From NCBI GenBank assembly GCA_028713915.1, contig JAQTNK010000013.1, positions 26,551 through 90,550 of the forward strand: DNA of 64,000 nt, written 5' to 3'. The notes under the pieces were generated by a model. It saw nothing but the letters and a program-made list of their open reading frames with translations, was not told where the DNA came from and did no database searches. Position numbers and translations under genes: made by a program. Every line of letters begins with the position of its first letter. Within the stretch, counting starts at the first letter, position 1. Positions 1 through 64,000 of the stretch are shown here, piece by piece. This DNA is from Rhodocyclaceae bacterium. Its GTDB lineage: Bacteria > Pseudomonadota > Gammaproteobacteria > Burkholderiales > Rhodocyclaceae.

Positions 1-2
1 AC

Positions 3-671
3 ATCACGCACGTCTACGGGCTCACCGAAACCTACGGCCCGGCCTCGGTCTGCGCCAAGCAGCCCGAATGGCTGTCGCTGCCGCTCGAAGACCAGGTGCG
101 CCTGAACGGCCGCCAGGGCGTGCGCTATCACGCCCAGGAAGGCATCACCGTGCTCGATTCCGAAAGCATGCGCGCGGTGCCCTGGGACAACGAGACCATG
201 GGCGAAATCATGTTCCGCGGCAACCTGACCATGAAGGGCTACCTGAAGAACCCGAAGGCCACCGCGGAAGCCTTCCGCGGCGGCTGGTACCACACCGGCG
301 ACCTTGCCGTGATGCAGCCCGACGGCTACGTCAAGATCAAGGACCGCAGCAAGGACATCATCATTTCCGGCGGCGAGAACATTTCCTCGGTCGAAGTCGA
401 GGACATCCTCTATCGCCACCCGGCCGTCATGACGGCGGCGGTCGTCGCCACGCCCGACCCGAAGTGGGGCGAGGTGCCCTGCGCCTTCATCGAGCTGCGC
501 GAGGGCGCCAGCGTCACGGCGGACGAGATGAAGCAGTTCTGCAAGGAGCGCATGGCGCACTTCAAGGTGCCGAAGAAATTCGTCTTCGAAGCGGTGCCGA
601 AAACCTCGACCGGCAAGATCCAGAAGTACCTGCTGCGCGAGAAGGCGAAGTCGACGACGGCCATCGAATAG
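3..671 (+). CDS. AMP-forming acyl-CoA synthetase, C-terminal part (5' truncated by window edge)
   Basis: This is the 3' part of an AMP-forming acyl-CoA synthetase, which activates a carboxylic acid to an acyl-adenylate and then a CoA thioester in the cytoplasm. The frame is open from the window edge. The first residues carry the adenylation motif YGLTE-TYGP, followed by GWYHTGDLA and the hinge DRSKDIIISGGENISS. The C-terminal PKTSTGKIQK contains the catalytic lysine of motif A10. About 222 residues are visible of a usual 540 or so. An HD-GYP gene and an enoyl-CoA hydratase homologue follow on the same strand, which fits acyl-CoA metabolism. The family is certain; the substrate cannot be read from this fragment. 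Confidence 0.93.
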   Translation: MTHVYGLTETYGPASVCAKQPEWLSLPLEDQVRLNGRQGVRYHAQEGITVLDSESMRAVPWDNETMGEIMFRGNLTMKGYLKNPKATAEAFRGGWYHTGDLAVMQPDGYVKIKDRSKDIIISGGENISSVEVEDILYRHPAVMTAAVVATPDPKWGEVPCAFIELREGASVTADEMKQFCKERMAHFKVPKKFVFEAVPKTSTGKIQKYLLREKAKSTTAIE

Positions 672-740
672 TCCGCGGCGGCGCCCGGGGCTTTTGCGCC
701 GCGGGCGCCTATACTGCGCGCTGAGCAAGGAGGAGGCGCC

Positions 741-1349
741 ATGGCAGTTTCACGCGACGCGTATGCCGCGATCAGCAGCTACAGCCTGGTGCTGTCCCGC
801 GCGCTCGACGAGAAGGACGGCACCACGCGCCGCCACTGCGACCGCGTCGTCGAGTTGTGCGGTGCCTTCGGGCGGCACTGCCAGCTCGATTCGGCCGACC
901 TGCGGCAGTTGCGGCTGGCGGCTGCGCTGCACGATATCGGCAAGATCGGCATTCCCGACTGCGTGCTGCTGAAGCCGGGCGGCTTCGTCGCCGACGAATG
1001 GAAGGAAATGCAGTCGCATGCCGAACGCGGCCAGCGCATCGTGCAGGCCATCGCCGTCGAAGGCGCCGCAGCGGTCGCCCTGGCGGTGCGCCATCATCAC
1101 GAGAACTTCGACGGCAGCGGCTATCCGGACGGCCTGACGGGCGAGGATATTCCCTACGCGGCGCGCATGGTGGCGCTGGCCGACGCCTACGACGCGATGG
1201 GCGTGCTGCGGCCTTACCAGCCGCGGCGCAACCACGAGGAGATCATGGCTATCCTCGACGAGGAGAGCGGCAGCCGCTACGACCCCTTCCTGCTGGCGCG
1301 CTTCGCCGAGGTCATCGGCGAGAGCAGCTGGAAGGCGCCCTCGCTCTGA
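741..1349 (+). CDS. Small HD-GYP domain protein (putative c-di-GMP phosphodiesterase)
   Basis: This 202-residue protein is essentially a single HD-GYP domain with no sensory domain. The metal-binding HDIGKIGIP motif lies near residue 65 and HHHENFDGSGYPDGL near residues 115-129, so the HD and GYP signatures of c-di-GMP phosphodiesterases are intact. The start is supported by AAGGAGGAGG 5-6 bases upstream of the ATG. It follows the acyl-CoA synthetase by 69 bases and precedes the hydratase homologue by 71. The domain is certain from the motifs; c-di-GMP hydrolysis is inferred from the family. Being soluble and single-domain, it may depend on a partner for input. Confidence 0.9.
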   Translation: MAVSRDAYAAISSYSLVLSRALDEKDGTTRRHCDRVVELCGAFGRHCQLDSADLRQLRLAAALHDIGKIGIPDCVLLKPGGFVADEWKEMQSHAERGQRIVQAIAVEGAAAVALAVRHHHENFDGSGYPDGLTGEDIPYAARMVALADAYDAMGVLRPYQPRRNHEEIMAILDEESGSRYDPFLLARFAEVIGESSWKAPSL

Positions 1350-1420
1350 AGACTTTGGCGCGGAGCGCGCCGACTGTTGGATAATCGCTTTCTACGTGTT
1401 GAAAACGACGAGGAGAAGTC

Positions 1421-2221
1421 ATGAGCGCCGTGCTGCAATCCCCTGAAGAACCCATCCTGCTGCGCGCCGACAATGGCGGCGTGGCGACGCTGACGCTGAA
1501 CCGGCCCGGCCAGTTCAATTCGCTGTCGGAGGAACTGCTCGCCGAACTGCAAGGCGCGCTCGACGCCATCGCCAAGGACGGCGCCGTGCGCGCCGTGGTG
1601 ATCGCCGGCGCCGGCAAGGCTTTTTGCGCCGGGCACGATCTCAAGCAGATGCGCGCCAACCACAGCAAGGCCTACATGCAGCAGCTCTTCAAGCAGTGCG
1701 GCCGCGTCATGACCACGCTGACGCAGATGCCGCAGCCGGTGATCGCGCGCATCCACGGCATCGCCACGGCGGCCGGCTGCCAACTGGTGGCGGCCTGCGA
1801 TCTCGCGGTGGCGGCCGACGTCGCGCGCTTCGCCGTTTCCGGCATCAACGTCGGCCTGTTCTGCTCGACGCCGGCGGTGGCGCTGTCGCGCAACATGGGG
1901 CGCAAGCAGGCGCTGGAAATGCTGCTGACCGGCGACTTCATCGATGCCGCGGAAGCCCAGCGCCGCGGCCTGGTCAATCGCGTCGTGCCCTCCGAGCAAC
2001 TCGACGTCGAAGTGAAGAAGCTCACCGACTCGATCTGCGGCAAGTCCGCCGCCGCCGTCGGCATGGGCAAGCAGCTTTTCTACCGCCAGCTCGAAATGGG
2101 CCTCGAAGGCGCCTACCAGCTGGCGGCCGAGACCATGGCCTGCAACATGATGTGCGACGACGCCGGCGAGGGTATCGACGCCTTCATGCAAAAGCGCAAG
2201 CCGGAGTGGAAAGGGCGCTGA
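1421..2221 (+). CDS. Enoyl-CoA hydratase/isomerase family protein, ECHDC3-like
   Basis: A 266-residue crotonase-fold protein. The CoA-binding and oxyanion segment is visible as AFCAGHDLKQM (about residues 67-77), followed by GIATAAGCQLVAACDLAVA and FAVSGINVGLFCSTPAVALSR. These match the ECHDC3 subgroup rather than classical FadB-type hydratases. The two catalytic glutamates of true hydratases are absent: the usual CEL is CQL, and the usual PE before the next helix is SG. Ordinary hydratase activity is therefore doubtful. The start has GAGGAGA six bases upstream. A GATAAT hexamer at 1380-1385 could be a -10 element, but I found no convincing -35. The gene converges with the kinase gene to its right across 15 bases. 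Confidence 0.88.
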   Translation: MSAVLQSPEEPILLRADNGGVATLTLNRPGQFNSLSEELLAELQGALDAIAKDGAVRAVVIAGAGKAFCAGHDLKQMRANHSKAYMQQLFKQCGRVMTTLTQMPQPVIARIHGIATAAGCQLVAACDLAVAADVARFAVSGINVGLFCSTPAVALSRNMGRKQALEMLLTGDFIDAAEAQRRGLVNRVVPSEQLDVEVKKLTDSICGKSAAAVGMGKQLFYRQLEMGLEGAYQLAAETMACNMMCDDAGEGIDAFMQKRKPEWKGR

Positions 2222-2236
2222 AGCGCTGCGGCGCGC

Positions 2237-3952
2237 CTAGGCCGGCAGCGTGAACAGGAAGGTCGCGCCCTGGCCGGGTTGCGCCTCGGCGCGAATGCTG
2301 CCGCCATGGCGCGCGATCAGGCGCTGCACGATGGCCAGTCCGACGCCGGTGCCCGGAAATTGCGATTCGGGATGCATGCGGTGGAACATGCGGAACAGCT
2401 TGCCCGCGTAGTGCGGGTCGAAGCCGACGCCGTTGTCGCGGACGAAACACTCGATGCGTCCGTCGCGCTGCCGGCAGCCGACGTCGATGCGCGGATGCTC
2501 CTGCTGGGCTGAGAACTTGCAGGCGTTCTCGATGAGGTTCTGCAGCACCTGACGCAGCATGGTCGCATCGCCGGAGACGGTCGGCAGCCGGCCGATGACG
2601 ACTTCGGCATGCGGATAGAGTTCGCGCAAGTCGGCGACCACCGCCGCCGCGAGCGCTCCCAGGTCGACGGGACCGCGCGCCAGCGGCAGGCGCCCGGCGC
2701 GCGAATAGTCGAGGATGTCGTCGATCAGGCAGCCCATCTTCTCGGCGTTGATGGTGATGCGGTCGAGCATGCGCTGGCTGTCGGCGTTCAGATGTTCCCG
2801 CTCGGCATCGTGCAGCAGGGTGGCAAAGCCGTTGATCGCGCGCAGCGGCGCGCGCAGATCGTGCGATGCCGAATAGGAGAAAGCTTCGAGATCCTCGAGC
2901 GCCTGTTCCAGCGACGCCGTGCGGTCGGCGATGCGCTGTTCGAGCTGGGCGTTGAGGTCGTGCAGTTCGCTTTCCGCGGCGAGCCGGGCGTTGAGCGTGG
3001 CCGTGATGAATCTTCCCACCAGCAGGCTCGCCAGCGCGAGGCACAGGGCCGTCAGCGCCTCGACCCGCCACAGCTTGAAGGCGCCGTCCGCGGCAAGGCC
3101 GACCACGGCGAAGATCGGCTGATTCGACAGGCGGCGGATCGCCAGTATGCGGTCGATGCCGTCGATCGGCGACGTCGCGCGATAGACCTTCTCCGCCACG
3201 CCTTCGGCGACGAACTGGTTGGTCGCCGATCCGGCCACCGTCTTGCCCAGCAACTCGAGTGCGGCCGGGTGGCGCACGAGGATGCGGTTTTGCTGGTCGC
3301 GCAGGGTGATCAGGCTGTTCGGGCCGAGGTCGATGGTCTCGTAGAATTTCTCGAAATTCTCGTCGAGTCCGAGATTGGCGACCACCATGCCGGCGAAGCG
3401 GCCGTCGGGAAACTCGATGCGGCGCGCCACCTGCACGCCCCATTTGTTCGAGACGCGGCCGAGGATCGCCTCCGACACGACCGGCGTGGTGCGCGCCTCC
3501 TGCTTCAACGCCAGGAAATAGTCGCGATCGCCGAGCCTCGAGCCCGGCGGCGTGCCGACCGAATTGGCAAACACGCGCCCGTCGGCGTCGGTGATCGACA
3601 TCGATACGATGCCCGGCGTGCGCCGCTGGATGACGACCAGCCGGCGCTCGATGTCGCGGCGCCGCGCTGCGCCCAGCGTCGCCGCGCCGACGAGGTCCGC
3701 CGGCACGAGCAGGTCGTCGGCGGCATGCAGCGCGAGGTTGGTGCGGTCGATGGTCGAGCGCGCATGTTCCTCGACCAGGCGGACGACGGCGACGGCCTGC
3801 TGTTCGGCGCGTTGCGCCGCCACCCGGTGGGCGAGCGCCAGCGCCAGCGCCAGCAGGCCGACGAAAATCGCGATGGCGATCCAGACCGTGTGGACCGGAT
3901 CGATCGGGCTATGCGCCCTCACGGGCGCGGGAATGGAGGTAGCGACGGACAT
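2237..3952 (-). CDS. Membrane sensor histidine kinase with extracytoplasmic Cache domain
   Basis: A 571-residue sensor kinase. A transmembrane helix (about 22-42) leads into a periplasmic double-Cache region (about 50-290) containing the GDRDYF motif typical of small-molecule-sensing Cache domains. A second helix (about 297-320) and a coiled coil (325-355) follow. The dimerisation segment is FSYSASHDLRAPL, with phospho-acceptor His364. ATP-binding motifs are NLIENACKF (N box), DNGVGFD (G1) and GTGVGLAI (G2). It has no receiver domain and no adjacent response regulator, so its partner lies elsewhere. The kinase region resembles phytochrome-type SASHDLRAPL kinases. A CATAAT hexamer lies about 17 bases upstream of the ATG; no clear Shine-Dalgarno is visible. 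Confidence 0.9.
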   Translation of the reverse strand: MSVATSIPAPVRAHSPIDPVHTVWIAIAIFVGLLALALALAHRVAAQRAEQQAVAVVRLVEEHARSTIDRTNLALHAADDLLVPADLVGAATLGAARRRDIERRLVVIQRRTPGIVSMSITDADGRVFANSVGTPPGSRLGDRDYFLALKQEARTTPVVSEAILGRVSNKWGVQVARRIEFPDGRFAGMVVANLGLDENFEKFYETIDLGPNSLITLRDQQNRILVRHPAALELLGKTVAGSATNQFVAEGVAEKVYRATSPIDGIDRILAIRRLSNQPIFAVVGLAADGAFKLWRVEALTALCLALASLLVGRFITATLNARLAAESELHDLNAQLEQRIADRTASLEQALEDLEAFSYSASHDLRAPLRAINGFATLLHDAEREHLNADSQRMLDRITINAEKMGCLIDDILDYSRAGRLPLARGPVDLGALAAAVVADLRELYPHAEVVIGRLPTVSGDATMLRQVLQNLIENACKFSAQQEHPRIDVGCRQRDGRIECFVRDNGVGFDPHYAGKLFRMFHRMHPESQFPGTGVGLAIVQRLIARHGGSIRAEAQPGQGATFLFTLPA

Positions 3953-4040
3953 AGGCCGTCGGATTATGCCCGTATACGCGCCGCGAAAGCGGGGCGCGGC
4001 GGCCGGCCGCGGCCCTAGGCTGGGTCGCCGCCGGCCGGCT

Positions 4041-6806
4041 TCACTGCCAGCCGAAGCGCCGCGTGTAGAACTTCTTCATCATTTGCGTCAGCACCATGTA
4101 GCCGGCGAGGATGGCGGCGAGGATCGGGAAATAGCCGAGCGGCAGCGCCTGCAGCTTGAAGTAGAGCGCAAACGGTCCCATCGGGATGGAAATGCCGATC
4201 GCCATGATCAGGCAAGTTGTCACCAGCAGGGCCGTGCCCGGACGGCTCTCGATGAAGGGAATCTTCTGCGTGCGGATCATGTGCACGACGAGCGTCTGGG
4301 TCATCAACCCTTCGATGAACCAGCCGGACTGGAACAGCGTCTGGTGCTCGGGCGAGTTCGCCTTGAAGACGAACCACATGACGCCGTAGGTGATGATGTC
4401 GAAGATCGAACTGACCGGGCCGAAGAACAGCATGAAGCGGCCGATGTCGGCGGGATTCCAGCGCTGCGGCAGCTTCACCAGTTCGTCGTCGACGTTGTCG
4501 AAGGGAATGGCGATCTGGGAAAAATCGTAGAGCAGGTTCTGCACCAGCAGATGCATCGGCAGCATCGGCAGGAAAGGAATGAAGGCGCTCGCCACCAGCA
4601 CCGAGAAGACGTTGCCGAAGTTCGAGCTGGCCGTCATCTTGATGTACTTGAGCATGTTGGCGAAGGTCTTGCGGCCCTCGATCACGCCTTCCTCCAGCAC
4701 CATCAGGCTCTTTTCCAGCAGGATGATGTCGGCCGCTTCCTTGGCGATGTCCACCGCCGTGTCGACCGAGATGCCGATGTCGGCGGTGCGCAGCGCCGCC
4801 GCGTCGTTGATGCCGTCGCCCATGAAGCCGACGACGTGGCCGTTGGCCTTGAGCGTCCGCACGATGCGTTCCTTGTGGGACGGCGTCAGCTTGGCGAAGA
4901 TGCTGTGCAGTTCCACCGCTTGGGCCAGTTCGGCGTCGCTCATGCGCTCGACGTCGGCGCCGAGCAGCACGGTGTCCGTTTCCAGGCCCACTTCGCGGCA
5001 GATCTTCGCCGTCACCAGTTCGTTGTCGCCGGTCAGCACTTTCACCGCCACGCCATGCCCGGCCAGCGCCATCAAGGCCGGTTCGGTGGATTCCTTGGGC
5101 GGATCGAGGAAGGCGACGTAGCCGACCAGCGTCAGGTCGGCCTCGTCGGCGATCGAATAGACTTCCTTGTCCGGCGGCATTTCCTTGGAGGCCACCGCCA
5201 CCACGCGCAGGCCGTCCTCGTTGAGTTCGGCGGTGACGGCGCGGACGCGCGCCAGCAATTCCGGCGTCAGCGTTTCGTCGCCATCGCCGTGGCGAACGCG
5301 GCTGCAGATGCTGAGGATCTCATCGACGGCGCCCTTGCAGATCAGCTGGTGGTGCCGGTCGTGCTGGGCCACCACCACCGACATGCGCCGGCGCTGGAAG
5401 TCGAAAGGGACTTCGTCCACCTTGCGGAAGTTGACGGCCGGATTGAGCTCTCGCTGCACCTCGACATGCTCGAGCACGGCGACGTCGAGCAGGTTCTTGA
5501 GGCCCGTCTGGTAATAGCTGTTGAGGTAGGCGGACTCCAGCACGTCGTCGGAGTCCTCGCCCCAGATGTCGGTATGGCGGGCGAGAAAGATCTTGTCCTG
5601 GGTCAGCGTGCCGGTCTTGTCGGTGCACAGCACGTCCATGGCGCCGAAGTTCTGGATCGCGTCCAGGCGCTTGACGATGACCTTCTGGCGCGACAGGATC
5701 ACGGCGCCCTTGGCCAACGTCGAGGTGACGATCATCGGCAGCATTTCCGGCGTCAGGCCGACGGCGACGGACATGGCGAAGAGGAAAGCTTCCGTCCAGT
5801 CGCCCTTGGTGAAGCCGTTGATGAACAGCACCAGCGGCGTCATCACGAACATGAAGCGGATCAGCAGCCAGGCCACCTTGTTCACGCCGGCCTGGAACTG
5901 GGTGGGCGTGCGGTCCGATGCCGTGACGCGCTGCGCCAGGGCGCCGAAATAGGTGCGGTTGCCGGTGCTGACGACCACCGCCGTCGCCGAGCCGGAGACG
6001 ACGTTGGTGCCCATGAACAGGATGTTCTCCAGTTCCAGCGCGTTCGACGTGTCGATCTCCCGCTGGCGGATGAACTTTTCCACCGGCAGCGATTCGCCGG
6101 TCATGGCGGCCTGGCTGACGAACAAGTCCTTGGCCGCGAGCACGCGGCAGTCGCCGGGAATCATGTCGCCGGCGGAGAGCACGACGAGATCGCCGGGAAC
6201 GAGCTGCTTGATCGGCACTTCGGTCTTGCGCGGCTCTTTCGGGTGCAGTTGCACGTCGAAGAACTGGCGGGCTTCCTCCGCCGCGTCTTCGGCCAGATCG
6301 TGCCGGATGACGGTGGCGGTGTTGCTCACCATCGCCTTCAACTTGTCGGCGGCGCGATTGGACTTGCTCTCCTGCCAGAAGCGGATCATCACCGAGAGCA
6401 CCACCATCGAGCCGATGACGATGGTCGCCTTCATGTCCTCGGTGACGTAGGAAATCACCGCCAGCAGCGTCAGCAGCAAGTCGAAGGGCGTCTTGTAGCA
6501 GTGCCAGAGATGCAGCCACCAGGCCGGCGGTTTTTCCTGCTCGATCTCGTTGAGGCCGAAGCGTTCCCGCGCGGCGTCCGCCTGCGCTTCGCTCAAGCCG
6601 TGAGGGTGGGAATCCAGCTGCCTGAGCAGCGCGTCGACGTCGCTCTTGGCGGCGGCGATCAGGGTCTGCGACAGGCTCGGCGGCACTTCGCGGCTGACGC
6701 CGGTCGCCGCCAGGCTGTCGAGCAGCAGCAGGCGGCGGAAGTGGCGGCCGATGCCGCGGGTCCGAATGAAGCTGGCGAAGAACTCTTTCAGGATGGTGAA
6801 GTTCAT
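4041..6806 (-). CDS. mgtA: Magnesium-translocating P-type ATPase (MgtA/MgtB type)
   Basis: A 921-residue inner-membrane P3B-type ATPase that imports Mg2+ at the cost of ATP. Visible motifs are the actuator loop MTGES, the phosphorylation motif TDKTGTLT with Asp396, and the hinge motifs TGDN and GDGINDAAAL. The transmembrane segments fit the ten-helix MgtA plan, and the end MMKKFYTRRFGWQ is typical. The open frame begins further upstream, but I chose the ATG at 6806 because GGAGG lies seven bases before it and the protein then begins like MgtA. A promoter-like element and a leader of about 260 bases precede it, consistent with Mg2+-responsive control, as is known for enterobacterial mgtA. Confidence 0.95.
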   Translation of the reverse strand: MNFTILKEFFASFIRTRGIGRHFRRLLLLDSLAATGVSREVPPSLSQTLIAAAKSDVDALLRQLDSHPHGLSEAQADAARERFGLNEIEQEKPPAWWLHLWHCYKTPFDLLLTLLAVISYVTEDMKATIVIGSMVVLSVMIRFWQESKSNRAADKLKAMVSNTATVIRHDLAEDAAEEARQFFDVQLHPKEPRKTEVPIKQLVPGDLVVLSAGDMIPGDCRVLAAKDLFVSQAAMTGESLPVEKFIRQREIDTSNALELENILFMGTNVVSGSATAVVVSTGNRTYFGALAQRVTASDRTPTQFQAGVNKVAWLLIRFMFVMTPLVLFINGFTKGDWTEAFLFAMSVAVGLTPEMLPMIVTSTLAKGAVILSRQKVIVKRLDAIQNFGAMDVLCTDKTGTLTQDKIFLARHTDIWGEDSDDVLESAYLNSYYQTGLKNLLDVAVLEHVEVQRELNPAVNFRKVDEVPFDFQRRRMSVVVAQHDRHHQLICKGAVDEILSICSRVRHGDGDETLTPELLARVRAVTAELNEDGLRVVAVASKEMPPDKEVYSIADEADLTLVGYVAFLDPPKESTEPALMALAGHGVAVKVLTGDNELVTAKICREVGLETDTVLLGADVERMSDAELAQAVELHSIFAKLTPSHKERIVRTLKANGHVVGFMGDGINDAAALRTADIGISVDTAVDIAKEAADIILLEKSLMVLEEGVIEGRKTFANMLKYIKMTASSNFGNVFSVLVASAFIPFLPMLPMHLLVQNLLYDFSQIAIPFDNVDDELVKLPQRWNPADIGRFMLFFGPVSSIFDIITYGVMWFVFKANSPEHQTLFQSGWFIEGLMTQTLVVHMIRTQKIPFIESRPGTALLVTTCLIMAIGISIPMGPFALYFKLQALPLGYFPILAAILAGYMVLTQMMKKFYTRRFGWQ

Positions 6807-7068
6807 GGTCCTGCCTCCGTGCAAGCGGCGGATGCCGACGTCGGGACCGTCCAAGCCGCGCGCGCCGGCGGCATGCCGGACGGCGCGATCAAGTAGTCTG
6901 GAACTGGCGCTGCGGCCGGACGACCGGCCGGCAATGCCGCTTCCCGCAAGCGGCGAGACAGCGGCAGCGGGCTGCGCTTATCTTGCCGAGAGCATTCCCG
7001 TCAGGGCGACGGGGCGTCTACTGTCACTCGAACAAGTACCCACTGAGGGTCTCCGCAGATGATGATGG
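6807..7068 (-). promoter_or_regulatory. Structured 5' leader of mgtA (candidate Mg2+-responsive leader)
   Basis: The 309 bases between the hydrolase gene and mgtA hold no conserved gene. From the predicted start near 7068, the transcript would carry about 262 leader bases with three perfect hairpins: 6997-7013 (six-pair stem, CCCGTC/GACGGG), 6936-6954 (seven pairs) and 6913-6930 (seven pairs, CGGCCGG/CCGGCCG). A 23-codon frame at 6803-6874 begins MPPARAAWTVP and ends in a TGA overlapping the mgtA ATG (ATGA). It is rich in Pro and Ala but has no clear ribosome site. Long Mg2+-sensing leaders are known for mgtA elsewhere. I recognise no M-box consensus here, so the sensing role is inference. 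Confidence 0.45.
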
Positions 7069-7074
7069 GCGCGG

Positions 7075-7103
7075 ATTTTAGGCCGCGACTTCCGCTACGT
7101 AAA
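7075..7103 (-). promoter_or_regulatory. Candidate sigma70 promoter for mgtA
   Basis: On the minus strand, TTTACG (7103-7098) and TAAAAT (7080-7075) are separated by exactly 17 bases. They match TTGACA at four of six and TATAAT at five of six positions. The location, just beyond the stop of the upstream hydrolase gene, would give mgtA its own transcript. Confidence 0.45.
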
Positions 7104-7115
7104 GTAAAAGTTTTG

Positions 7116-8084
7116 TTACAAGTGGGGTCGCTGCAGGCTGTCGAGCCAGACTTCCAGTCCTTGGGCATTGAGCTCGATGTCGGGGCCGAAGAAATCGAGC
7201 GCCGCCTGGCCTTGCAAGGGCCAGTGCTGGCGGCTGGCCTCGGCCTCGACGATGCCGGCGATGCCGTCCCTGATGCGCGCCTTGCGCCGTTCGCCGGCGT
7301 CCTTCTCGCGCCGCGCGAGTTCGACCTGCGCGTCGATCAGCCGGTGCAGGTCGGCCGCCAGGCGCGCGGTGTCGGTGGCCTGGCCGTAATGCGTGGCGTA
7401 CACGGCCTGCGGCCCATACGACAGGATGCGGTCGATGGAGCGATGCAGCTGTTCGGGGTCGAACTGCGTCGGCGTCAAGGTCGGGAAGGCGTGGCGGCGG
7501 CCGGCGACGTCGAGTTCGCGGAAGATGAAGCCGAAGGTGTCGCCGGTGAAGAAATGTCCCGTGAGGCCGTCGCGGATGCAGACGTGATGGCGGGCATGGC
7601 CCGGCGTGTCGAGGAACAGCAGTTCGCGGCCGGCGAGATTCAGCGTCGCGCCGTCCGGTGTTTCGATGATGCGCTCCTTCGGCACCGGCAGGATGTCGCC
7701 GTACATGGCGCGCGCCTTGGCTTCGCCATAGACGGCATGGGTCGCCGTGGTGAGCATGGCCGGATCGATCATGTGGCGCGCGCCGCGCGGATGCACGGTG
7801 AGCTTCGCGTTGGGCAGTTCGCGCATCAGCAACCCGGCGCCGCCGGCGTGGTCGAGATGGACGTGGGTGAGGACGACGTAGTCGACCGCGGCGCGGGCAA
7901 TGCCCAGCGCGGCCAGCGCCGCCAGGACGCGCGGCACGCCGGCATTGACGGCGGTGTCCACGAGCGCGGCGCGGCCGTCGTGCACGATCACATGCACGGC
8001 GTCGAGCTGCGGCCGGCCGAAGCCGGAGTCGATGGCGTAAATGTCGTGGCCGAAGTCGGAAAGGTGTGGGTTCATGAGCGTCAT
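7116..8084 (-). CDS. MBL-fold metallo-hydrolase
   Basis: A 322-residue metallo-beta-lactamase-fold hydrolase. The zinc motif THVHLDHAGG is at residues 73-82, a later metal His is in DTPGHARHH, and the bridging Asp is in FFTGDTFGF. The layout is that of glyoxalase II-like or RNase Z-like stand-alone MBL hydrolases that cleave thioesters, esters or lactones. The C-terminal 90 residues are helical and include an Arg/Glu-rich stretch. An alternative start lies three codons in (MNPHLSDFG). The TetR gene ends 27 bases upstream on the same strand, so the two are probably cotranscribed. Because that repressor sits beside ETF and acyl-CoA dehydrogenase genes, a CoA-thioester substrate is plausible, but this is inference. 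Confidence 0.88.
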   Translation of the reverse strand: MTLMNPHLSDFGHDIYAIDSGFGRPQLDAVHVIVHDGRAALVDTAVNAGVPRVLAALAALGIARAAVDYVVLTHVHLDHAGGAGLLMRELPNAKLTVHPRGARHMIDPAMLTTATHAVYGEAKARAMYGDILPVPKERIIETPDGATLNLAGRELLFLDTPGHARHHVCIRDGLTGHFFTGDTFGFIFRELDVAGRRHAFPTLTPTQFDPEQLHRSIDRILSYGPQAVYATHYGQATDTARLAADLHRLIDAQVELARREKDAGERRKARIRDGIAGIVEAEASRQHWPLQGQAALDFFGPDIELNAQGLEVWLDSLQRPHL

Positions 8085-8111
8085 CGCTGCCGGAATATGC
8101 CGTACAACTGG

Positions 8112-8675
8112 CTATTGCGTGATGCGTTCCATGATCCAGCGCCGGGTCCGCGCCGCATCCATCGGAAACTTGCCGCATTGCATCATCGAGAAGCCGAAGA
8201 CGTAGGCATAGAGAAGCACGCTGCGGGCCTTGGCTTCGGCGTCGGAAAGGCCCAGCGCGAGGAACAGGGTGCGCGTGCAGTCGAGTCGCGTCGCGTCGAC
8301 GTCCTCGACGATGGCGGCGGTGGCCGCGTCTTGGCGCGCCCACATGCGGATGGCGGCTTCGATGGCGATGCCCTTGCGGTTCTTGGCGGCGGCATAGACG
8401 TCGATGGTGTGGTGCAGCGCCGCCAGTTCCGCGCCGGCTTCGGCGGCGGTCTGCTTGCGGATGTCGCGGATGCGGCCTTCGCGCCAGGTGTCGAGCACGG
8501 CGTCGACGAGGTCGCGGCGGTCCTTGAAATGCCAGTAGAAGCTGCCCTTGGTGACGCCGAGCTTCTTCGCCAGCACCTCGACGCGCAAGCCGTCCATGCC
8601 GTCCGCGGCGACGACGTCGATGGCGCCGTGGATCCAGGCATTGCGGTCGAGGGCGATGCGCGGCGGTTTTTCCAT
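8112..8675 (-). CDS. TetR/AcrR family transcriptional repressor
   Basis: A 187-residue TetR-family regulator. The N-terminal helix-turn-helix (about residues 12-55) carries the signature VLAKKLGVTKGSFYWHFKDRRDLVDAVL. The rest is an all-helical ligand-binding domain ending in WIMERITQ. I chose the ATG at 8675 because it places the DNA-binding domain at the usual distance from the N-terminus. The open frame extends to 8726, but that extension would cover the operators. No strong Shine-Dalgarno is visible. The divergent etfB-etfA-acyl-CoA dehydrogenase set starts 111 bases away with two matching palindromes between, so autoregulation and control of ETF are likely. The effector is probably an acyl-CoA, by analogy with other beta-oxidation TetR repressors. 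Confidence 0.9.
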   Translation of the reverse strand: MEKPPRIALDRNAWIHGAIDVVAADGMDGLRVEVLAKKLGVTKGSFYWHFKDRRDLVDAVLDTWREGRIRDIRKQTAAEAGAELAALHHTIDVYAAAKNRKGIAIEAAIRMWARQDAATAAIVEDVDATRLDCTRTLFLALGLSDAEAKARSVLLYAYVFGFSMMQCGKFPMDAARTRRWIMERITQ

Positions 8676-8689
8676 ACGGTAGGGTATTG
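8672..8689. promoter_or_regulatory. Candidate TetR operator 1 (overlaps the tetR start codon)
   Basis: Read on the minus strand, this site is CAATACCCTACCGTATGG. It matches operator 2 at 15 of 18 positions and overlaps the repressor's own ATG. Binding here would block transcription or initiation of the repressor gene. Its centre lies 51 bases from that of operator 2, about five helical turns, so both would face the same side of the DNA. Confidence 0.55.
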
Positions 8690-8722
8690 AAACGCAAGTT
8701 GGACTGGCGTAGTATAGCGCAA

Positions 8723-8740
8723 CCATACGATACCGTATGG
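8723..8740. promoter_or_regulatory. Candidate TetR operator 2 in the tetR-etfB divergent region
   Basis: CCATACGATACCGTATGG is a near-perfect palindrome: CCATACG and CGTATGG arms around a short centre. It lies 46 bases before the etfB TTG start and about 50 bases before the repressor start. The size and dyad symmetry are typical of TetR-family operators. The repetition of the same motif at 8672-8689 is the main support. Confidence 0.6.
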
Positions 8741-8786
8741 CCTGGAGTGGCCTAAACTATTTCGGATAAGTCAAAGGAGATTCCGC

Positions 8787-9536
8787 TTGAAAATCCTCGT
8801 ACCCGTTAAGCGCGTGGTCGATTACAACGTCAAGGTGCGCGTCAAGGCCGACGGCAGCGGCGTCGATCTCGCCAACGTCAAGATGTCCATGAATCCCTTC
8901 GACGAAATCGCCGTCGAAGAAGCGGTGCGCCTGAAGGAAGCCGGCGTCGCCAGCGAAGTGGTGGCCGTGTCCTGCGGGCTGGCGACGTGCCAGGAAACCC
9001 TGCGCACGGCCATGGCCATCGGCGCCGATCGCGCCATCCTGGTCGAAACCGATGCCGAATTGCAGCCGCTGGCCGTCGCCAAGCTGCTCAAGGCGCTCGT
9101 CGCCAAGGAAGCGCCGCAACTGGTGATCCTCGGCAAGCAGGCGATCGACGACGACGCCAACCAGACCGGCCAGATGCTGGCTGCGCTGCTGGGCTGGCCG
9201 CAGGCGACCTTCGCTTCGAAAGTGGCGATCGCCGATGGCAAAGCCACGGTGACGCGCGAAGTCGACGGCGGCCTCGAGACGCTCGAACTGAAATTGCCGG
9301 CCGTGGTCACAACGGATTTACGCCTCAACGAGCCGCGCTATGCGACGCTGCCCAACATCATGAAGGCGAAGAAGAAGCCGCTCGACAACGTCAAGCCGGC
9401 CGACCTCGGCGTCGACGTCGCGCCGCGCCTGGCGACGCTCAAGGTCGTCGAGCCGCCCAAGCGCACGGCCGGCGTGCGCGTTGCCGACATCGCGCAACTG
9501 ATCGACAAACTCAAGAACGAAGCGAAGGTGATCTGA
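8787..9536 (+). CDS. etfB: Electron transfer flavoprotein, beta subunit
   Basis: This 249-residue protein is the beta subunit of the heterodimeric electron transfer flavoprotein, which takes electrons from acyl-CoA dehydrogenases and passes them to ETF:quinone oxidoreductase. The start [17 protein letters not shown], the AMP-binding [17 protein letters not shown] segment and the recognition-loop region around [21 protein letters not shown] are characteristic. Length is normal. The start codon is TTG, chosen because AAAGGAGA lies seven bases upstream and the sequence begins exactly like other EtfB proteins. It is the first gene of an operon with etfA, a CbiM-like membrane protein and an acyl-CoA dehydrogenase, probably repressed by the divergent TetR protein. 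Confidence 0.97.
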
Positions 9537-9553
9537 TGGCAGCAGCCCGCAGA

Positions 9554-9630
9554 GCCGCCTCAAGGGCGGCGCAGTCAACGAACCGGAGCCGCGCCGCGGC
9601 GAACCAATGTCACCCCCGCCTGGGCGGGGG
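9554..9630 (+). repeat. Two GC hairpins in the etfB-etfA spacer
   Basis: The 112-base gap between etfB and etfA is unusually long for these subunit genes. It contains GCCGCC-TCAAG-GGCGGC (9554-9570) and a stronger hairpin of CCCCCGC and GCGGGGG around CTGG (9613-9630). The second sits just upstream of the G-rich ribosome-binding region of etfA and could influence its translation. It may also be an interspersed extragenic palindrome. Confidence 0.5.
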
Positions 9631-9648
9631 GCGAGGGGTGGGGGACTT

Positions 9649-10581
9649 ATGATTCTCGTCATTGCCGAACACGACAACGCGAGCCTCAAGGCCGCCACCC
9701 TCAATGCCGTTGCCGCCGCCGCGAAGATCGGCGGCGAGATTCACGTGCTGGTCGCCGGCAGCGGCTGCGGCGCGGTCGCCGAAGCCGCTGCGAAGATTGC
9801 TGGGGTCGCCAAGGTGAAGCTCGCCGACGCCGCTCATTACGCCGACCAGACCGCGGAGAACGTCGCCGCGCTGATCGTCGCGGCCCATGAGGCCGCCCCC
9901 TACAGCCACATCCTGGCGCCTTCGACCAGTCACGGCAAGAACACGCTGCCGCGCGTCGCTGCGCTGCTCGACGTGGCGCAGATCTCCGACATCGTCGCCG
10001 TCGAGTCCGCCGATACCTTCGTGCGCCCGATCTACGCCGGCAATGCGCTGGCGACGGTCAAGAGCGCCGACGCCGTCAAGGTCGTCACCGTGCGCACCAC
10101 CGGCTTCGACGCCGCGGGGCAGGGCGGCAGCGCGGCGGTGGAAGCCATCGCCGCCGGACCCGACCTCGGCACCGCCAGGCTGGTGAGCCGCGAACTCACC
10201 AAGTCCGCACGCCCCGAGCTTGGCGCTGCCAAGATCATCGTCTCGGGCGGGCGCGGCCTCGGTTCCGGCGAGAACTACCACGCGCTGCTGGAGCCGCTCG
10301 CCGACAAGCTCGGCGCCGCGCTCGGCGCTTCGCGCGCGGCGGTGGATGCCGGCTTCGTGCCCAACGACTATCAGGTCGGGCAGACCGGCAAGATCGTCGC
10401 GCCGCAGCTCTACATCGCCATCGGCATCTCGGGGGCGATCCAGCACCTGGCCGGCATGAAGGATTCGAAGGTGATCGTCGCCATCAACAAGGATCCCGAT
10501 GCGCCGATCTTCCAGGTGGCGGATTACGGCCTGGTGGCGGACTTGTTCGCCGCCGTGCCGGAACTTACCAACGCGGTCTGA
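9649..10581 (+). CDS. etfA: Electron transfer flavoprotein, alpha subunit
   Basis: A 310-residue EtfA, the FAD-binding subunit of electron transfer flavoprotein. The N-terminal domain begins [14 protein letters not shown]. The C-terminal FAD domain shows [12 protein letters not shown] (about residues 200-211), [28 protein letters not shown] and [21 protein letters not shown], all classic ETF-alpha motifs. The open frame starts 14 codons earlier, but that extension is encoded by a GC hairpin and is not EtfA-like, so I use the ATG at 9649, preceded by GAGGGGTGGGGGA. Together with EtfB it should serve the acyl-CoA dehydrogenase encoded two genes downstream. Confidence 0.97.
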
Positions 10582-10600
10582 CGGCGCGGCAGCAGGCATC

Positions 10601-11266
10601 ATGAACTACCCCGCAGGACTCTTCACCGATCCCTGGGCTTTCGGGGCGTTCGTGCCGCTCATCGCGATCTGGGCGTGGTGCCTGCGCACGGCGCCGTGGA
10701 AGCGCATCTTCGATCCGGTGCAGTCGAACGTCTGGCTCGGCGCCATCGTCGTGCTGCTGTTGATGTGGAGCATGAAGGCCGGCGCTTATCCCGGCCTCAA
10801 CCTGCACCTGCTCGGGGCCACGGCATTTACGCTGATGTTCGGCCGCCAGTTGGCGATCCTCGGTCTTTCCGTGGTGATGGCGGCGGTGACGTTCAACGGC
10901 GGCGCCGGCTGGGAGCCGTATGCGCTCAACGTGCTGGTGACGGCGGTATTCCCCTGCGTCTTCGCGGACGTGCTGCTGCGCATCGTCGAGCGCTACCTGC
11001 CGCAGAACTTCTTTATCTATGTCTTCGTCTCCGCGTTCTTCGGCGCGGCGCTGGCGGTGGTGTCGACGGGCCTGTTGTCGACGCTGCTGCTGTGGCTGGC
11101 GGGCGTCTATCCGGCGCAGCTGCTGTTCTCCGAGTACTTCCCTTTCTACATCCTGCTGGGCTTCGCCGAAGCCTGGCTCAACGGCGCGGCCATCACGCTG
11201 ATGGTCGTGTATTACCCGCATTGGGTCGGCAGCTTCGACGACCGCCGCTATCTCAACAACAAATAA
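10601..11266 (+). CDS. CbiM-like integral membrane protein (ECF-type permease family, function unclear)
   Basis: A 221-residue hydrophobic protein with about six predicted membrane helices. Its arrangement resembles the CbiM/energy-coupling-factor permease superfamily: a glycine-rich LHLLGATAFTLMFG segment near residue 70, then NGGAGWEPYALNVLVTAVFP and a final helix before a short basic tail. True CbiM proteins begin Met-His and use that His to bind nickel or cobalt. Here the start is MNYPAGLF, so the metal ligand is absent. No ATPase or CbiQ-like partner lies nearby. It starts 19 bases after etfA and ends 18 bases before the acyl-CoA dehydrogenase, so it is part of that operon. Cation uptake is uncertain. 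Confidence 0.7.
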   Translation: MNYPAGLFTDPWAFGAFVPLIAIWAWCLRTAPWKRIFDPVQSNVWLGAIVVLLLMWSMKAGAYPGLNLHLLGATAFTLMFGRQLAILGLSVVMAAVTFNGGAGWEPYALNVLVTAVFPCVFADVLLRIVERYLPQNFFIYVFVSAFFGAALAVVSTGLLSTLLLWLAGVYPAQLLFSEYFPFYILLGFAEAWLNGAAITLMVVYYPHWVGSFDDRRYLNNK

Positions 11267-11284
11267 TTCTGGAGTGCGAGAACC

Positions 11285-13078
11285 ATGAGCAATTACATTG
11301 CCCCGGTGAAGGACATGCTGTTTGTCTTGAACGAGCTGGCCGGCCTCGACAAGGTCGCGCAACTGCCCGGCTACGAGGAAGCCGCGCCCGACGTCGTCGA
11401 AGCCATTCTCGACGAAGCCGGCAAGTTCGCCGGCGCAGTGCTGGCGCCGCTCAATTTCAGCGGCGACCAGGAAGGCGCCCGCTGGCATGACAAGCAGGTA
11501 ACCATGCCGGCCGGCTTCAAGGAAGCCTACCAGCAGTTTGCCGAGAGCGGCTGGACGGCGCTCGACTGCCATCCCGAGTACGGCGGCCAGGGCCTGCCGC
11601 GCGTCGTCTCGGCCGCCGTGCGCGAGATGTGGAAAGCCTCGAACATGGCCTTCTCGCTGTGCCCGCTGCTGACCAACGGCGCCATCGAAGCGCTCGAACT
11701 GTGCGGCACGCCGGCGCAGAAGCAGACCTACCTGCCGAACATGATCGCCGGCAAGTGGACCGGCACCATGAACCTCACCGAGCCGCAGGCCGGCTCCGAC
11801 CTCGCCGCCATCCGCACGCGCGCCGAGCCGCAGGGCGACGGCACCTACAAGATTTTCGGCCAGAAGATATTCATCACCTACGGCGAGCACGACATGGCCG
11901 AGAACATCGTCCACCTCGTGCTGGCGCGGCTGCCGGACGCGCCCGAAGGCGTCAAGGGCATTTCGCTCTTCGTCGTGCCGAAGTACCTGGTCAATGCCGA
12001 CGGCAGCCTGGGCGCGCGCAACGATGCCTACTGCGTTTCCATCGAGCACAAGCTGGGCATCCACGCCAGCCCGACGGCGGTCATGGCCTTCGGCGACAAC
12101 GGCGGCGCCCTCGGCACGCTGGTCGGCAAGGCCAACGAAGGCTTGAAGTACATGTTCGTCATGATGAACGCCGCGCGCTATGCGGTCGGCCTCGAAGGCC
12201 TGGCGCTCTCCGAGCGCGCCTACCAGCATGCGCTCGCCTATGCGCGCGAGCGCGTGCAGGGCCGCGCCATCGAAGGCTCCGTCGCGCCGGTCGCCATCGT
12301 CCATCATCCCGACATCCGCCGCATGCTGATGACCATGAAGGCGCAGATCGAGGCGATGCGCGCCCTCGCCTACGTGGTCGCGGCGGCGCATGACGCGGCG
12401 ATGCGGCATCCGCAAGAAGAGGAGCGCCAGCGCAACCAGGCTTTCGTCGACCTGATGATTCCGGTGGTCAAGGGCTGGCTCACCGAGACCGGCAACGAGA
12501 TCGCCTATCTCGGCGTGCAGATCCACGGCGGCATGGGCTTCATCGAGGAAACCGGCGCCGCGCAGCACATGCGCGATGCGCGCATCACGACGATCTACGA
12601 AGGCACTACCGGCATTCAGGCCAACGACCTCATCGGCCGCAAGATTGCGCGCGAGGGCGGCGCGACCTTGAAGACCGTGCTTGGCATGATGCAGCAGACG
12701 CTCGACGAACTGGCCAGGCAGTCGACAGCCGAGTTCGCCGCCATCCGCACTGGCCTGGCGCGCGGCGTCGGCGCGGTGACCGAGGCGGGCAGCTACGTCG
12801 CCACGCAGTACGGCAGCGACGTGCGTGCCGTCGCCGCGGGCGCCGTGCCTTTCCTCAAGCTGCTGGGCATCGTCGCCGGCGGCTGGATGATGGCGCGCGC
12901 GGCGCTGGCGGCGCAGGGCAAGATCGCGGCGGGCGACGGCGACCCGTTCTTCCCGGCCAAGATCGCCACCGCGCGCTTCTTCGCCGACCACCTGCTGGCG
13001 CAGGCGCCGGGACTCGCGCAGGTCGTCGTGAACGGCGGCGCCGCGGTGCTCGCCATTCCCGAGGAGATGCTCGGCTGA
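11285..13078 (+). CDS. Acyl-CoA dehydrogenase, long form with C-terminal extension
   Basis: A 597-residue flavin-dependent acyl-CoA dehydrogenase. The FAD/substrate motif MNLTEPQAGSDLAAI is at about residues 163-177. The catalytic-base region YEGTTGIQANDLIGRK has Glu439 at the position of the medium-chain enzyme's glutamate. About 130 residues of extra helical domain follow, as in the 590-600-residue subfamily that includes FadE5-like and DmdC-like enzymes. It oxidises acyl-CoA to enoyl-CoA and would pass electrons to the ETF encoded upstream. The ATG follows GGAGTGCGAGAACC. Chain length or thioether specificity cannot be decided from sequence. A hairpin at 13103-13132 lies just after the stop. 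Confidence 0.94.
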   Translation: MSNYIAPVKDMLFVLNELAGLDKVAQLPGYEEAAPDVVEAILDEAGKFAGAVLAPLNFSGDQEGARWHDKQVTMPAGFKEAYQQFAESGWTALDCHPEYGGQGLPRVVSAAVREMWKASNMAFSLCPLLTNGAIEALELCGTPAQKQTYLPNMIAGKWTGTMNLTEPQAGSDLAAIRTRAEPQGDGTYKIFGQKIFITYGEHDMAENIVHLVLARLPDAPEGVKGISLFVVPKYLVNADGSLGARNDAYCVSIEHKLGIHASPTAVMAFGDNGGALGTLVGKANEGLKYMFVMMNAARYAVGLEGLALSERAYQHALAYARERVQGRAIEGSVAPVAIVHHPDIRRMLMTMKAQIEAMRALAYVVAAAHDAAMRHPQEEERQRNQAFVDLMIPVVKGWLTETGNEIAYLGVQIHGGMGFIEETGAAQHMRDARITTIYEGTTGIQANDLIGRKIAREGGATLKTVLGMMQQTLDELARQSTAEFAAIRTGLARGVGAVTEAGSYVATQYGSDVRAVAAGAVPFLKLLGIVAGGWMMARAALAAQGKIAAGDGDPFFPAKIATARFFADHLLAQAPGLAQVVVNGGAAVLAIPEEMLG

Positions 13079-13102
13079 TCCGCGCCGGGAACCTAACCAC
13101 CA

Positions 13103-13132
13103 CCGCCGACTCCAACTTTTGGAGTTAGGCGG
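13103..13132 (+). terminator. Hairpin after the etf/acyl-CoA dehydrogenase operon
   Basis: A 12-pair interrupted stem: CCGCC with GGCGG outside, and ACTCCAA with TTGGAGT around a CTT loop. It begins 25 bases after the dehydrogenase stop. There is no U-tract, so it may act as a 3'-end stabiliser or weak terminator. Confidence 0.4.
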
Positions 13133-13205
13133 AGCGCCCTTCATTTCTTGCCAGTCTGCAAGCGAGGGGAGTCCTGGTTGGTTGGCTGAAGTCTCTTGCA
13201 GGGGC

Positions 13206-13643
13206 ATGAAAATGAACCTGGATTTTTATTTCAACGAGTGGGCCTTCCTCGCGAAGACGGATCCCGCAGTGTTCGAGCGGCGGCGCGAGCAGACCATCGC
13301 CGAGTTCTTGAGCCAGGCCGGGATACACAGGCAGCGGCTCGAGCTGCTGCAGTCGCAAGTGGATCGCGCGCGGGAAGTTGCCGCCACGCCGCAGCAGGCC
13401 GTGGTGGCGATATCCGGTCTGATGTGCGAATCGCTGGCGGAATTGGCGGGCGAGATGGCGAGCCTGACGGCGGACTTGAAGAACCTCAGGGGACATGCGA
13501 TGTTGCGCTCGTTGGCGCGGGGCAGCAAAGTCGCCGCCGACGCGACAACGGATGTGCCGTCGTCGAAAGGGCCGTCGTCGAATGTGCCGCCGGGCGCGGG
13601 CGACCTGGCCTTCCATGGCGATGGCCAAGGGCACAGGCGGTGA
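13206..13643 (+). CDS. DUF3135-like small protein
   Basis: A 145-residue soluble protein beginning MKMNLDFYFNEWAFLAKTDPAVFERRR. This opening resembles DUF3135 proteins of Beta- and Gammaproteobacteria, whose function is unknown. Residues 25-100 are helical and probably coiled. The last 45 residues are low-complexity, with Ser/Pro and a His/Gly tail (HGDGQGHRR). The start is placed at the ATG at 13206, after GCAGGGGC; a second ATG lies two codons on. The upstream extension of the frame runs through the hairpin region and is unlikely to be translated. It stands alone between the dehydrogenase operon and a receiver-kinase gene. Family assignment is moderate. Confidence 0.65.
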   Translation: MKMNLDFYFNEWAFLAKTDPAVFERRREQTIAEFLSQAGIHRQRLELLQSQVDRAREVAATPQQAVVAISGLMCESLAELAGEMASLTADLKNLRGHAMLRSLARGSKVAADATTDVPSSKGPSSNVPPGAGDLAFHGDGQGHRR

Positions 13644-13792
13644 AGCGGCTGCGGCGTTAGCGTTGCCGCTTGCTGGCCGCGCGCGGTGGTCGCGCGCAGT
13701 GGCCGCGATAAATCGTTCGCAGGCGCGCCGAGGCGCGGCGGGAAAGGCATAATCCGCCTACCGATTCGGCGGTTCGGCAACGAGGTAACAGA

Positions 13793-15151
13793 TTGGACAC
13801 CCAGCGCGTACCGGAAGTCATCCAAGCCCGTGTGCTGGTGGTGGATGACGACCCGATCCTGCAAGCGCAGCTCATGCACCTGCTCGGCAAGTTCGTCACC
13901 GAGGTCAGGGTGGCGGGCAACGGCGCGGACGGCCTGGCGTTGTGGCGGGAGTGGCAGCCCAACGTCACGCTGACGGACATCCTCATGCCGGTCATGGACG
14001 GCCTCGAGATGAGCCTTGCCATCAAGGCCGAAGACCCCGATGCGCAGATCGTCGTCATTACGGCCGACAGGGCCGATGCCAACCTGCGCCAGGCGCTCGA
14101 CATCGGCGTCGAGCGCTACATCACCAAGCCGGTGGACGTTCATCTGCTGCTCGATGCGATCCGCAAATGCGTGCGCGACCGGCGCCACAGCGACGAGCTG
14201 CATCTGGCGCGCCAGGTGGCCGAACTGACGCAGCAGCTGCAGCGGCAACTGGCGGACAAGGAACGCGCCGAGGCGGCGCTGCAGCGGGAGAAGGCGGAGC
14301 AGCAGGTGCTCATCCAGAAGCTGGAGGAAGCCCACAACCAGCTCCTGCAATCGGAAAAGATGGCGTCGCTGGGCCAGCTCGCGGCCGGCGTGGCGCACGA
14401 GATCAATAATCCGGTCGGCTTTGTCTCCTCCAACCTCGGCACGCTGCGCACCTATGCCGAGCGCCTGCTGGCGGTGATGGCCATCTACGAGAAAGTCATC
14501 GCCGCGCTGCCGGCGGACTCCGTTTATCGCCAGATGATCGAGCAGGCGCGGCAGGCGGCCGACGTCGACTACCTGAAGGAAGACATGCTCACCTTGATCC
14601 GCGAGTCCGCCGAAGGCGTCACGCGCGTGCGCCAGATCGTGCTCGATCTCAAGGTCTTCTCCCATGTCGATGCCGTCGAGTGGCAGGCCACCGACCTGCA
14701 TCGGTGCATCGACTCCACGCTCAACCTGGCCGCCCACGCGATCAAGTACAAGGCCGAGGTGGTCAAGGATTACGGCGACATTCCCGACGTCGAATGCCTG
14801 CCCGCCCAGTTGAACCAGGTGCTGTTGAATCTGCTGGTGAATGCCGCCCAGGCGATCGAGACGCAGGGCACGATCACCATCCGCACGTCGGCCGACGCCG
14901 ACGAGGTGCGGATCGCGATTTCCGATACCGGTTGCGGCATCGCGCCGGAGCATCTCAATCGCGTCTTCGACCCCTTCTTCACCACCAAGCCGGTCGGCAC
15001 CGGCACCGGCCTGGGCTTGTCGATCACCTACAGCATCGTGCGCAAGCACCATGGCCGCATCGAAGTCGAGAGCGAACCCGGCAAGGGCACGACGTTTCGC
15101 GTGATCCTGCCGATTCGGCAGGCGCCGGTGGCGGAAGCGGTCGCCGCCTAG
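13793..15151 (+). CDS. Receiver domain-histidine kinase (response-regulator-headed sensor kinase)
   Basis: A 452-residue cytoplasmic signalling protein. Residues 12-130 are a CheY-like receiver (DDD acidic pocket, phospho-acceptor Asp62 in TDILMP, Lys in ITKPVD). A coiled coil spans about 133-190. A kinase core follows, with the H box GVAHEINNPVGF (His202), N box LLVNAAQAI, DTGCGI and GTGLGLSI. The H box is of the NtrB/PleC-like HEINNP class. With input through a receiver, it probably relays from another kinase, plausibly the hybrid kinase encoded convergently 10 bases away. The start is TTG, preceded by GAGG six bases upstream. No transmembrane segment is seen. Confidence 0.92.
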   Translation: MDTQRVPEVIQARVLVVDDDPILQAQLMHLLGKFVTEVRVAGNGADGLALWREWQPNVTLTDILMPVMDGLEMSLAIKAEDPDAQIVVITADRADANLRQALDIGVERYITKPVDVHLLLDAIRKCVRDRRHSDELHLARQVAELTQQLQRQLADKERAEAALQREKAEQQVLIQKLEEAHNQLLQSEKMASLGQLAAGVAHEINNPVGFVSSNLGTLRTYAERLLAVMAIYEKVIAALPADSVYRQMIEQARQAADVDYLKEDMLTLIRESAEGVTRVRQIVLDLKVFSHVDAVEWQATDLHRCIDSTLNLAAHAIKYKAEVVKDYGDIPDVECLPAQLNQVLLNLLVNAAQAIETQGTITIRTSADADEVRIAISDTGCGIAPEHLNRVFDPFFTTKPVGTGTGLGLSITYSIVRKHHGRIEVESEPGKGTTFRVILPIRQAPVAEAVAA

Positions 15152-15161
15152 GGCGGCCGGC

Positions 15162-17881
<2,720 letters not shown>

Positions 17882-17885
<4 letters not shown>

Positions 17886-19153
17886 CGCTTTGCCTTCGCC
17901 TTGTCGGGCTCGCCGGCGTCGAAATAGTAGCTGACGTTCTGGCGCGGGTTGAGGTAGGCGTAGATCTCCCGCGGCAGCTGGGCCGGCTTGATCGCCTTGG
18001 CGATATTGACGTCGGTCTCCGTCTCCATGTCGACCAGGATGGCTTCGTCCTTGGGAATGTCTTCGTCATAAATGACGACGGTCGGCTTGAGCGGCTTGGC
18101 GGCGTTGATCGTCGCCACCATGCCGATGACGCCGTTGGACAGCTGGACGATGGTGCCCGGCGGATAGACGCCGAGGCAGCGCACGAACACCTGCAGCAGC
18201 TTGGGGTCGAACTTGGCGCGCAGCTTGGTGAACATCAGCGACAGCGCTTCGTGCGGCGTCAAGGCCGCGGCGATGTTGATCGGGTTGCATAGCTCGTCGT
18301 AGTGGTTGGCGATGGCGACGATGCGCGGCAGCAGCCTGATGCGGTCGCCGCTGAGTCCTTTCGGGTAGCCGCTGCCGTCGCACAGCTCGTGGTGTTCCTG
18401 GATGATCGACGTCGCGCTCGGGGTCAGCTGCAGCCGCGCCGCGATATCGACGCCGTACTGGCAGTGCATCTTGTAGAGTTCCTGCTCGGCATGCGTGAGC
18501 GGCTCTTTTTTCAGCAGGATGCGCGACGGAATCTCGGTGCGGCCGATGTCATGGAACAGCGCGCCCATGCCCAGCGCCGTGATGTGCTCCGGCGGCAGCT
18601 TGATGTCGCGCGCCATCATCAGCGACAGCATGGTGACGGTGAGGGAATGGAAATACATTTCCTCGCCGCCGATCTTGTCCGCCATCAGGTGCAGCGCCAG
18701 TTCCGGCGCCGAGAGGATGGAATCGGCGATCTGGTTCACGAGCTGGGTGGCCTGGTGCACTTTCTCGGCCGGCTTGGCGTAGAGATCCTTGTTGATGTCG
18801 CGGATGACGACGGTGGTGTCGACGAAAGCGTGGCCGATGCGCGCCGCCGCCTCGCGCTGGTGCTTGATCTTCTCGATCAGGGCGCGCTTCGCCGCCAGGG
18901 TCGGCAGGATGTCCGCTTTCTCGGCCGGCGGCGGCGCGGCCGGCGGCGCCTTCGGCGCCGGCGTCTGCAAGTCGCTGCGTTCGGGATCGTAGCCGACGGT
19001 CTTCAGGCCCAGGCTGCGGATGGTGGCGATCTGGTCGGCCGTCTTGATCTTGAAGCTGTTGAAGGCAAACGGATGCTCGAACCATTTGAGATCGAGGATG
19101 ACGTAGAGGCCGATCCTGAGCTGGTCCGTGCTGATATTGACGTGGTCTGACAT
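17882..19153 (-). CDS. DUF3391-HD-GYP protein (putative c-di-GMP phosphodiesterase)
   Basis: A 423-residue two-domain protein. The N-terminus ([24 protein letters not shown]) is the DUF3391 module found before many HD-GYP domains, followed by a Pro/Ala linker (about 68-85). The HD-GYP domain (about 150-350) has [16 protein letters not shown] and [14 protein letters not shown], so the metal and GYP residues are intact. I start at 19153 (MSDHVN); the open frame extends upstream through basic, non-conserved sequence. It is the first gene of a two-gene unit with the hybrid kinase (four-base overlap), suggesting that kinase signalling and c-di-GMP hydrolysis are linked. The phasin gene lies 142 bases upstream on the same strand. 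Confidence 0.93.
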
Positions 19154-19295
19154 CGAGGTCCGAACGCGGGGTGAGGAAGCTTGCCGTGGGGCCGCTGCAC
19201 GCGACCGGCGCGGCAAGGCCAGCCATCTATGTACGGGAAAGCGCCGGCAGCGTCAAGGTCGCCGCAACAGGTCGCGGCGGCGCGCGGCGAGCCGC

Positions 19296-19841
19296 TCAGG
19301 CCGGCGGCGACTCGACCGGGGCGACCGTGCCGGCCCGCGCGGCGCGCGTCGCCGGGCGGCGGCGAAGCTTGGTGCGGGCGAAAGCCGTGGCGGCGACCGC
19401 TTCCATATGCTCGAAGGCGGCATGGGTAGCGGCCAGCGCCCGCTGCATGGCATCGAGCGCCTCTGCGTTCTGGCTGGGCAGGACGCTGAAGAACGACTGG
19501 AACGCGTCCAGCAGTTCGTGGGTGCCCGCGACCAGGCGCTCGGTCAGCAGGCGCGAGAAGCGCGCGCGGGTAGCGTTGTCGATCGCGGCAAGCTTGCAGG
19601 CGCCGTCGATCATCAGCGCCGTCGTCTGCCGCACGTACTGGGCGCGCCGCTGGACGACTTCGCGCCGGCTGCCGGCGCCGCCCAGCGCCGTCGCGCTGGC
19701 GGCGGCTTCCTGCGCCAGTTGCCTGGCCAGATCCGCCAGCAGCGCCTCGACCTGCAAGGCGTTGTCGATCGCCAACTCGGCCAATTGCATCGCCGCATCC
19801 ATGTTCTTGCACTGCGACGCGGTGAGCAACTTGTTTTCCAT
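19296..19841 (-). CDS. Phasin family protein
   Basis: A 181-residue mostly helical protein of the phasin family, which coats polyhydroxyalkanoate granules. Visible features are an amphipathic, Ala/Gln/Glu-rich helical region from MENKLLTASQCKNMDAAM to about residue 150, with FSRLLTERLVAG and the DAFQSFFSVLP segment. A basic Ala/Arg/Pro tail follows, as in PhaP-like proteins that bind granules and sometimes DNA. The start is set at 19841; the frame extends 36 codons upstream into a stretch that does not look like phasin. No PHA synthase gene is in the window. The family call is from composition and segment resemblance, so it is moderate to good. Confidence 0.75.
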   Translation of the reverse strand: MENKLLTASQCKNMDAAMQLAELAIDNALQVEALLADLARQLAQEAAASATALGGAGSRREVVQRRAQYVRQTTALMIDGACKLAAIDNATRARFSRLLTERLVAGTHELLDAFQSFFSVLPSQNAEALDAMQRALAATHAAFEHMEAVAATAFARTKLRRRPATRAARAGTVAPVESPPA

Positions 19842-19981
19842 GGCGGCAAATCCGAAAGAGGGAGGTTCTGGGGCGCTCGCGACTGCCGGGCGGCGGCCCT
19901 GTGCCGAACAGACTTCGGCAGCGAGTGGCGACCAGTATGTCGAGGCCATACGGCAGCGGAAATACGCGCAACGATGTATTT

Positions 19982-20005
19982 GCGCTACCCGGTTACCGGT
20001 AGCGC
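19982..20005. promoter_or_regulatory. Inverted repeat in the phasin / PA2779-like divergent region
   Basis: GCGCTACC and GGTAGCGC form a perfect eight-base inverted repeat around CGGTTACC, between the divergent phasin and PA2779-like genes. It could be a regulator-binding site or a transcript hairpin. No family consensus is recognised. Confidence 0.3.
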
Positions 20006-20109
20006 TGCGCGCGCATTTGTCCTGCCGTTGAACTTGTGCCGGCGGCGATCATCCAATCGTTCGATGCTGGTTGAGATTGCTTTTGCGCACGAACAACAAG
20101 GAGATATCC

Positions 20110-20508
20110 ATGCGGCATACCATGAAACGCCTCATCACCTATTTCGTTGCCGCGTCGTTCGCGTGCCTCGGCGTCATGCAGCCGGCGCAGGCGGCGTTGA
20201 TCGGCGCCGGGCAAGTGGTCGCCGCCGCCGACGCGCAGCAGAACCGCGCCCACATCGCCGCGCTGTTGGAGCGGCCGGCCGTCCAGGCCCGGCTGCAGGA
20301 ACTCGGCATCGGCAAGGCCGACGCGCAGCAGCGCGTCGCCGCCCTCACCGACGACGAGGCCGCGGCGCTGGCCGACAAGATCGACAGCCTGCCGGCGGGC
20401 GGCGACGGCGTCATCGGCGCGCTGATCTTCGTCTTCCTCGTGCTGCTGGTGACGGACATCCTCGGCTTCACCAAGGTCTTTCCGTTTACGCATCCGGTCA
20501 GGCGCTAG
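20110..20508 (+). CDS. PA2779 family small membrane protein
   Basis: A 132-residue protein with a signal sequence (MRHTMKRLITYFVAASFACL, cleavage near AQA-AL at about 29). A helical Ala/Gln-rich periplasmic portion carries the ADAQQNRAHIAALLERPAVQ segment. Near the C-terminus is a transmembrane stretch (GVIGALIFVFLVLLVTDILG) before a short basic tail. This pattern matches the PA2779 family of Pseudomonas and Betaproteobacteria, which has no assigned biochemical function and is usually encoded beside a PA2778-like C39 cysteine peptidase, as here. The start at 20110 has AAGGAGAT six bases upstream, the best ribosome site in this region. The downstream peptidase-like gene follows in the same frame right after this stop codon. 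Confidence 0.85.
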   Translation: MRHTMKRLITYFVAASFACLGVMQPAQAALIGAGQVVAAADAQQNRAHIAALLERPAVQARLQELGIGKADAQQRVAALTDDEAAALADKIDSLPAGGDGVIGALIFVFLVLLVTDILGFTKVFPFTHPVRR

Positions 20509-20520
20509 ACGGGTCGCGCC

Positions 20521-21468
20521 ATCATCTCGTCGCGGCCCCTGCTGACGGTCCTGCTGGGCCTGGCGGTCCTGCTCGGCGGCTGCGCGACGCAGACCGCCGA
20601 GTTGCTGCGCGAAGCACCCGCCGGCCTGCCGCGCCAGGCCGAACTCGCGGCGACGCCGTTCTTCCCGCAGGAGCGCTATCAATGCGGTCCGGCGGCGCTC
20701 GCCATGACCCTGGGCGCGGCGGGCATCGACGTGGCGCCCGAAGCGCTGGTGCCGCAGGTCTACGTGCCGGAACGCGAGGGCAGCCTGCCGCCCGAGATGC
20801 TGGCCGCCGGGCGGCGCAACGGCGCCTTCAGCATGACCGTGCCGCCGCGGCTGGATGCCCTGCTGGCCGAGGTCGCCGCCGGCAATCCGGTGCTGGTGCT
20901 GCAGAACCTCAGCCTGCCCTGGGTGCCGCTCTGGCATTATTCCGTCGTCATAGGCTACGATCTGGACCGGACCGAACTCGTGCTGCGCTCGGGCACCACG
21001 GCGCGCACCACCATGGCGCTGTCCACCTTCGAGCACACCTGGGCGCGCAGCCAGTCCTGGGGCATGGTGACGCTGGCGCCCGGGCGTCTGCCGCGCACGG
21101 CGCAAGAAGCGCCGACGGTGGCGGCCGCGGTGGCCTTCGAACAAGCGAATGGCGCGGCCGCCGCCCGCCGCGTGTACGCCGCGGCGCTGGAGCGCTGGCC
21201 GCAGGATCTGGCCTTGCTCCTCGGGCTGGGCAACAGCGCTTATGCCGCCGGCAACGTCGCGGCGGCGGTCGACGCTTTCCGCCGCGCCGTCGCCGCGCAC
21301 CCGGACAGCGCGCCGGCGCTCAACGACCTGGCGTTCGCGCTCAACGCCATGGGGCGGCGGCGCGAAGCGCGCGCTGCGGCGCAAAAAGCGCTGTCGCTCG
21401 GCGGTCCCTGGCAGGAGGCGGTGCGCGATACGTTACGCAGCATCGACGCCGCGCCGCGCCGGCGCTGA
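20521..21468 (+). CDS. PA2778-like C39-family cysteine peptidase lipoprotein with TPR repeats
   Basis: A peptidase-C39-like protein. RYQCGPAALAMTLG holds the nucleophile Cys (codon 20683-20685), and LWHYSVVIGYDLD has the catalytic His. The third-residue region reads LRSGTT rather than the usual DP. About 90 C-terminal residues form TPR-like helices (LALLLGLGNSAYAAGNVAAAVDAFRRAV). An in-frame lipoprotein signal (LLTVLLGLAVLLGGC, codons 20539-20583) lies upstream of the first standard start, a TTG at 20602. No ATG, GTG or TTG lies between the previous stop and that signal, so I start at the ATC codon 20521 as a working hypothesis. The gene overlaps the convergent MFS gene by 36 bases. Role with the PA2779-like protein is unknown. 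Confidence 0.8.
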   Translation: MISSRPLLTVLLGLAVLLGGCATQTAELLREAPAGLPRQAELAATPFFPQERYQCGPAALAMTLGAAGIDVAPEALVPQVYVPEREGSLPPEMLAAGRRNGAFSMTVPPRLDALLAEVAAGNPVLVLQNLSLPWVPLWHYSVVIGYDLDRTELVLRSGTTARTTMALSTFEHTWARSQSWGMVTLAPGRLPRTAQEAPTVAAAVAFEQANGAAAARRVYAAALERWPQDLALLLGLGNSAYAAGNVAAAVDAFRRAVAAHPDSAPALNDLAFALNAMGRRREARAAAQKALSLGGPWQEAVRDTLRSIDAAPRRR

Positions 21469-22644
21469 GGCGCGCAGCTTCCAGCCGTAGGCCAGCGTCG
21501 CCGCCGCGGTGAAGGCGATGGCGGGCAGCGCGAAGCTGTTGAGCGTTTCCCAGCCCTGGCGGGAAATCAGGAGGCCCGACGACAGCGACGTGACGCCCTG
21601 CACGGCGAACACGATGAAGTCGTTGCTGCCTTGCGCCTTGGCCTTTTCCTCGGGACGGTAGGTTTCCGTCAGCAGCGTCGTGCCGCCGACGAACATGAAG
21701 TTCCAGCCGACGCCGAGCAGGAACAGCGCCCACCAGAAATGCATCACCGAGATGCCGGCAAGCGCGATGCCGATGCAGATCGCCACCAGCACCGTGCCGG
21801 CGCCGATCACCTTGAGCACGCCCCAGCGCTTGATCAGGTCGCCGGTGAAGAACGAAGGCGCGAACATGCCGATGACATGCCACTCGAGGACGAAGGCGGT
21901 GTCGGCGTAGGAGTGGCTGCAGAGGTCCATGGCCAGCGGCGTCGCGGTCATCAGCAGGTTCATGACGCCGTAGCCGGTGGCGGCGGCGAGCACGGCGAGC
22001 AGATACGCCGGCTGGCGCGCGATCGCGGCGAGCGGCCGCCCGCTTGCGCTGCGCTGCGCGGCGGTGAGCGGCGGGATGTCGAGGCGGCTGACCAGGACCA
22101 GCGCGACGAGCGCGACGGCCGCCAGCGACAGATAAGTGCCGAGGTAGATCGGTTCCAGCAAATGGCGGGTGTGCGTGCTGGCCCAGGGACCGAAGACGCC
22201 GCCGAGGATGCCGCCGGCCAGCGTGAGGGAAATCGCGCGGCTTTTCCAGGTCGGCGCGGCGGCGTCGGCGGCGGCGAAGCGGTATTGCTGGCCGAAAGCG
22301 TTGTAGCCGCCGCTGACGGCGGCGCCGAGGCACAGCAGCGCGAAGCTGCCTGCCATCACGGCCGCGGCGCAGACCAGGGCGCCGACGCAGCCCAGCAGCG
22401 CGCCGAGCGAGAAGCCTTGGCGCCGCCCGAAACGGCGCATGAAGAAGGCGGCCGGCAGCGTGGTGGCCGCGCCGCCGATGACGTAGGCCGTGAGCGGCAG
22501 CGTCGCCAGGCTGAGGTCGGGCGCGATGGCGCGGCCGGCCAGGCCGGTGACCGCGACCATCGATACGCCGTTGGTCAGCAGCAGGCCTTGGGCGGCGGCG
22601 AGGACGGCGATTTCGCGCCAGGTATTCGATTCGCGTTGCGGCAT
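21433..22644 (-). CDS. MFS transporter
   Basis: A 403-residue major facilitator with about 12 membrane helices. The loop between helices 2 and 3 reads MRRFGRRQGFSLG, matching the MFS GxLxxRxGRR signature. A similar sequence, DLIKRWGVLKVIG, occurs in the second half, showing the internal duplication. The ending ASAPARRGVDAA is cytoplasmic. No substrate-specific motif is recognisable. Its 3' end overlaps the convergent C39-like gene by 36 bases, so the two transcripts are antisense there. The ATG at 22644 gives a normal N-terminal first helix. Confidence 0.9.
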   Translation of the reverse strand: MPQRESNTWREIAVLAAAQGLLLTNGVSMVAVTGLAGRAIAPDLSLATLPLTAYVIGGAATTLPAAFFMRRFGRRQGFSLGALLGCVGALVCAAAVMAGSFALLCLGAAVSGGYNAFGQQYRFAAADAAAPTWKSRAISLTLAGGILGGVFGPWASTHTRHLLEPIYLGTYLSLAAVALVALVLVSRLDIPPLTAAQRSASGRPLAAIARQPAYLLAVLAAATGYGVMNLLMTATPLAMDLCSHSYADTAFVLEWHVIGMFAPSFFTGDLIKRWGVLKVIGAGTVLVAICIGIALAGISVMHFWWALFLLGVGWNFMFVGGTTLLTETYRPEEKAKAQGSNDFIVFAVQGVTSLSSGLLISRQGWETLNSFALPAIAFTAAATLAYGWKLRASAPARRGVDAA

Positions 22645-22728
22645 CGGGCCGAGTCTACCGGAGTCGGCGGCGCGCGGTGCGGAAACGCAAGCGGGGCAAG
22701 GCGGCGATCGGCACGCGCGGCGCGGCGG

Positions 22729-22762
22729 GACGCCATGTCATGGTGGCGTCATCGAAGACGCC
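22729..22762 (+). promoter_or_regulatory. Mutually exclusive hairpins upstream of the phosphodiesterase gene
   Basis: GACGCC (22729-22734), GGCGTC (22745-22750) and GACGCC (22757-22762) lie in a row, so the middle arm can pair with either neighbour. No U-tract follows. They lie 110-143 bases before the downstream start codon. A regulatory role is speculative. Confidence 0.25.
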
Positions 22763-22871
22763 TAAAGTGAAACCTCAATCGCGTTGCGTATGCGGCCGAC
22801 ATCCGGCGTCGCTGCGGCGGACGTGGCAAAGGCCAGCGCGACGCGGCAACATCTTCGGGGAGATCGACGAC

Positions 22872-24704
22872 ATGAAATTCGCATTGCGCAGCATGCTGGC
22901 CGCACTGGCGCTGGCTTCCTCCGCTTCGCTCGCGCTGGCCGCCGAGCCGGCGCCGCATAACGTCGTGCTGTTCGTCGCCGACGGCTTGCGCGCCCTGGCG
23001 GTGACGCGCGAGACGGCGCCGGCCATGGCGGCGCTCGGCAGCGCCGGAGTGTGGTTCAAGAACAGCCATTCGCTCTTCCCGACATTCACCATGCCGAACG
23101 GTTCGGCGCTGGCGACCGGCCACTATTTCGGCGACACCGGCGTCTTCGGCAACACGATCTACACCGGCTTTCCCGTGCCGGCCGCGGCGCAAAGCGTCAC
23201 GCCGTTCCTGGAAAGCGACGCGGTGCTTGGCGACGTCGACGAGCACTTCGCCGGCAACTTCCTCGACGAGGAAACGCTGCTGGCGGCCGCGCACAGGGCC
23301 GGCTTTTCGAGCGCCGCCGTCGGCAAGCTGGGTCCGGTCGCCATCCAGGCGGAATCCGAGCCGCGGAACTCGGCCGAACGCATCATCGTCATCGATGACC
23401 AGACCGGCCGCAAAGGCGGCATGCCGCTGGATGCGGCATTGCTCGCCGAGCTGCAGGCGGCGGGGCTCTCCGGCGAGGCGCCGACGCGCGGCGACAACGG
23501 CAAGGCGGGCAACGCGCAGACGCCGGGAACCGCGACGGCGAACGTCGAGCAGCAGCGCTACTTCGTCGCTGCCGTGACCAAGGTGCTGTTGCCGCGCTTC
23601 AAGGCGGCCGGCAAGCCTTTCGTGCTGGTGTTCTGGTCGCGCGATCCCGATGGCACGCAGCACAACCAGGGCGACAGTCTCGGCAAGCTGGTGCCCGGCA
23701 TCAATGGACCGACGTCGCTGGCGGCGATCCGGAACGCCGATGCCAACCTGGCCGCGATCATGGCGGCGTTGCAAGCGCTGGGGCTCGACCGCACGACCGA
23801 TGTCGTCGTCACCGCCGATCACGGCTTTTCCACCATCTCGAAGCAAAGCCGGACGAGCCCGGCGGCCAAGCTCGCCTACGCGGATGTCACGCCGGGCCAG
23901 CTGCCGCCGGGCTTCGTCGCCATCGACCTGGCGCAGGCGCTCGAGCTGCCGCTGTTCGATCCCGATGCCAAGAACGCCGCCGTCGACTATGCGTCGGGCA
24001 AGCATCCGAGCCGGGCGAACGGCTTGCTCGGCGCAGATCCCGGCGCCCCCGAGCTGGTGGTCGCGGCCAACGGCGGCTCCGACCTCGTCTACCTGCCCGC
24101 AGCCAATGCCCGCGAACTGGCGCCCCGGGTCGTCGACGCGCTGCTCGCCCAGGACTATGTCAGCGGCTTGTTCGTCGACGACTCCCTCGGCGATATCCCC
24201 GGCACGCTGCCGCTCAGCGCGATCAACCTGAAAGGATCGGCGCTGACGCCGCTGCCGGCGATCGTCGTCAACTTCCGCTCGCAGGCGACCGGATGCAAGA
24301 CGCCGGTCCTATGCACGGCGGCAGTGGCCGATACCGGATTGCAGCAGGGCCAGGGCATGCACGGCAGCTTCAGCCGCGCCGACACCTACAATTTCATGGC
24401 CGCGACGGGGCCGGATTTCAGGCGCCGGTTCATCGATCGCGCGCCGGCCAGCAATGTGGACATCGGCATGACGCTGGCGGCGATCCTGCAGCTCGACGTT
24501 GCGCCGAAAGGCAAGCTGGTCGGCCGCGTCCTGCGGGAAGCCATGCCCGGCGGCAAGCGGCCGAAGGTGGTGGCCAAGACCCGGGTGTCGGCAGCCGGAT
24601 CTCACGGCTTGCGCACCAAGCTCAAATATCAGGCCGTCGGTGCGACGAAATACTTCGACGCCGCGGGCTTTGCCGGCCGTTCGGTCGGCTTGGACGCCAA
24701 GTGA
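22872..24704 (+). CDS. Secreted type I phosphodiesterase / alkaline-phosphatase-superfamily protein
   Basis: A 610-residue exported protein with signal peptide (MKFALRSMLAALALASSASLALA, cleavage before AEPAP). The alkaline phosphatase-superfamily core is seen in VVLFVADGLR (metal Asp), HSLFPTFTMPNGSALATG (nucleophile Thr region, as in nucleotide pyrophosphatases), FWSRDPDGTQHNQGD and VVTADHGFSTI (metal-binding Asp-His). It probably hydrolyses phosphodiesters or phosphomonoesters in the periplasm. The ATG at 22872 has GGGGAG nine bases upstream and begins the signal peptide; the longer open frame is not used. The C-terminal segment with GSHGLRTKLKYQAVG may be a small cap. Neighbours give no substrate hint. 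Confidence 0.87.
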   Translation: MKFALRSMLAALALASSASLALAAEPAPHNVVLFVADGLRALAVTRETAPAMAALGSAGVWFKNSHSLFPTFTMPNGSALATGHYFGDTGVFGNTIYTGFPVPAAAQSVTPFLESDAVLGDVDEHFAGNFLDEETLLAAAHRAGFSSAAVGKLGPVAIQAESEPRNSAERIIVIDDQTGRKGGMPLDAALLAELQAAGLSGEAPTRGDNGKAGNAQTPGTATANVEQQRYFVAAVTKVLLPRFKAAGKPFVLVFWSRDPDGTQHNQGDSLGKLVPGINGPTSLAAIRNADANLAAIMAALQALGLDRTTDVVVTADHGFSTISKQSRTSPAAKLAYADVTPGQLPPGFVAIDLAQALELPLFDPDAKNAAVDYASGKHPSRANGLLGADPGAPELVVAANGGSDLVYLPAANARELAPRVVDALLAQDYVSGLFVDDSLGDIPGTLPLSAINLKGSALTPLPAIVVNFRSQATGCKTPVLCTAAVADTGLQQGQGMHGSFSRADTYNFMAATGPDFRRRFIDRAPASNVDIGMTLAAILQLDVAPKGKLVGRVLREAMPGGKRPKVVAKTRVSAAGSHGLRTKLKYQAVGATKYFDAAGFAGRSVGLDAK

Positions 24705-24741
24705 TGCTGTCGGCTGTCGCGCAGCGGTAGCCGCAGGCCCG

Positions 24742-25941
24742 TCATTCCGAGCGCAGCGCCTCGAGCGGGTCGAGCAGCGCCGCCCGCCGCGCCGGCAGGA
24801 CGCCGGCCAGCAAACCGATGACGACGGCGGAGAGCTCGGCGGCGAGCGCGAACGACCACGGCGTATGCACCGGCAGGGCGGGCAGCACGAGCTTGATGAG
24901 GCCGGCGATCGACCAGCCCAGGGCAAGCCCGGCGATGCCGCCGATCGCCGCCAGCAGCGCGGCTTCGCCGAGAAACAGCAGCAGGATGCGCCGGCGCGTG
25001 GCGCCGATGGCGCGCAGCAAGCCGATCTCGCCGGTGCGCTCGGATACGGCGATGGTCAGGATGGTGAGGATGCCGACGCCGCCGACCAAAAGCGAAATCG
25101 CGCCGATGGCGCCGACGGCGAACGTGATGGTGTTGAGCACGGTGCCGAAGACTTCGAGCATCTTCTGCTGCGGCGTGATGGTGAAATCCTCGCGCCCGTG
25201 GCGGCCGATCAGCACGCGGCGGATGCCGTCCTCGACTTCGGCCAGCGGCGCCGACGAGGCATAGGTCACCTCGATTTCCATCAGCGTGTCGCGGTTGAAC
25301 ATTTCCAGCGCGCGGCCGACGGGGATGTAGACCGTGTCGTCGAGGTCGAAGCCGAGCACCTGGCCTTTGGGCGCCATGACGCCGACGATGCGGTAGCGTT
25401 CGCCGCCGATGCGGATGCGGGCGCCGAGCGGATTGGTGTCGCCGAAGAGTTCCGTCGCCACCTTGGCGCCGAGGACGACGAAGGCGCGCGCGCTGCGCGG
25501 GTCGTCGTCGGGCAGGAAGCTGCCGGCCGCCACCTTGGCGCGGAAGGTGTCGGTGAAATGGTGGCCGACGCCGTAGAGCGTGACGCGGCGCGAGCGCGTG
25601 GCAAACTCGACGTCGGCATTGCCCTGGATCAGTGGGTTGGCGAATTCGATGCTGGGCGCGTGCTGCAGCGCCAGGGCGTCTTCGATGGACAGCGGCCGCG
25701 AGGTGTTGATGGCGCCGAGCGAGCCGCCATGCGTCATGACGCGGCCGGGCGTGATGCCGATCAGGTTGGTGCCGAACTGGGTGAACTCGTCGATGACGAA
25801 CTGGTGCAGGCCTTCGCCGATGCTGGTGAGCAGGATCACCGAGGCGATGCCGACGGCGATGCCGAGCGACGTCAACGCCGTGCGCAGCCGGTGCGCAGTG
25901 ATCGACAGCAGCGCGAAGTGAAGGAAGTCGTCGAGTCTCAT
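24742..25941 (-). CDS. MacB-like ABC transporter permease (second permease)
   Basis: A 399-residue permease of the MacB/FtsX type. One N-terminal membrane helix (about 17-40, SLGIAVGIASVILLTSIGEG) is followed by a large periplasmic MacB-core domain (about 40-260). Three C-terminal helices follow, with the FtsX signature TGEIGLLRAIGATRRRILLLFL and the terminal PARRAALLDPLEALRSE. No ATPase domain is fused, so it should use the separate ATPase encoded at 30104-30775. It lies downstream of a homologous permease on the same strand, separated by 402 bases that hold a nested inverted-repeat element. Two related permeases suggest a heterodimer. Confidence 0.92.
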   Translation of the reverse strand: MRLDDFLHFALLSITAHRLRTALTSLGIAVGIASVILLTSIGEGLHQFVIDEFTQFGTNLIGITPGRVMTHGGSLGAINTSRPLSIEDALALQHAPSIEFANPLIQGNADVEFATRSRRVTLYGVGHHFTDTFRAKVAAGSFLPDDDPRSARAFVVLGAKVATELFGDTNPLGARIRIGGERYRIVGVMAPKGQVLGFDLDDTVYIPVGRALEMFNRDTLMEIEVTYASSAPLAEVEDGIRRVLIGRHGREDFTITPQQKMLEVFGTVLNTITFAVGAIGAISLLVGGVGILTILTIAVSERTGEIGLLRAIGATRRRILLLFLGEAALLAAIGGIAGLALGWSIAGLIKLVLPALPVHTPWSFALAAELSAVVIGLLAGVLPARRAALLDPLEALRSE

Positions 25942-26008
25942 CGCGGTTGTTCTCCGGCGTGCGGCGATGCGAAGAGGTGAACGATCCTATTCGCGCACTG
26001 TCGGCGCG

Positions 26009-26309
26009 CGCCAAGGACAGCGGGTGGCCGACTCCGTCCATGTCCCCCGGGCCGAAAAAGCGCCGGCCCTCCTCCTTTACTTCCCGGAGTCGGCCACCCG
26101 CCGCCCTTGGCGGGGCAGCACCGGAGGTTCCCGAGCGGGCTGGTGGGGCGCTCTGCTGCGCGCAGGTAAAGGAGGAGGAGGCCTACGCAGGCGGCCGACG
26201 GGGGGCGTAGGCAGGGTTTCGCGGACCACTGGTCCGCGCTGCCGGAGCCGGCTTGCTGTGCAAAGCAAGCCGTGGGAGGAGCGCAGCAGAGCGCCCCGCC
26301 GGCCCGCTC
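26009..26309. repeat. Nested inverted-repeat element between the two ABC permease genes
   Basis: The 402-base gap at 25942-26343 holds no gene-like frame but dense dyad structure. Arm A, 26009-26036, pairs with 26085-26112 (26 of 28; the inner 16 bases, CGGGTGGCCGACTCCG, are perfect). Arm C, 26133-26161, pairs with 26281-26309 (27 of 29, the other two U-G in plus-strand RNA). Inside C lie GCCTACGC/GCGTAGGC (26181-26188 with 26205-26212), a 9+1+9 palindrome at 26220-26238, and CGGCTTGC/GCAAGCCG (26249-26256 with 26265-26272). CCTCCTCCTTTAC at 26068-26080 also complements 26166-26178. This could be a miniature mobile element or structured RNA; no transposase or RNA family is recognised. Confidence 0.7.
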
Positions 26310-26343
26310 GTACGCACCCGTCCGAATGTCGTTATGTTTCATG

Positions 26344-27552
26344 CTAGCGTCGTGACAGCGCCTGTACCGGATCGAGCCTAGCCGCGCGCCGCGCCGGCGC
26401 GACGGAGAACAGGATCGATGTCGCCACGGCCGTCAGCGGCGCGGCGATCAGCGCCCACAGCGGCGGGCTGAAGGGGATGCTGGGGAAGATCTGGGCCAGC
26501 GCCATCTGCCCGAGCTTGCCGACTGCCAGCCCGACGCCGGCGCCGCCCAGCGCCAGCATCACGGCTTCGGTGAAGAAGATCAGCTTCACTTCGGCACCGG
26601 TGGCGCCGATGGCCTTGAGCAGGCCGATCTCCTTGCGCCGCTGGGTCACGGAAATCAGCATCACGTTCATGATCAGGATGCCGGCGACGGCCAGGCTGAT
26701 GGCGGCGATGCCGCCGACGGCCAGCGTCAGCGCGGAGAGGATGCGGTCGAAGGTGGCGAGCACGGCGTCCTGCGTGATGACGGTGACATCGCGCTCGCCT
26801 TCGTGGCGCGCCTTGAGGATTTCGAGCACGTCTTCCTTGGCCGCGGCCACCTGCTCGCGGCCCTTGACCTCGACGAGGATGCGGAACAGCGCCTCGGTGT
26901 TGAACAGCGCCTGGGCGCTGGCGAGCGGCACCATGATGAGTTCGTCGGTATTGAAGCCGAGCGATTCGCCCTGCCTGGCGAGGATGCCGACGACGCGGAA
27001 GCGGCGGTCGCCGATGCGCAGCCACTCGCCGAGCGCCGGTTGGGCGCCGAAGATTTCGCGCGCCACCTTGGCGCCGACGACGCAGACCGGCTCGGCGTGA
27101 TGCGGGTCGCCCGCCGGCAGGAAGTGGCCCTGCGCAAGTTCCATGGGACGCACGTCGATCATTTCCGCCGTCGAGCCGAGCACCGGGCTTTCGCGGATCT
27201 TGGCGTTCCAGCGCACGTCGCCGGTGCCGACGATGAGGGGCGCGACGCGCTTGACGGAACGGCTGCGCGTCAGCGCCAGGGCGTCATCGATGGTGATGGC
27301 GCGCGGCGTCTTGCCGACCAGGAAGCCCGGCGCGCCGCCCGCGGTTTCCGCGCGGCCCGGCAGCACGATCAGCAGGTTGGTGCCGAGCGAGCCGAACTGG
27401 TCGAGCACGTAGCGGCGCGCGCCTTCGCCGAGCGAGCTGACGATGACCACGGCGGCGACGCCGATGCCCATGGCGAGCAGGATCAGCAGCGTGCGCGAAC
27501 GGCTGCTGCGCACGACTTGCCAGGCGAAGTTGAAAAGGTCGGCGGAGCGCAT
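26344..27552 (-). CDS. MacB-like ABC transporter permease (first permease)
   Basis: A 402-residue MacB/FtsX-type permease. The N-terminus is MRSADLFNFAWQVVRSSRSR, followed by a membrane helix (LLILLAMGIGVAAVVIVSSLGEG), a periplasmic MacB core, and three C-terminal helices with RRKEIGLLKAIGATGAEVKLIFF and PARRAARLDPVQALSRR. I chose the ATG at 27552, nine bases from AGGA; another ATG is two codons upstream and the open frame is longer still. Its closest relative here is the downstream permease. The ATPase and membrane-fusion genes of the same exporter lie on this strand beyond the Lon-like gene, whose coding region begins 95 bases away on the other strand. Confidence 0.91.
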   Translation of the reverse strand: MRSADLFNFAWQVVRSSRSRTLLILLAMGIGVAAVVIVSSLGEGARRYVLDQFGSLGTNLLIVLPGRAETAGGAPGFLVGKTPRAITIDDALALTRSRSVKRVAPLIVGTGDVRWNAKIRESPVLGSTAEMIDVRPMELAQGHFLPAGDPHHAEPVCVVGAKVAREIFGAQPALGEWLRIGDRRFRVVGILARQGESLGFNTDELIMVPLASAQALFNTEALFRILVEVKGREQVAAAKEDVLEILKARHEGERDVTVITQDAVLATFDRILSALTLAVGGIAAISLAVAGILIMNVMLISVTQRRKEIGLLKAIGATGAEVKLIFFTEAVMLALGGAGVGLAVGKLGQMALAQIFPSIPFSPPLWALIAAPLTAVATSILFSVAPARRAARLDPVQALSRR

Positions 27553-27647
27553 CGTCATGGTTCCTGCGGGCATTCTAAGGCGAATGGTGCGCGTCTTCCG
27601 CGTCTGGGATAATCTGGGACATAACCGCCCCGAAGAAGGCAACGCCC

Positions 27648-30107
27648 ATGACCGACTTTCGCCTGCTCGCGCCGGATGAACTGTGCCGGCGCTGCGATCC
27701 CGCGCAGTTCCATTTCGCCACCACCGCCGAGCTCGAAGACGGCATCGACATCATCGGCCAGGAACGCGCGCTCGACGCCGCGCGCTTCGCCATCGCCATC
27801 AAGCGTCCGGGCTTCAACCTGTTCGTGCTGGGCGAGCCGGGCAGCGGCCGCCATGTGTCGATGCGCCGCCTGCTGACGGCCAAGGCGGCGGCCGAGGCGC
27901 CGCCGGACGACTGGTGCTACGTCAACAACTTCGCCGAGTCCGAGCAGCCGCGCCTGCTGCGCCTGCCGTCCGGCCGCGGGCAGCGCCTGCGGCAGGACAT
28001 GCAGCAGTTCGTCGCCGAACTGGCGCCGGCGATCACCGCCACTTTCGAGAGCGACGAGTTCCACAGCCGCATCGAGGCCATCCAGGAGGAGTTCAAGGAA
28101 CGCGAGGACGGCGCGCTGCACGAGCTTGGCGGCGCCGCGAAGGAACAGGGCATCGCGCTGCTGCGCACGCCGCAGGGTTTCGTCTTCGCGCCGATCAAGG
28201 GCGACGCGACCATGAGCGGCGAGGACTTCGAACAACTCGCCGAGGCCGAGAAGGAACGGCTGTCGAAAGTGACGGAGGAATTCGGCGAGCGCCTGCACAA
28301 GCTGATGCACCAGTTCCCGCGCTGGCGGCGCGAGATGCAGGCGAAGATCCGCGCCGCCAGCCGCGACGCGATGGCGCTCGCGGTCGGCCATCTGATCGAG
28401 GAATTGAAGGAGCGCTACGAGGACTTGCCCAACGTGCTGGAGTTTCTCGATGCCGCCCAGCGCGACGTCGTCGAGAAAGGCGAGGACATCCACGAGCAGT
28501 CGCACGGCGACGGCGAAACGGAGGAATTTTCCGGCAGCGTGTCCTTGCGCCGCTACCAGGTCAATCTGCTGATCGACCATGCCGCGTCGAGCTCCGCGCC
28601 GGTGGTCTTCGAGGACAGCCCGATCTATGCGAACCTCGTCGGCCGCGTCGAGCAGGTTGCGCAGATGGGCATGCTGGTCACCAACTTCACCATGATTCGC
28701 GCCGGCGCGCTGCATCGCGCCAACGGCGGCTACCTGATGCTCGATGCGCTAAAGGTGCTGATGCAGCCGTATGCCTGGGAGGGCTTGAAGCGGGCGCTGA
28801 AGTCGCGCCAGATCCGCATCGAGTCGCTCGGCCAGGTCTATGGGCTGGTGAGCACGGCGTCGCTGGCGCCGGAAGCCGTGCCGCTCGACGTCAAGGTGGT
28901 GCTGTTCGGCGATCGCTACACCTACTACCTGTTGCGCGAGGCCGACCCCGAGTTCGAGGAGCTGTTCAAGGTCGCCGCCGACTTCGAGGACGAAGTGGCG
29001 CGCGACGGCGGCAACAGCGAACTCTACGCGCGGCTGGTCGCCACCGCGGCGCGGCGCGACGGCCTCAAGCCTTTCGAGGCGGGCGCGGTGGCGCGCGTCG
29101 TCGAGCATGCGGCACGGCTCGCCGGCGACGCCGAGAAACTGTCGGCGCGCACGCGGCAGATCGTCGACCTGCTGCACGAGGCCGACCACGTCGCCGTCGC
29201 CGCCGGCCGCGACGCCGTCGGCCGCGCCGACATCGAAGCGGCGCTGGCGGCGCGCCGCGAGCGCACCGGGCGCCTGCGCCGCAACGTGCACGAGGTGATC
29301 CGCCGCGGCATTCATCTGATCGACGTCGCCGGCGCGCGCATCGGCCAGGTCAACGGCCTGGCGGTCATCGATCCCGGCGACGAGATGTTCGGCCATCCGG
29401 TGCGCATCACGGCGACGGTGCGCCTCGGCGAAGGCGAAATCGTCGATATCGAGCGCGAGGCCGAACTCGGCGGCGCCATCCATTCCAAAGGCGTGATGAT
29501 CCTCGCCTCCTTCCTCGGCGCGCGCTTCGCCCGCAGCCTGCCGCTGTCGCTCGCGGCGAGCCTGGTGTTCGAGCAGTCCTACGGCCCGGTCGAAGGCGAC
29601 AGCGCTTCGCTGGCGGAGCTTTGCGCTCTGCTCTCCGCGCTTGCCGACGTGCCGATCCGGCAATTCATCGCCGTCACCGGCTCGGTGAACCAGCTGGGCC
29701 GCGTCCAGGCCATCGGCGGCGTGAACGAAAAGATCGAAGGCTTCTTCGACGTCTGCCGCGCGCGCGGGCTCTCCGGCGAGCAGGGTGTCGTCATTCCGGA
29801 AAGCAACGTCGAGCACCTCATGCTCAATGATGATGTCATTGCCGCCTGCGCCGCCGGGCAGTTCCGCATCTGGGCGGTGGCCAGCGTCGATGCGGCGATC
29901 GAAGTGCTGACCGGCGTGCCGGCCGGCGAACCCAACGCCGAAGGCGTGATCCCGGAGGGCAGCATCAACTACCTGGTCGCCGTGCGGCTCGCCGAGATGT
30001 CGGAGCTGCGCCGCGAATTCGGCGCGCCGGCGAAGAAGCCGCGCCGCAAGAAAGGCGACGCGGAGAAGGCCGACGCGGAGAAGGCCGACGCGGAGAAGGC
30101 CGACTAG
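27648..30107 (+). CDS. Lon-related ATP-dependent protease (LonB-like, AAA_32 plus Lon C-terminal domain)
   Basis: An 819-residue Lon-related protease. Residues 60-75 hold the Walker A-like LGEPGSGRHVS, where Arg replaces Lys as is usual in this subfamily. A coiled insertion occupies about 120-290, then the rest of the AAA module. The Lon proteolytic domain (about 560-775) has the catalytic dyad Ser652 (VEGDSASLAEL) and Lys695 (GVNEKIEG), 43 residues apart as in E. coli Lon. The tail is Lys/Ala/Asp/Glu repeats encoded by three perfect 15-base copies at 30060-30104. The gene lies opposite in strand between two halves of an ABC exporter locus and shares the palindromic stop CTAG (30104-30107) with the convergent ATPase gene. 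Confidence 0.92.
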   Translation: MTDFRLLAPDELCRRCDPAQFHFATTAELEDGIDIIGQERALDAARFAIAIKRPGFNLFVLGEPGSGRHVSMRRLLTAKAAAEAPPDDWCYVNNFAESEQPRLLRLPSGRGQRLRQDMQQFVAELAPAITATFESDEFHSRIEAIQEEFKEREDGALHELGGAAKEQGIALLRTPQGFVFAPIKGDATMSGEDFEQLAEAEKERLSKVTEEFGERLHKLMHQFPRWRREMQAKIRAASRDAMALAVGHLIEELKERYEDLPNVLEFLDAAQRDVVEKGEDIHEQSHGDGETEEFSGSVSLRRYQVNLLIDHAASSSAPVVFEDSPIYANLVGRVEQVAQMGMLVTNFTMIRAGALHRANGGYLMLDALKVLMQPYAWEGLKRALKSRQIRIESLGQVYGLVSTASLAPEAVPLDVKVVLFGDRYTYYLLREADPEFEELFKVAADFEDEVARDGGNSELYARLVATAARRDGLKPFEAGAVARVVEHAARLAGDAEKLSARTRQIVDLLHEADHVAVAAGRDAVGRADIEAALAARRERTGRLRRNVHEVIRRGIHLIDVAGARIGQVNGLAVIDPGDEMFGHPVRITATVRLGEGEIVDIEREAELGGAIHSKGVMILASFLGARFARSLPLSLAASLVFEQSYGPVEGDSASLAELCALLSALADVPIRQFIAVTGSVNQLGRVQAIGGVNEKIEGFFDVCRARGLSGEQGVVIPESNVEHLMLNDDVIAACAAGQFRIWAVASVDAAIEVLTGVPAGEPNAEGVIPEGSINYLVAVRLAEMSELRREFGAPAKKPRRKKGDAEKADAEKADAEKAD
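30060..30104 (+). repeat. Three 15-bp tandem repeats at the 3' end of the Lon-like gene
   Basis: GCGGAGAAGGCCGAC is repeated three times without change, encoding Ala-Glu-Lys-Ala-Asp units. Copy-number change would lengthen or shorten the charged tail by five residues without a frameshift. Confidence 0.85.
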
Positions 30108-30775
30108 CGTTCGTCGCCGACGATCTGGCCGTCGACGATGCGGATGCGGCGCTGGGCGCGGCTGCCGAGTTCGCCGTCGTGGGTGACGACGACCAACGTG
30201 CCGCCGGCGGCGTGGAGTTTTTCCAGCAGGCTCATGACTTCCTCGCCGGTGTGGCGGTCGAGGTTGCCCGTCGGTTCGTCGGCGAGAATGATGCCGGGCT
30301 GCATGGACATCGAGCGGGCGATGGCGACGCGCTGGCACTGGCCGCCGGACAACTGGTCGGGACGATGGCGGGCGCGCGCCTCGAGGCCGTAGTCGGCCAG
30401 CAGCCGGTCGAGGCGCGCTCGTCGTTCCGCCGGGGCGATGCCGGCCAGGACCATCGGCAGTTCGATGTTCTGCTCGGCGGTGAGGCGCGGCACGAGGTGG
30501 AAGAACTGGAAGACGAAGCCGATCTTCTCGCGCCGCACGCGCGCCAGTTCGTCGTCGGAAAGCCCCGTGACGTCGCGGCCGTCGAGCTCGTAGCGGCCGC
30601 TGTTGGGGCGGTCGAGCAGGCCCAGCACGTTGAGCAGCGACGACTTGCCCGAGCCCGACGGCCCCATGATGGATAGATATTCGCCGGCGGCGATGGCGAG
30701 GCTGACGCCGCGCAGCGCATGCACTTCCTCTTCGCCGACGCGGAAGACGCGCTCGATGTCGGTGAGGCCGATCAT
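30104..30775 (-). CDS. ABC transporter ATP-binding protein (MacB/LolD type)
   Basis: A 223-residue ABC ATPase. Visible are Walker A GPSGSGKSS (about residues 39-47), the Q loop FVFQFFHLVPRLT, signature LSGGQCQRVAIARSM, Walker B IILADEPTGNLD and switch VVVTHD. The family (LolD, MacB, FtsE) drives permeases with large periplasmic domains, consistent with the two FtsX-type permeases at 24.7-27.6 kb. It overlaps the preceding membrane-fusion gene by ATGA, so translation is coupled. Its stop shares CTAG with the Lon-like gene on the other strand. The permease genes it needs lie beyond that Lon-like gene, a split arrangement that is not usual for a MacAB-type operon. Confidence 0.94.
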   Translation of the reverse strand: MIGLTDIERVFRVGEEEVHALRGVSLAIAAGEYLSIMGPSGSGKSSLLNVLGLLDRPNSGRYELDGRDVTGLSDDELARVRREKIGFVFQFFHLVPRLTAEQNIELPMVLAGIAPAERRARLDRLLADYGLEARARHRPDQLSGGQCQRVAIARSMSMQPGIILADEPTGNLDRHTGEEVMSLLEKLHAAGGTLVVVTHDGELGSRAQRRIRIVDGQIVGDER

Positions 30776-31935
30776 TGCTTCGCGGCGGCCTTCGTCTCCG
30801 CCACCGCCGCCGCGCCGGCCTTGACGCCTTCGCGGTCGAGCGAGGTGACGACGCGGTCGCCGCGCGCCAGTCCCGCCTTCACTTCCGAGAATTCCCAGTT
30901 GCTGAGGCCAATGTCGAGCTGGCGTTCCGCCAGCGTGCCGGCGGCGGTGAGCACGAGGACGCGGTTGCCCGGCATCAGCGCCGGGGTCGGGATGCGCAGC
31001 ACGTCGTCGCGGCCCTCGACGACGACCTCGATGTCGGCGCTGTAGCCGATCAGCAAGTGCTTCGCCTCGCCGGGATCGTCGAACTCGACTTCCACGTCGA
31101 CGGTGCGCGCCTGCTTTTCGAGCGCCAGCACGTAGGGCGCGATGCGCCGCACATGCCCCGAAAAGTGCTTGCCGCGATAGGCATCGAGGCTGATGCGGGC
31201 GTTCATGCCGACTTTCAGCTGCGCGGCGTCGACCTCGTCGATGGGCGCGCTGACGTAGATGCAGGAGTCGTCGATGAGGTCGATGGCCGGCAGCGTCGGG
31301 ATGCCCGGCGGCGACGGCGTGACGTACTCGCCGAGTTCGCCGTTGATGTCGGCGACGATGCCGGCGAAAGGCGCGCGCAGGACGGTGCGCGCCGTGTCGG
31401 CGCGCGATGCCGCGATGCGGGCGACGGCTTCCTGGACCTGGGTGTGCGCGGTGTCGCAAGTGGCCTGGCTGGAATTCGACTGCGCTTCGGCGCGCACCAC
31501 GCGCTCTTCGGACACGAAGCCTTTTTCGCGCAGCTGGCGCGACTGCCTGGCCTCGGACAGCGCCGCCTTGGCGAGCTGGCAGACTTCGACGACATGCGCC
31601 TGCGCCGTGGCGAGCTGTTCGCGCGCGACGCTTTCGCGCGCCGCGAGATCCTCGTTCCACAGTTCGAGCAGCAGGTCGCCGGCGGCGACGCGCTGGCCTT
31701 TCTTCACCGGCAGGCGCTCGATGCGGCCGCCGGCGGCGGGCGCCATCTTGGCGCGGCGGCAGGCATCGACGGAGCCGGCGCGCGTGTTGGCCACCGTGGT
31801 TTCGACGCGGCCGGGCTGGGCTTCGGCGACGACGACGGCAATCGGCTTGGCGCGCGTGAAGTGGGCAACGGCCAAGACGGCGGCGGCCAGCACCGCCGCG
31901 GCGGCGACGAGCTTGACGACCTTGCCGCTAGCCAC
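30772..31935 (-). CDS. Periplasmic adaptor (MacA/HlyD-type membrane-fusion protein)
   Basis: A 387-residue membrane-fusion protein. An N-terminal membrane anchor ([20 protein letters not shown]) leads to a barrel/lipoyl region (GGRIERLPVKKGQRVAAGDLLLEL), a long alpha-hairpin (about 85-170), the second lipoyl half (VLRAPFAGIVADINGELGEYV) and a beta-barrel. This is the MacA/HlyD plan. It would link the inner-membrane ABC complex to an outer-membrane channel, for which no gene is in the window. It starts within the alpha/beta hydrolase gene (eight-base overlap) and overlaps the ATPase gene by four bases, so all three are one transcript. The exported substrate is unknown. Confidence 0.92.
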   Translation of the reverse strand: MASGKVVKLVAAAAVLAAAVLAVAHFTRAKPIAVVVAEAQPGRVETTVANTRAGSVDACRRAKMAPAAGGRIERLPVKKGQRVAAGDLLLELWNEDLAARESVAREQLATAQAHVVEVCQLAKAALSEARQSRQLREKGFVSEERVVRAEAQSNSSQATCDTAHTQVQEAVARIAASRADTARTVLRAPFAGIVADINGELGEYVTPSPPGIPTLPAIDLIDDSCIYVSAPIDEVDAAQLKVGMNARISLDAYRGKHFSGHVRRIAPYVLALEKQARTVDVEVEFDDPGEAKHLLIGYSADIEVVVEGRDDVLRIPTPALMPGNRVLVLTAAGTLAERQLDIGLSNWEFSEVKAGLARGDRVVTSLDREGVKAGAAAVAETKAAAKQ

Positions 31936-32743
31936 GCGAAAAGCCGATCAAGGCGTCGAGCAGCGCATCGGGCTGCTCGGTCATCATGGCGTGGCCGGCG
32001 CCGGGCAGCGTGGCGATGCGCGCGTGCGGCAGCATTTCGGCCAGCAGCCGGGTGTTGCGCGCCGGCGTCATGAGGTCGCGCGAGCCGGCGACGATCAGCG
32101 CCGGGCAGCGCGCGGCGCAGACGGCCGCGGCTGCGGCGGCGCCGCCGGCGTAGGCGTTGCAGGCGGCAAGATCGTTGCCGATGACGCCGCGCGGCTGGCG
32201 TTCCATCAGGCGGCGGTTGGCGCCGAACATCCACATGCCGGGAACGGCGTTGCCGCCCATCAGTCCGCGCGGCGAATGCGACCAGGCGTTGATCATGGCC
32301 ATGGCCTTGGCCTCGTTGTTCTCCGCGGCGTCGAGCAGCGCGTCGGAGACCGGCATCGGCACCGAGGCGCCGATCAGCGCCAGGCCGGAGACGCGCTCAG
32401 GGTAGCGCGCCGCGGCGTCGAGGGCCGCCAGCGAGCCCATGCTGTGGCCGACCAGCAGCGCCCGTTCGAGGCCGACGGCGTCGAGCAGGGCGACGATCCA
32501 GTCGGCGATGGCTGCGACCGTGGCGAGCGGCGCGCCGCCGCTCCTGCCGTGGCCCGGCAGGTCGGGCGCCAGCGTGGCATGGCCGTGATGGGCGAACCAG
32601 CGGCTTTGCTGCGACCAGCACGAGTGGTCCTGCGCGGCGCCGTGGATGAAGACGATGGCCGGCGCGCGAGCCGGCAAGGCCGGGTCGAGCGGCTTGCCGC
32701 CGGTGTAGATGTAGCTGGGGTGACCCGCGATTGTTGATTCCAT
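31928..32743 (-). CDS. Alpha/beta hydrolase
   Basis: A 271-residue alpha/beta-hydrolase-fold enzyme. The oxyanion HGAAQDHSCW is at about 34-43, nucleophile elbow GHSMG at about 98-102, an acid in GSRDLMTP, and His in GAGHAMM near the C-terminus. These are the complete Ser-Asp-His triad of esterases and haloalkane/meta-cleavage-type hydrolases. A cap domain with AWSHSPRGLMGG lies between. It is the first gene of a unit with the MacA-like adaptor and ABC ATPase, and overlaps the adaptor gene by eight bases. Whether the enzyme modifies the exporter's substrate is only a suggestion from this linkage. Confidence 0.9.
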   Translation of the reverse strand: MESTIAGHPSYIYTGGKPLDPALPARAPAIVFIHGAAQDHSCWSQQSRWFAHHGHATLAPDLPGHGRSGGAPLATVAAIADWIVALLDAVGLERALLVGHSMGSLAALDAAARYPERVSGLALIGASVPMPVSDALLDAAENNEAKAMAMINAWSHSPRGLMGGNAVPGMWMFGANRRLMERQPRGVIGNDLAACNAYAGGAAAAAAVCAARCPALIVAGSRDLMTPARNTRLLAEMLPHARIATLPGAGHAMMTEQPDALLDALIGFSRG

Positions 32744-32874
32744 GTTTGGCGTGGCGGCCGCAGAAGGCAGCGCCTATTTTAGCGTCGGGAAGGCATCCTG
32801 TTCCCGTCATCGTTTAACCACAGCCGCGACAGCGGAACCGCCGGGCGGCACTGGTTGCGTCGACGCGGCGCGCA

Positions 32875-32912
32875 GGCTTGCGGGCGTTCAGCCGGTGGAT
32901 TCCCGGCAAGCC
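32875..32912 (-). terminator. Hairpin in the spacer between the hydrolase and hybrid-kinase genes
   Basis: GGCTTGCGGG (32875-32884) pairs with CCCGGCAAGCC (32902-32912) with one bulged base. It lies 19-56 bases after the stop of the minus-strand hybrid-kinase gene. No U-tract is visible, so terminator activity is uncertain. Confidence 0.35.
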
Positions 32913-32930
32913 CGGGTCAGCGGCGCGGCG

Positions 32931-35900
32931 TCACGTCGTCGCCGTTTCCGCCGCCATCGCCGGCAGTGCCCGCGTCGCCGCCACCAGCTTTGCCAGTTCG
33001 GCTTCGCATGCGCTCGCCAGGTCCAGGATCGCGGCGGCGTCCTTGCCGGCGCGCAGCCCTTGGGCGATTTCATTCGCCAGCGCGGCGATGCGCCGCGCGC
33101 CGATCAGGCCGGCGATGCCTTTGAGGTTGTGGGCGACGCCGTGCGCGGCGTCGCGGCTTCCGGCCGCCAGTTCGGCGCGCAGTTGCGCCATGTCGCGATC
33201 GTGCATGGCGACGAAGCGATTCAGCAGCGCGTAGTAGTCCGCCAGGTGCTGCGGCGAGCGGCGCATCGCCTGCGGCACTTCGAGCGCCGCGATGTTGGCG
33301 AGGGCGCGGCTCAATGCGTTGTCGCAGGGCGGCGCCGGGTCGTCCGGAACGGCCAGGTCGGGCAGCCATTGGCCGAGCGCGGCGGCGAGCGTCGCCGGCG
33401 TCACCGGCTTGCCGAGGTGTCCGTTCATGCCGGCGTCGAGGCAGCGCCGGCGGTCCTCGGCATAGGTGTTGGCGGTCAGGGCGATGATCGGCGTGTCGCG
33501 GTGTGCGGGCAGGCGGCGAATGGCGCGCGCAGCCGTCAGTCCATCCATCCGGGGCATCTGCATGTCCAACAGGATGAGGTCGTAGCGGCGCGCCTGCGCG
33601 CACTCGACCGCCTCGGCGCCGTCGGAAGCGACGTCGACTTCGCAGCGCAGGTGTTCGAGCATCTCGAACAGGATGTCCTGGGAGAGCGGGTGGTCCTCGG
33701 CGAACAGCACGCGCCGGCCTTGCAAGTCGCCCGCGGCGCCGGCGGGAACCGGCGCTTGGACCGCGCCGGTCGCCGCACGCGGCAACGCCAGCTCGAAGTG
33801 GAAGCTGCTGCCGCTTCCCGGCTGGCTGTCGATGGCGATCGTGCCGCCCATCATCGTCACCAGCCGCTGGCTGATGACCAGCCCCAGGCCGCTGCCGCCG
33901 CGTTCGCGCGTCGGCGAACTGTCGGCCTGGATGAAGGCCTGGAACAGGCGCGCCTGGTCGGCAGGCGCGATGCCGATGCCGGTGTCGCTGACGGCAAAGC
34001 GCAGCGTGACGGCGGCGGCGTCCTCCGCCAGGCAGGCGATGCCCAGGCGCACTTCGCCGTGGTCGGTGAACTTGACGGCGTTGCCGCACAGGTTGATGAG
34101 CACTTGCGCCAGGCGCAAGGGATCGCCCTTCAGCGTCATGGCGCGCAAGCGCGGCGCCACGTCCGTCGCCAGCGTCAGGCCCTTCTCCTGCGACGGCCCC
34201 TCCATCATGCGCACCACCTGGTTGACCACCGTGTCGACGCTGAACTCGCTGTGATCGAGCGTGAGCCGCTGGGCTTCGATCTTGGACAAATCGAGGATGT
34301 CGTTGATGAGCGCCAGCAGGTGGTCGGAGGTGGCGCAAAGCTGGTCCGCCCGCCGCTGCTGGGCCGGGTCGGCGAGGTTGCGGCGCAGCAGGTAGCCCAG
34401 GCCGATGATGACGTTCAGCGGCGTGCGGATTTCGTGGCTCATGTTGGCCAGGAATATCGACTTCGCGCGGTTGGCCTGCTCGGCGGCATCCTTTGCTTCG
34501 CTTAGCTGTTCTTCGGCCAGCTTGCGTTCCGTGATGTCCTCGGCGGAAATGATGATGCCGCCGATCGCCCCGTTCGGATGCGTCCACGGCAGCACGGCCC
34601 AGCGCAGCCAATGCTTGCTGCCGTCGGCCTGGTACCACAGGTCCTCGTCGTTCTTGATGGTCGCTCCCGCCAGGCCTTGCTGATGGATGTTCCTCCAATC
34701 GTCCGGAATGTCGGGATGGATTTCATAGTGATTGCGGCCGACGAGGTCGCCAGCGCCGCGTCCGTATTCGGCGGCCCAGCGGTCGCTCGTGGCCAGGTAA
34801 TTCATGTCGCGGTCGAACATGGCGATGGCGATGGGCGCGTGCTTGATGAACAGGCGCAGGTTCTCCGCCGCTTGCGCCAGCTCGCCCGTTCGCAGGTCGA
34901 CCAGTTCCTCCAGGTGATGGCTGTAGCGATCGAGTTGGGCGCCGAGCCGCTTGCGCTCCTCCAGGTCGGCCGACAGGCGGCGGGCGTTGCGATACGCCAA
35001 CGCCGCCGCCAGGGCGGTCACCAGGATGGCCAGCCCGGCCAGGCCCGAAAGCATCAGGTTGCTGCTCTTCCATCCGCCCAGATAGTCGTCGGTGGCAACG
35101 CCGACGAGGACATAGAACGGGTAGCGCTGCAGCCTGCGGTAGGCGCTGCTGCGCTCGATGCCGTCAAGCGCCGTGACGGCGATGAAGTCGCCTCCTTCGG
35201 GGTGGGCCTGCATGGCGTTGCGCAACTGTTTCGAGACGTCGGTGCTGCCGACCGCATCCTTTGTCTCCGGGAACCGATGCACGAGCGCAAGATCGGCCGT
35301 GCGGATGGTGGCGGCGCCGTGGGGGCCGAGCGCCAGCGACGATAAGGCTTCTTCGAATTGGGCGGTGGCGTAATTGGCATAGACGACGCCGGCGAAGGAG
35401 CCGTCGGTCGCCTCCAGGCGGCGGGCGAGGACGATCACCCACTGCTTGGCGATGCGGGCGAATATCGGTCCGGAGATCAGCAGACCGGCGCTGCGATCGT
35501 CGCGCGCGCGGATGAAATAATCGCGATCGCCGATGCTGACCGAATTTTCGTGGGTGCCGGCGCCGAACCTGACCAGGCCGTTCTTGTCGGCGATGCGCAG
35601 GGTCAGCACTTCCGGCAGGAACGATTGCTCCTGCGCCAAAAGCGCCTCGACCTTTGGCGCCTCGAGGCGACCCGGCGTCGTCTGGGCCGGATAATGCAGC
35701 GCGACCGAGCGCAGGCCGACATCGATCTTGTCGAAGACGTCGCTGACGTGCTGATCGAGCAGGCGCGAAATGTTCTGCGTCGCGACGGCGGCGCGTTCGC
35801 GATAGCGCTGCTTGTCCTGCCTGACGGCCAGCGTCGTCAGGCCGACGACCAGGAGCGCGATCAGCGCCACGACCAGGGCATACGGCATCCAGTCGCAGCG

Positions 35901-35963
35901 TCGCGGCGATGGCGGCGCCGCGCCGCCCGGGCTGGCTGCGGCATTGGTGGCGAGGATATGCAA
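32931..35963 (-). CDS. Membrane hybrid sensor kinase: Cache-PAS-HisKA-HATPase-receiver-HPt
   Basis: A 1010-residue hybrid kinase. A first membrane helix (about 28-50) precedes a periplasmic Cache sensor with GDRDYF (as in the kinase at 2237-3952), and a second helix lies at about 315-340. A PAS domain (about 385-510) ends ISAEDITERK. The H box is [15 protein letters not shown], the ATPase domain has NLCGNAVKF, DTGIGI and GSGLGLVI, the receiver FAEDHPLSQDIL, DMQMPRMDGL and GKPV, and the HPt domain AHNLKGIAGLIG. The start is TTG at 35963, chosen because AAAGGAGG lies six bases upstream; a longer frame is open. MetY lies 45 bases upstream on the same strand. Confidence 0.92.
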   Translation of the reverse strand: MHILATNAAASPGGAAPPSPRRCDWMPYALVVALIALLVVGLTTLAVRQDKQRYRERAAVATQNISRLLDQHVSDVFDKIDVGLRSVALHYPAQTTPGRLEAPKVEALLAQEQSFLPEVLTLRIADKNGLVRFGAGTHENSVSIGDRDYFIRARDDRSAGLLISGPIFARIAKQWVIVLARRLEATDGSFAGVVYANYATAQFEEALSSLALGPHGAATIRTADLALVHRFPETKDAVGSTDVSKQLRNAMQAHPEGGDFIAVTALDGIERSSAYRRLQRYPFYVLVGVATDDYLGGWKSSNLMLSGLAGLAILVTALAAALAYRNARRLSADLEERKRLGAQLDRYSHHLEELVDLRTGELAQAAENLRLFIKHAPIAIAMFDRDMNYLATSDRWAAEYGRGAGDLVGRNHYEIHPDIPDDWRNIHQQGLAGATIKNDEDLWYQADGSKHWLRWAVLPWTHPNGAIGGIIISAEDITERKLAEEQLSEAKDAAEQANRAKSIFLANMSHEIRTPLNVIIGLGYLLRRNLADPAQQRRADQLCATSDHLLALINDILDLSKIEAQRLTLDHSEFSVDTVVNQVVRMMEGPSQEKGLTLATDVAPRLRAMTLKGDPLRLAQVLINLCGNAVKFTDHGEVRLGIACLAEDAAAVTLRFAVSDTGIGIAPADQARLFQAFIQADSSPTRERGGSGLGLVISQRLVTMMGGTIAIDSQPGSGSSFHFELALPRAATGAVQAPVPAGAAGDLQGRRVLFAEDHPLSQDILFEMLEHLRCEVDVASDGAEAVECAQARRYDLILLDMQMPRMDGLTAARAIRRLPAHRDTPIIALTANTYAEDRRRCLDAGMNGHLGKPVTPATLAAALGQWLPDLAVPDDPAPPCDNALSRALANIAALEVPQAMRRSPQHLADYYALLNRFVAMHDRDMAQLRAELAAGSRDAAHGVAHNLKGIAGLIGARRIAALANEIAQGLRAGKDAAAILDLASACEAELAKLVAATRALPAMAAETATT

Positions 35964-36008
35964 TTGCGCCCTCCTTTCCCCTTTGCCAGGTGATCGCAAG
36001 GCGGCCGC

Positions 36009-37304
36009 TCAGGCCTTGATCGCCGCAGCCAGTCCGCGGTTCAGGTCTTCGATGAGATCGCCGGCGTCTTCGAGTCCGACCGAAAGGCGGAGGGTGCCGG
36101 GGTGGATGCCGGCCGCGGCCAGCGCGGCGTCGGACATGCGGAAATGCGTCGTCGACGCCGGGTGGATCACCAGCGACTTGGCGTCGCCGACGTTGGCCAG
36201 GTGCGAGAACACGCGCAGCGCCTCGATGAACTTGCGTCCCGCGGCTTTCGGGTCGGCCGCGCCGCCCTTGAGCGTGAAGCTGAACACCGAGCCGCAGCCT
36301 TTCGGCAGCAGCTTTTGCGCGAGCGCATGATCGGGATGGTTTTCGAGCTCGGGGTAGCCGACCGCGGCGACGGCCTCGTGGCCGGCGAGATGGGCGACGA
36401 TCCGGCGCGTGTTGGCGATGTGGCGCTCCATGCGCAGCGGCAGCGTCTCGAGGCCTTGCAGGATCTGGAAGGCGTTGAAGGGGCTCATGCAGGCGCCGAA
36501 GTCGCGCAGGCCTTCGCGCCGGGCGCGCAGCAGGAAGGCGGCGACCGGCGATTCCTCGGCGAAGTCCATGCCGTGGAAGCCCGCGTAGGGTTCGGTCAGC
36601 GTCGGGAACTTGCCCGACGCATCCCAATCGAAGCTGCCCGAATCGACGAGGAGCCCGCCGACGGCAACGCCGTGACCGCCGAGGAACTTGGTCGCCGAAT
36701 GGAAGACGAGGTCGGCGCCGAGTTCGAAGGGCCGCATCAGATACGGCGTGGTGAAGGTCGAATCGATCAGCAGCGGCAGGCCGTGCTCGTGCGCGAGTTC
36801 GGCGACGCGCGGCACGTCGAGCACTTCGAGCCCGGGATTGCCGAGCGTTTCGCCGAACAGCAGCCGCGTTTCGGGACGGATGGCGGCGCGCCAGGCGTCG
36901 AGATCGCGCGGATCGACGAAGGTCGTCGTGATGCCGAAGCGCGGCAGCGTGTAGTCGAGCAGGTTGTGCGAGCCGCCGTAGAGCGAGCGGCTGGCGACGA
37001 TGTGGGCGCCGGCGCCCAGCAGCGTGACGATGGCCAGATGCAAGGCGGCCTGGCCGGATGCGACGGCGATGCCGCCGACGCCGCCTTCGAGCGCGGCGAT
37101 GCGTTCCTCGAGCACGGCGTTGGTCGGATTCGAGATGCGCGAATAGACGTGGCCGGCGCGCTCCATGTTGAAAAGCGCCGCGGCGTGGTCGCTATCCTTG
37201 AAGACGAAGGAGGTGGTCAGGTAGAGCGGCTGGGCGCGCGCGCCGAACTGCGCGTCGGGCGACTGGCCCGCATGCAGGGTCAGGGTGTCGAACTTGTAGG
37301 TCAT
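36009..37304 (-). CDS. metY: O-acetylhomoserine sulfhydrylase (PLP-dependent, MetY type)
   Basis: A 431-residue PLP enzyme of the Cys/Met metabolism family. It starts MTYKFDTLTLHAGQ, contains YSRISNPTNAVLEERIAALEGG and FVDPRDLDAW, and has the PLP lysine in HSATKFLGGHG (Lys206). The length of about 430 and GFHGMDF insertion fit O-acetylhomoserine sulfhydrylase rather than the shorter cystathionine enzymes. Near the end, HPASTTHFRMSDAALAAAGIHPGTLRLSVGLED is typical. It makes homocysteine (methionine precursor) from O-acetylhomoserine and sulfide. A YdcH-like gene lies 12 bases upstream on the same strand and is probably cotranscribed. O-succinylhomoserine as substrate cannot be excluded. Confidence 0.92.
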   Translation of the reverse strand: MTYKFDTLTLHAGQSPDAQFGARAQPLYLTTSFVFKDSDHAAALFNMERAGHVYSRISNPTNAVLEERIAALEGGVGGIAVASGQAALHLAIVTLLGAGAHIVASRSLYGGSHNLLDYTLPRFGITTTFVDPRDLDAWRAAIRPETRLLFGETLGNPGLEVLDVPRVAELAHEHGLPLLIDSTFTTPYLMRPFELGADLVFHSATKFLGGHGVAVGGLLVDSGSFDWDASGKFPTLTEPYAGFHGMDFAEESPVAAFLLRARREGLRDFGACMSPFNAFQILQGLETLPLRMERHIANTRRIVAHLAGHEAVAAVGYPELENHPDHALAQKLLPKGCGSVFSFTLKGGAADPKAAGRKFIEALRVFSHLANVGDAKSLVIHPASTTHFRMSDAALAAAGIHPGTLRLSVGLEDAGDLIEDLNRGLAAAIKA

Positions 37305-37316
37305 GGGCCGGTCGGG

Positions 37317-37526
37317 TCAGGCGTATTCGTCGGGTTCGAGTTCGCGCTCGATGGCGGCGATGCGGTCCTTCAGGTAGAGCTTGCGCTTCTTGAGCCGCCG
37401 CATCAGCAATTCGTCTTCCGTCGGCGCCGCGTCGAGCCGCGCGATGGCGTCGTCGAGATCGCGGTGTTCGCCGCGGAGCTCGCGAAGGCGGACTTTGAGG
37501 ACGGCAGGATCGTCGGTGGGTTCCAT
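37317..37526 (-). CDS. YdcH-like small coiled-coil protein (DUF465)
   Basis: A 69-residue charged protein composed of a helical hairpin: VLKVRLRELRGEHRDLDDAIARLD, a short turn, then ELLMRRLKKRKLYLKDRIAAIERE. This matches the DUF465/YdcH family (HRDLDD, KKRKLYLKD). The function of the family is not established. Only 12 bases separate it from metY downstream on the same strand. A DUF3567 gene is divergent 93 bases away. Confidence 0.85.
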   Translation of the reverse strand: MEPTDDPAVLKVRLRELRGEHRDLDDAIARLDAAPTEDELLMRRLKKRKLYLKDRIAAIERELEPDEYA

Positions 37527-37619
37527 GCGCTATGTTAGGCAGGTTTGCGGCGAGTTGGCAACGCCCACTTGAAATCTCCGGCTTGGCCGCCATCTGCGAA
37601 ACGTAAAGGAGAATTGGCC

Positions 37620-37853
37620 ATGCAAGTCGTCTTCAACCACCCCTTGATGTACGTCATCGATTATCCCGCCGAGGACGCCGTCGAAATGCTCGACAAGCGC
37701 GCCGGCCGGGTGGGGTACATGCGCGGCGCCGTCGCCCAGCGCTTCCGCCACGAGTTTGGGATATTCCTGTCCGAGGAGCGCGACGAGGAGCAGCTCGAGG
37801 ATTTCATCGACTCCCACAGCGGCGTGATGGACCAGCCGGTGTCGCGCCACTGA
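37620..37853 (+). CDS. DUF3567 family protein
   Basis: A 77-residue soluble protein beginning MQVVFNHPLMYVIDYPAE and containing YMRGAVAQRFRHEFGIFL and DFIDSHSGVMDQPVSRH. I recognise this as DUF3567, a small family found in Betaproteobacteria with no known function, so it also supports the taxonomic call. The ATG at 37620 is preceded by AAAGGAGA with seven bases spacing; the open frame runs further upstream but without conserved sequence. It stands alone between the divergent YdcH-like gene and the kinase gene downstream. Confidence 0.88.
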   Translation: MQVVFNHPLMYVIDYPAEDAVEMLDKRAGRVGYMRGAVAQRFRHEFGIFLSEERDEEQLEDFIDSHSGVMDQPVSRH

Positions 37854-37912
37854 GCAAGGGGGCCGCGCCGCGGCGGCTATCGGCGGCTTGCGGCCGCAGG
37901 TAGAATGCCGCC

Positions 37913-40315
37913 ATGCCCCAGACCATAGGCCGATTCGAGATTCGCCGCGAGCTTGGTCGCGGCGCGCAGAGTGTTGTTTATCTCGCGTGGGATCCGCAGC
38001 TCCAGCGCGAGGTCGCCATCAAGACCATGCACTTCGGCCGCGCCGAAGCCGCGCAGAATGCCGCCTTGCTGGCGGAGGCGCGCACGGTCAGCAAGCTGCG
38101 CCATCCCAACGTGGTGCCGATCTTTGATGCCGGCGAGGCGGACGGCGATCCCTACCTCGTCTTCGAGTACGTCGAAGGCCGCAGCCTGGCCGCTGCGCTC
38201 AAGGCCGACGGCCGCATGTCGGCGGCGCGGGCCGCCGACCTGATGCGCCAGGTGGCCGACGCGCTGGCGCAGGCGCATGCGCTCGGCATCATTCATCGCG
38301 ACCTCAAGCCGTCGAACATCCTCCTCGATGCGCGCGGCACGCCGCGGGTCATGGATTTCGGCATCGCCACGCGCGTCACCGGCGCTGCCGCGGCAACGCA
38401 GAAAGGCTTGTCCGGCACGCCGTTCTACATGGCGCCGGAATACGTGACGCAGCAGCTCGTCAGCGTCAGGAACGACGTCTTCGCCGCCGGCCTCGTGCTG
38501 CTGGAAATGCTGACGGGCACGCGCGTGATGCAAGGCGACGGCATCGAGCAGGTGCTCTTCAAGGTGGCGTGCGAGCCGGTGGCGATTCCGCCATCGGCCG
38601 CCATCGACGAGCGGCTCGGCGACATCATCCTCAAGTGCTGCGCGCTCGATCCCGAGATGCGCTATCCGTCCGCGGCGCAGATCAAGGAAGCGCTGGAAGC
38701 CTATCTCGGCGCGGGTCCCGCGGCGGCGTCCGCCGAGAGCGAGGAAGCGAAGCAGGCGACGCTCGAGTTCCTGCTGCGGCGCATGCGCCACAAGACCGAT
38801 TTCCCGGCGCTGTCGGATTCCGTTTCCGCCATCAACAAGCTCACGGTGTCCGAGAAGGAGAGCATCAACAAGCTCTCCAACACCATCCTCAAGGACTATG
38901 CGCTGACGAACAAGATCCTGCGCATGGTCAACTCGGCGTACTACCGGCAGGTCGGCGCCGGCAACATCAGCACCGTGTCGCGGGCGGTGATCGTGCTCGG
39001 CTTCGATGCCGTGCGCAACATCGCCATCACCGTGCTGCTGTTCGAGCACCTGCAGGACAAGAGCAACGCCCGCGAACTGAAGGAAGGCTTTCTGCGTTCC
39101 AACCTCGCTGGCCTGCTGGGGCGGGACGCGAGCAAGAACCTGATGGCGCGCGAAAGCGAGGAAGCGTTCATCTGTTCGATGTTCCACAACCTCGGCCAGC
39201 TCCTCGCGCAGTACTACTTTCCCGAAGAGGTCGAAGCCATCCGCAACCTGATGCAGACCAAGCAGCTGTCCGAGCGCATGGCGTCGGCCCAGGTGCTCGG
39301 CCTCGCCTTCGACGATCTGGGCATCGGCATCGCCAAGACCTGGGGTTTCCCGCCGTCCATCGTCAGGAGCATGCTGCCCTTGCCCGAAGGGCAGCTGCGC
39401 CAGCCCGGCACGCGCGAGGAAATGCTGTGCCTCGTCGCCGGCTACTCCAACGAAGTCTGCAACCTGATCGCGTCATGCACGCCGGAAGATCGCGGCAAGG
39501 GCCTGCGCAGCGTCGCCGACCGTTTCGGCGCCAGCCTGCAGATTTCGGAAAAGCAGCTGCAGGCGAACGTCGAGCAGTCGTTCGCCGAGCTCAAGGAACT
39601 GGCCTCGATCCTGCGGGTGAACCTCAAGCAGAGCCCGTTCGCGCGCCAGGTGAAAGTCTTTTCCGGCGTCGCCGAAGAGCCGAAGACCGAGCTCGCCGCG
39701 ACCGATTCGAACATGGCCGCGCTCGCCGATACCGTGCTCAACTGCGCGCCGATCTACGCCGCCGAGGCCGTGGCCGAAAGCGCCGACGGCGCGCCGTCCG
39801 AAGACGCGCAGTCGATCCTGTCCGCCGGCATCCAGGACATCAGCAACTCCCTGGTCGAGGACTTCGCGCTCAACGACATCCTGCGCATCATTCTCGAAAC
39901 CATGTATCGCTCGATGGGGTTCCGTCGCGTGATGCTGTGTCTGAAGGACACCAAGACCGGCATGATGGCCGGGCGCTTCGGCTTCGGTCCCGATGCCGCC
40001 GAACTGGCGCGGAGCTTCCGCTTTCCGCTCGCCTACGAGCCGGACGTCTTCCACCTGGCGACGCAAAAGGCCGTCGATATCATCATCACCGACATCGACG
40101 ATCCCAAGATCGCCGACCGCATTCCCAAATGGTATCGCCAGAAAGTCACCGCCAAGACCTTCGTGCTGTTCCCGCTGATGCTGAAGGGCATCCCCGTCGC
40201 CCTCATCTATTGCGACAAGGACCAGGCCGGCTCGATCGTCATTCCGGAAAAGGAACTTTCGCTGCTGCGCACGCTGCGCAACCAGGCGCTGCTGGCGATC
40301 AAGCAGGCGGCCTAG
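37913..40315 (+). CDS. Ser/Thr protein kinase-HDOD-GAF fusion protein
   Basis: An 800-residue cytoplasmic fusion. Residues 5-265 are a Hanks-type Ser/Thr kinase: G-loop ELGRGAQSVVYLA, VAIK lysine, HRDLKPSN catalytic loop, DFG and APE (MAPEYVTQ), all intact. Residues about 285-500 are an HDOD domain (FPALSDSVSAINKL, ILRMVNSAYYRQVG, STVSRAVIVLGFDAVRNIAI). Residues about 630-795 are a GAF domain (MYRSMGFRRVMLCLKD). No membrane segment is seen. HDOD proteins are adaptors in second-messenger and virulence signalling, and fusion to an active kinase suggests phosphorylation gated by the GAF ligand. Substrates are unknown. The gene has its own upstream region of 59 bases after DUF3567. Confidence 0.9.
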   Translation: MPQTIGRFEIRRELGRGAQSVVYLAWDPQLQREVAIKTMHFGRAEAAQNAALLAEARTVSKLRHPNVVPIFDAGEADGDPYLVFEYVEGRSLAAALKADGRMSAARAADLMRQVADALAQAHALGIIHRDLKPSNILLDARGTPRVMDFGIATRVTGAAAATQKGLSGTPFYMAPEYVTQQLVSVRNDVFAAGLVLLEMLTGTRVMQGDGIEQVLFKVACEPVAIPPSAAIDERLGDIILKCCALDPEMRYPSAAQIKEALEAYLGAGPAAASAESEEAKQATLEFLLRRMRHKTDFPALSDSVSAINKLTVSEKESINKLSNTILKDYALTNKILRMVNSAYYRQVGAGNISTVSRAVIVLGFDAVRNIAITVLLFEHLQDKSNARELKEGFLRSNLAGLLGRDASKNLMARESEEAFICSMFHNLGQLLAQYYFPEEVEAIRNLMQTKQLSERMASAQVLGLAFDDLGIGIAKTWGFPPSIVRSMLPLPEGQLRQPGTREEMLCLVAGYSNEVCNLIASCTPEDRGKGLRSVADRFGASLQISEKQLQANVEQSFAELKELASILRVNLKQSPFARQVKVFSGVAEEPKTELAATDSNMAALADTVLNCAPIYAAEAVAESADGAPSEDAQSILSAGIQDISNSLVEDFALNDILRIILETMYRSMGFRRVMLCLKDTKTGMMAGRFGFGPDAAELARSFRFPLAYEPDVFHLATQKAVDIIITDIDDPKIADRIPKWYRQKVTAKTFVLFPLMLKGIPVALIYCDKDQAGSIVIPEKELSLLRTLRNQALLAIKQAA

Positions 40316-40364
40316 GATTTCACGGCCGGCTCTGTTCGCGGCTGTGCCGGGCCGGCAGCGTCCG

Positions 40365-40910
40365 CTACCAGTCGCACAGGCCCGGAAGCTTCTGCGGGCG
40401 GCTGAGCGTTTCCAATGCCGCGTCGATCTGCTTGACGATTTCCACCAGCATCTTGCCTTCGAGACGGTACTTTTCGAAGGCATCGTAGTCGGCCGGGTCC
40501 TGCACCTGCAGGATGTGATTCACCCGATTCGTCGCCATGCCCTTTGCCCGCGCCATGGATTTCTTGAGCTCGGCCACCGCCTTGAGCGCTTCGAACGCGT
40601 CCTGGCGCTTGAGCGCGCGGCGACCGTTCGCCAGCAGGTGCGCTGCCACCTTGGCCTCATCCTGGAACTCGCGATCGTCCCACTTCGGCGTGTCGGCCGT
40701 GCCTTTGCGCAAGCCGGTGACGAGCTCGCCGACGCTGTCGAACCGCTGGGCGGTGTCCTGGTCGAGCCCCGTCTTGTGCATGTCGGCGTAGCATACCGAA
40801 CTCGCGTAGTCGTATGCGGCGTACAGGAAGACGGCAGCCGCCGCCGCCACGGCCAGCGCCAGCGCAATCGCAATCGCAATCGCAATCAAGGTCTTGGAAC
40901 TGAACGTCAT
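40365..40910 (-). CDS. Hypothetical membrane-anchored protein with Ile-Ala repeat helix
   Basis: A 181-residue protein of no recognised family. Residues 8-35 form a membrane helix whose first part is an Ile-Ala dipeptide run, encoded by four GCAATC repeats. The remainder (about 40-181) is hydrophilic and helical, with conserved-looking patches such as VCYADMHKTGLDQDTAQRFDSV and NHILQVQDPADYDAFEKYRLEGK. Two cysteines occur (VCYAD near residue 39 and the penultimate LCDW). It converges with the kinase-HDOD gene across 49 bases. Either a single-pass anchor or an uncleaved signal is possible. I can assign no function. Confidence 0.7.
   Translation of the reverse strand: MTFSSKTLIAIAIAIALALAVAAAAAVFLYAAYDYASSVCYADMHKTGLDQDTAQRFDSVGELVTGLRKGTADTPKWDDREFQDEAKVAAHLLANGRRALKRQDAFEALKAVAELKKSMARAKGMATNRVNHILQVQDPADYDAFEKYRLEGKMLVEIVKQIDAALETLSRPQKLPGLCDW
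40864..40887. repeat. Four tandem GCAATC hexamers inside a membrane helix
   Basis: Four perfect copies of GCAATC encode alternating Ile and Ala on the minus strand. A copy-number change adds or removes two helix residues without shifting the frame. Confidence 0.85.
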
Positions 40911-41110
40911 CTGCGGCCCCTTCCCTCTGCCGGCAAACAGGATATGATTTCCGGCGCCGAATTATGCTTGGAACTCACGGTGAAACCCTGCGCTCATTGC
41001 TTTTCGCATGACGTTCTTCTACGGCATTCCCGACGCCAAATGAAGCGCCCCTGCCGGATGCCGCGTGCGGACGCGCGGCGCGTTGCCGCGCCGGCCCACG
41101 GGTAAGGCCG

Positions 41111-41479
41111 ATGCGCCTCGACAAGTGGCTCTGGGCCGCCCGTTTCTACAAGACCCGCAGCTTGGCCACCGACGCGGTGGACGGCGGCAGGGTAAAGCTC
41201 AACGGCCTCGGCGCCAAGCCGGCCAAGACGGTGAAGCCTGGCGACCGCGTCCAGCTCCGCGCCGGCGAGCAGGATTGGGAAGTCGTCGTACTGGGCCTGA
41301 ATGAGCAGCGCCGCCCGGCGGAAGAAGCCCGGCTGCTCTACCAGGAAACTCCGGAGAGCGCGCGGCAGCGCGCGCTGGCGACCGAACTGCGCAAACTGGC
41401 GCCCGCGCCGCTGGGCGACCAGAAAGGGCGTCCGACCAAGCGCGACCGGCGCCAGCTGAGCCGTTTCCGCGGCAGCTAG
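41111..41479 (+). CDS. hslR: S4-domain RNA-binding heat-shock protein Hsp15
   Basis: A 122-residue Hsp15 homologue. The S4 RNA-binding domain covers about residues 1-62, starting MRLDKWLWAARFYKTRSLA and including GGRVKLNG and KPGDRVQLRAG. The C-terminal half is basic (GDQKGRPTKRDRRQLSRFRGS). Hsp15 binds stalled 50S subunits carrying nascent chains after heat shock. No clear heat-shock promoter is visible immediately upstream. The Cys-rich gene downstream starts 24 bases after its stop and is probably cotranscribed. Confidence 0.9.
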   Translation: MRLDKWLWAARFYKTRSLATDAVDGGRVKLNGLGAKPAKTVKPGDRVQLRAGEQDWEVVVLGLNEQRRPAEEARLLYQETPESARQRALATELRKLAPAPLGDQKGRPTKRDRRQLSRFRGS

Positions 41480-41503
41480 TCCGGCGCGCGCGCAATTCGC
41501 CCG

Positions 41504-41824
41504 ATGATCCAGACCTTGCTGATCCACGCCGAGGCGCCGCCGAAACCGCCGCAAGGCGCCCCCTGCAATGGCTGCGGCATCTGCTGCGCCGCGGCGCGCT
41601 GCCCCGTGGCGTGGCTGTTTCTGCCGCGCGGCAGCGGCGCGTGCGCGGCGCTGGAATGGGATGGCAGCGCCAGGCGCTATCGCTGCGGCATGGTCGCGCA
41701 GCCGGCGCATTACCTCCGCTGGTTGCCGCGGCGCTGGGAAGGCCGCGCCGCTCGCTGGTTCGCCTATCGCATCGCCGCCGGCCGCGGCTGCGATTTCGGT
41801 GCTGTGGAAGTGGCCGGCGACTAG
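41504..41824 (+). CDS. Small Cys-rich protein (YkgJ-like metal-binding type)
   Basis: A 106-residue protein with eight cysteines. The first cluster, PCNGCGICCAAARCP (residues about 20-34), resembles the CxxCxxCC motif of YkgJ/Fe-S-type zinc- or iron-cluster proteins. Three more follow: GACAALEW, YRCGM and GCDFG. The remainder is Trp/Arg-rich without a membrane helix. The ATG at 41504 gives an N-terminus of MIQTLLIHAEAPPKPP. It follows hslR closely, and its TAG stop sits in a CTAG shared with the convergent MFS gene. The family call is tentative; metal binding is inferred from the cysteine pattern. Confidence 0.65.
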   Translation: MIQTLLIHAEAPPKPPQGAPCNGCGICCAAARCPVAWLFLPRGSGACAALEWDGSARRYRCGMVAQPAHYLRWLPRRWEGRAARWFAYRIAAGRGCDFGAVEVAGD

Positions 41825-43032
41825 GCGGCGGCGAGACGCGCCAGCGGCCGCTGGTCGATCGGCAGGTTCATCATCATCGCCACGACGCCGAGGGCGATGG
41901 AAATCCCCCAGACGATGTCGTACGAGCCGGTGCGGTCGAACAGCACGCCGCCGAGCCAGGCGCCGAGGAAACTGCCGATCTGGTGGCTGAAGAAAGTGAA
42001 GCCGCCCAGCATCGACAAGTAATGCACGCCGAAGACGTGGGCGATGATGCCGTTGGTCAGCGGCACGGTGGCGAGCCAGAGCAAGCCGATGGCGGCGGCG
42101 AACAGATAGGCCGAGGCGGGCGTCAGCGGCGCGGCGAGAAAGATGGCGATGATGACGCTGCGCGCGACGTAGATGAAGGCGAGCAAATGCTTCTTGCTGT
42201 GGTGCTGGCCGAGCCAGCCGGCGCCGTAGGTGCCGATGATGTTGAAAAAGCCGATCAGCGCCAGGCAGGCGACGCCGACGTTGCCCGAGAGGCTGTGGTC
42301 GGCGAGGTAGGCCGGCAGATGCACGCCGATGAAGACGACCTGGAAGCCGCAGACGAAATAGCCGCCGGTGAGCAGCCAGAAACCCCTGTGCGACGCCGCC
42401 TCGCGGATGGCGTCGACGATGCGCTGCTGGGTGCGGTGGCCGGCGGCGCGGGGCGGCTCCGCCAGCACGGCGGAGAGCGGCGCCATCAGCGCCGCGGCCG
42501 CCGCCAGCACCAGCAGGGCATCGAGCCAGCCGGCGCCGGTGATCAGCGCCTGCGTCGCCGGCAGCATGGCGAATTGGCCGAAGGAACCGGCGGCGCCGGC
42601 GATGCCCAGCGCCATGCTGCGCTTCTCCGGCGGATAGAGGCGGCCGAGCACGCCGAAGACGATGCTGAAAGTCGTGCCCGAGAGCCCGACGCCGATCAGC
42701 ACGCCCGACGACAGCGCGAGCTCCGCGCCGCTGCCGGCATAGGCCATCCACACCAGGCCGGCGACATAGAGCACGCTGCCGCCGAAGAGCACGCGCCCGG
42801 CGCCCCAGCGGTCGGCGATCAGGCCGGCGAACGGCTGCGCCGCGCCCCACATCAGGTTCTGCAAGGCGAGGGCGAAGGCGAAGGTTTCGCGGCCCCAGCC
42901 GTGCGACGCCGACATCGGCTGCAGGAAGAGGCCGAAGCCGTGGCGCGCGCCCATTGCCAATGTCATGATGAGGCCGCCGCAGGCGAGGACGGCGGTCGGC
43001 GTGCGCCAGTTCTTGGTCGTGGTGACGGTCAT
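41821..43032 (-). CDS. MFS transporter (monocarboxylate/oxalate-formate-like group)
   Basis: A 403-residue MFS carrier with 12 predicted helices. It starts MTVTTTKNWRTPTAVLACGG, then ARHGFGLFLQPMSASHGWGRETF, a helix 1-2 pattern typical of OFA/monocarboxylate-type MFS proteins. The signature GLIADRWGAGRVLFGG lies between helices 2 and 3, and the second-half helices carry GVHYLSMLGGFTFFSHQIGSFLGAWLGG. I start at 43032; the upstream open frame is antisense to greB. The gene is divergent from greB across 63 bases containing TATGAT on its strand and TACAAT on the other, so a shared divergent promoter region is likely. Substrate not determined. Confidence 0.88.
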   Translation of the reverse strand: MTVTTTKNWRTPTAVLACGGLIMTLAMGARHGFGLFLQPMSASHGWGRETFAFALALQNLMWGAAQPFAGLIADRWGAGRVLFGGSVLYVAGLVWMAYAGSGAELALSSGVLIGVGLSGTTFSIVFGVLGRLYPPEKRSMALGIAGAAGSFGQFAMLPATQALITGAGWLDALLVLAAAAALMAPLSAVLAEPPRAAGHRTQQRIVDAIREAASHRGFWLLTGGYFVCGFQVVFIGVHLPAYLADHSLSGNVGVACLALIGFFNIIGTYGAGWLGQHHSKKHLLAFIYVARSVIIAIFLAAPLTPASAYLFAAAIGLLWLATVPLTNGIIAHVFGVHYLSMLGGFTFFSHQIGSFLGAWLGGVLFDRTGSYDIVWGISIALGVVAMMMNLPIDQRPLARLAAA

Positions 43033-43095
43033 GTTTTTCTCGCGACGGGTAGGCGCGACATCATACAATGTCGCCTTCCACGCAGATCTCCCGAC

Positions 43096-43653
43096 ATGAA
43101 CAAGGCATTCGTCAAGGAAAGCGACGCCGACGAGGACGACGACGCGCCCGCCGCGCCGGCGTTGCCGCCCGGCGGCAAGAACTACATGACGGCAGACGGC
43201 CATGCCCGCATGCGGCAGGAGTTCGAGCATCTGATCAAGGTCGAGCGCCCCGAGCTCGTCAAGGTCGTCGCCTGGGCGGCGGGCAACGGCGACCGCTCGG
43301 AGAACGGCGACTACATCTACGGCAAGAAGCGCCTGCGCGAGATGGACCGCCGCATCCGCTATCTGACCAAGCGCCTGGAAGAGGCGGTCGTCGTCGATCC
43401 GGCCGCGCAGGAGAACACCGGGCAGGTCTTCTTCGGCGCCACCGTGACGATCTGCGTCCTCGGCGAACCGCCCGGCGCCGCCGCGACGTACCGGATCGTC
43501 GGCATCGACGAGGCCGACGCCGGGCAGGGCCGCATCAGCTGGATTTCGCCGCTGGCGCGGGCGCTGATGAAGGCGCGCGAAGGCGACGTCGTGCGCTTCC
43601 AGAGCCCGGTCGGCCTTCGCGAAATCGAAATCGTGGAAATCCGCTATGAGTGA
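43096..43653 (+). CDS. greB: Transcription elongation factor GreB
   Basis: A 185-residue Gre factor that stimulates transcript cleavage by backtracked RNA polymerase. The coiled-coil tip carries GDRSENGDYIYGKKRLREMDRRIRYL, with the acidic residues of Gre factors. The C-terminal globular domain includes FGATVTICVLGEPPG and SWISPLARALMKAREGDVVRF. GDYIYGKKR (rather than the GreA form) supports GreB. The N-terminus has an extra acidic linker (KESDADEDDDAPAAPALPPGG) of about 28 residues not found in E. coli GreB. It overlaps the EmrA-like gene by eight bases, so efflux-gene translation may be coupled to it. Confidence 0.93.
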   Translation: MNKAFVKESDADEDDDAPAAPALPPGGKNYMTADGHARMRQEFEHLIKVERPELVKVVAWAAGNGDRSENGDYIYGKKRLREMDRRIRYLTKRLEEAVVVDPAAQENTGQVFFGATVTICVLGEPPGAAATYRIVGIDEADAGQGRISWISPLARALMKAREGDVVRFQSPVGLREIEIVEIRYE

Positions 43654-44695
43654 AGCCAAGAAGCCGAACCTGCCGCGCTTAGTCTTTGCCGTCGCCGTCG
43701 TCGCGCTGGCCGCCTGGCTCGGCTGGAGATGGTGGTGGGGCCTGACGCACGTCACCACCGACGACGCCCAGGTCGAGGGCCACGTCGTGCCGGTGCTGCC
43801 CAAGGTCGGCGGCTTCGTCGCCGCGGTGAAGGTCGTCGACAACCAGGCGGTCAAGGCCGGCGACCTGCTGGTGAGCATCGACGACCGCGATTACCGCGCC
43901 AAGCTCGCACAGGCCGAAGCCGACCTCGAACTCGCGCTGGCCGCGGCCGGCCGCGAAGGCCAGACCGGCCAGGCCGCGGCGCAGGTGGCGGCCGCGCGCG
44001 CCGCCGCCGCCGCCGCGCGCTCCAACGTCGAGCAGGCGCTGGCCGGAGCCGACAAGGCGCAGAAGGACCTGGAGCGCACGCGCGGCCTGATCGCCAAGAA
44101 GATGGTCTCGCCGCAGGCGCTCGACGCGGCCGAAGCCGCCGCGCGCGCGGCGCTGGCGCAGTTGCAGGCGAGCCGCGACAGCGCGGTGTCGGCCGGCGAG
44201 CAGGCGACGGCCTCGAGTGCCGCGCTGCGCGCCGCGCTGGCCAAGGTTGACTCCGCCCGCGCGGCGCGCGATCTCGCCGCCATGCAGCTCGCCGATACGC
44301 GCATCGCCGCGCCGGCCAGCGGCGTCGTCGGCAGCAAGAGCGTCGAGCCGGGCCAGTTCGTGCAGGCCGGCCAGCCGCTGATGAGCGTGGTGCCGCTCGA
44401 CGAGGTCTGGGTGGTGGCCAACATGAAGGAAACCGACGTGCGCGGCATCAAGCCCGGCGCGCCGGTCGGCATCGACGTCGACGCCTATCCCGGCGCGGAT
44501 TTCGCCGGCACCGTCGACTCCCTGGCGCCGGCCACCGGCGCGCGCTTCTCGCTGCTGCCGCCCGACAACGCCACCGGCAACTTCACCAAGGTCGTGCAGC
44601 GCGTGCCGGTGAAAATCCTCGTCAAGCAGAGCGGCGACGCGCTGCGGCTGCTGCGGCCGGGCATGAGCGTGTTCGTCACCATCTCCACCAAGTGA
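43646..44695 (+). CDS. emrA: HlyD/EmrA-type membrane-fusion efflux protein
   Basis: A 349-residue membrane-fusion protein of the EmrA type. One N-terminal membrane helix (about 9-28, [20 protein letters not shown]) is followed by [22 protein letters not shown], the standard EmrA/HlyD barrel. An Ala-rich alpha-hairpin spans about 85-200, then [24 protein letters not shown] and [50 protein letters not shown]. The last segment is highly typical of EmrA. It overlaps greB by eight bases and the EmrB-like gene by four (GTGA), so the pump genes are translated together. An outer-membrane partner is not in the window. Confidence 0.93.
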
Positions 44696-46284
44696 ACCCG
44701 CTGTTTCCCGCGCTGCGCCGCGTCGACAGCGACGCCGAGATCCACGCCCAGCGCTACCTCATCGCCTTCACCGTGACGCTCGGCTCGATGATGGAACTGG
44801 TGGATACCAGCATCGTCAACGTCGCCATTCCGCACATGATGGGCTCGCTCGGCGCGACGCTCGATGAGATCGCCTGGGTGTCGACCGGCTACGTCGTCGC
44901 CAACGTCATCGTGCTGCCGATCTCGGGCTGGCTCGCCAACTGGTTCGGGCGGCGCAACTATCTCTCGTTGTCGATCATGCTGTTCGTCGTCGCCTCGATG
45001 ATGTGCGGCGCCTCGAGCAGCCTGGAGGAACTCGTCTTCTGGCGCATCGTCCAGGGCCTCGGCGGCGGCGGGCTGATCTCGACGGCGCAGGCGACGCTCT
45101 ACGAGGTCTTCCCGCGCCAGGAGTCCGGCACGGCGATGGCGATCTTCGGCCTGGGCATCATGGTCGGGCCGATGCTGGGACCGACGCTCGGCGGCTGGCT
45201 CACCGACGCCTACTCGTGGCCGTGGATTTTCTACATCAACCTGCCGCTCGGCATCCTCGCGCTGCTGCTGGTGCTGATGGTGGTGCCCGACTCGAAATAC
45301 GGCAAGCGCGCCGAGCAGGTCGATGCGCTGGGCTTCGTGCTGCTGGCGCTCGGCGTCGGTTGCCTGCAGACGGCGCTGGAGCGCGGCGAGCGCCTCGACT
45401 GGTTCGCTTCGCGCGAGATCGTGGCGCTCTCGCTGGTGTCGTTCTTCGCGCTGTGCGCCTTCGTCTGGCAGGAACTGCGCCACGAGCATCCGGTGGTCGA
45501 GATCCGCATCCTGCGCGACGTGCAGTTCGCCGCCGCCCTGGTGTTCACTTTTCTGCTCGGCGGCGCGCTGTTCTCCACGGTGTTCGTCTTTCCCGTCTAT
45601 GTGCAGACGCTGCTCGGCTACACGGCCTGGGAGACGGGCATGGTGATCCTGCCGGGGGCGCTCGCCTCGGGCCTCACCATGGCCGTCATGGGCCGCCTCA
45701 CCGGCAGCACGCGGCTCGACCTGCGCCTGTTCGTCGTCGGCGGCGCCGCGATCTTCGGCTACTCGATGTGGCAGCACTCGCTGTTCACCCTGCACTCGGG
45801 CTGGAGCGAATTCCTGCCGGCCATGATCCTGCGCGGCATCGGCCTGGGCATGGTCTTCATTCCGCTCAACAATCTCGCGCTGGGCAATCTGCCGCCGCAG
45901 CAGATGTCGAACGGCAGCGGCCTCTACAACCTGACGCGCCAGCTCGGCGGCTCAGTCGGCATCGCCAGTTCGGCGACGCTCTATGTGCAGTTCCAGCAGG
46001 CCAATCGCGGCGAGCTGATCCGCCACGTCAACCAGTTTTCGGCGGCGACGACGGAACGCCTGCGGGAGCTCAAGGCCCTGGTGATCGCGCACGGCACGCC
46101 GGCGCTCGTCGCTCCGGCGAAAGCGCTGCGGCTGCTCGACGGCATGGTGACGCAGCAGGCGGCGATGCTTGCTTTCGAACGCCTGTTCCTGCTGTTCGGC
46201 GTCGCCCTGCTGGCGGCCTTGCCGCTGCTGCTGCTGATGTCGCGCGGGCACTTGGCGCGCGCTGGAGACACCGCCGCGCATTAG
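44692..46284 (+). CDS. emrB: DHA2-family MFS multidrug transporter, EmrB type
   Basis: A 530-residue drug-efflux carrier of the 14-helix DHA2 family. Features include MMELVDTSIVNVAIPHMMGSLGATLDEIAWVSTGYVVANVI, the loop SGWLANWFGRRNYLS, and GIMVGPMLGPTLGGWLTDAYSWPWIFYINLPLG, all hallmark EmrB sequences. The start codon is GTG within the stop of the EmrA gene (GTGA overlap). With that gene it should form an EmrAB-TolC-like pump that exports hydrophobic compounds by proton antiport. The C-terminus is cytoplasmic. No local regulator is adjacent; transcription may start at the greB promoter. Confidence 0.95.
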   Translation: MNPLFPALRRVDSDAEIHAQRYLIAFTVTLGSMMELVDTSIVNVAIPHMMGSLGATLDEIAWVSTGYVVANVIVLPISGWLANWFGRRNYLSLSIMLFVVASMMCGASSSLEELVFWRIVQGLGGGGLISTAQATLYEVFPRQESGTAMAIFGLGIMVGPMLGPTLGGWLTDAYSWPWIFYINLPLGILALLLVLMVVPDSKYGKRAEQVDALGFVLLALGVGCLQTALERGERLDWFASREIVALSLVSFFALCAFVWQELRHEHPVVEIRILRDVQFAAALVFTFLLGGALFSTVFVFPVYVQTLLGYTAWETGMVILPGALASGLTMAVMGRLTGSTRLDLRLFVVGGAAIFGYSMWQHSLFTLHSGWSEFLPAMILRGIGLGMVFIPLNNLALGNLPPQQMSNGSGLYNLTRQLGGSVGIASSATLYVQFQQANRGELIRHVNQFSAATTERLRELKALVIAHGTPALVAPAKALRLLDGMVTQQAAMLAFERLFLLFGVALLAALPLLLLMSRGHLARAGDTAAH

Positions 46285-46363
46285 CGCTTCCGGCGCGATT
46301 CCGGGAAACGCCGCCGGCGCCGCCGGGTCATAAGCATCACGGCTACCAACCTTGGAGGTCTCC

Positions 46364-47881
46364 ATGAATCCGCAATACGTCCAGGCGAACCGCATGATTC
46401 CCCATTGGATCGCGGGCCGCGCCGACGGCGGCAGCAACAGCCGCCACGGCGAGGTCTTCGATCCGGCGCGCGGCGTCGTCACGCGCCACGTCGTGCTCGG
46501 CGACGGCGCCGACGTCGGGCGCGCCGTCGCCGCCGCCGCCGCCGCGTTGCCGCCATGGCAGGCGCTGTCGCCGGCGCGGCGCGCCCGCGTCATGTTCAAG
46601 TTCCGCGAACTGGCGGAGCGGCACGCCGGCGATTTCGCCCGGCTGATCACGGCCGAACACGGCAAGACGCTGGCCGACGCCAGGGGCGAAGTGCAGCGCG
46701 GCATCGAAGTCGTCGAGTTCGCCTGCGGCATTCCGCAACTGCTCAAGGGCCAGCACTCGCCGGCCATCGGCGGCGGCATCGACCACTGGAGCCAGCGCCA
46801 GGCCCTCGGCGTCGTCGCCGGCATCACGCCGTTCAACTTTCCCTTCATGGTGCCGATGTGGATGGCGCCGCTGGCGCTGGCCTGCGGCAACACGTTCGTG
46901 CTCAAGCCGTCCGAGCGCGATCCTTCGCCGGCGCTGCTGATCGCCGAACTGCTGCGCGAGGCGGGCCTGCCGGACGGCTGCTTCAACGTCGTCCAGGGCG
47001 ACAAGGAAGCGGTGGATGCGCTGCTCGATCACCCCGAGGTGCAGGCCGTTTCGTTCGTCGGCTCGACCCCGGTGGCGCAGTCGATCCAGACCAGCGGCGT
47101 GCGCCACGGCAAACGCGTGCAGGCGCTCGGCGGCGCCAAGAACCATCTCGTGGTGATGCCCGACGCCGACCTCGACGACGCCGCCGCGGCGCTGGCCGGC
47201 GCCGCCTACGGTTCCGCCGGCGAGCGCTGCATGGCGGTGTCGGTGGCGGTGGCGGTGGGCGCCTGCGCCGAGCCCTTGATCGAACGGCTGCTGGCGCGGG
47301 CGACGCAGCTCAAGGTCGGCGCGGGCACGGCGCCCGACACCGACATGGGGCCGCTGGTGACGGCCGCCGCCCGCGAGCGCGTCAAGGGCCACATCGCCGC
47401 GGGCCAGCGGGAAGGCGCGCGCCTGCTGCTCGACGGCCGCGAAGGCGTGCCCGACGGCTGCCGCGACGGCTTCTTTCTCGGCCCGACGCTGTTCGACCAC
47501 GTCACGCCGGACATGAGCGTCTACCAAACGGAAATCTTCGGGCCCGTGCTCTGCGTCGTGCGCGTGCCCGACTTCGCCGCCGCCGTCGAACTGGTCAACC
47601 GCAACCGCTACGCCAACGGCGTCGCCTGCTTCACGCGCGACGGCGGCACGGCCCAGGCGTTCGTCAGGCGCATCGACGTCGGCATGGTCGGCATCAACGT
47701 TCCCATCCCGGTGCCGATGGCCTGGCATTCCTTCGGCGGCTGGAAGGCCAGCCTGTTCGGCGACCACGCCATCTACGGCGAGGAAGGCGTGCGCTTCTAC
47801 ACGCGCTACAAGACCGTCATGCAGCGCTGGCCCGACGCGCAGGCGCAGGCCCATGGCCTGAGCATGCCGACGCACGGCTAG
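46364..47881 (+). CDS. mmsA: CoA-acylating methylmalonate-semialdehyde dehydrogenase
   Basis: A 505-residue aldehyde dehydrogenase. [33 protein letters not shown] is the NAD-binding region, and [12 protein letters not shown] resembles the motif around the general-base region. The catalytic Cys289 lies in [13 protein letters not shown]. The RCMA context, absence of the usual Glu base, and [11 protein letters not shown] point to the CoA-acylating methylmalonate-semialdehyde dehydrogenase family (MmsA/IolA), which makes propionyl-CoA or acetyl-CoA in valine, thymine or inositol breakdown. The ATG at 46364 is preceded by TTGGAGG at five bases; the in-frame TTG at 46352 is disfavoured. An MFS gene converges 33 bases downstream. 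Confidence 0.9.
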
Positions 47882-47914
47882 CGTCGGAGTCCGCCCGCGA
47901 TATTCGATCAATGC

Positions 47915-49291
47915 TCAATGGGCGCCGGCCATGTGGCCGCTGTCGCCCATCGTCGGCGCGTCGTATTCGCGCGAGATGTCCTTGTTCGTGTAGTCGCGCA
48001 TCAACGCTGCGGAGATCAGGCTGAGCACGGCGCACGCCAGGATGTAGCCGGCGATCGCGTAGCCCGAGTGGTAGTGGGCGAACAGCGCGGTCGCGATCAG
48101 CGGCGCCGGACCGCCGGCGATGACGGAGGCGAGCTGATAGCCCATCGAGGCGCCGCTGTAGCGCATGCGCCCGGTGAAGGATTCGGCGATCAGCGCCGCC
48201 TGGGGACCGTACATCATCGAGTGCGGCACCAGCGAGAGCACGATGGCGACGAAGATCCACAGCGGACTTCCGGTGCCGACCATGGCGAAATAGATGAAGC
48301 CGAACGCGCCGACCAGCGCGGCGCCGGTCATGTACATGCGGCGGCGCCCCAGCAGGTCCGACAGGTGGCCGAAGAACGGGATGGTGAAGAATTCGAGCAC
48401 CGAAGCCGACAGCACGGCGATGAGCAGCAGGTCGCGCGAAACGCCGAGCGTCGATATGCCGTAGGTGAACACGAAGGCGGTGAAGATGTAGAAAGGCGCC
48501 TGTTCCGCCATGCGGGCGAAGGCCGAGAGCACGATGTCCAGCGGCTGGCGGCGAATCACTTCGAGCATCGGCGTGCGCTCGATCTTGTGCTCGGCGAGCA
48601 GCCGCGCGAAGATCGGCGTCTCGAGGATGTTGAGGCGGATGTAGAGGCCGATGGCGACCAGGATGATGCTGAGGAAGAACGGCACGCGCCAGCCCCAGGC
48701 GAGGAATGCGTCGCCGGAAATCTGGCTCATCGCCAGCACCGCCAGGTTGGCCAGGAACAGTCCCGCCGGCACGCCGAACTGCGGCCAGGAGGCGACGAAG
48801 CCGCGATGGGCGTTGGTCCGCGCCCATTCCATCGACATGAGAACGGAGCCGCCCCATTCGCCGCCGACGCCGATGCCCTGGATGAAGCGCAGAACCGTCA
48901 GGGCGACGGCGCCCCAGATGCCGATCTGCGCGTAGCTCGGCACGAAGGCCACGGCGAACGTGGCCAGGCCCATCAGCAGCAAGGTCGCGATCAGCGTCGC
49001 CTTGCGCCCGATGCGGTCGCCGTAATGGCCGAAAATCGCCGCCCCGACCGGCCGCGCGACGAAGCCGACGGCGTAGATCAGGAAGGCCTGCAAAGTGCCG
49101 ACCACCGGATTCGACTCGGGAAAATACAGCTTGGCGAAGACCAGGCCGGTGACGGTGCTGTAGAGAAAGAAGTCGTACCACTCGATAGTGGTTCCGACGG
49201 TGCTGGCGATGACGGCGCGGCGCAACTGGCGCCGTGCATCTTCGTCGGACAGGGGAGCGATCCCCGTTTGAGCCGTTTGCGCGTTGGCCAT
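47915..49291 (-). CDS. MFS transporter, metabolite:H+ symporter (MHS) family
   Basis: A 458-residue MFS carrier of the MHS family (ProP/ShiA/KgtP-like). It opens MANAQTAQTGIAPLSDEDARRQLRRAV, then TIEWYDFFLYSTVTGLVFAKLYFP and the motif GHYGDRIGRK between helices 2 and 3. IPFFGHLSDLLGRRR repeats this pattern in the second half. Members import organic acids or osmolytes with protons. The ATG at 49291 follows GGAGGAG at about eight bases; the longer open frame lacks conservation. It is divergent from the DHA3-like gene across 109 bases and converges with mmsA, which could suggest a substrate of that pathway, though this is only inference. Confidence 0.91.
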   Translation of the reverse strand: MANAQTAQTGIAPLSDEDARRQLRRAVIASTVGTTIEWYDFFLYSTVTGLVFAKLYFPESNPVVGTLQAFLIYAVGFVARPVGAAIFGHYGDRIGRKATLIATLLLMGLATFAVAFVPSYAQIGIWGAVALTVLRFIQGIGVGGEWGGSVLMSMEWARTNAHRGFVASWPQFGVPAGLFLANLAVLAMSQISGDAFLAWGWRVPFFLSIILVAIGLYIRLNILETPIFARLLAEHKIERTPMLEVIRRQPLDIVLSAFARMAEQAPFYIFTAFVFTYGISTLGVSRDLLLIAVLSASVLEFFTIPFFGHLSDLLGRRRMYMTGAALVGAFGFIYFAMVGTGSPLWIFVAIVLSLVPHSMMYGPQAALIAESFTGRMRYSGASMGYQLASVIAGGPAPLIATALFAHYHSGYAIAGYILACAVLSLISAALMRDYTNKDISREYDAPTMGDSGHMAGAH

Positions 49292-49400
49292 TTGGCATCT
49301 CCTCCGAGGCTTGTTTGACGTCGTAGACTGCAATGACGAACGGTGGTTCCGGCGATCCGGCGGGCGCGCGGCGCGAGGCGATTTGTGGCACTGTACGCAC

Positions 49401-50621
49401 ATGTCTTTCGGCCGCGACGACTCCCTGTTCCGCCATCGTTCCTTCGTCCTCTACTGGCTGGCGCGCGTGTTCAGCACCAGCGGCTACCAGGTGCAAAGCG
49501 TCGCCGTCGCCTGGCAGGTCTACGAGTTGACCGGCCGCGCTTTCGATCTCGGCCTGGTCGGCTTGATGCAGTTCCTGCCGCGCGTGCTGCTCGTCGCCGT
49601 CGTCGGCAACGCCGCCGACCGCTATGACAGGCGCAAGCTGATGCTGGCCGCCCAGGCGGTGCAGGCGGCGACGCTGCTGGTGCTGACGGTGGCGAGCGCC
49701 ACGGGCGCGGTCAGCCGCGAGCTCATTTTCGCGCTGGTGCTGGTGGCGGGCGCCGCGCGCTCCTTCGAGCTGCCCGTCACGCAGGCGCTGCTGCCGGCGC
49801 TGATCGCGCCGGCCGGCTTGTCGCGGGCGGTGGCCATGAGCGCGTCCGCCGGCCAGGCGGCGACGATCCTGGCGCCGGCGCTCGGCGGCTTTCTTTACCT
49901 GCTCGGCGCGACCGTCGTCTACACCCTGACCACGGCCGCGTTCGTCGTCGCGGCGGCGGCGACGACGGCCATTCGCGTCGCGCCGCAGGTGCGCGCGGCG
50001 ATGCCCGGCTCCGGGATCGCCCATTTCCTCGAAGGCATCCGCTTCATCCGCCGCCAGCGGGCGATCCTCGGCGCCATATCGCTGGATCTTTGCGCCGTGT
50101 TCCTCGGCGGCGCCACCGCGCTGCTGCCGATCATCGCGCACGAAATCCTCGCCACCGGACCGTGGGGGCTGGGCCTGCTGCGTTCGGCGCCGGCGGTGGG
50201 CGCCTTGCTCATGGCGATCGGGCTGGCCCACCATCCTTTGCGCCGCGCCATCGGCAAGCTGATGTTCGGCTGCGTCGCCGTCTTCGGCCTCGCCACCATC
50301 GCCTTCGGGCTGTCGCATTCGCTGGCCTTGTCGCTGGCGATCCTCGCCGTGCTCGGCGGCGCCGACATGGTCAGCGTCGTGATCCGCAACGCCTATGTCC
50401 AGCTGCAGACGCCGGACGCCATGCGCGGTCGCGTGAGCGCGGTGAATTCGGTCTTCATCGGCGCCTCGAACCAGCTCGGCGAGTTCGAGTCCGGCGTCAC
50501 CGCGGCCTGGTTCGGCGTCGTGCCGGCGGTGGTCCTGGGCGGCGTCGGCACCTTGCTCGTCGTCGCCATCTGGATGCGCCGTTTTCCCGAACTGCTGCAT
50601 GCGCAGCGGCTGGAGCGCTGA
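49401..50621 (+). CDS. MFS transporter, DHA3/EntS-like
   Basis: A 406-residue MFS protein of the DHA3 (EntS/macrolide-efflux-like) group. It starts MSFGRDDSLFRHRSFVLYWLARVFSTSGYQVQSVAVAWQVYELTGRAFDLG, followed by VVGNAADRYDRRKLML between helices 2 and 3 and ELPVTQALLPALIAPAGLSRAVAM in helices 4-5, typical of EntS-like exporters. The second half includes RGRVSAVNSVFIGASNQLGEFESG. Twelve helices are plausible. The ATG at 49401 gives the standard short N-terminus; earlier in-frame codons are non-conserved. It may export a siderophore or drug, but no biosynthetic genes are nearby. Confidence 0.88.
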   Translation: MSFGRDDSLFRHRSFVLYWLARVFSTSGYQVQSVAVAWQVYELTGRAFDLGLVGLMQFLPRVLLVAVVGNAADRYDRRKLMLAAQAVQAATLLVLTVASATGAVSRELIFALVLVAGAARSFELPVTQALLPALIAPAGLSRAVAMSASAGQAATILAPALGGFLYLLGATVVYTLTTAAFVVAAAATTAIRVAPQVRAAMPGSGIAHFLEGIRFIRRQRAILGAISLDLCAVFLGGATALLPIIAHEILATGPWGLGLLRSAPAVGALLMAIGLAHHPLRRAIGKLMFGCVAVFGLATIAFGLSHSLALSLAILAVLGGADMVSVVIRNAYVQLQTPDAMRGRVSAVNSVFIGASNQLGEFESGVTAAWFGVVPAVVLGGVGTLLVVAIWMRRFPELLHAQRLER

Positions 50622-50895
50622 TCGCCAGGCTGCGGATCGTCCCTGGGCAGTCGTGAAGGCAAGGAAAATTGTTGCCGATGGTGTGCGTCAGCCGTTTTTC
50701 CCCACGCCCGGCATGGACCGTGCTGAGGATAGGCCAAGCACCGGAAACTCGAGTGCGAGAGCATCCGGAACTGATGGCGCGCCAGATTTTGCCTTCTCGA
50801 ATCCGCTCATCGGCAATATTTGCCGGCAGGCGGCAAGAACGCGGGGCGAAGTCGGTTCCTGTAGCGAGTTTGTGCAACGACACCAAGGAGACGTC

Positions 50896-51666
50896 ATGTC
50901 CGTATCCAATGTAACGAGCGTCGCTGGCGTTGGCCAGTCAGGTTGGCGCTCAACGGTCCATCAGGCGGGCCAGGATTTCGAGCAGCTGTTCCAGGCCATG
51001 CAGGCCGGCAATGTTTCGTCCGCCCAGCAGGCTTACGCGGCCTTGCAGCAACTGCAATCCAGCGTCTCACCAGCGGCGACCTCGTCGGGCAGCGCGACGG
51101 CTGCCGACGCGACCGCCAGCACGCCGGCCCCGGCCGCGGTTTCCGCCGCGGCGACGGCCAGCCCTGCCGGTTCGATTTCCAGCGACTGGTCGTCGCTCGG
51201 ACAGGCGCTGCAATCAGGCAACCTGACGTCTGCGCAGAGCGCGTTTTCCCAGCTAGAGCAGGACCTGAAATCCTCCATCCAGGGATCGGGCCATCACCAT
51301 CATCATCCCGCGGTCGACAACGCGCAGGCCGTCTATTCGGCCATGCAGACCGGCAGCCCAACTGCCGCATCCGGTGCCGCAGGCAATCAGCCCGGCTCGG
51401 TCAGTTCCGACTTGAGCGCACTGCAGTCGGCGCTGCAGTCGGGCGACACGTCGTCCGCGCAAAGCCTGCTCGCACAGCTCGAACAGGACTTGCAATCCTC
51501 CGGTCAGACGTCCGGTCAGGGCGCGACGCAAGGTCACCACCACCACCATCATGGCGGCTTCGCGGCCCAGAATTCCGCGGCAGCCTATGGCGCTGCGCTG
51601 CTGACGATGACGCCGACCGCGGCGCCTGCGGTCGCCGCGGGAACGTCGGCCACGGCCGCGGCGTAA
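50896..51666 (+). CDS. His-rich tandem-repeat protein of unknown function
   Basis: A 256-residue Ala/Ser/Gln-rich protein with no known domain. Three related 29-residue helical repeats are at 28-56, 98-126 and 173-201, with a core such as LQSGNLTSAQSAFSQLEQDL. Five His follow repeat 2 (133-137) and six His follow repeat 3 (214-219). Linkers are low-complexity Ser/Ala/Thr/Pro. No signal peptide or membrane segment is visible. The ATG at 50896 has AAGGAG six bases upstream. The 274-base upstream region contains a palindrome CGGCAATATTTGCCG (50811-50825). His clusters suggest metal binding, possibly nickel or zinc storage, but this is not shown. Confidence 0.75.
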   Translation: MSVSNVTSVAGVGQSGWRSTVHQAGQDFEQLFQAMQAGNVSSAQQAYAALQQLQSSVSPAATSSGSATAADATASTPAPAAVSAAATASPAGSISSDWSSLGQALQSGNLTSAQSAFSQLEQDLKSSIQGSGHHHHHPAVDNAQAVYSAMQTGSPTAASGAAGNQPGSVSSDLSALQSALQSGDTSSAQSLLAQLEQDLQSSGQTSGQGATQGHHHHHHGGFAAQNSAAAYGAALLTMTPTAAPAVAAGTSATAAA

Positions 51667-51682
51667 TCGCCTGACGGCCCCT

Positions 51683-51722
51683 CTGCCGCATGTTCGGCCG
51701 CCCCGGCCGAACATGCCGGCAG
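51683..51722 (+). terminator. Strong hairpin after the His-rich repeat gene
   Basis: GCATGTTCGGCC (51688-51699) and GGCCGAACATGC (51705-51716) form a perfect 12-pair stem around GCCCC. Outer CTGCC/GGCAG pairing extends it to about 17 pairs with one bulge. It lies 17 bases after the stop. There is no U-tract; it may still end the transcript before the kdp operon. Confidence 0.5.
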
Positions 51723-51885
51723 GCGTGTCCTGCCGCTCGCGCGACAGACCCGCAGCCCGCCGGCTGCCCTTGGCGGCAGCGGTTCCTTTACCGAAATTTA
51801 ATATCCCGCCGGCCATATTTTCGGGAATCTTTAGGCCGATTTGCCTAGCATGCGCAGTGTCAGAGACATGCGCATGGAGGCAAAC

Positions 51886-51978
51886 TTGGATCTCGTCTAT
51901 CTTTTCGGCATCGCCCTGTTCTTCGTCCTGATGGCGGGCATGGCTGTCGGCTGCGCCAAGCTAGGAGGCGCCAAATGA
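51886..51978 (+). CDS. Small hydrophobic peptide at the head of the kdp operon
   Basis: A 30-residue peptide, MDLVYLFGIALFFVLMAGMA plus VGCAKLGGAK: one membrane helix with a short Lys tail. I start it at a TTG because GGAGG lies five bases before it; upstream in-frame ATGs (51868 and 51874) lack that spacing. Its TGA overlaps the kdpF ATG (ATGA), and its own 3' end supplies the kdpF ribosome site (CTAGGAGG), so it is translationally linked to the operon. Similar short peptides precede kdpF in other Betaproteobacteria as I recall; no function is assigned. An AT-rich stretch at 51785-51835 upstream may hold the operon promoter. Confidence 0.6.
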   Translation: MDLVYLFGIALFFVLMAGMAVGCAKLGGAK

Positions 51979-52067
51979 GCCTCTTTCACATCGTCGCCGC
52001 CGTCGTCGCGGTCGCGCTGCTCGTCTATCTGATTGCGGCCTTGTTGCACCCGGAGGACTTTTCATGA
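51975..52067 (+). CDS. kdpF: Potassium-transporting ATPase small subunit KdpF
   Basis: A 30-residue single-helix protein, MSLFHIVAAVVAVALLVYLI followed by [10 protein letters not shown]. The terminal LLHPEDF (consensus L-hPE-F) is the KdpF signature. KdpF stabilises the KdpABC complex in the membrane. It begins in ATGA overlap with the upstream small peptide and ends in ATGA overlap with kdpA, and its last codons contain the ribosome site for kdpA (CGGAGG). Confidence 0.9.
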   Translation: MSLFHIVAAVVAVALLVYLIAALLHPEDFS

Positions 52068-53761
52068 GCCCCCACGCCTGGCTGCTGCTGGGGCTCTATC
52101 TCGCGATCCTGCTGCTGCTCGTCAAGCCGTTCGGCAGCTACATCGCCGACGTCATGGAAGGCCGCAGCGTCGCGACGCGGCTGGGCGGCGGCGTCGAGGC
52201 GTTGATCTATCGCCTGTGCGGCATCAAGCGCGAGGTGGAAATGGCCTGGCTCACCTACGCCTTCGCCATCCTGCTCTTCAACGTTCTCGGTGCGCTGGCG
52301 GTCTATGCCTTGCAGCGGCTGCAGTTCTGGCTGCCCGGCAATCCCGCGGCGATGTTGAACGTCAGCCCGGATTCGTCCTTCAATACCGCCATCAGTTTTT
52401 CGACCAACACCAACTGGCAGGGCTACAGCGGCGAATCGACGCTGAGCTACCTGACGCAGATGCTCGGCCTCGCCGTGCAGAATTTCTTCTCGGCCGCCAC
52501 CGGCATCGTCGTCGTCATCGCGCTGATCCGCGGCTTCGCGCGCCACACCGCCAAGACCATCGGCAACGCCTGGGTGGACCTCACGCGCCTCACGCTCTAC
52601 GTGCTGCTGCCGCTCTCGTTCGTCTTCGCCATCTTCCTGGTGAGCCAGGGCGCGATCCAGAACTTCGACGGCTACCAGGATGTCACGACGCTGGAAAACG
52701 TCCGGCAGACGCTGCCCATGGGCCCGGTCGCCTCGCAGGAAGCGATCAAGATGCTCGGCACCAACGGCGGCGGCTTCTTCAACGCCAACTCGGCGCATCC
52801 CTTTGAAAACCCGACGCCGCTGTCGAACTTCGTGCAGATGCTGGCGATCTTCCTCATCCCCGGCGCGCTCTGCCTGAGCTTCGGCCGCATGGTCGGCGAC
52901 ACGCGCCAGGGCTGGGCCGTGCTTGCGGCGATGACGCTGATGTTCGTCGTCATGGCGCTCCTCGCCATGCATTACGAGGCGCAGGGCAATCCGCTGCTCG
53001 GCCAGCTCGGCGTCGACATGAATGCCGGCAACATGGAAGGCAAGGAGATGCGCTTCGGGGTCAGTGATTCGGGCCTCTTCGCCACCATCACGACGCTCGC
53101 TTCCTGCGGCGCGGTCAATGCCATGCATGATTCCTTCATGCCCATGGGCGGCTTCGTGCCGCTCGCCAACATGATGCTCGGCGAGGTGGTGTTCGGCGGC
53201 GTCGGCTCGGGGCTTTACGGCATGCTGGTGTTCGCCGTCATGGCGGTGTTCATCGCCGGCCTGATGATCGGCCGCACGCCGGAATACCTGGGCAAGAAGA
53301 TCGAGGCCTTCGAAATGAAAATGGTGTCCATCGCCATTCTCGTCACGCCGATTCTGGCGCTGGCCGGCACGGCGGTGGCCGTGACGGCGGCCGACGGCAT
53401 CGCCGGCGTCGCCAACCCCGGCGCCCACGGCTTTTCGGAAATCCTCTACGCCTTCACTTCGGCCGCCAACAACAACGGCAGCGCCTTCGCCGGGCTGTCG
53501 GCCAATACGCCGTTCTACAACGTCATGACGGCCATCGCCATGTGGTTCGGCCGCTTCGGCGTGATCGTGCCGGTGCTGGCGCTGGCGGGCGCCCTGGCGG
53601 CGAAGAAGCGCATCGCCGTCACGGCCGGCACCATGCCGACGCATGGGCCGCTGTTCGTCACGCTGCTGATCGGCACCGTGCTGTTGGTCGGTGCACTGAA
53701 CTATGTGCCAGCGCTCGCGCTCGGCCCCGTCATTGAGCACCTGACGCTCTTCGCCCGCTGA
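52064..53761 (+). CDS. kdpA: K+-transporting ATPase subunit A
   Basis: A 565-residue integral subunit that forms the K+ channel of the Kdp pump. Hallmark selectivity-filter segments are visible: [44 protein letters not shown], and [46 protein letters not shown] forms the fourth pore loop. About ten helices fit the family. Its ATG overlaps kdpF by four bases. The pump is induced by K+ limitation or turgor loss through KdpD/KdpE, encoded further downstream. Confidence 0.98.
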
Positions 53762-53778
53762 GCGCAAGGAGAAACCCG

Positions 53779-55857
53779 ATGTCCCACAAGAAACTCGCGA
53801 TGTTCGACCCGGTGCTGGTGAAGCCGGCGATCGTCGATTCATTCCGGAAGCTGAGTCCCGCCGTGCAGTGGCGCAACCCGGTGATGTTCGTCGTCTATGT
53901 CGGCAGCATCATGACGACGGCGCTCTGGGTCCAGGCGCTGGCCGGCCGGGGCGAAGCGCCGGCGGTGGAAAACGAGGGGTTCATCCTCGCCATCGCGCTT
54001 TGGCTGTGGTTCACCGTGCTGTTCGCCAATTTTGCCGAGGCGCTCGCCGAGGGCCGCAGCAAGGCGCAGGCCGCTTCCCTGCGCAGCCTGAAGAAGGAGA
54101 CCTGGGCGAAGAAGCTGAAGGGCCCGCAGGTGAGCGCCGAATGGATCACGGTGCCGGCGACCGAGCTGCGCAGGGGCGACTTCGTGCTGGTCCACGCCGG
54201 CGACACCATCCCGGCCGACGGCGAAGTCGTCGAAGGCGTCGCTTCGGTGGACGAGTCCGCCATCACCGGCGAATCGGCGCCAGTGATCCGTGAGGCCGGC
54301 GGTGATTTCTCCGCCGTCACCGGCGGCACGCGCGTGCTGTCGGACTGGATCGTGGCGCGCGTCACGGCGAATCCCGGCGAAACTTTCGTCGACCGCATGA
54401 TCGCCATGGTCGAGTCGGCCAAGCGCCAGAAGACCCCCAACGAGATCGCGCTGACCATCCTGCTCGTCGCCCTGACCATCGTCTTCCTCGTCGTCACGGT
54501 GACGCTGCTGCCGTATTCGATGTTCGGCGTCGATGTGGCGAAAGCGGGCACGCCGATCACCATCACGACGCTGATCGCGCTGCTGGTCTGCCTGATTCCA
54601 ACGACCATCGCCGGCCTGCTTTCGGCCATCGGCGTCGCCGGCATGAGTCGCATGATGCAGGCCAACGTCATCGCCACCTCGGGCCGCGCCGTGGAAGCGG
54701 CCGGCGACGTCGATGTGCTGCTGCTCGACAAGACCGGCACCATCACGCTCGGCAATCGCCAGGCGTCCGCATTCCTGCCGGCCGACGGCGTCAGGGAGGC
54801 CGATCTCGCCAGCGCCGCGCAGTTCGCCTCGCTCGCCGACGAGACGCCGGAAGGGCGCAGCATCATGGTGCTGGCGAAGCAGAAGTTCAACTTGCGCGAA
54901 CGCGACATCCATTCACTGGAGGCGACTTTCGTGCACTTCTCCGCGCACACGCGCATGAGCGGCGTCGACGTGCACGGCCAGCAGATTCGCAAAGGCGCCA
55001 CCGACGCCATCCGCAAGCATGTCGAGGATCTCGGCGGCCATTTCCCGCCGTCGGTGCTCGTCACCGTCGAGGACGTCGCGCGCCGCGGCAGCACGCCGCT
55101 GGTGGTGGCCGAAGGAACGAAAGTGCTCGGCGTCGTCGAATTGAAGGACATCGTCAAGGGCGGCATCAAGGAGCGCTTCAGCGAGCTGCGGCGCATGGGC
55201 ATCCGCACCATCATGATCACCGGCGACAACCGCCTGACGGCGGCGGCCATCGCCGCCGAAGCCGGCGTCGACGACTTCCTCGCCGAAGCGACGCCGGAAG
55301 CCAAGCTCGCGCTGATCCGCCAGCACCAGGCCGAAGGTCGCCTCGTGGCGATGACCGGCGACGGCACCAACGACGCGCCGGCGCTGGCCCAGGCCGACGT
55401 CGCCGTGGCCATGAACACCGGCACGCAGGCGGCGAAGGAAGCCGGCAACATGGTCGATCTCGACTCCAATCCGACCAAGCTCATCGAAGTCGTCGAGACC
55501 GGCAAGCAGATGCTGATGACGCGCGGCTCGCTGACGACGTTTTCCATCGCCAACGACGTCGCCAAGTATTTCGCCATCATCCCCGCGGCCTTCGTCACCA
55601 CCTATCCGCAGCTCGAAGCGCTCAACGTCATGCATCTCGCGAGCCCCGCCTCGGCAATACTCTCGGCGGTGATCTTCAACGCGCTGATCATCATGTTCCT
55701 GATCCCGCTGGCGCTGAAAGGCGTCAAGTATCAGCCGCTCGGCGCCGCCGTGCTGCTGCGCAAGAACCTGCTCGTCTATGGCCTCGGCGGCCTCGTCGCG
55801 CCCTTCGTCGGCATCAAGCTGATCGACCTCTTGATCGCCGGCGCCGGCCTGGCCTGA
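53779..55857 (+). CDS. kdpB: K+-transporting ATPase subunit B (P-type ATPase)
   Basis: A 692-residue P1A-type ATPase, the catalytic subunit of Kdp. The actuator TGES motif ([12 protein letters not shown]), phosphorylation motif [10 protein letters not shown] with Asp317, KGA nucleotide-binding lysine (RKGATDAI), MITGDN, and [20 protein letters not shown] are all present. N-terminal helices start after [22 protein letters not shown]. Length equals the usual value. It begins 17 bases after kdpA with AAGGAGA. Confidence 0.98.
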
Positions 55858-55870
55858 AAAGGAGAAACTC

Positions 55871-56443
55871 ATGAAGGAACTCATCCGTCCTGCCGTCAGC
55901 CTGTTCGTGCTGCTGTCCGTCGTCACCGGCATCGCCTATCCGCTGCTGACCACGGCGCTCGTCGCGCCGATCTTTCGCGACGAGGCTGCCGGCAGCCTCG
56001 TCGTCAGGGACGGCAGGCCGGTCGGATCATCGCTGATCGGCCAGAACTTCGCCGCGCCGAAATACTTCTGGGGCCGGCCGTCGGCGACCGCGCCGCAGCC
56101 CTACAACGCCGCGGCTTCGGGCGGCTCGAACCTGGGGCCGCTGAATCCGGCGCTGGCGGCCGCCGTCAAGGCGCGCGTCGATGCCCTCAAGACGGCCGAC
56201 CCGGGCAACCCGCTGGCGATTCCCGCCGACCTGGTGACGGCGTCGGCGAGCGGCCTCGATCCGCACATCAGCCCGGCGGCCGCGCATTACCAGGCGGCGC
56301 GCGTCGCCGCGGCACGCCATCTGCCGGAGCAGACGTTGAACGCGCTGATCGATGCGCATACGCAGGACCGCCAGTGGGGCCTTTTCGGCGAGCCGCGCGT
56401 CAATGTGCTCGAACTCAACCTCGCCCTGGACGAACTGCGATAA
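55871..56443 (+). CDS. kdpC: K+-transporting ATPase subunit C
   Basis: A 190-residue KdpC, a single-pass chaperone-like subunit of the Kdp complex. The N-terminal helix ([25 protein letters not shown]) is followed by [42 protein letters not shown] and [23 protein letters not shown], the conserved KdpC segments. The ending [20 protein letters not shown] is typical. Its start is 13 bases after kdpB with AAGGAGA. CorA follows after 37 bases. Confidence 0.97.
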
Positions 56444-56480
56444 TCGCGGCATCGTCATCGACTCGCGCGAAGGGCTGCCC

Positions 56481-57446
56481 ATGCTGATCAACTGCGTTGC
56501 CTACCAGGACGGCCGCAAGCTGACCGCCATGACGACGGAGGCGATCAGCGACTACGTCGAGCGGCCCGACTGCTTCGTCTGGGTGGCGCTGCGCGACGCC
56601 ACCGATGCCGAGCTGGATACGATGCAGGAGGAATTCCACCTGCATCCGCTCGCCGTCGAAGACGCGCGCCACGGCCACCAGCGGCCGAAGATCGAGGAGT
56701 ACGGCGACTCCCTGTTCGCCGTGCTGCAGATCGTCGAGCGGCAAGACGGCCAGCTGGCGCTCGGCGAACTGGACGTCTTCGTCGGCGTGAACTACGTGCT
56801 CTCGGTGCGCAACCGCAGCCAGCAAGGCTTTCTCGGCGTCCGCGCGCGCTGCGAGGCGGAGCCGCACCTGCTGAAGCTGGGTTCGGGATTCGTGCTCTAC
56901 GCGCTCATGGACGCGGTGGTGGACGGCTATTTCCCGCTCATCGACGAGCTGGAATCGACGCTGGAAGCCATCGAGGAACACATCTTCGACAAAAACGCGG
57001 CCCAGGCCAACATCGAGCGCCTCTACGATCTCAAGCGGCAGACGACGGTGCTCAAGCATGCGGTGACGCCGCTGATGGATGCGGCGGCCCGGCTGCACGG
57101 CGCGCGGGTGCCGCGGATGTGCGCGGGCAGCCAGGATTATTTCCGCGACGTGCACGATCACCTGATCCGCATCAGCGCCTCGATCGAGACGCTGCGCGAC
57201 ACCGTCAGCACCGCCATCCTGGTCAGCCAGTCGACGATCGGCATCGAGCAGAACGAGATCAACAAGCGGCTGGCCGCCTGGGCCGGGATTTTCGCCGTCG
57301 TCACGGCCTTCGCCGGCATCTGGGGCATGAACTTCAAGGCCATGCCGGAGCTCGACTGGACGTACGGCTATCCGGCGGCGCTGGCCGTCATGACCGTCGT
57401 CTGCGTCGTGCTGTACGTCCGCTTCAAGCGTGCCGGCTGGCTGTAG
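56481..57446 (+). CDS. corA: CorA-family Mg2+ (divalent cation) transporter
   Basis: A 321-residue CorA-type channel. The soluble funnel includes VWVALRDATDAELDTMQEEFHLHPLAVEDA. A long helix carries DELESTLEAIEEHIFDK, and the two C-terminal membrane helices have the GMNF motif at residues 282-285 (GIWGMNFKAMPELDWTYGYP). The ATG at 56481 gives the expected length; the open frame extends upstream within kdpC. It sits between kdpC and kdpD with gaps of 37 and 7 bases, which is not the canonical kdp order. Whether K+ starvation co-induces it is not known. Cobalt or nickel transport is possible for CorA proteins. Confidence 0.93.
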   Translation: MLINCVAYQDGRKLTAMTTEAISDYVERPDCFVWVALRDATDAELDTMQEEFHLHPLAVEDARHGHQRPKIEEYGDSLFAVLQIVERQDGQLALGELDVFVGVNYVLSVRNRSQQGFLGVRARCEAEPHLLKLGSGFVLYALMDAVVDGYFPLIDELESTLEAIEEHIFDKNAAQANIERLYDLKRQTTVLKHAVTPLMDAAARLHGARVPRMCAGSQDYFRDVHDHLIRISASIETLRDTVSTAILVSQSTIGIEQNEINKRLAAWAGIFAVVTAFAGIWGMNFKAMPELDWTYGYPAALAVMTVVCVVLYVRFKRAGWL

Positions 57447-57453
57447 CGCGGCC

Positions 57454-60177
57454 ATGGCCGACCAGCGCCCCGACCCGGACGAACTGCTCTCCCGACTCAA
57501 GGAAGAGGAAGCCCGTGCCGCGCGCGGCAAGCTGAAGATATTCTTCGGCGCCTCGGCCGGCGTCGGCAAGACCTACGCCATGCTGGCGGCGGCCCGCTAC
57601 CTGGCCGCGGAAGGCAAGGACGTCGTCATCGGCATCGTCGAAACCCACGGCCGCAAGGAAACCGAAGCTCTCGTCGCCGACCTCGACAGCGTGCCGCTCA
57701 AGGAGATTCCCTATCGCGGCAAAGTGCTCAAGGAGTTCGACATCGACGCGGCGCTAGCGCGCAAGCCGGCGCTGATCCTGGTCGACGAACTGGCCCATTC
57801 GAACGTCGCCGGCTCGCGCCACCCGAAGCGCTGGCAGGATGTCGAAGAGTTGCTGTCCTCGGGCATCGACGTCTATTCGACGATCAACGTCCAGCACCTG
57901 GAAACGCTCAACGACGTCGTCGGCGGCATCACCGGCATTCGCGTCTGGGAGACGGTGCCCGACCACGTCTTCGACGCCGCCGACGAAGTGGTGCTGGTCG
58001 ACCTGACGCCCGACGAACTGCTGCAGCGGCTCAAGGAGGGCAAGGTCTATCTGCCGCACCAGGCCGAGCGCGCGATCCAGAATTTCTTCCGCAAGGGCAA
58101 CCTGATCGCCCTGCGCGAACTCGCGCTGCGCCGCACCGCCGACCGCGTCGACAGCCAGATGCTCGAGTACCGGCGCAACAAGCTGGTATCGCCGGTGTGG
58201 CAGACGCGCGAGTCGCTGCTGGCCTGCATCGGCCCCGGCGAAGGCTCTGATCGCATCATCCGCAGCGCCGCCCGCATCGCCGCGAAGCTCGACGTGCCCT
58301 GGCACGTCATCTACGTCGAGACGCCGCAGCTGCGCCATCTCTCCGACGGCCAGCGCCAGCGCATCCTCAGGAGCCTCAAGCTGGCGCAGGACACCGGCGC
58401 GGAAACGGCGAGCCTGTCGGGCAGCGATGCCGTCGAGACCATCATCGACTATGCGCGCGACCACAATCTTTCCAAAGTCATCGTCGGGCGCGACCATGCG
58501 CGCGCCTGGCGGCTCTGGTACCGCTCGTTCGCCGATCGCATCGGCAAGCGCGCGCCTGATCTCGACGTCATCCAGGTCGCGCGTAAGGAAGGCCACGACG
58601 AGCGGCGCCGCGACGAGCCGACCGACGCAGCGCTGCTCGAGCGCCTGCGGGCGCCGTGGCAGTCGTTCGCCATGAGCGCGGTGCTGTGCGCGCTGGCGAC
58701 GCTGGTGGCGACGCCGCTGCATACCGTGTTCGACCTCGCCAACATCGCCATGCTGTTCCTGCTGGCGGTGGTGCTGGCGGCGGTCCGCTACGGCCTGGGG
58801 CCGGCCGTCGCCGCCGCCTTCCTCAACGTCGCCGCCTTCGACTTCTTCTTCGTGCCGCCGCGCTTCACGTTCGCCGTGGCCGACGCGCAGTACCTGCTGA
58901 CCTTCGTCGTCATGCTCATCGTCGGCCTCATCACGGCCAAGCTGACGGCGGGGCTCAAGTTCCAGGCGCGCGTCGCCGGCCGCCGCGAGCAGCGCGTGCG
59001 CGCCCTCTACGAGATGTCGCGGGACCTTTCCGGCGCGCTGCTGCCCGAGCAGATCGCCGAAATTTCGCAGCGCTTCGCCGAAACGGGCTTCGGCGCCCGC
59101 GCCGCCATCGTCCTGGCCGACGACGACGATCGCCTGCACGAGCCCATCGCCGTGGCCGGCGGCGTCCCGGCGGTGGACCTCGGCATCTGCCAGTGGGCGT
59201 TCGACCACGGCGCCGAGGCCGGCTGCGGCACCGACACGCTGGCCGGCAGCCCGCTGCTGTATGTGCCCCTCAAGGCGCCGATGCGCACGCGCGGCGTGCT
59301 GGTGCTGGAGCCGCGCCATCCGCGCCGCCTCATGGCGCCCGAGCAGCGCCGCCTGCTCGACACCTTCGCGCGCCTGATCGCCATTTCCCTCGAGCGCGTG
59401 CATTACGTGAATGTGGCGCAGTCGACCACCGTGCAGATGGAATCGGAGCGCCTGCGCAACTCGCTGCTGTCGGCCATTTCGCACGACTTGCGCACGCCGC
59501 TGGCGGCGCTGGTCGGGCTCGCCGACTCGATGTTCCTGACGCAGCCGCCGCCCTCGGCGCAGCAGGCCGACATCGCCGCTTCGATGCGCGAGGAAGTGCT
59601 GCGCATGAACGCCCAGGTCAACAACCTGCTCGACATGGCGCGCCTGCAATCCGGCGCCGTCAAGCTCAACCGGCAATGGCAGCCGCTCGAGGAGGTGGTC
59701 GGCAGTTCGCTGAAAGCCGTGGGCGCCGCGCTGGCGCAGCATCGCGTCGCCGTGCATCTGCCCGACGACCTGCCGCTGCTGGAATTCGATGCCGTGCTGA
59801 TCGAGCGCGTGCTGGCGAACCTGCTCGACAACGCCGCCAAGTACACGCCGCCCGGCAGCGCCGTCGACATCGGCGCGGCGGCGGGCGCAGGTGGCGACAT
59901 CGACATCTGGGTGGCGGACGACGGTCCCGGCTTGCCGCCCGGCCGGGAAGAGGACATCTTCAAGAAGTTCGAACGCGGCCGCAAGGAAAGCGCGACGCCC
60001 GGCGTCGGCCTCGGGCTGGCGATCTGCCGCGCCATCGTCGAGGCGCACGGCGGCCGCATCCGTGCCGAGAACCTTCGCGGCGGCGGCGCGCGCTTCATCT
60101 TCTCCCTGCCGCGCGGCAATCCGCCCGCCGTGGCGGCCGACGACGAGGACGCCATCGCCGCCGAGGTGCGCTCGTGA
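57454..60177 (+). CDS. kdpD: Osmosensitive K+ channel sensor kinase KdpD
   Basis: A 907-residue KdpD. Residues about 22-230 form the KdpD N-terminal domain with Walker A-like FGASAGVGKT and ILVDELAHSN. A USP-like domain covers about 250-370. Four membrane helices (about 400-500) are followed by a GAF-type region (about 520-650). The kinase core has LLSAISHDLRTPLAAL (His677), NLLDNAAKY, DDGPGLP and GVGLGLAI. The ATG at 57454 is chosen over an in-frame GTG at 57430, which lies within corA. It senses low K+ and turgor and phosphorylates KdpE; its stop overlaps the kdpE GTG by four bases. Confidence 0.97.
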   Translation: MADQRPDPDELLSRLKEEEARAARGKLKIFFGASAGVGKTYAMLAAARYLAAEGKDVVIGIVETHGRKETEALVADLDSVPLKEIPYRGKVLKEFDIDAALARKPALILVDELAHSNVAGSRHPKRWQDVEELLSSGIDVYSTINVQHLETLNDVVGGITGIRVWETVPDHVFDAADEVVLVDLTPDELLQRLKEGKVYLPHQAERAIQNFFRKGNLIALRELALRRTADRVDSQMLEYRRNKLVSPVWQTRESLLACIGPGEGSDRIIRSAARIAAKLDVPWHVIYVETPQLRHLSDGQRQRILRSLKLAQDTGAETASLSGSDAVETIIDYARDHNLSKVIVGRDHARAWRLWYRSFADRIGKRAPDLDVIQVARKEGHDERRRDEPTDAALLERLRAPWQSFAMSAVLCALATLVATPLHTVFDLANIAMLFLLAVVLAAVRYGLGPAVAAAFLNVAAFDFFFVPPRFTFAVADAQYLLTFVVMLIVGLITAKLTAGLKFQARVAGRREQRVRALYEMSRDLSGALLPEQIAEISQRFAETGFGARAAIVLADDDDRLHEPIAVAGGVPAVDLGICQWAFDHGAEAGCGTDTLAGSPLLYVPLKAPMRTRGVLVLEPRHPRRLMAPEQRRLLDTFARLIAISLERVHYVNVAQSTTVQMESERLRNSLLSAISHDLRTPLAALVGLADSMFLTQPPPSAQQADIAASMREEVLRMNAQVNNLLDMARLQSGAVKLNRQWQPLEEVVGSSLKAVGAALAQHRVAVHLPDDLPLLEFDAVLIERVLANLLDNAAKYTPPGSAVDIGAAAGAGGDIDIWVADDGPGLPPGREEDIFKKFERGRKESATPGVGLGLAICRAIVEAHGGRIRAENLRGGGARFIFSLPRGNPPAVAADDEDAIAAEVRS

Positions 60178-60872
60178 GCGACCCCATCGTCATCGTCGTC
60201 GAGGACGAGCCGAAGATCCGGCGCTTCGTCCGCATGTCGCTGGAGTCCGCGGGCTGCCAGGTGTTCGAGGCCGACACCGTGAAGCGCGGACTGATCGAAA
60301 CGGGCACGCGCAAGCCCGACCTGGTGGTGCTCGACCTCGGCCTGCCGGACGGAGACGGCGTCGATTTCATCCGCGACCTGCGCACCTGGGCGGAGATTCC
60401 CGTCATCGTTCTGTCGGCGCGCACCACGGAAGCCGACAAGGTGGAGGCGCTCGACGCCGGCGCCGACGATTACCTCGTCAAGCCCTTCGGCGCCGCCGAA
60501 CTGCTGGCGCGGGTGCGCGCCCAGTTGCGCCGCCGCGCGCGCGTGCCCGGCGCCAGCCAGGGCGTCTTCGAGTTCGGCAGGATCAAGGTCGATTTCGGCC
60601 GGCGCGTCGTCGAGCGCGCCGGCCAGCCGCTGCACCTGACGCCGATCGAGTACCGCCTGCTGGCCTATCTGGCGAGCAATGCCGACAGCGTGCTGACGCA
60701 TCAGCAATTGCTGAAGCACGTCTGGGGGCCGGCGCACGCGCAGGACAGCCACTACGTCCGCGTCTATATGGCGCATTTGCGCAAGAAGATCGAGGACGAT
60801 GCGTCGCAGCCGCGCCATATCCTCACCGAAGCCGGGGTCGGCTACCGCTTCGTGATGCAGCCGCCGCCTTGA
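60174..60872 (+). CDS. kdpE: OmpR/PhoB-type response regulator KdpE
   Basis: A 232-residue response regulator. The receiver domain (about 1-120) has VVEDEPKI, phospho-acceptor Asp54 in VVLDLGLPDGDG, and the Lys in YLVKPF. The winged-helix DNA-binding domain (about 130-228) has LTPIEYRLLAYLASN and HYVRVYMAHLRKKIEDD ending GVGYRF. It activates kdpFABC when phosphorylated by KdpD. The start is GTG in a GTGA overlap with kdpD. The KdpE-binding site should lie upstream of the kdp operon near 51785-51835, but I could not identify it with confidence. Confidence 0.97.
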   Translation: MSDPIVIVVEDEPKIRRFVRMSLESAGCQVFEADTVKRGLIETGTRKPDLVVLDLGLPDGDGVDFIRDLRTWAEIPVIVLSARTTEADKVEALDAGADDYLVKPFGAAELLARVRAQLRRRARVPGASQGVFEFGRIKVDFGRRVVERAGQPLHLTPIEYRLLAYLASNADSVLTHQQLLKHVWGPAHAQDSHYVRVYMAHLRKKIEDDASQPRHILTEAGVGYRFVMQPPP

Positions 60873-60937
60873 AACCCGGCAGGCCTGCCGGCGCGCCGCT
60901 ATGATGAACAGGCGACCATCGAACTCACGGAGGGTGC

Positions 60938-61159
60938 ATGAGGCGAACATTTCTGACCGCGACGCTATGCTGCACGCTGGCCGCCTGCGCCGGCGGCTAC
61001 GAGTGGGCGAAGCCGGGCACGGCCGCCGCGGCGCGGGACGCCGACCTGATGGCCTGCGGCAGTCGCACCAGCCACCTCGACAAGGACGATCCGGCGGCCG
61101 TCGCGATCGTCGACCACTGCATGGCCGCACGCGGCTACCAGAAGCAGAAGGTCCGATAG
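60938..61159 (+). CDS. Small putative lipoprotein
   Basis: A 73-residue protein with a lipoprotein signal: MRRTFLTATLCCTLAAC, whose lipobox (TLAAC) places the lipidated Cys at residue 17. The mature part, AGGYEWAKPGTAAAARDADLM, contains three more cysteines including CGSRTSH and DHCMAARGYQKQKV. This short form resembles small outer-membrane lipoproteins of unknown function. The ATG has GGAGGG five bases upstream. It lies between kdpE and htpG and has no evident operon partner. Confidence 0.75.
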   Translation: MRRTFLTATLCCTLAACAGGYEWAKPGTAAAARDADLMACGSRTSHLDKDDPAAVAIVDHCMAARGYQKQKVR

Positions 61160-61226
61160 AAGCGCCGCGCCGGGGATGACGCCGGTCGTGCCGTAGGGGC
61201 CCGACGGGCGAGAGACGTCATCGGCC

Positions 61227-61254
61227 CTTGAAATCCTCCCGACCGTCCCCATAA
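61227..61254 (+). promoter_or_regulatory. Sigma32 (RpoH) heat-shock promoter of htpG
   Basis: CTTGAAA (61227-61233) and CCCCATAA (61247-61254) are separated by 13 bases. Known sigma32 promoters read CTTGAAA and CCCCATNT with a 13-15-base spacer, so the -35 is perfect and the -10 matches seven of eight. It ends 37 bases before the htpG start codon. Confidence 0.82.
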
Positions 61255-61291
61255 AAGGGGATATTTTTTGCGTTCAGAGGAGTTTCACCCC

Positions 61292-63208
<1,917 letters not shown>

Positions 63209-63215
63209 GCCCGGC

Positions 63216-63695
63216 GTGACCCGGCTGAGCGGCCTGCCGCCGCTGATCGACGAGCGCGCCCGCATATTGATACTCGGGTCGTTCCCGTCGGCGGCGTCGC
63301 TGGCCGCGCAGCACTATTACGCCCATGCGCAGAACCAGTTCTGGCGCATCCTCGCGGCGATCGTCGAGCAGCCGCTGACGCAGATGGACTATGCCGCCAA
63401 GCAGGCGGCCGTGAAGGCGGCGGGCATCGCGATCTGGGACGTCTATGGTGGCTGCCGCCGCGACGGCAGCCTCGACGCCGCCATCCGCGCGGCGCAGCCC
63501 AACGATTTCGCCGGGCTGCGGGAAATCGCGCCGCAGTTGCGGCGCGCCTGTTTCAACGGCAAGACGGCGGGGCGCTTCGCGCCGGCGCTGACGGCGCTGG
63601 GCTATGACGTCGTCGTGCTGCCGTCGACCAGCCCCGCCTACACATTGGCGTTCGCCGAGAAGCTTGCCCGCTGGCAGGCCGCGCTGACGGCATAA
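63216..63695 (+). CDS. Hypoxanthine (deoxyinosine) DNA glycosylase, UDG superfamily
   Basis: A 159-residue uracil-DNA-glycosylase-fold protein of the DNA-deoxyinosine glycosylase family (UDG family 6). Motif 1 is ILGSFPSAASL, with a following NQFW that contains the presumed catalytic Asn40. Motif 2 is VVLPSTSPAYTL near the C-terminus. It would remove hypoxanthine arising from adenine deamination. The start is GTG at 63216, seven bases after the htpG stop, so translation is likely coupled. Nitrosative deamination produces hypoxanthine, which is interesting next to norC, but that link is inference. Confidence 0.85.
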   Translation: MTRLSGLPPLIDERARILILGSFPSAASLAAQHYYAHAQNQFWRILAAIVEQPLTQMDYAAKQAAVKAAGIAIWDVYGGCRRDGSLDAAIRAAQPNDFAGLREIAPQLRRACFNGKTAGRFAPALTALGYDVVVLPSTSPAYTLAFAEKLARWQAALTA

Positions 63696-63708
63696 TCATT
63701 TTTCATTC

Positions 63709-63722
63709 TTGATCCGCATCAA
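63709..63722 (+). promoter_or_regulatory. FNR/DNR-type box upstream of norC
   Basis: TTGATCCGCATCAA is a perfect match to the FNR/DNR half-sites TTGAT-N4-ATCAA. A -10-like TATAGT lies at 63746-63751. Its position implies a start near 63757, placing the box centre at -41.5, the class II FNR geometry. This would give anaerobic or NO-dependent activation of norC. Confidence 0.75.
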
Positions 63723-63745
63723 GGAATCGGGCCCCTCTCGAAACG

Positions 63746-63751
63746 TATAGT
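63746..63751 (+). promoter_or_regulatory. -10 element of the norC promoter
   Basis: TATAGT matches TATAAT at five of six positions and lies about 24 bases downstream of the FNR-type box, as expected when the regulator binds at -41.5. Confidence 0.6.
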
Positions 63752-63797
63752 CCGCGACGCTGCAATGGGCAGAAACGTAGGACCAAAAGGGGGGCTT

Positions 63798-64000
63798 ATG
63801 AGCGGAACTTTCACCACCTCGATGGCGCGGAACATCTTTTTCGGCGGAACGATATTTTTCGCCTTGGTGTTCCTGGCGCTGACGTATCAGAACGAACAGA
63901 TCATCCCGAGTCGGGACCAGCACCAGCAGGTGCTGGACAACCCGGCCATCGCGGCGGGCAAGCGGATCTGGGAAACGCACCAGTGCATCGGCTGCCACAC
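63798..64000 (+). CDS. norC: Nitric oxide reductase cytochrome c subunit NorC (3' truncated by window edge)
   Basis: The first 67 residues of a membrane-anchored cytochrome c. MSGTFTTSMARNIFFGGTIFF begins a membrane helix (about 12-30), followed by the periplasmic segment EQIIPSRDQHQQVLDNPAIAAGKRIWETHQCIGCH. CIGCH is a haem c attachment motif, and the N-terminal anchor, NPAIAAGKRIWE and haem site match NorC of cNor, which reduces NO to N2O. norB is expected beyond the window. The FNR-type box and -10 at 63709-63751 support anaerobic control. The frame runs off the edge, so completeness is not testable. Confidence 0.85.
   Translation, partial: MSGTFTTSMARNIFFGGTIFFALVFLALTYQNEQIIPSRDQHQQVLDNPAIAAGKRIWETHQCIGCH

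Follow-up and report, generated by a model that had tools for sequence, protein, structure and literature searches.

Between two adjacent ABC permease genes of a Rhodocyclaceae bacterium lie 301 nucleotides that seem to fold back on themselves in a nested manner; what are they? In a first-pass annotation of the window, i.e. the whole stretch of 64,000 nucleotides analyzed here, this segment had been described as two long arm pairs accompanied by three inner hairpins, and a miniature mobile element, a large REP-type element and a structured RNA had been offered as readings. Both arm pairs are present, pair A at 26009-26036/26085-26112 (28 nt, 93% complementary) and pair C at 26132-26161/26281-26310 (30 nt, 93%), each arm of the latter being one base longer than claimed. 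They take the top ranks among the 31 inverted-repeat pairs of the whole 64-kb window (arms of at least 20 nt, separation of at most 400 nt). The three perfect inner hairpins are likewise found, at 26181-26188/26205-26212 (8 pairs), 26220-26238 (8 pairs) and 26249-26272 (9 pairs), the pairs being counted by eye. When 26005-26315 is folded as RNA, z amounts to -6.9 on the plus and -7.9 on the minus strand, and none of 100 shuffles folds equally well on either strand. The A hairpin alone, folded as DNA, yields z values of -6.2 for its own and -5.7 for the opposite strand (0/200 shuffles each). The locus is made up of the following parts:

24742-25941, minus strand: downstream permease gene, MacB_PCD and FtsX domains
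25950-25955, minus strand: Shine-Dalgarno-like GGAGAA shortly 5' of the start codon of the downstream permease, past the A side
26009-26112, minus strand: unit A hairpin, own sense minus, with arms, internal loop and inner stem (arm search, DNA fold, family-wide pairing)
26039-26048, minus strand: 3' loop motif of unit A, conserved, with minus-strand sequence GGGGGACATG (invariant in alignment A1)
26049-26069, minus strand: inner stem-loop of unit A, varying in sequence among copies
26068-26082, minus strand: 5' loop motif of unit A, conserved, with minus-strand sequence AAGTAAAGGAGGAGG (GTAAAGGAGGAG invariant in alignment A1)
26113-26131, no strand: spacer between units A and C, 19 nt
26132-26310, plus strand: unit C hairpin, own sense plus, with arms at 26132-26161 and 26281-26310, interrupted by a 72-nt repeat
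26164-26178, plus strand: conserved 5' loop motif of unit C, AGGTAAAGGAGGAGG
26181-26212, plus strand: 8-pair hairpin spanning the junction of the unit C inner region and the small repeat
26205-26276, plus strand: smaller second repeat, 72 nt, hairpin-rich, directly 3' of GGGGG in place of ACATG
26220-26238, plus strand: 8-pair hairpin within the small repeat
26249-26272, plus strand: 9-pair hairpin within the small repeat
26336-26343, no strand: outer C-side end, GTTTCATG, immediately following the upstream permease's stop codon
26344-27582, minus strand: upstream permease gene, MacB_PCD and FtsX domains

Both arm pairs belong to a single kind of unit, present here once in each orientation, a relationship that lay beyond the view of the first-pass annotation. 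The unit is a hairpin of about 100 nt with the plan arm–AAGTAAAGGAGGAGG–inner stem–CGGGGGACATG–arm, which occurs twice, the two occurrences being opposed. The second arm pair gives a nested impression because a separate 72-nt repeat has replaced part of its loop. Over 90 spacers, the distance between units has a median of 46 nt, 30 nt of arm having first been trimmed on each side.

In the following, G000 denotes the genome of the window, G002, G003 and G004 its congeners, G001 and further numbers other genomes, and L a locus. A search of G000 with the window element returned 124 local matches at E<=10, and thirteen places besides the window copy match 173-221 of the 366 query bases in one piece. 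The exact core pattern is encountered 32 times in this genome (17 forward, 15 reverse), while the reversed pattern used as a control is found nowhere in it. A core scan of named genomes led to at least 118 loci, among which 69 of 72 neighboring cores lying no more than 600 nt apart are in -+ order (loose pattern) and 62 of these 69 pairs are spaced by 80-139 nt. An arrangement unlike the usual opposed pair exists at L058 (G004:C51:37684-37884), where two A-type units of the same orientation lie about 160 nt apart and the flank is partly repeated, i.e. a tandem duplication. Rubrivivax, Hydrogenophaga, Rhodoferax, Variovorax, Aquabacterium, Sulfurisoma, Luteimonas, Pseudoxanthomonas and Lysobacter are among the matches listed, and the carrier genera are beta- and gammaproteobacteria. 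Two of 369 genomes of the class and nine of 300 genomes of the order carry the exact pattern, with the window's genome included in both numbers. Judged from such searches the distribution looks patchy, and exact patterns would undercount it. Viral contigs contain no exact core pattern, phages yield no match to an element from Caldimonas that is described below, and plasmids none to the window element; the plasmid search with the Caldimonas element hit three large Variovorax replicons. In the open PMC literature, searched by core oligonucleotides and by subject and judged from titles and the beginnings of abstracts, we found no paper naming this repeat.

For an assessment of how the hairpins evolve, we compared 161 distinct units, of which G000 contributed 24, congener loci five, the record of Candidatus Nitricoxidireducens bremensis MAG5 (L118) six and other named records 126. 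The match coordinates of L118 equal those of the congener G002, so that the window probably belongs to this genus as well, which NCBI assigns to Sterolibacteriaceae. At one register, 92.2% of the 22 arm positions are paired across these units, which are related by descent and not phylogenetically independent (G-T allowed), as compared with 55.5% when right arms are shuffled among units and 39-46% at other registers. The loop is near-invariant over the 161 units, which is in part built in because the loci were found with the loop motif as search key, while the arms diverge yet stay complementary. Alignment A1 consists of 71 units hand-picked from the first 100 of 132 eligible ones and a partial row for the window, which is short on one side and contributes almost nothing to the arm counts. 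All 26 arm pairs of A1 exhibit changes on both sides (shuffles: 22.5, with 26 reached in 2/500), 85.6% of the cells are paired versus 56.1% after shuffling (0/500 as high) and 37-46% with slid partners, and the covariation score is 0.737 versus 0.194 shuffled and 0.10-0.17 slid, whereby the slide control favors the chosen register because that register was derived from the same units. Two column pairs beside the loop are mostly unpaired (57/118 in 52/72 and 59/116 in 62/72 rows); a conserved imperfection therefore accompanies the loop. The A arms of G003 and the window, which occupy the same locus and were compared by hand, provide a small-scale example: three pairs have other bases in both arms yet remain paired, a wobble is replaced by Watson-Crick pairing in G003, and in one further pair both bases are different and do not pair in G003.

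Which nucleic acid is it that folds? The observation that the imperfect pairs of C wobble on the plus strand and those of A on the minus strand, already made in the first-pass annotation, is correct, and as unit A has minus-strand and unit C plus-strand sense, the odd pairs in both units are G-T wobbles on the AAAGGAGGAGG-side strand. This asymmetry extends to the family. On the purine-loop strand of 157 in-register units, G-T exceeds A-C in 116 and the reverse is true for three, with 38 ties, when positions outside the loop-side imperfection are counted; the totals are 214 G-T, 13 A-C and 60 other pairs, and the count including loop-adjacent positions stands at 206 versus 22. Were a read-through mRNA under selection, the bias would be expected solely in units oriented along transcription. 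Between codirectional genes, it is present in units along transcription (15 v 1, nine ties) and also in units opposing it (22 v 0, four ties), counts that rely on crude ORF picks and kin-related units and are thus strong without being independent trials. As opposed units share the G-T bias, strand-specific folding is not explained by read-through mRNA. From these comparisons we infer that the folded species is best taken to be single-stranded DNA. The same wobble trace would be left by a mutation bias specific to one strand, provided that the hairpin is temporarily single-stranded. Outward promoters in the spacers, considered as a rescue for an RNA reading, receive no support from hexamer counts: -10-like hexamers with at most one mismatch occur in 0/90 inter-unit spacers (4.9 expected from shuffles) and -35-like hexamers in 12/90 (14.6 expected), the spacers having a mean GC content of 64% and that of the window being just 19 nt long. 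Among 4227 Rfam families none matches the window at gathering score, and the matches below threshold are to two microRNA models (E 0.24 and 0.53). One structured RNA, the Betaproteobacteria toxic small RNA RF02278, has a single match above the cut-off at a different place in the same genome (L208, G000:C12:7753-7816, minus strand, 67 bits), outside the window. As it matches there and not in the window at gathering score, it was dismissed as the identity of the window element.

The permease junction itself speaks for insertion. The pair had been held to be normally nearly contiguous, and this is what the congeners reveal: the element is present in G000 and G003, while the junction is empty in G002, where the genes overlap by 4 nt, and in G004, where a gap of 9 nt separates them. 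It is also empty in the more distant G011 and G026, and other sequence resides there in G014, G035 and G439. At L248 (G439:C48:10500-14200) the junction houses a nucleotidyltransferase-like gene together with another small gene, the two looking MNT/HEPN-like by eye, and at L244 (G014:C1:1275000-1278300) an insertion of about 0.5 kb in which CCCTCTCCC-type palindromes enclose what may be a small ORF. Caldimonas mangrovi contains three copies that are pairwise 98.4, 98.7 and 99.7% identical over 316-317 bp and have sharp ends and unrelated flanks; a target-site duplication is not visible by eye in these three. Eight other Caldimonas genomes gave no match to either this element or its flanks, so that no empty site was found among them. 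The closest pair among 14 copies compared in G000 is 94% identical over 278 bp, and the closest among 15 regions compared in G001 is 96% identical over 270 bp. Several copies in G000 end in short imperfect ATGAAAC/GTTTCAT repeats (by eye), and arm sequence is not conserved. Other copies in the genome, empty sites in congeners and the near-identical dispersed copies of Caldimonas thus lend support to the earlier suggestion of a mobile or large REP-type element.

A candidate for the mobilizing enzyme could not be tied to the repeat among the known transposase families considered. Y1_Tnp is absent from G000 and from 8/16 other carriers, the Caldimonas genome with the near-identical copies being one of them, and in carriers equipped with Y1 no core is located within about 1.5 kb of any of the nine Y1 loci; on these grounds a RAYT/IS200 transposase was rejected as mobilizer. 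Y2_Tnp is encoded in 5/17 carriers and missing in 12, and a Y2 (IS91-type) transposase was therefore rejected as shared mobilizer. The five include G000 and the Caldimonas genome, in which it may still play this part. In Rubrivivax gelatinosus (L165), 2.5 kb lie between opposed units and might have represented an autonomous form; this region contains two small ORFs and no transposase by eye and was likewise discarded. The comparison for recurrent neighbor genes encompassed 693 crude ORFs, all against all.

With regard to placement, 81 distinct elements with sufficient flank in these loci were evaluated, of which 45 lie between codirectional, 16 between convergent and three between divergent genes, one has no near gene and 16 fall into ORFs, so that 65/81 are outside ORFs as predicted with a crude tool. 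The intergenic spaces of more than 80 nt at the same loci comprise 170 codirectional, 62 convergent and 58 divergent ones. Divergent placement accordingly accounts for 3/64 elements versus 58/290 spaces, and the element avoids divergent promoters. In G000, many copies (L001-L008, L010, L011, L013, L016, L019, L020) occupy the gap between the stop codon of one gene and the start codon of the following one. A start codon was picked for 14 copies; in 13 of them it lies at a distance of 130-153 nt from the A core, in 9/14 GGAG shortly precedes ATG, and a stop codon followed by a TGAAAC-like C-side end is seen by eye in 8/14 rows, including the window copy; in this reading several starts were re-picked and all stops identified by eye. 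Such stop-to-start placement may result from a preference for certain targets, from common ancestry of the copies or from a role in translation. The genes downstream of the G000 copies look functionally unrelated by eye, and this counts against a structured RNA. The C unit is upstream in all codirectional copies of G000 (10 v 0). A fixed orientation to transcription as a general rule was discarded, the corresponding numbers being 2 v 5 in congeners and 10 v 10 in other taxa (eight unclear).

Integron attC sites and the hairpin ends of IS200/IS605 elements are known as folded single strands whose identity is signaled by unpaired features. These have been likened to REPs (PMC8266576); the present repeat differs from them in that its motifs sit elsewhere in the fold and two opposed units are combined. 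Two REPs in inverted arrangement make up a REPIN, for which folding in single-stranded DNA or mRNA has been predicted (PMC3116915), and RAYT transposases are described as copying REPINs (PMC8049555). TnpAREP is described as acting on single-stranded REP and not on its complement, with conserved mismatches being needed in Escherichia coli (PMC8266576). Our repeat resembles the REPIN/BIME with RAYT systems, as portrayed in these sources, in forming inverted doublets of imperfect palindromes that are mostly extragenic and present in multiple copies (PMC3116915, PMC8266576). It also recalls REP in the strand asymmetry of its unit and the conserved stem mismatches (for REP: PMC3116915, PMC8266576), strand-specific recognition of the folded single strand being putative for our repeat. 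In contrast to REPINs, its units measure about 100 nt versus 20-60 nt for REP, the conserved signal is an internal loop instead of a 5' GTAG tetranucleotide with the arms being free to diverge, and a Y1/RAYT gene is lacking in G000 and 8/16 other carriers. No invariant column of A1 points to a 5' GTAG-like tag at the arm bases (30 nt on each side; further out by eye). Given the absence of a GTAG head in this range, the deviating unit size and the lack of an associated RAYT, we do not file the element as a REPIN. Palindromic repeats tagged with GTAG or CGTC, which are dispersed, often arranged as head-to-head or tail-to-tail dimers and reported also for Thauera, form superfamilies (PMC3733652) that are similar in being palindromic, dispersed and often dimeric. 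Their stems are given as mostly 6-9 bp with an unpaired terminal tag (PMC3733652), whereas no tag is seen at the base of our unit.

Taken as a whole, the element is in our judgment probably a REPIN-like dispersed two-hairpin DNA repeat, mobilized by a putative enzyme that would recognize hairpins of single-stranded DNA by their purine loop. Such an enzyme would be provided in trans and would read the purine internal loop on whichever strand bears it, and copying would take place when the loop-bearing strand is single, as in replication. In the window, the element came to sit behind the stop codon of one permease gene and ahead of the start codon of its neighbor. More tentatively, and with more doubt than conviction, we propose that the repeat may stand for a separate beta- and gammaproteobacterial class of single-stranded DNA hairpin elements with an invariant purine loop, served by an enzyme outside the Y1 HUH group (RAYT, IS200/IS605). 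Instead, the hairpins might work in the transcript, as intercistronic mRNA stabilizers, as attenuators or as sponges for proteins or ribosomes via the GGA-rich, Shine-Dalgarno-like loop. The strong fold and the covariation agree with this, G-T tolerance is expected of RNA hairpins as well, the uniform C-upstream orientation in G000 (10 v 0) is what a transcript function would also give, and many copies there sit between stop and start codons with GGAG before ATG in 9/14. We nevertheless consider it unlikely: units opposing transcription show a wobble bias of no lesser strength (22 v 0), the spacers have no evident outward promoters (0/90 -10-like), neither the congeners (2 v 5) nor other taxa (10 v 10) follow the orientation rule, and Rfam offers no match at gathering scores. 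Of the structured RNA suggested in the first-pass annotation it is hence the conserved fold that stands, while the strand asymmetry in opposing units and the missing Rfam family speak against the RNA.

Copies of about 0.3 kb that are dispersed and occur patchily would also suit an ordinary MITE, i.e. a non-autonomous relic of a double-strand DNA transposon with terminal inverted repeats that are long by chance. A transposase binding duplex ends should, however, conserve these ends, and here arm sequence turns over with pairing kept; a duplex model does not account for the strand asymmetry, and the target duplication was not seen in the three Caldimonas copies, all of which makes this explanation improbable. 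Finally, the repeat could be immobile at present, an old chromosomal binding site (for a nucleoid protein, gyrase or as a terminator-like insulator) selected at gene ends and moved by recombination alone. Placement away from divergent promoters and the near absence from phages, viral contigs and plasmids are in line with this notion, which we deem very improbable in view of the 98-99.7% identical copies with sharp ends and unrelated flanks and the empty sites in congeners. A REPIN-like family whose hairpins are larger, whose signal is an internal loop and which lacks RAYT in half of the carriers tested would suggest a second copying route for folded single-stranded repeats in bacteria. In addition, opposed units offer a natural test of selection on DNA versus RNA by means of wobble asymmetry, which could be extended to other palindromic repeats.

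The 72-nt repeat has a history of its own. It replaces the right loop motif of unit C in the window, following GGGGG where other copies have ACATG, and the same GGGGG/72-nt-repeat junction is found in three congener composites (L031, L033, L056). The orthologous element of G003 lacks it, and the likely order of events at the window locus, read from the sequences, is an empty junction, then the double hairpin and then the 72-nt repeat, which would later, probably, have taken over part of the C loop. With one intact and one damaged hairpin, the window copy is probably no longer a full substrate. Elsewhere in the family, other genera carry the 72-nt repeat by itself, and at several of the 12 loci listed it lies within or beside G-rich palindromes, as if it favored other repeats as targets. 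In the window and at L035-L041 and L043-L047, which belong to many genera of the family, it carries GTAG-, GGAG- or GAAG-like bases near its start.
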